A stretch of 16,243 nucleotides of DNA, taken from the NCBI GenBank assembly GCA_029974875.1, contig JARKQP010000389.1:1-16243 (forward strand). Reading direction: 5' to 3'. Each line of letters begins with the position of its first letter. Position 1 is the first letter of the stretch. Positions 1-16,243 of the stretch are shown piece after piece. Under the pieces are notes generated by a model. That model worked only from the letters and a program-made list of their open reading frames with translations, had not been told where the DNA came from and made no database searches. Both the position numbers and the translations under genes were made by a program. This DNA comes from Mobilitalea sp. (GTDB taxonomy: Bacteria; Bacillota_A; Clostridia; Lachnospirales; Lachnospiraceae).

Positions 1-221
1 GACCAGGTATAGAGAATCCGGTCTATGGCTGCCGGCAGACCCGTCTGCTCTGCAATGGCACGGAGAACCGCCTTATCCGGCTCTTCCCCAAACTCTATGG
101 CCCCATCAACGAATCCCCATTGGTATGGTTCCGAAATACGGTCATCAAACCAACGGCATACTACAAGATACCTGTCCTCATAGTGTACAACGCCCTTTAC
201 CAAAATCCTATACCTCTCCAT
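1..221 (-). CDS. Nudix-fold protein, N-terminal 73 residues (cut by window edge)
   Basis: The visible 73 residues start at an ATG (219-221) preceded by AAGGAGG at a good distance, and run off the left edge of the window. The residues around 34-40 (QWGFVDG) and the segment 40-62 match the Nudix box layout G-x5-E-x7-R-E-U-x-E-E-x-G-U. Nudix hydrolases cleave nucleoside diphosphates linked to another group, using a metal held by the box glutamates. Here the box is degenerate: the Glu after the Arg is Ala55, and the second Glu of the EE pair is Gln59, while Glu46, Arg54 and Glu58 remain. It may therefore have weak activity, another substrate or only a binding role. It lies 111 bases downstream of the DUF815 ATPase gene on the same strand and could be co-transcribed with it. 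The fold assignment is fairly secure; the substrate cannot be told. Confidence 0.8.
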   Translation of the reverse strand, partial: MERYRILVKGVVHYEDRYLVVCRWFDDRISEPYQWGFVDGAIEFGEEPDKAVLRAIAEQTGLPAAIDRILYTW

Positions 222-241
222 CCTAATCCTCCTTATTCTTT

Positions 242-256
242 AGGAGAATTTCTCCT
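242..256 (-). promoter_or_regulatory. Small hairpin just upstream of the Nudix gene ribosome binding site
   Basis: AGGAGAATTTCTCCT is a 7-bp inverted repeat around one central base. In the minus-strand RNA its CUCCU arm lies 8 bases before the AGGAG of the Nudix gene ribosome binding site and could also pair with it. A role in translation control is inference only. Confidence 0.4.
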
Positions 257-275
257 CCCTCTGTCGTAAACCTGC

Positions 276-301
276 GAATATTAGGCAGCTGCCCAATATT
301 C
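276..301. repeat. 26-bp near-perfect palindrome between the ATPase and Nudix genes
   Basis: Two 13-base arms, 276-288 (GAATATTAGGCAG) and 289-301 (CTGCCCAATATTC), are reverse complements apart from one mismatched pair. There is no T run after it in the leftward direction, so it is not a standard intrinsic terminator. It could be a binding site for a dimeric regulator or an RNA hairpin with an AGCT loop in the leader of the Nudix gene. Confidence 0.6.
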
Positions 302-332
302 ACATTTTTCCAATCCGCTGCAGGGCAGCCGG

Positions 333-1655
333 TTACAGTTGTCCTGCAAGATAAGTTATAAACTGCTGGGCTGTCCTTCCGGACATTCCTCCATGGGAAA
401 GCTCCCACTTATTTGCCTCTGCATAAAGCTCTTCCTCTGTCAGCGTGATATTACCATGACGTTTTGCCAGGGTTCCCACGATCTCCATAAATTCCTTTTT
501 CGCAGGCGCTGAAAAATTAATCGTTACCCCAAAGCGCGCTACCAGTGACAGCTTTTCCTGCATCGTATCCGAACGGTGCAGCTCCTCCGTCACCTCCATA
601 TCGGAGCGGTCGCTCCAGGTTTCCCGTATGAGATGCCTCCTGTTTGAGGTTGCATAAATTAATACATTATCCGGCTTCGTCTCCAGTCCGCCTTCAATGA
701 CTGCCTTCAGGTATTTATACTCTATCTCAAATTCCTCAAAGGACAGATCATCCATATAGATAACAAACTTATAATTCCTATTTTTAACCTTCGCTATTAC
801 CGCTGACAAATCCTCGAATTGGTGCTTATAAATCTCTATCATCCGAAGGCCGTCCTTATAGTATTCATTCAGAATTGCTTTGACGGAGGTCGATTTTCCA
901 GTTCCGCTGTCCCCGAAGAGCAGCACATTATTGGCTTTTTTCCCTTCGACAAATGCCCTTGTATTATCAACCAGCTTTTTTTTCTGGCGCTCATAGCCAA
1001 CAAGGTCGGATAATAGCACCTCCTGGGTATTGGTAATAGGGAAAATTTCCAACTGCTCCTGGTGCTTTCTTATACGGAATGCCTTATTTAAACCGAAAGC
1101 CCCCACACCATAATCACGGTAGAAATCAGTGACATGGACAAATATTTCCTCTTCATCCTGCGCATTATTTATCAGATCGCTCAGCATGCGGACCTTTTCA
1201 CTTACACTTTTATTATAACGGCTGCTGCTCTTTTCTATGGCCTGATAATCCAGGATTACAGAAAAACAGTCCACACCTAAGGAGTCCTCCAGGGCAGAAA
1301 AGTCATAATCAAATAAAGCCTTAAATATCTTGAAATCATTCTTAGCAAACTGATTTACGCTTCCTTCCCTTGCGCCTGCCTTCTCGCAGGTCATGCTAAA
1401 GGGATTCTCAGCAGTTGCCAGCAGATATGCCAGATAGTTATGCCACAAATTCTTATTAAAGCCATACTCCGTCGCAAGCTCCAGTAATTCATGGATCAGG
1501 GTATAGATCCGGGAGACCACTTCTTCCTTCCCGAATACCTCCTCCTCTTTGCCACAATTACTGTCATATTCCTTTATGATATCTGCCAGCTGAAACAGCA
1601 GACAATCCTTACCCAAGTTCTTATAAATAACCAATTTTGATATTAAACGGTACAT
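333..1655 (-). CDS. DUF815-family AAA+ ATP-binding protein
   Basis: A 440-residue protein with the DUF815 layout: a helical N-terminal region (about 1-200) and a C-terminal AAA+ ATPase core. Walker A is GDSGTGKS at 248-255, Walker B is VIYMDD at 298-303, a sensor-1-like YATSNRR follows at 334-340, and a C-terminal [10 protein letters not shown] segment lies near 423-432. DUF815 proteins are P-loop ATPases of poorly known role. The frame stays open 32 codons further upstream to 1751, but that stretch is made of 19-bp tandem repeats and is unlikely to be protein. The chosen ATG at 1653-1655 has AGAAGG seven bases upstream. The gene follows argS on the same strand after 102 bases and is probably read with it. 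Family call is strong; cellular function is unknown. Confidence 0.9.
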
Positions 1656-1691
1656 ATCCTGCCTTCTTCCTGTCCATATGTCCATGCCCAG

Positions 1692-1754
1692 CATTATGGG
1701 CATTGACCAGCATTGTGGGCATTGTCCACCATTATGGGCATTGTCCACCATTAC
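1692..1754. repeat. 19-bp tandem repeat, three copies plus a partial, between argS and the ATPase gene
   Basis: Three consecutive 19-base units occupy 1692-1710, 1711-1729 and 1730-1748 (third unit CATTATGGGCATTGTCCAC), followed by a partial CATTAC. Units differ at only a few positions. A 7-bp inverted repeat, ATGCCCA/TGGGCAT, spans 1684-1703 where the first unit meets the preceding sequence. Because 19 is not a multiple of three, the array does not encode a repeated peptide even though one frame is open through it. Confidence 0.85.
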
Positions 1755-1757
1755 TTA

Positions 1758-3524
1758 TTACATTCTTTCCGGCGCCTCAAAGCCCAACAGGTCAATACAC
1801 TGGAGCAAGAGCTCCTGCACCAGGGTAATTAATGCAATCCAGGAGGCCTGCTTTCCCTTATCCTCTTCTGTAATTATCTTGGTGTCATGATAAAAGCTAT
1901 TAAAGGCATTTGCCAGATCATAGATGAATGCACAGATCCTGTGGGGTGCAATCTCTTCATAGGCTGTACAGAGCATTTCATTAAACTTTGTAATCTCCAG
2001 CATTAATGCCTGCTCTGCCTGGGAGGCCGCCGGAATAATCGCTGCTGCGGCAGAGCCCGGATTTAACTCCTTATATTTTGCTAAAATCGATTTGATCCTT
2101 ACAATCGTATAGAGGATGTAAGGCCCCGTATCTCCCTCAAAGGAAGTGAACCGGTCAGCATCAAAGATATAATCCTTGGATATCTGGTTGGACAGATCGC
2201 CGTACTTAATTGCCGCAAGCCCCACCTGTGACGCGATGGCCCGGGCCTCTGCTTCTTCCATATCGCGGTTTTCCATAATCTTACGAAACACTTCGTCATT
2301 TACGTTCTTAATCAGGTTCTCCAGGCGCATTACACCGCCTTCCCTTGTCTTAAAAGGCTTTCCGTCCCTTCCGTTCATCGTGCCATAGCCGATATGGGTA
2401 AGCACCGTATCCTCTCCTACCAGCTTCGTCTTTCTTGCACAGCGGAACACCGTTTCAAAATACAGCTCCTGACGCTTGTCCGTAATATAAATGATCCGGT
2501 CAGGTGCAAACAGCTTCATACGCTCAACAATGGTGGCAAGATCCGTGGTGTTGTACAGGGTAGCCCCATCCGACTTAAGAATCATGCAGGGGGGAATTTC
2601 CTTCGTATCAGTCTCCTCCTTAACATCAACGACTAACGCCCCCTCGGAAATGCGGGTATAATGATTCTCCTTAAAATACTCGATCATTTCAGGAATATAG
2701 GGCTGTGCGTCGCTTTCCTTTTTCCATAGGTCAAAGGATACATTAAGGGTCTTATATATCTTCATTAAATCAGTTACAGATACCTTAAGCATATGGTTCC
2801 AAATGGCGGTATAACCTTTATGCCCGTTCTGGAGCTGATACGTAATCGTCTTTGCTTCCTCTTTGAAATCCGGATTCGCCTTCGAGTACTCACTGGCCGC
2901 CGGATAGATCTCCTCCAATTCTGAAATTGTAAAAGGAGCTTCTTCCGGATATTCTCCCTCATAGCTCTCATCAAAATATACTAATTCCGGCTTACGCCTC
3001 TTTAATTCCAAAATAATCAGCCCCATCTGGGTTCCCCAATCCCCCAGATGCGCATCACCGATTACATTATTACCATAATAACGGAGGAGGCGTTTGATGT
3101 TTTCTCCGATTATGGCTGAACGAAGATGCCCGACATGGAGGGGTTTTGCAATATTGGGACCGCCATAGTCGATTATGATGGTTTTAGGAGCGGCTTCTTT
3201 CTCACAGCCAAAATGCTCCTCTGTCTTCATCTGGTTTAAATAATCCGCAAGATATCCGTCACTTACTGTAATATTAATAAACCCTGGCATAATTGCCGAG
3301 ACTTCTTTAAAGGCCGGTCTCTCCTTAAGAGAGGAGGCGATTCCCTCCGCAATCTTAATTGGTGCGGTTTTATATTGTTTTGCAGCCGCCAACGCACCAT
3401 TACACTGGTATTGGCATAAATCAGGCCTGTTTGAGATGGTCACCATCCCATACTTTTCCTCAAAACCCTGCTGCACAAAGGCCTGTTTTACCTCTTCGGC
3501 AATCAATTCAATCATTGTTTTCAT
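1758..3524 (-). CDS. argS: Arginyl-tRNA synthetase
   Basis: A 588-residue class I aminoacyl-tRNA synthetase that charges tRNA-Arg with arginine using ATP in the cytoplasm. The N-terminal additional domain covers about residues 1-100. The catalytic signature follows, with IIDYGGPNIAKPLHVGH at about 117-133 (HIGH motif as HVGH, 130-133) and GDAHLGDWGTQMG near 156-168. The lysine-poor KMSKS equivalent is KPFKTREGG at 389-397, as in many ArgRS. The C-terminal anticodon-binding DALR domain includes DTGPYILYTIVRIKSIL and ends LLGFEAPERM. The ATG at 3522-3524 was chosen over upstream in-frame ATGs because GGAG lies six bases before it and because the family normally starts close to this point. Tandem stop codons end the gene. 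No T-box was found upstream. Confidence 0.97.
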   Translation of the reverse strand: MKTMIELIAEEVKQAFVQQGFEEKYGMVTISNRPDLCQYQCNGALAAAKQYKTAPIKIAEGIASSLKERPAFKEVSAIMPGFINITVSDGYLADYLNQMKTEEHFGCEKEAAPKTIIIDYGGPNIAKPLHVGHLRSAIIGENIKRLLRYYGNNVIGDAHLGDWGTQMGLIILELKRRKPELVYFDESYEGEYPEEAPFTISELEEIYPAASEYSKANPDFKEEAKTITYQLQNGHKGYTAIWNHMLKVSVTDLMKIYKTLNVSFDLWKKESDAQPYIPEMIEYFKENHYTRISEGALVVDVKEETDTKEIPPCMILKSDGATLYNTTDLATIVERMKLFAPDRIIYITDKRQELYFETVFRCARKTKLVGEDTVLTHIGYGTMNGRDGKPFKTREGGVMRLENLIKNVNDEVFRKIMENRDMEEAEARAIASQVGLAAIKYGDLSNQISKDYIFDADRFTSFEGDTGPYILYTIVRIKSILAKYKELNPGSAAAAIIPAASQAEQALMLEITKFNEMLCTAYEEIAPHRICAFIYDLANAFNSFYHDTKIITEEDKGKQASWIALITLVQELLLQCIDLLGFEAPERM

Positions 3525-3619
3525 GTCAAACTCCATTCCGCCGCCCAGGCGGCACAATTCATCTTAAGATTCATCCGGGATTTGTCCAAAACTTTAGCCA
3601 AAGCTTCATCCAAATTCAT
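3521..3619 (-). CDS. Possible 32-residue leader ORF overlapping the argS start
   Basis: An ATG at 3617-3619 opens a 32-codon frame whose TGA shares an ATGA with the argS start codon, a layout typical of translational coupling. A further 8-codon frame (MRLRMNFE, 3616-3642, two Arg codons) ends with its own ATGA overlap onto this ORF. Neither has a convincing ribosome binding site, and the region is made of short repeats, so the overlaps may be chance. The predicted peptide begins MNLDEALAKVL and matches no family I know. Confidence 0.25.
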   Translation of the reverse strand: MNLDEALAKVLDKSRMNLKMNCAAWAAEWSLT

Positions 3620-3682
3620 TCGAAGTTCATCCGAAGTCTCATCCTAGGATGAAGCTTGAGATGAAGCTAAAATGAATCTTAA
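3564..3682. repeat. Repeat-rich, highly foldable leader of argS
   Basis: Outer arms TTAAGATTCAT (3564-3574) and ATGAATCTTAA (3672-3682) are perfect inverted repeats. Inside them AAGCTTCATCC (3601-3611) pairs with GGATGAAGCTT (3647-3657), TTTAGC (3593-3598) pairs with GCTAAA (3666-3671), and TCATCCTAGGATGA (3639-3652) is a perfect palindrome. The left half also reads as roughly 11-base imperfect repeats ending in CATCC-like cores. The RNA upstream of argS could fold in several ways. Confidence 0.65.
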
Positions 3683-3692
3683 CTTACACATT

Positions 3693-3721
3693 ACTTTATC
3701 ATAGAAATTTTGGCTTGTCAT
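3693..3721 (-). promoter_or_regulatory. Candidate argS promoter
   Basis: Read leftward, ATGACA (3716-3721) and TAAAGT (3693-3698) are separated by 17 bases, resembling -35 and -10 boxes. The -10 matches only four of six consensus positions. This would start the transcript just before the repeat-rich argS leader. Confidence 0.35.
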
Positions 3722-3913
3722 CATATAAGAGTAAATTTTTCGCAAAAAAGCCATAATGCGCTAATGGTAAAAATGGAAAACGACCAACTGTAAAAGGGCT
3801 GTTCAGCTTCATCCTCTGACTTCTGGCAGATGAGATTTGTATCTCTGAAAATGGAACCTTTATCCGTTTAGCTTCGTCACATCCTATATAACCAAATTAT
3901 AGGAGGAAATGTA

Positions 3914-5119
3914 ATGAAACGATATATCTCTTTGCTTATTTTATCGGTTAGTATATTGGCCTTTACTGGCTGTGGCACAACAGCTCCTACCCCCGGCAGC
4001 AAAGAAGCTCCAAAACCCATAGCTGCTGTAATACCAGACGATATTACTGTAGTAAATACCATACACATTGTCGGTGGGCAGAGTACAGAATTCACTGTAG
4101 AAGGAAGCAATTTAAATAATTTGAGGACATGGGCCGGGGATTTACAATATAAACATAAAACCTTTACAAAAGGGAACTCCCCCGGCGATAAAGACGGTGG
4201 TGAAGTCTATAACTTTGAGCTGACGGAAGGTGACTATCCCGGGTTTTCATATGTTATCAATGGTGAAGAGGATTGCTATCTGCTGATTAATAGCGAATGG
4301 TATTCCGTCTCAAATCCTTCTGACCCACCGGTCGACAATAATACTCCTGTTATCTCAATGGTTATGGTCAAAGGTGAGTTGTATTATGATACAGGAAAAG
4401 AAAGTGAAGTTACCGGCCGGTGTGGAGTAATGGACGGTGAAATAACATCAAGTGTTGAGAGTTCTGAAACACCGGCAGAGGATGATCAGTCAAATTTCGG
4501 TACGGGTTTTGGATATCAATTCTGGGGAGAGGGTCAGATAGAAATTCTTATTAATAATAAGTGGATAGTATTTGAAAAACAAAGCGGAGATAACAGCCCC
4601 ATTCTCCAGGTAGAGCCTTCCCAACTTGAAAACATACCTAAAACAGAAAATGCACCAAACAATGAGTTAGTTGAAGGAAATCTGCCCGTGGAGTCCCCCT
4701 CTATTGAATTAGACTTAGTAAGTGCAGAATATCGTGCGAGGTGGAAGGAAAGCTATAATTATGATACACCAATACTTATTGATGACTTGGCTGCTTTGAC
4801 AGATTTCCTCAAAAATCACCCTGTACAATTATCAAGTGTGGATACTTTACAACAAAACTATAATGATGAATTTTTCATGCATAGTGTTGTATATGCATAT
4901 GTAGAAAGTGAAGGCAGTGGTTCGATTAAACTTACAGCGGAGAGTGCACAACTCAGTGGGGATACATTAAAGCTTTTTATGGAACGTATAGTCCCAGAAG
5001 TGGGCACTGCCGATATGGCAGCCTTGGTATGTCTATTTGGTATTAGCAGGGATGATATTAAAAGTATAAAATCAGTAGAGGGTATCGTAGAGTGCATAAC
5101 ATTAGAAGAAGGTTACTAG
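3914..5119 (+). CDS. Secreted lipoprotein, probable PrcB-like C-terminal domain
   Basis: A 401-residue lipoprotein with AGGAGG nine bases before the ATG. The signal peptide is KR followed by a hydrophobic stretch and a lipobox (FTGC) with lipidated Cys20, so the mature protein should be anchored outside the membrane. Residues about 45-240 contain two similar beta-rich segments (around YNFELTEGDYPGFSYVINGEEDCYLLINSEW and the later FGYQFWGEGQIEILINNKW), suggesting a duplicated small domain. The last roughly 110 residues have the pattern FF...VVYAYVESEGSGSIKL...LSGDTLKLFMERIVPEVGTADMAAL. This resembles the PrcB C-terminal-like domain seen in many clostridial secreted proteins, and the GSGS and TADMA elements support the call. 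It is the only plus-strand gene and converges on the PspC-domain gene. Specific function is unknown. Confidence 0.85.
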   Translation: MKRYISLLILSVSILAFTGCGTTAPTPGSKEAPKPIAAVIPDDITVVNTIHIVGGQSTEFTVEGSNLNNLRTWAGDLQYKHKTFTKGNSPGDKDGGEVYNFELTEGDYPGFSYVINGEEDCYLLINSEWYSVSNPSDPPVDNNTPVISMVMVKGELYYDTGKESEVTGRCGVMDGEITSSVESSETPAEDDQSNFGTGFGYQFWGEGQIEILINNKWIVFEKQSGDNSPILQVEPSQLENIPKTENAPNNELVEGNLPVESPSIELDLVSAEYRARWKESYNYDTPILIDDLAALTDFLKNHPVQLSSVDTLQQNYNDEFFMHSVVYAYVESEGSGSIKLTAESAQLSGDTLKLFMERIVPEVGTADMAALVCLFGISRDDIKSIKSVEGIVECITLEEGY

Positions 5120-5184
5120 CTTTCAATTTGTATGAAAAGATATAATGCGTTTTCGTGGTTAACATGACCCCGCCCCATACAAAA

Positions 5185-5284
5185 AGAGGGTGTTGCAAAA
5201 ATAAGAGTTTATACCATATATTGCAGAATTATCCTCTGATCCCTCCAATATCCGGTATGTTCCTTCTATTTTGCAACGCCCTCT
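5185..5284. mobile_element. MITE-like palindromic element, copy A; likely terminator for the pspC side
   Basis: Terminal inverted repeats of 16 bases, AGAGGGTGTTGCAAAA (5185-5200) and TTTTGCAACGCCCTCT (5269-5284), differ at one position. An inner pair, ATACCATATATTG (5211-5223) and CAATATCCGGTAT (5246-5258), gives a second stem. The element shares its ends, size and inner layout with the copy at 8092-8186. It encodes no protein. Read leftward it ends CCCTCTTTTTG, so it can act as an intrinsic terminator for the PspC-domain gene. No clear target-site duplication was seen. Confidence 0.65.
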
Positions 5285-5300
5285 TCAAATACTATATTAA

Positions 5301-5486
5301 TTATCTTTGTTCCGGTATTACAATTGCAGCGATAATATAAGCTAATACACCAAATCCGGCAGTTAATGCAAGCACTACCCATAACAAGCGGATTACGGTC
5401 GGATCAACATTGATGTATTCAGCAACACCTGCGCAAACTCCACAAATCATCCTGTTATTTGACCTATATAATTTTTTTGGTTCCAT
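5301..5486 (-). CDS. PspC-domain small membrane protein
   Basis: A 61-residue protein that is almost entirely a PspC domain: KKLYRSNNRMICGVCAGVAEYINVDPTVIRLLW followed by a hydrophobic segment and VIPEQR at the end. PspC-type proteins are small inner-membrane proteins linked in other bacteria to envelope stress control, and short stand-alone versions are common in clostridia. The ATG at 5484-5486 has AAGGGAG upstream. It lies 60 bases after the DUF4097 gene on the same strand, in the padR-DUF1700-DUF4097 unit. That position fits a shared role in envelope sensing or stress, which is inference. Family call is strong. Confidence 0.93.
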   Translation of the reverse strand: MEPKKLYRSNNRMICGVCAGVAEYINVDPTVIRLLWVVLALTAGFGVLAYIIAAIVIPEQR

Positions 5487-5546
5487 AATATTATCTCCCT
5501 TCTTTAATCTATTATAACCGTATCTATTTATTATAATAACTCTTTT

Positions 5547-6386
5547 CTACTGAAAATCAACAGTAATGTTACCAATTCCACAATCTAATAGCAGACTATT
5601 TCCAGTTTCATTTTCAATTAATTTTTTTTCGCTATGATAGCTTTCCCTATCAATTGTGACCTTACCAATGTCTGAGCTGATATCATAGGAATAATCCCTT
5701 ACGTCCCCTTTTAGATCCAGCTCTATATTGCCTACATCACAGCTTATGTCATTCTCGCCCAACAAGATTCCTTCCACTTTCACACGGCCTACGTCACATT
5801 TTAAGGACATCCCATTCAGCTCCACATCCTCCAGAACCATTTCCCCTGCCCCTACACGGTATTGGGATTCCTTATCCATCCTGATGCGGTCCGCTGTCAG
5901 CCTTCCTGCATCTACGGAAATCTCTCCCTGTACTGCATCAATAGAAGCAATGCGGACGTCTCCGGCGCCGACATTAATATCAAAAGTTTCCGCCTTAAAG
6001 CCCTTCGGAACCGTAATTATAATCTCCGGATTATACGCCCTGTTCCAATGTCTGATATTACCAAGGGAAATATTCAAGCCAAATAATCTGCTTCCTACAT
6101 ATGGATCCTCCTTAATATACCAGGTTCCATTCTCCACGTAGGATTTCAGGCTGTCTTCCGCCAGGTGGGTGGCATTAATGGAAAAGCCATCCCCATTCTT
6201 AATAATAACCTTGCCGTACCCTACCTGCAGATCAATACTTTCTACGGCCTGATAGGTCTCCTCCATGGAGGTTTCTATTAAGGCATCTTCCCTGTTCCCG
6301 ACTACAAATGCAATTCCGAGCACGGCAACCCCAAAGCCCAACGCCATTAGCGCAATTCCTATCCATACCTTTACAAATGTTTTCAT
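5547..6386 (-). CDS. DUF4097-family beta-strand repeat protein, membrane anchored
   Basis: A 279-residue protein with one N-terminal membrane segment (about 8-31) and a long outer region rich in short beta-strand repeats. The pattern IDLQVGYGKVIIKNG ... FDINVGAGDVRIASI ... GEISVDAGRLTADRI ... SLKCDVGRVKVEGI ... ISCDVGNIELDLKG ... ISSDIGKVTID is typical of DUF4097, thought to form a beta-helix-like stack. Its ATG overlaps the stop of the DUF1700 gene by four bases (ATGA), a sign of coupled translation. DUF1700 and DUF4097 genes are regularly neighbours behind a PadR regulator. Molecular function is not known; an extracytoplasmic partner of the DUF1700 membrane protein is plausible. Confidence 0.92.
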   Translation of the reverse strand: MKTFVKVWIGIALMALGFGVAVLGIAFVVGNREDALIETSMEETYQAVESIDLQVGYGKVIIKNGDGFSINATHLAEDSLKSYVENGTWYIKEDPYVGSRLFGLNISLGNIRHWNRAYNPEIIITVPKGFKAETFDINVGAGDVRIASIDAVQGEISVDAGRLTADRIRMDKESQYRVGAGEMVLEDVELNGMSLKCDVGRVKVEGILLGENDISCDVGNIELDLKGDVRDYSYDISSDIGKVTIDRESYHSEKKLIENETGNSLLLDCGIGNITVDFQ

Positions 6387-7330
6387 GCCATTGCCCTCCT
6401 ATTCTTGAACGGAAGCTTACAAAGATTAATAAAACCATTTACCAAGACTGGCAGAACCTTCTTGCATACAAAACCGACTGCTATGGTTATCAGCATACCG
6501 ATTCCCACACAAACGAGCCCTCCGCCCAGCATTACCAAGCCATAGAATGGAGTTGCTAATTCTGCCAGACCCGCTACGAATAATACAATGCCGGCTCCTA
6601 TGAGGGATATTCCCGCTACACCGAAGCCAAAGAGCACCCCGATTACCGCCACGATTACGCCCACTGCCACGCCAAGCACTGTCAATAGGATGGGCAGCCA
6701 GATTGGGGAGGTTATGATCGCCAGCAATATAAGCAGCACATTACTGGAGCTGTTTTTCCCTTTCCCATTGTCTTTATAAGAAGAGTTCTGATAGCCAGTA
6801 TAATTATCTTCCCTCTGATAATTGTTGCTTCCCTGGTAGCCTGAGTTATTATAGTTGCCGTAGTTATTATAATCGCTATTACTGTTACCATAATTATTAT
6901 AGTCGCTATTGTTGCCACCATAGTTATTACTGTTGTTATCATGGCTGCCAGTATAGTCACTATAACTGCCAGTATAGTTATTATTGCTGTTCTGATATGT
7001 TTGGCCGGTACCTCCTTGATTGGCCTGTTCCTGACCTGAAGGACTGTTCCCGGTCTTTGCGACCTCAAATTCGCTGCCGATGGTTTCCTGATAGCCCTTT
7101 TCCGTAAAAAAGCCTTTGTCTTCCCTCTCAGTGGCATTTATGCCCAGGTCAGCCTTAATAATCGCTGCTACCTTTCCGGGTGAGCAGAGTTCCTTCACAA
7201 TTTCCTCTTCCTGCTCTTCCCCTGCATCATCGAAATATCCGTTATAATACTGAAGCGCCTCATTTCTTTCTTCCAAAGGGATATCCAACAATAAGCTTTC
7301 GAGTTCCTTCATGAATTCTAGCCTTGTCAT
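6383..7330 (-). CDS. DUF1700 (HAAS-domain) membrane protein with Asn/Tyr-rich insert
   Basis: A 315-residue protein in three parts. Residues 1-65 form the DUF1700/HAAS helical domain (MTRLEFMKELESLLLDIPLEER...YYNGYFDDAGEE). Residues about 95-195 are a low-complexity Asn/Ser/Tyr/Gly-rich linker with a roughly ten-residue repeat of the form NNYGNxNSDY. Residues about 198-300 hold several hydrophobic membrane segments. Family members usually have a much shorter linker. The ATG at 7328-7330 abuts the padR stop codon, and AAGGAG inside the end of padR serves as ribosome binding site. The gene overlaps the DUF4097 gene by four bases. Its HAAS domain is known from PadR-linked membrane proteins; the role is unknown, probably envelope related. 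Confidence 0.9.
   Translation of the reverse strand: MTRLEFMKELESLLLDIPLEERNEALQYYNGYFDDAGEEQEEEIVKELCSPGKVAAIIKADLGINATEREDKGFFTEKGYQETIGSEFEVAKTGNSPSGQEQANQGGTGQTYQNSNNNYTGSYSDYTGSHDNNSNNYGGNNSDYNNYGNSNSDYNNYGNYNNSGYQGSNNYQREDNYTGYQNSSYKDNGKGKNSSSNVLLILLAIITSPIWLPILLTVLGVAVGVIVAVIGVLFGFGVAGISLIGAGIVLFVAGLAELATPFYGLVMLGGGLVCVGIGMLITIAVGFVCKKVLPVLVNGFINLCKLPFKNRRAMA
6745..7048 (-). repeat. Low-complexity repeat tract inside the DUF1700 gene
   Basis: This stretch encodes the Asn/Tyr/Ser/Gly-rich linker. Between about 6840 and 6935 it contains roughly 30-base imperfect repeats (plus-strand core AATTATTATAGTCGCTATT), each encoding a ten-residue unit. Such tracts can vary in length by slippage. 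Confidence 0.6.
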
Positions 7331-7648
7331 CTACTTCACTCCTTCAAAAATAATATTTATTTTCCTGTAGTAAATCTCCCACTCCTGGAAATATAGCTTT
7401 AGCTGGACCATGCCCTTGTCAGTTATCTTATAATATCTGCGGTTCCTGCCGCCAAACTCCAGATCATAAACCTCCAGGCAGTCTTCCTTCTGCAGCCTGC
7501 GCAGCACCGGATATAAAGTAGATTCCGATACCTCAATCGCCTGTCGGACATCCTGCGTTATCTTATAGCCATAGGTTCCTTCCGGCTCCTTTGAGACAAC
7601 TGCGAGTACGATTGCATCAAGCAATGCTGAACCGGTATTAAACACCAT
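7331..7648 (-). CDS. PadR-family transcriptional regulator
   Basis: A 105-residue winged-helix regulator. The N-terminal domain reads LLDAIVLAVVSKEPEGTYGYKITQDVRQAIEVSESTLYPVLRRLQKEDCLEVYDLEFGGRNRRYYKITDKG, the hallmark of PadR proteins (helix-turn-helix with TLYPxLxRLxxxG-like core). A short C-terminal helix follows for dimerisation. The ATG at 7646-7648 is preceded at eight bases by AAAGGAGAG. An in-frame ATG at 7697-7699 would add 17 residues, but these are encoded by the leader hairpins and are less likely. padR leads the unit padR-DUF1700-DUF4097-pspC and probably represses it through the palindrome in the promoter. The inducing signal is unknown. Confidence 0.93.
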   Translation of the reverse strand: MVFNTGSALLDAIVLAVVSKEPEGTYGYKITQDVRQAIEVSESTLYPVLRRLQKEDCLEVYDLEFGGRNRRYYKITDKGMVQLKLYFQEWEIYYRKINIIFEGVK

Positions 7649-7656
7649 ACAATCAA

Positions 7657-7696
7657 CTCTCCTTTCAAGTTTGGGAAAGGAGAGTTTTTCTCCTTT
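7657..7696 (-). promoter_or_regulatory. Alternative hairpins over the padR ribosome binding site
   Basis: In the leftward RNA the segment CTCTCCTTTC (plus-strand 7675-7684) can pair perfectly over ten bases with GAAAGGAGAG (7657-7666), which is the padR ribosome binding site. The same segment can instead pair with an upstream AAAGGAGA (7689-7696) in an 8-bp hairpin. The two structures exclude each other, so one would block and the other would free padR translation. The pairing is visible in the sequence; the switching role is inferred. Confidence 0.55.
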
Positions 7697-7792
7697 CATA
7701 CCTATACCTTTTCTAGGCGATTGCGATAGTATCTGAGTTTCGCAATTACTACCGCAATACCTTTTCTGATGCAATATTATTTTGTTAACAAT

Positions 7793-7821
7793 ACTATATT
7801 CCATATAATATTATATGTCAA
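7793..7821 (-). promoter_or_regulatory. padR operon promoter with palindromic operator in the spacer
   Basis: Read leftward, a consensus -35 TTGACA (7816-7821) is followed after 17 bases by a -10 TATAGT (7793-7798). A perfect 16-bp palindrome, CATATAATATTATATG (7802-7817), fills nearly all of the spacer and touches the -35. This is an ideal place for a repressor, and PadR is the obvious candidate. The flanking DNA at 7822-7870 is very AT-rich. Confidence 0.75.
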
Positions 7822-8091
7822 TATATATTTTTATTTCTAATTATTTTTTAATAAAATATAGAAATCATAAATATAATTTCGACAAAGTATGTAACTGCCG
7901 CTGCTAACTCTAATATAATAACGATTCTATTCCCGTTTCTTCTTCAAATATTATTCACCACAATAATTCCAGAAGCTAAAGAACCTAAAAGACTTTCCTC
8001 TTAAAATCCATGGGTAATTTCCTCGGTGATACCAAAGCTACACATCGGCATAAGTCCGCCAGATCCGGCCAACCTGCTTAGAACCAGCAAA
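7822..8091. other. Non-coding stretch upstream of the padR promoter
   Basis: AT-rich at 7822-7880, then ordinary sequence. No convincing gene, RNA or repeat is visible up to the palindromic element at 8092. An open frame at 8001-8198 on the minus strand runs from inside that element, has no ribosome binding site and is not credible. Confidence 0.4.
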
Positions 8092-8186
8092 AAGGGTGCT
8101 GTAAAATTAAAAATGTACGGGATATTGCGGATATCAAATGATATTCCCGTAATATCCCGTATAGGCCTCTTTTTTACAACACCCTT
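8092..8186. mobile_element. MITE-like palindromic element, copy B; likely terminator of the copper/two-component operon
   Basis: Terminal inverted repeats AAGGGTGCTGTAAAA (8092-8106) and TTTTACAACACCCTT (8172-8186) differ at one position. An inner arm TACGGGATATT (8116-8126) pairs with AATATCCCGTA (8151-8161), and the stem continues inward with few mismatches to a short AAAT loop. Ends, size and inner layout match copy A at 5185-5284. Read leftward it ends CACCCTTTTTG, so it could terminate transcripts coming from the sensor kinase gene. It encodes no protein. Confidence 0.65.
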
Positions 8187-8269
8187 GCGGTGTTCCATAT
8201 AAAATTATATTAAGCTTTTTGGTTACAAACCTAATTTTAAAATCGGATTCCTATCAGCCCGGATTCCAC

Positions 8270-9661
8270 CTATTCCTTTGGCAGGGTCACCGTAAACCCG
8301 GTTCCCTCCCCCAGGACACTCTGTACGGATACCCTTCCGCCATGCGCTTCTATGATCGCCTTGACAATCGTCAGCCCAATGCCTGCGCCTCCGGTTGCCC
8401 GGTTACGGGATTTATCCGCCCGGTAAAAGCGTTCAAAGATATAGGGAAGCTCCTGCTCCGGGATTCCAATGCCCGTATCCCTGATCTCAAAACCCACCGT
8501 ATCCCTGGTTTCAAAAATATCAAACCGGATTCTTGCCCCATCCTTTGAATACTTGACTGCATTTGAAAGCAAATTAACAACCACCTGCTTTAACCGGTCC
8601 TCATCTGCCAGAAGCTCATAATGCTCTCCCTGTAGCATGATCTCCAGATGCTTATTTTCAAGCTCTGCCCCAAAGCTTTGGATCGTTTTCTCTATAACCA
8701 GATATAAATCCACCCGCTGCTTGTGAAGCTTTAGGTTCCCACCCTCTATTTTAGCCAGACGCTCCAGGTCACCTACCAGCTTTCCAATACGCCTGACCTC
8801 TTCATTACAGCTTTCCAGGCGCTCCGGTGATGCCTCCCAGATCCCTTCCGTCATTGCCTCAAGATAGGACTGGAGAATTGTAATCGGTGTCCGCAGCTCA
8901 TGCGCCACATCCTCTGTCAGCTGCTTCCGCAGCTTCTCCAGGGTCTCTAAGGATACTGCCAGATGATTAATTGACTCCTCCAGCAGTCCCAGCTCCGCTG
9001 CATTACTTTCCTCCGCTAACCGGACACCGTAGTTGCCGTCAGCGATCTGCTTCGTGGCCTCCACAGTTTTAAGGATCGGCCCGCTGATTCTTTTTGCCAA
9101 TACATGTCCCACCAGCACTGCAACAATTAGGGATACCACACCGACACTGAACAATATCCTATTTAAGGAATGGATGAACTGGAAGTCATTCTCGTTTAAG
9201 AAAAAGGGTCCAAAGGCGCTGATGCTGATATGCCCAACTGTCTTACCGTCCTTCACCAGGGGATAGCTCTTCGCCGTAAATTCCCCGTTCAGCTGGGGAT
9301 ATTCAATCTTCATGCGGTTTGCTATCTCATCCATAATTTGATTGCATAATCTCATATCATGGGACTGGGCATCCCATATGATTGCCCCCTGTTTATCGTA
9401 TACCTTTACGATATAGCCCCCGTAAAGTGCATACATTCCCGTTGCATGGACAAAATCCGTATCCCACTTATCTGTGAACTGGGTATATTGCTGGCTGATC
9501 GTGGAGGTTATAATCTGTGCCTCAAGCTCCTGCTGCTTTGATACATAGGAGGTAAACTGCCGGTTAATAAAGATATTGGCAAGCAGGCTGACTACTGCAA
9601 TGGCCAGCAATACTATGACCAGTATTGTGGTAGACAATTGTGTCTTAAGGCTCTGCTTCAA
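8270..9661 (-). CDS. Sensor histidine kinase (two-component system)
   Basis: A 463-residue membrane kinase. It has a first membrane segment (about 11-32), an extracytoplasmic sensor region of about 130 residues, a second membrane segment (about 167-189) and a HAMP linker (190-242). The HisKA domain has H-box DVAHELRTPI with phospho-acceptor His254. The ATPase domain has N-box VVNLLSNAVKYS (Asn363, Asn367), G1 DTGIGIP (395-401), F-box and G2 GGAGIGL (424-430). It would autophosphorylate and pass phosphate to the adjacent response regulator. The start is a TTG (9659-9661) immediately after the regulator stop codon, with GGAGGTGAG before it, so the two are co-translated. Position downstream of copA and a lipoprotein suggests a copper or envelope signal, but no metal motif is obvious in the sensor region. 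Confidence 0.95.
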   Translation of the reverse strand: MKQSLKTQLSTTILVIVLLAIAVVSLLANIFINRQFTSYVSKQQELEAQIITSTISQQYTQFTDKWDTDFVHATGMYALYGGYIVKVYDKQGAIIWDAQSHDMRLCNQIMDEIANRMKIEYPQLNGEFTAKSYPLVKDGKTVGHISISAFGPFFLNENDFQFIHSLNRILFSVGVVSLIVAVLVGHVLAKRISGPILKTVEATKQIADGNYGVRLAEESNAAELGLLEESINHLAVSLETLEKLRKQLTEDVAHELRTPITILQSYLEAMTEGIWEASPERLESCNEEVRRIGKLVGDLERLAKIEGGNLKLHKQRVDLYLVIEKTIQSFGAELENKHLEIMLQGEHYELLADEDRLKQVVVNLLSNAVKYSKDGARIRFDIFETRDTVGFEIRDTGIGIPEQELPYIFERFYRADKSRNRATGGAGIGLTIVKAIIEAHGGRVSVQSVLGEGTGFTVTLPKE

Positions 9662-10357
9662 TTACTCACCTCCAAATTTATAGCCGACCCCATGGATTGT
9701 TTTTACATAGACAGGGTTTCTCGGATCTGTCTCAATTTTCTGCCGCAAATTCTTGATGTGGCTGTCGATGGTTCTGTCAAAGCCCTCAAAGCCCGTACCC
9801 AGGGCTGAGGTAATCAGCTCATCCCTTGTAAAGACCTTATTGGGATATCTGGCCAGAGTCGCCAAAAGCTTAAATTCATTTGGCGTTAATTTCACTTCCT
9901 CCGACTGCTTGAGGATGGTATGGTTCCCAAAATCCACGGTCAGATCCCCCTCCCGGTAGGTTCTTCCCGTCAGGGGCAGGAGGTCATCACTTGACCTGCG
10001 CATTACTGCCTCTATCCTTGCATAGAGCGATTTTAAGCTAAAGGGCTTTGTAATATAATCATCAGCCCCTATGCCAAGTCCCGTAAGCAGATCCGCCTCA
10101 TCTGATTTTGCCGTCAGCATAATAATGGGGACGCGGGATCTTTTGCGCAGCTGGATACACACCTCCTCCCCTGACAGCTCCGGCAGCATGAGGTCAAGCA
10201 AAACCAGGGAAATGTCCTCCCGGTCGAATAATTCCAATGCTTTTTTCCCGTCCATTGCGGCCACCACTAAAAAGCCCTTGCTTTCCAGGAAGGATTTCAC
10301 CACACCCAATATTTTTTCTTCATCTTCAACAACTAATATTTTCTTCCCCTGATTCAT
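9662..10357 (-). CDS. OmpR/PhoB-family response regulator
   Basis: A 231-residue cytoplasmic DNA-binding regulator. The receiver domain (about 6-120) has the acidic pair Glu11/Asp12, phospho-acceptor Asp55 in LVLLDLMLP, Thr82 and Lys104 in DYITKPF. The winged-helix domain (about 130-231) has LTPNEFKLLATLARYPNKVFTRDEL and ends VYVKTIHGVGYKFGGE. It is phosphorylated by the kinase encoded directly downstream. The ATG at 10355-10357 has GGAGGTGGGAG just before it. Only 15 bases separate it from the lipoprotein gene, so all three are one transcript. It probably controls the copper block, which is inferred from position. Confidence 0.96.
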   Translation of the reverse strand: MNQGKKILVVEDEEKILGVVKSFLESKGFLVVAAMDGKKALELFDREDISLVLLDLMLPELSGEEVCIQLRKRSRVPIIMLTAKSDEADLLTGLGIGADDYITKPFSLKSLYARIEAVMRRSSDDLLPLTGRTYREGDLTVDFGNHTILKQSEEVKLTPNEFKLLATLARYPNKVFTRDELITSALGTGFEGFDRTIDSHIKNLRQKIETDPRNPVYVKTIHGVGYKFGGE

Positions 10358-10372
10358 CTCCCACCTCCGGGC

Positions 10373-11068
10373 TTATTTCGATGGTGCGGGCTGCCCATCC
10401 AGATCAAAGGGCTTTAAAAATTTATCTACCTTCATCTCTTTTCCGTTATCATCCATGGTTTCTACCTGGGCAAATACCCAGCCCTCTACCTTGGAGGGAT
10501 CAACACCGGCTTCGAGGAAAATATCCGGGTTCAATACGAATACAATATCCTTGTCATTGGTTTTCATGTCCTTAGCCCATTCAAACATATTGCCACCGGA
10601 TAATTTTACGCCATAATGGTCTAAGGCGGTGTGGTAGCTGATATTGTAACGGTACAGCTTCACGAGCTGCTCATAGGAGCTAAGGGGTGCTGCCTCGCCG
10701 GAATAGGTAATAGCATCGTCTCCCAGCTCGGTTCCCAGGATCAGCTCGTCACCCACCAAAATCCCTTGCGGCAGCTTATCCACATCAAGCCCTGCAGCAA
10801 TAAATGGCTGCGCTTTTACCGCCAGCTGCACGTCATTTGAGGTTGTTTTACTATAATCCTTACTCCAAAGGAAGCTGGCCTCCCCGTCCGGTGCACTTAA
10901 GGCCCACCCTCCAAATTCAGTATCCTCCGTAACCTGGTCTCCCAGAAGATTTACTACCGCATCAAAAGATTTTATGGAGTCATCCCCTATAACGTCCAGC
11001 TTACCACAAGCTGTAAGACCAAGGATTGCAGCGACCGATAGTGCTGATAATAATATTTTTTTAACCAT
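10373..11068 (-). CDS. Lipoprotein of unknown family in the copA/two-component operon
   Basis: A 231-residue lipoprotein. The signal peptide MVKKILLSALSVAAILGLTAC has a clear lipobox (LTAC) with lipidated Cys21, so the mature protein sits on the outer face of the membrane. I do not recognise the mature domain. It is acidic, has Trp in FGGWALSAPDGEASFLW and EGWVFAQVE, and has no Cys beyond the lipidated one. TAGGAGAG precedes the ATG (11066-11068). It lies 81 bases after copA and 15 bases before the response regulator gene. A surface helper or signal-input protein for the sensor kinase is a reasonable guess. Another possibility is an envelope protein simply controlled by the system. Confidence 0.85.
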   Translation of the reverse strand: MVKKILLSALSVAAILGLTACGKLDVIGDDSIKSFDAVVNLLGDQVTEDTEFGGWALSAPDGEASFLWSKDYSKTTSNDVQLAVKAQPFIAAGLDVDKLPQGILVGDELILGTELGDDAITYSGEAAPLSSYEQLVKLYRYNISYHTALDHYGVKLSGGNMFEWAKDMKTNDKDIVFVLNPDIFLEAGVDPSKVEGWVFAQVETMDDNGKEMKVDKFLKPFDLDGQPAPSK

Positions 11069-11149
11069 TAGCGACTCTCCTACTTAAGTTATTTTATATG
11101 GATGCCTCCATGTACCGGAAGAATCCTACCTGCGGGCACCTGTGTTATG

Positions 11150-13612
11150 TTATTTATATGCCTTGAACCTTTTCAGCCGTAATGCGTTGCTCACAACGGA
11201 TACGGAGCTAAAGGCCATGGCAGCAGCTGCAAAGATCGGGTTGAGCAAGGGACCGCCAAACAGATGCAGGATACCTGCAGCAATGGGGATTCCCGCCACA
11301 TTATAGCCAAAAGCCCAGAACAGGTTCTGCTTAATATTACGGATGGTACTTTTACTCAGCTTAATTGCTGTGGGCACGTCCATCAGGTCGCTCCTCATCA
11401 GTACAATATCTGCCGATTCCATAGCTACATCCGTACCAGATCCGATTGCAATGCCAATATCCGCCTGGACCAGCGCCGGTGCATCGTTAATTCCGTCCCC
11501 TACCATGCATACCTTCTTGCCTTCAGCCTGAAGCTTCTTCACTTCATTGGATTTATCCTGGGGCAATACCTCTGCAAGCACCCGGTCAATTCCTACCTGT
11601 CTTGCTATGGCTTCCGCAGTTTTACGGTTATCACCTGTGATCATGGCAACCTCAATGCCCATTTCCTGGAGCTTTTTAATTGCCTTAGCGCTGCTCTCCT
11701 TCACAACGTCAGCTACTGCAATGATACCGGACAGCACATCGTCCATTGCGATATACATAGGTGTCTTGCCTTCCCCTGCTAACCGGTCGGAGGTTTCCCT
11801 GAGGGTCTCCAGGGATATCTGCCGGTCCTCCATCAGTTTTTTATTTCCGATCAGGATCTTCCTATCCTCGATCACGACCTCGATACCATGTCCCGGGATT
11901 GCCTCAAACTGCTGGACCTTCAGCATCTCAAGGCCTTCCTTTTCGGCTCCGCGCACAATCGCTTCACCAAGAGGGTGCTCCGAGCCTTTTTCTCCCGAGG
12001 CGGCAAGCTGCAGCAGCCGTTCACTTTTTACCCCTTTGGCAGGAACAATATCAGTTACCTCCGGCTTGCCCTCTGTAATCGTACCGGTTTTATCAAATAC
12101 AATCGTATTAATCTTATGGGTTGTTTCCAGGGCCTCGCCGCCCTTAATCAGGATCCCGTTCTCTGCCCCCTTACCTGTTCCTACCATAATTGCCGTGGGA
12201 GTTGCAAGCCCCAGGGCACAAGGGCAGGCGATTACCAGTACGGAGATGAAGATGGTCACTGCAAAGGCCAAAGGCTCCCCTGCAACCAGCCAGGCCAAAA
12301 ATGCAAGAAGTGCTATGCTGCATACAATGGGAACAAAATATCCGGAAACAATGTCTGCCATCTGGGCAATGGGAGCCTTGGAGCCCTGGGCATCCTCCAC
12401 CAGCTTAATGATCTGGGCCAAGGCCGTATCACTGCCTACCTTGGTTGCCTGGAACTTGATCATACCATTTTTATTGATGCTGGCCGCATACACCTTATCA
12501 CCTGATTTTTTGTCAACGGGCATACTTTCACCGGTTAGCATCGCCTCATCCACAGAGGTCGTTCCTTCCAGTACAACACCATCCACCGGTATTTTATCAC
12601 CGGGCTTGACCAGTATGATATTTCCGATCTCCACTTCATCGATGGGAACCTCCAGCTCCTTCCCATCCTCTATTACAATTGCGGTCTTCGGAGCCAGGCC
12701 CATGAGCTTTTTAATGGCTTCCGAGGTCTTGCCCTTTGAAACAGCCTCCAGGGATTTACCCAACAGGATCAGGGCTATAATCACACCTGCCGTTTCGTAG
12801 TATAGCCCTTCCACCGCACCAAAGTTGCCATTTGCAATTTGAAATGTATTATATACGCTGTAAATAATAGCTGCCGAGGTACCGATTGCTACCAGGGAAT
12901 CCATGTTAGGGCTCCTTTGGACCAGGGCTTTAAAGCCTACCGTATAGAACCTGTAGCCTGCTATAATAATCGGTATCACCAAAGTGATCTGCAGCAGGGC
13001 AAAGCGCAGGGGGAAAATCATCGGATTAAGTGCCGCCGGTACCGGGAAAGGCCACCAGGACACCATGGGAACCATGGCAAAATATAAGAGGGGCAAGCCA
13101 AAGGCGGATGCCACGATAAATTTTATCCAAAGCGTTCTTATCTCTTTTTCTTTCCTTAGTTTATCCTTGTCAACCGTATTCTTATCAATCTCCAAGGCCT
13201 GGTATCCGGCCTTCTCAATACACTGCTTGATGGCGGAAAGGCGGATTACCTGGGGATCATACTCCACAGTTGCCTTCTCCGTAGCCAGATTAACGGACAC
13301 CTTTGTAACGCCCTCCAGCTTATCAAGGGCTTTCTCCACCCTCTGGGCACAGGCTGCACAGGTCATCCCCCCAATGGGAATGGTTACCTGGTTTGATTTA
13401 CTATCTTCAACAACACCATATCCGGCCTGCTCTACCGCTCCCTTGATGGCTCCCATATCCACTGCTGCCCCATCAAATTCTACCACTAATTTCTCAGTGG
13501 CAAAATTTACGCTGGCATCCATGACCCCTTCCACCTTACCCACTGCCTTTTGCACTCTTGCGGCGCAGGCTGCACAGGTCATTCCGCTTATTTTAACTGT
13601 TTCTTTATTCAT
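11150..13612 (-). CDS. copA: Cu+-exporting P-type ATPase with two HMA domains
   Basis: An 820-residue P1B-type ATPase that moves Cu+ out of the cytoplasm using ATP. Two N-terminal metal-binding domains carry GMTCAACA with Cys13/Cys16 and Cys85/Cys88. The membrane part has the metal-binding CPC motif (Cys463-Pro-Cys465). Tyr770/Asn771 in FGYNVAG and Met799/Ser803 in MAFSSVS match the Cu+ site of the CopA subgroup. Catalytic motifs are TGES (360-363), DKTGT with phosphorylated Asp507, SEHPLG (His546), TGDN and GDGIND. The ATG at 13610-13612 has AGGG upstream. It follows the DUF2318 gene after 139 bases that contain three hairpins. Silver may also be carried. The family call is very strong. Confidence 0.97.
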   Translation of the reverse strand: MNKETVKISGMTCAACAARVQKAVGKVEGVMDASVNFATEKLVVEFDGAAVDMGAIKGAVEQAGYGVVEDSKSNQVTIPIGGMTCAACAQRVEKALDKLEGVTKVSVNLATEKATVEYDPQVIRLSAIKQCIEKAGYQALEIDKNTVDKDKLRKEKEIRTLWIKFIVASAFGLPLLYFAMVPMVSWWPFPVPAALNPMIFPLRFALLQITLVIPIIIAGYRFYTVGFKALVQRSPNMDSLVAIGTSAAIIYSVYNTFQIANGNFGAVEGLYYETAGVIIALILLGKSLEAVSKGKTSEAIKKLMGLAPKTAIVIEDGKELEVPIDEVEIGNIILVKPGDKIPVDGVVLEGTTSVDEAMLTGESMPVDKKSGDKVYAASINKNGMIKFQATKVGSDTALAQIIKLVEDAQGSKAPIAQMADIVSGYFVPIVCSIALLAFLAWLVAGEPLAFAVTIFISVLVIACPCALGLATPTAIMVGTGKGAENGILIKGGEALETTHKINTIVFDKTGTITEGKPEVTDIVPAKGVKSERLLQLAASGEKGSEHPLGEAIVRGAEKEGLEMLKVQQFEAIPGHGIEVVIEDRKILIGNKKLMEDRQISLETLRETSDRLAGEGKTPMYIAMDDVLSGIIAVADVVKESSAKAIKKLQEMGIEVAMITGDNRKTAEAIARQVGIDRVLAEVLPQDKSNEVKKLQAEGKKVCMVGDGINDAPALVQADIGIAIGSGTDVAMESADIVLMRSDLMDVPTAIKLSKSTIRNIKQNLFWAFGYNVAGIPIAAGILHLFGGPLLNPIFAAAAMAFSSVSVVSNALRLKRFKAYK

Positions 13613-13652
13613 GTCCCTTCAACCTCTCTTCCACTATATTTTCACAGTTTAT

Positions 13653-13683
13653 ATTATCGGAACCAAATACATGTTCCGATAAT
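13653..13683. promoter_or_regulatory. Perfect 11-bp hairpin upstream of copA (proximal)
   Basis: ATTATCGGAAC (13653-13663) and GTTCCGATAAT (13673-13683) are perfect inverted repeats around a 9-base spacer, about 40 bases before the copA start. It could be an operator for a dimeric regulator or an RNA stem. No T run follows, so it is not a classical terminator. Confidence 0.6.
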
Positions 13684-13693
13684 CGGGATGTAC

Positions 13694-13712
13694 GGCGCGA
13701 AAAAGCCGCGCC
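13694..13712. promoter_or_regulatory. GC-rich 6-bp hairpin upstream of copA (middle)
   Basis: GGCGCG (13694-13699) pairs with CGCGCC (13707-13712) around a 7-base spacer. It lies between the other two hairpins and has no T run directly after the stem in the leftward direction. Confidence 0.5.
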
Positions 13713-13714
13713 TC

Positions 13715-13745
13715 TTATGAGAAGTTAAAAAACAACTTCTCATAA
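13715..13745. promoter_or_regulatory. Perfect 12-bp hairpin just after the DUF2318 stop codon
   Basis: TTATGAGAAGTT (13715-13726) and AACTTCTCATAA (13734-13745) are perfect inverted repeats with a 7-base A-rich spacer on the plus strand. It begins six bases after the DUF2318 stop. It could slow or partly end transcription, or protect the upstream message end. Confidence 0.6.
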
Positions 13746-13751
13746 CTTATA

Positions 13752-14267
13752 TTACTTCCATTCAGCAAAGATTGTTGTAGCCTGTGCTAATATGTCCTTT
13801 GATATCGTTATTGTATCGTCAGCTACTGTTTTATATTCCTGTGTGATCGGTACCGGATTGCAGCCGCCCCTCGTTACCTCAACATCATCCATCTTAAAAC
13901 GGTTACCACAGTTCTGGCATACAAGTTCATTTCCGTCCGCCTCGTAATAGCCCTTACCTGAATTATAACATACTTGGCAAGTATTGAAAGCAGTACGTAT
14001 CGTACCATCGGAAGCTTTTACCGCAATCACCTCTAAATCAACGCCCTGGATATTGGCCGGATAATAGCTTGGTGTCTCAGTAATATCCTTTGTCTGGATT
14101 ACTATGTCACTATCCTTAACCGCTTTCTTTCTTAATTCGGAATTCTCCCCGGCGCCTGAGGAATCCGGTGTTCTTAAGCTGTAGGCAATGGCAACAAGGG
14201 CAACTGCCGCAACTATTATCATGCCCAGTTTTTTCAGGTCTAATTTTTTGTTTGTATTCTTATTCAT
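13752..14267 (-). CDS. DUF2318-family membrane-anchored Cys-rich protein
   Basis: A 171-residue protein with one N-terminal membrane segment (about 13-30) and an outer domain of the DUF2318 type. The key pattern is FNTCQVC (Cys97, Cys100), LVCQNCGNRF (Cys117, Cys120) and RGGCNPVP (Cys136). DUF2318 proteins are described as Fe-S or metal-binding membrane proteins and are best known beside Ftr1/P19-type iron uptake genes. Here the neighbours are a SafE/cupredoxin protein and copA, so a copper or redox role is more likely, though unproven. AAGGAGATT precedes the ATG (14265-14267). It starts 50 bases after the upstream gene stop. Family call is strong; the bound metal cannot be read from sequence. 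Confidence 0.9.
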   Translation of the reverse strand: MNKNTNKKLDLKKLGMIIVAAVALVAIAYSLRTPDSSGAGENSELRKKAVKDSDIVIQTKDITETPSYYPANIQGVDLEVIAVKASDGTIRTAFNTCQVCYNSGKGYYEADGNELVCQNCGNRFKMDDVEVTRGGCNPVPITQEYKTVADDTITISKDILAQATTIFAEWK

Positions 14268-14317
14268 ACGATTAATCTCCTTTTCGTCCTATTAAAGTTT
14301 ACCTATGGCTTAACCCA

Positions 14318-16243
14318 TCATTCACAGCAGGAAGCACCGGAACTTACCCCGCTTAATCCTGTGGGTATATATTCTGATACCTCTTTCTTTACCGCTGCCT
14401 CATCGATTTGATTAATATCCTCCACTACCTTTACATAGCCGTAGTAGGAGCCATCCGAGGAAAGGAATTCAAAATCCTGGTCTGGGATGAAACGGACCAA
14501 GTTTTCTCCCTCCGCTACCTCTAACTGTGCTGAATAATAAGGGAAAATCAACGTACCCTTACTGCTGTCCACGTCCTTCCCTTGAATGTTCCAAGCGGTC
14601 TCAAGCCCTGCCTGGACCACGATAACTGCCGGGGAAAAGCCGTTCCTTCCATAAACCAGCTCCACCTTCTGGGTTCCATCCCCATTCACCGCTGCAACTG
14701 CAATCTCATCCGTCGGAATCTGCGCATCCAGTAGGTTATTAAAATCCTTTAGTCCGTTTGAATTGCTGTCAGGATCTCCGTTTCCAGTGCTTGAATTACT
14801 GCTTGAAGCTGTACTGCCTGAATTATTCACACCGCTTGAATCACTATTTGAACTGCTGTCGTTTTTGCTTACGGAACCACCTCCGGCTCCACAGCAGCCT
14901 CCGGCAGAGGAGGAACTGACACTGCCTGCGTCAGCAATCGTGCTGCTGTCCACATTACCCAGATCATCCACCACCGTGATTTTACTCCGGATCATACCCA
15001 TCCAGCAGCTAAAGGGTACCGTGCCGCTTTCTGTGGGAGTAAATTCTACAACGTTATCACCAATTTGAAGTTTCTTCTGTATACTGTATTTCTGGACCAG
15101 GATGCTGTTATTGCAGCCGTTTAGCTCCCCGTCTTCCGCCTGTATCGTCCATGTCACCGGAATACCCTTCTGGACGATAATCGGTTCATAGCTGCCGGAG
15201 GTGATTCCCGAGGTTACCACCTGTATGTCACCCTCAACCGATGCCAGGTTTGCTTTCTGCTTCGTATCCGCTGACGCCGGAAAGGCCGGTAATACAATTC
15301 CCGACAATCCGACACCGTTGTTGAACATGAAGATTCCTAAGAATACTACCAATACTGCACTGGCAGTCAGCATCTTAGACGTAAATTTCTTGCTCAGGAA
15401 GCTGCTTAAGGCTCCAAAGGCAAACATTAGCGGCACCGTGCCTATACTGAACAGGAACATGGATAAAGCACCCTTGATGGGGCTGCCCGTGGACAGGGCA
15501 TAGAGCTGCATTGCCTGCAATGGCCCGCAGGGCATCAGGCCGTTCAATAATCCTATATAAAGTGGACCCTTGCCGCTGCTTCCGGCGTATATCTTTTTTG
15601 CAAAAACCTTAGGCATTCTCGGATTCAGCTTGCGCAGCCCCGGGAATATATTTAACATATTCAACCCCATAATTACCATAAATACACCGGCCAGGATCTG
15701 TACAATCCCCTTCATGGTTCCTGAAAAGCTTACCACGGAGCCGACCGCACCCACGATACCGCCAATTACCGTATAGGAAACCACCCGTCCAAAATTGTAG
15801 AGAAGGCTGGGTTTCATGGCTGAAAACCTGCCTATGAAGGTTCCTTCCTTTGCCGGGACACATTGTGATAAGCAGATGCCCCCGCACATGGCCACACAAT
15901 GCACCGAAGTCAAGGCTCCGATTAGAAAGAGCATCCCATATCCCATTCCTTCCTCAGCCGTGGGAAAGGAATTAAAAATGTTAAACAGCCCAAAATGATT
16001 TGCCACCATGTACATTGCAAAAAGGATGATAATAATTCCAATCAGGTCCGTGACATCCCGGCCTTCTGATTTGTTTCCCTGATGCCCGCTCTTTTCCTTG
16101 GTATTGCTTGTTCCAGGGCTGGCCTTGAGGCTTTCCTGGGTTTTCACCTGATAGCCCTCGGCTTCGATAACCCTTTGTATTTCCTGGATACTGGTCAGGC
16201 TTCCATCAAAGGTCACAGTTACCTGTCCCCTTGAGTAGCTTGC
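14318..16243 (-). CDS. HMA–SafE/TauE-like membrane protein with two cupredoxin-like domains (5' end outside window)
   Basis: The frame is open to the right edge, leaving 641 visible residues (numbered here from the first visible one). Residues 1-34 are the second half of an HMA metal-binding domain (SRGQVTVTFDG...IEAEGYQV). A linker and a membrane segment (about 65-85) follow. Next is a SafE/DsbD-like multi-span region (about 99-310) with motifs TSVHCVAMCGG (112-122) and GLLNGLMPCG (231-240). A cupredoxin-like domain (about 339-426) carries Cys377 and FSCWMGM (Cys413, Met415, Met417), plausible copper ligands. A Ser/Asn-rich linker holds Cys450-Cys451. A second cupredoxin-like domain (about 522-609) lacks obvious ligands, and the tail ends SCCE. 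It probably moves or delivers copper with the downstream DUF2318 protein and CopA. The first CxxC, if present, lies outside the window. Confidence 0.9.
   Translation of the reverse strand, partial: ASYSRGQVTVTFDGSLTSIQEIQRVIEAEGYQVKTQESLKASPGTSNTKEKSGHQGNKSEGRDVTDLIGIIIILFAMYMVANHFGLFNIFNSFPTAEEGMGYGMLFLIGALTSVHCVAMCGGICLSQCVPAKEGTFIGRFSAMKPSLLYNFGRVVSYTVIGGIVGAVGSVVSFSGTMKGIVQILAGVFMVIMGLNMLNIFPGLRKLNPRMPKVFAKKIYAGSSGKGPLYIGLLNGLMPCGPLQAMQLYALSTGSPIKGALSMFLFSIGTVPLMFAFGALSSFLSKKFTSKMLTASAVLVVFLGIFMFNNGVGLSGIVLPAFPASADTKQKANLASVEGDIQVVTSGITSGSYEPIIVQKGIPVTWTIQAEDGELNGCNNSILVQKYSIQKKLQIGDNVVEFTPTESGTVPFSCWMGMIRSKITVVDDLGNVDSSTIADAGSVSSSSAGGCCGAGGGSVSKNDSSSNSDSSGVNNSGSTASSSNSSTGNGDPDSNSNGLKDFNNLLDAQIPTDEIAVAAVNGDGTQKVELVYGRNGFSPAVIVVQAGLETAWNIQGKDVDSSKGTLIFPYYSAQLEVAEGENLVRFIPDQDFEFLSSDGSYYGYVKVVEDINQIDEAAVKKEVSEYIPTGLSGVSSGASCCE

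Follow-up and report, generated by a model that had tools for sequence, protein, structure and literature searches.

Results

Six genes on one strand

Six open reading frames lie on the minus strand at positions 8270-16243 of the window, the whole 16,243-nt stretch of Mobilitalea sp. contig JARKQP010000389.1 that was analysed (Table 1). From the fusion gene to the kinase gene, the intergenic gaps are 50, 139, 81, 15 and 0 bases, exactly as the first-pass annotation had claimed for six same-strand genes. The fusion gene is open at the window end, and its N-terminus and the operon promoter lie beyond it.

Table 1. Genes, domains and other features of the six-gene set, in window positions
Feature	Position	Strand	Basis
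HMA-(DsbD_2 membrane core)-cupredoxin-cupredoxin fusion, 5' end cut by window end	14318..16243	-	ORF, Pfam, relatives, structure model
DsbD_2 (CcdA-like) membrane domain, invariant H115, C116, M119, C120, C239	15332..15931	-	Pfam, alignment
Cupredoxin domain 1, CupA-type Cu(I) ligands C377, C413, M415, M417	14969..15244	-	PDB match, alignment, fold
Cupredoxin-like domain 2, CupA-type ligands absent in this copy	14420..14710	-	Model, alignment
FtrD-like/DUF2318 protein, membrane-anchored (anchor by eye)	13752..14267	-	ORF, Pfam
DUF2318 CxxC-x16-CxxC-x15-C	13860..13979	-	Five cysteines invariant, 41/41
Gap with three stem-loops	13613..13751	-	Not common to near relative L002
CopA, P1B-1 Cu(I) ATPase, two HMA domains	11150..13612	-	Pfam, NCBIfam, motifs
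Lipoprotein, unnamed family that follows CopA	10373..11068	-	ORF, family searches, relatives
Lipoprotein repeat 1	10772..10975	-	
Lipoprotein repeat 2	10487..10684	-	
OmpR/PhoB-type response regulator	9662..10357	-	Pfam, NCBIfam
Regulator recognition helix DRTIDSHIKNLR	9743..9778	-	12 residues identical to E. coli BaeR
Sensor histidine kinase	8270..9661	-	Pfam, NCBIfam
Kinase extracytoplasmic sensor region, C106 and M117	9146..9574	-	

A membrane fusion protein with a CupA-type cupredoxin

The membrane core of the fusion belongs to PF13386/PF02683 (DsbD_2/DsbD_TM; PF13386 E-value 2e-51). It had been labelled 'SafE' in the first-pass annotation, a label that has to be withdrawn, since PF01925 (TauE/SafE) gives no match at E ≤ 0.001. 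Among the matches listed, an HMA domain forms the N-terminus of the fusion in nearly all relatives; HMA domains face the cytoplasm. The cupredoxin reported as fused to the membrane protein is a borderline match in Pfam (Cupredoxin_1, 27.0 bits against a cut-off of 27), and ligands and fold confirm it as a CupA-type domain. Sequence matches of cupredoxin 1 in the PDB at E ≤ 1 are solely CupA and the metal-binding domain of pneumococcal CopA; by fold, a multicopper oxidase ranks first, followed by 4F2E (TM 0.87) and 4F2F (TM 0.83). CupA residues C74, C111, M113 and M115, which act as Cu(I) ligands according to excerpts of PMC5646241, align with C377, C413, M415 and M417 of the fusion, and each of the 92 aligned sequences has all four. 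The second cupredoxin-like domain has lost these ligands. The structure model has seven membrane helices by our own count, and in Acetobacterium loci the cupredoxin is a separate protein bearing a lipobox, a sign of lipoproteins. For these two reasons, the cupredoxin of the fusion is placed outside the membrane by its modelled topology.

CcdA proteins transfer electrons, and the fusion and the DUF2318 protein might mainly constitute a CcdA/DsbD-type thiol-redox relay, sending electrons outward so that exported cysteines stay reduced during copper stress, with copper capture secondary. The DsbD_2/DsbD_TM domains and invariant core cysteines of the fusion, the CxxC pairs of the DUF2318 protein and a DsbD_TM gene in locus L029, which has the tandem site described below upstream, agree with such a role, as does the electron source left open in excerpts of the pneumococcal CupA paper (PMC5646241). 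However, the cupredoxin retains all four Cu(I) ligands, beyond a redox pair, and no thioredoxin domain was found in the 14 window proteins scanned; we consider a mainly redox function rather unlikely.

The DUF2318 protein, CopA and a lipoprotein that follows it

The Cys-rich DUF2318 protein was correctly recognized: it matches PF10080 (FtrD-like, formerly DUF2318) with 96.3 bits against a Pfam cut-off of 26.3, and five cysteines are invariant in 41 of 41 sequences. FtrD/FetA DUF2318 proteins of iron uptake clusters have the same CxxC...CxxC...C pattern, and a Campylobacter DUF2318 protein sits in such a cluster (excerpts of PMC6083913 and PMC10783030). The PF10080 match would fit a protein of an FtrD/FetA-type iron uptake set here as well. 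In contrast to those clusters, a scan of 14 window proteins, the window being cut upstream, turned up no iron transporter (neither an iron permease nor a P19 or ABC domain), and CopA and the CupA-type ligands indicate Cu(I), which makes iron handling very improbable. CopA stands above the TIGR01511 cut-off (639 against 397 bits, NCBIfam), has two HMA domains in Pfam and carries CPC, YN and MxxSS motifs, which we take to be the signature of P1B-1 Cu(I) ATPases; its annotation as a Cu+ ATPase is upheld.

The lipoprotein, of 231 aa, represents an internally duplicated family. As first described, it has no assigned family: there is no Pfam or NCBIfam match and no clear PDB match, and its invariant residues show no clustering of Met or Cys apart from the lipid cysteine. 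Of 29 distinct full-length copies, 28 are encoded downstream of CopA in the same orientation, at distances of 23-633 bases (no more than 214 bases in 24 cases). This is a little-known family that travels with the copper pump.

Recurrence of the gene set

Conservation of the exact gene order, a point for checking in the first-pass annotation, extends to near relatives and no farther. Of 80 related loci, 4 (L002, L003, L004 and L006) have all six genes in the identical order; L074 has it with an extra cupredoxin gene, and L001 keeps it to the end of its contig. Farther out the order is permuted and often incomplete: most other related loci carry subsets of the set, and 5 of 40 well-flanked fusion loci have no other set gene within 6 kb. 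By eye, the set occupies one chromosomal place in several near relatives, as might be expected of a neighbourhood that was inherited or arose by chance without joint function. This explanation is largely refuted by the counts and barely credible: sets recur, permuted, in distant lineages, and the genes co-occur in unselected genomes.

The two-component pair and a tandem upstream site

Pfam gives an OmpR-type regulator and a HAMP/HisKA kinase, so that the set does have its own regulator/kinase pair. In a sample of 291 clostridial genomes that was not chosen for the set genes, 25 have the Cys-type kinase, and the fusion is also present in 25 of these 25 (p 6e-29, relatedness ignored). A set gene lies within the fetched ±7 kb of 25 of 28 Cys-type kinase genes in the unselected genomes, and M117 is lost in 5 of the 28. 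Sibling kinases have C106 in 0 of 22 cases, yet set genes are nearby in 11 of the 22, and the cysteine is thus no clean mark of copper linkage.

Upstream of the fusion, 37 of 69 test loci in relatives carry a tandem TCTnCA-N5-TCTnCA with an extended -10, whereas shuffling the same stretches yields 0.03 such loci on average. The count rises to 46 of 69 when a DUF2318 gene leading the set is included, while the site precedes 9 of 486 other ORFs of these loci. One of these nine ORFs is CueP, a copper protein family. Genome-wide, 34 distinct strict-pattern sites fall in fetched loci, and 31 of them stand before a set gene. Unselected genomes with the site have the kinase family in 13 of 13 cases (p 1.3e-12). 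Of the 17 sites in these genomes, 5 are followed by other genes or by the end of a contig, and this regex did not find the site upstream in 23 of 76 loci. Because the promoter is outside the window, we infer the window's own site from a relative with 88-96% identical proteins. Activator sites can stand in for a -35 box. The regex found in relatives fits the BaeR half-site TCTNCANAA as well as the reverse complement of the TGAAGATTT-type tandem of Corynebacterium glutamicum CopR (11-bp period), which is proven to be copper-responsive (excerpts of PMC3140484). The shared site, fitting proven regulator sites, and the co-occurrence of the kinase support the built-in sensing suggested at first.

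How specific is this pair for copper? Its kinase has BaeS_SmeS as best NCBIfam match, its regulator has 12 recognition-helix residues identical to BaeR, and the site in relatives fits the half-site of enterobacterial BaeSR, a pair that controls drug pumps and spy (excerpts of PMC7657598 and PMC3160322). It might accordingly be a BaeSR-like system for general envelope stress or several metals, copper being one of several signals. In Salmonella, Cu, Zn and Fe all induce BaeR (excerpts of PMC3160322); in four genomes with only Cys-less sibling kinases, sites lie ahead of a membrane protein and of secreted proteins with coiled coils; and 3 of the 34 strict-pattern sites, in fusion-bearing genomes, precede other genes. 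The pair falls below the NCBIfam equivalog cut-offs of BaeSR (kinase 279.7/500, regulator 183.7/380 bits). In unselected Cys-type genomes, however, 11 of 11 sites with readable downstream DNA precede the fusion or DUF2318, and the strict site is uncommon, with 38 occurrences in 43 genomes and presence in 25 of them. We regard a general-stress system as unlikely. The cut-offs of the CopRS/CusRS pair (TIGR01387, TIGR01386) are likewise not reached (145.8/279.2 and 213.6/292.55 bits). A CsoR-family gene is present inside the set in L032, and CsoR is the copper repressor of gut Firmicutes (excerpts of PMC4938975); the two-component pair need not be the sole control.

Discussion

From the domains, ligands and gene linkage, the co-occurrence counts and the upstream site of relatives, all read from sequence, we propose that the set is probably an operon against copper stress that its own two-component pair controls via the tandem site. 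CupA-type Cu(I) ligands, the P1B-1 motifs of CopA and recurrent linkage bear out the copper handling that was first suggested. The Cys/Met sensor domain of the kinase would feel copper outside the cell, and the regulator would bind the tandem TCTnCAnAA site, replacing the -35 box, and turn the set on. CopA would export Cu(I), the lipoprotein working beside it at its exit. Outside the membrane, the cupredoxin of the DsbD_2 protein may hold Cu(I) as CupA does, with the HMA arm of the fusion inside, and the DUF2318 protein with its five cysteines might, together with the CcdA-like core, keep these thiols reduced or pass copper on. The surface-to-membrane copper relay itself is possible, if on balance doubtful. 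A larger claim, which we put forward as a long shot, would be a distinct clostridial copper defence. In it the fusion, with a Cu(I)-binding arm on either face of its thiol-lined, CcdA-like core, would carry copper or electrons through the membrane; the duplicated lipoprotein family would be new and dedicated to CopA as its partner at the exit; and the kinase would sense copper outside the membrane through Cys/Met residues and define a small regulon of its own.

Parts of this set have known counterparts. In Streptococcus pneumoniae, CupA and the metal-binding domain of CopA (4F2E, 2MRY, 4F2F) are, like the domain here, cupredoxins with Cys plus Cys-x-Met-x-Met Cu(I) ligands; CupA, like the fusion, is membrane-bound and stands beside a copper ATPase. 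Here, by contrast, the cupredoxin is fused to an HMA domain and a DsbD_2 core, predicted outside by topology, and the set adjoins a two-component pair, not CopY. The CsoR meta-regulon of gut Firmicutes also unites CopA, HMA-DsbD_2 (COG2836) and DUF2318 in one predicted copper regulon, under CsoR, unlike the pair here; the words two-component, lipoprotein and cupredoxin are absent from that text (PMC4938975). C. glutamicum CopRS is a copper pair of a Gram-positive bacterium whose tandem site fits the one in relatives of this set in half-sites and spacing, but it controls CopB and a multicopper oxidase; its sensor loop has His/Met, and the text lacks the word cysteine (PMC3140484). No earlier paper on this six-gene set was found in one open literature library.

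Copper control in gut Firmicutes is described as CsoR plus CopA (excerpts of PMC4938975, the one regulon paper found). The set would extend this picture by placing copper sensing outside the membrane, by exporting a CupA-type domain and by giving CopA a partner protein. The DNA site could predict copper-responsive genes across many clostridia, and the set offers a candidate for the electron source of CupA-type proteins.

A recurrent copper gene set

The six minus-strand genes lie where the first-pass annotation had placed them (see table), with measured intergenic gaps of 50, 139, 81, 15 and 0 bases. The operon start lies outside the window and is missing, because the window stops within the fusion gene, the first of the set. 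The window probably spans an entire contig of 16,243 bases, the length of the one on which its kinase is listed. A PadR / HAAS / DUF4097 gene group lies to the left of the set and has a promoter-like match (11/12) at its start. Neighbourhoods were counted in the 40 fusion loci that extend 6 kb to either side, the remaining 40 of the 80 (the best 80 of 287 found) being too short. The kinase occurs within 6 kb of the fusion in 27 of the 40, CopA in 25, DUF2318 in 16 and the lipoprotein in 14; in five, none of the other set genes is that close. The expectation that relatives share the gene order held in part: the exact six-gene order is present in 4 of the 80 loci and, with an extra cupredoxin gene, in L074. 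The set is also repeatedly neighboured by small proteins containing HMLHM(I/A)xCCGLPI, for which Pfam scans of two (L034 and L111) gave no family.

Coordinates of the set genes and of other features in the window and related loci (L numbers)
Locus	Positions	Strand	Feature
Window	14318-16243	minus	Membrane fusion
Window	13752-14267	minus	DUF2318
Window	11150-13612	minus	CopA
Window	10373-11068	minus	Lipoprotein
Window	9662-10357	minus	Regulator
Window	8270-9661	minus	Kinase
Window	3914-5119	plus	401-aa lipoprotein-like ORF, no Pfam family
Window	13613-13751		Gap before CopA: three hairpins
L001	5876-6155		Gap before CopA: long inverted repeat
L002			Gap before CopA: sequence unrelated to the window's
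L005	15424-15762		HMLHM(I/A)xCCGLPI protein
L034	9445-9744		HMLHM(I/A)xCCGLPI protein
L111	7728-8036		HMLHM(I/A)xCCGLPI protein
L112	3947-4624		Remote lipoprotein relative
L076	13643-14224		CueP-family gene after kinase, own tandem site copy
L021	14919-16112		361-397 aa family, tandem site upstream
L022	15578-16663		361-397 aa family, tandem site upstream
L027	14918-16102		361-397 aa family, tandem site upstream
L029	17954-19144		361-397 aa family, tandem site upstream
L002	7706-7900		Tandem GGAGG/CCTCC palindrome copies between site and fusion start
L007	9730-9886		Tandem GGAGG/CCTCC palindrome copies between site and fusion start

Predicted metal-binding proteins of the set

The membrane protein had been called SafE; Pfam instead gives DsbD_2 (E 2e-51) and no TauE/SafE. 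Its Cupredoxin_1 match is borderline, and an HMA domain is found in nearly all fusion relatives among the matches listed. The AlphaFold model (pLDDT 74.8, pTM 0.45), in which the placement of domains is uncertain, has seven membrane helices, of which one is broken (counted by eye). Block means in its two cupredoxin-like domains are mostly 86-97, with one of 79. Sequence comparison matches the first cupredoxin to CupA (E 2e-4) and to the metal-binding domain of pneumococcal CopA (E 3e-5), and fold comparison to CupA 4F2E (TM 0.87, rmsd 1.4). The Cu(I) ligands of CupA are C74, C111, M113 and M115 (PMC5646241); their equivalents C377, C413, M415 and M417 show no variation across the 92 aligned fusion sequences, namely the window's and 91 of 120 listed relatives out of 7427 found. 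The second domain is devoid of CupA-type ligand residues in the window's copy, but many other loci, L012, L016 and L021 among them, retain CxMxM in it. In Acetobacterium, loci L031, L041, L045 and L050 encode a second cupredoxin with the ligands as a protein of its own, which has a lipobox (by eye). HMA domains lie on the cytoplasmic side. Provided that this holds here, the odd helix count and the separate lipobox-bearing cupredoxin would put the cupredoxins of the fusion outside the membrane.

CopA scores over the Cu ATPase cut-off and carries two GMTCAAC arms, CPC463, YN770 and MxxSS799. In the DUF2318 protein (171 aa), C97, C100, C117, C120 and C136 are invariant in 41/41 sequences. A relative sits in Campylobacter iron-uptake clusters (PMC6083913, PMC10783030), but the copper regulon predicted for gut Firmicutes also includes DUF2318 and HMA-DsbD_2 proteins (PMC4938975).

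A duplicated lipoprotein behind CopA

The lipoprotein has no family in Pfam or NCBIfam and 2042 relatives at E <= 0.001. Its two halves match each other (E 3.7e-6 by pairwise BLAST; 97.5% probability by hhalign), and its confident structure model (pLDDT 90.9, pTM 0.84) has no match among PDB folds at E <= 0.001. Of 23 copies in the loci, 20 match the lipobox pattern; L058, the copy from Synergistaceae, shows a signal peptide and no lipobox (by eye). The 49 genomes reached via the fusion hold 26 lipoprotein places in 23 genomes. All 25 full-length ones follow CopA and share its strand; the remaining place is a remote partial relative with no CopA nearby. In L112, a remote lipoprotein relative stands without CopA and near a Met-rich protein. 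Among 291 clostridial genomes not chosen for these genes (hereafter unselected), seven carry the lipoprotein, all with Cys-type kinase (a sensor kinase carrying C106) and fusion. Four of these are new: three have it behind CopA, and in the fourth the fusion is 1.4 kb and CopA 5.3 kb away. Pooled, 28 of 29 distinct full-length places are behind CopA, at gaps of about 23-633 bases (<=214 in 24 of the 28). In 17 of the 28, the lipoprotein adjoins a short stretch resembling the CopA HMA, which may be a CopZ gene and is absent from the window and its nearest kin; it lies between CopA and lipoprotein in two, and on the far side in 15 loci (L087, L090, L092-L097, L099-L102, L104, L105, L109).

A sensor kinase that travels with the fusion

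In 47 aligned kinases, the window's and 46 from fusion loci, C106 is present in 47 and M117 in 46. Sensor-domain matches in the unselected genomes number 50 places in 41 genomes and form two groups. The Cys-type group (28 places) has C106 in 28 and M117 in 23, with a set gene within +-7 kb at 25. The Cys-less sibling group (22 weaker places, several Met-rich by eye) has C106 in none and is linked to set genes at 11. All 25 unselected genomes with a Cys-type kinase have the fusion, a count whose probability calculation ignores relatedness; with six genomes already seen removed, it is 19/19. Conversely, a strong fusion match is present in 34 unselected genomes, and 33 of these encode at least one member of the kinase family, the exception being G081; two further genomes with short and weaker fusion matches were left out of the 34.

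A tandem site upstream of the fusion

Aligned upstream of the fusion, eight near relatives share a block of two TCTnCA repeats followed by a TGnTATnAT-like box. The block reads TCTCCATAATATCTCCACAA in L001, L002, L003 and L006; L004, L005 and L007 carry variants of it. In 69 test loci outside the discovery set, the loose pattern TCTnCA-N5-TCTnCA lies upstream of the fusion in 37 (dinucleotide shuffles of the same stretches: mean 0.03, maximum 1), or in 46 when a DUF2318 gene preceding the fusion also counts, a case outside the shuffle control. It precedes 9 of 486 other ORFs of these loci, among them those for CueP (a periplasmic copper-binding family), a DsbD_TM protein, DUF6803 and a chemotaxis receptor, and was not found in 23 of 76 loci overall. 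Column counts give TG at 25-26 and TAnnAT at 28-33, an extended -10, and therefore the repeats would occupy the place of the -35 box. The 361-397 aa family has a membrane anchor with NHSxH near it; three members scanned have no Pfam family.

Of 43 fusion-bearing genomes, 25 contain a strict pattern, with 38 occurrences in all (reversed control, 0), and 34 distinct sites within loci precede the fusion (20), DUF2318 (10), the regulator (1) and others (3). Because this pattern was tuned on some of the fusion loci, the unselected genomes weigh more. There, 17 sites occur in 13 of 291 genomes, and all 13 belong to the 41 kinase genomes; in 12 of the 13 a site and the kinase lie no more than about 7 kb apart, and the fusion is absent from two. 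These sites precede the fusion (9), DUF2318 (2), CopA (1), coiled-coil secreted proteins (2, by eye) and a membrane protein (2), and the remaining one is ~50 bases from a contig end. The four genomes of L232, L233, L236 and L237 have only Cys-less sibling kinases, and what follows the site there is either a coiled-coil secreted protein or a membrane protein.

Which regulator might act on this site? The published BaeR half-site is TCTNCANAA (quoted in PMC3799227). The set's regulator resembles BaeR in having the same recognition helix, DRTIDSHIKNLR, whereas RegX3 and MtrA differ, and all 12 helix residues are kept in only 7 of 44 related regulators, most others having one to three changes. CopR, the copper regulator of C. 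glutamicum, binds TGAAGATTTgaTGAAGATTT (PMC3140484), a sequence that conforms to the loose pattern when reverse-complemented. By analogy, the BaeR and CopR comparisons both favour control of the predicted site by an OmpR-type regulator of copper or envelope responses. L002, with proteins 88-96% identical to the window's, has its site 195 bases before the fusion ORF, from which we infer that the window's own operon has one.

Implications

CopA, CupA-type domains, DUF2318 in copper regulons and copper two-component pairs are already known. As far as the literature searched goes, the gene combination, the duplicated CopA-linked lipoprotein, the co-occurrence of the Cys-type kinase family with the fusion, and the predicted regulon are new. 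We interpret the six genes as a copper set that recurs among clostridia and most likely regulates itself from outside the membrane; copper induction and regulator binding are predicted, and a copper relay is possible but less likely.
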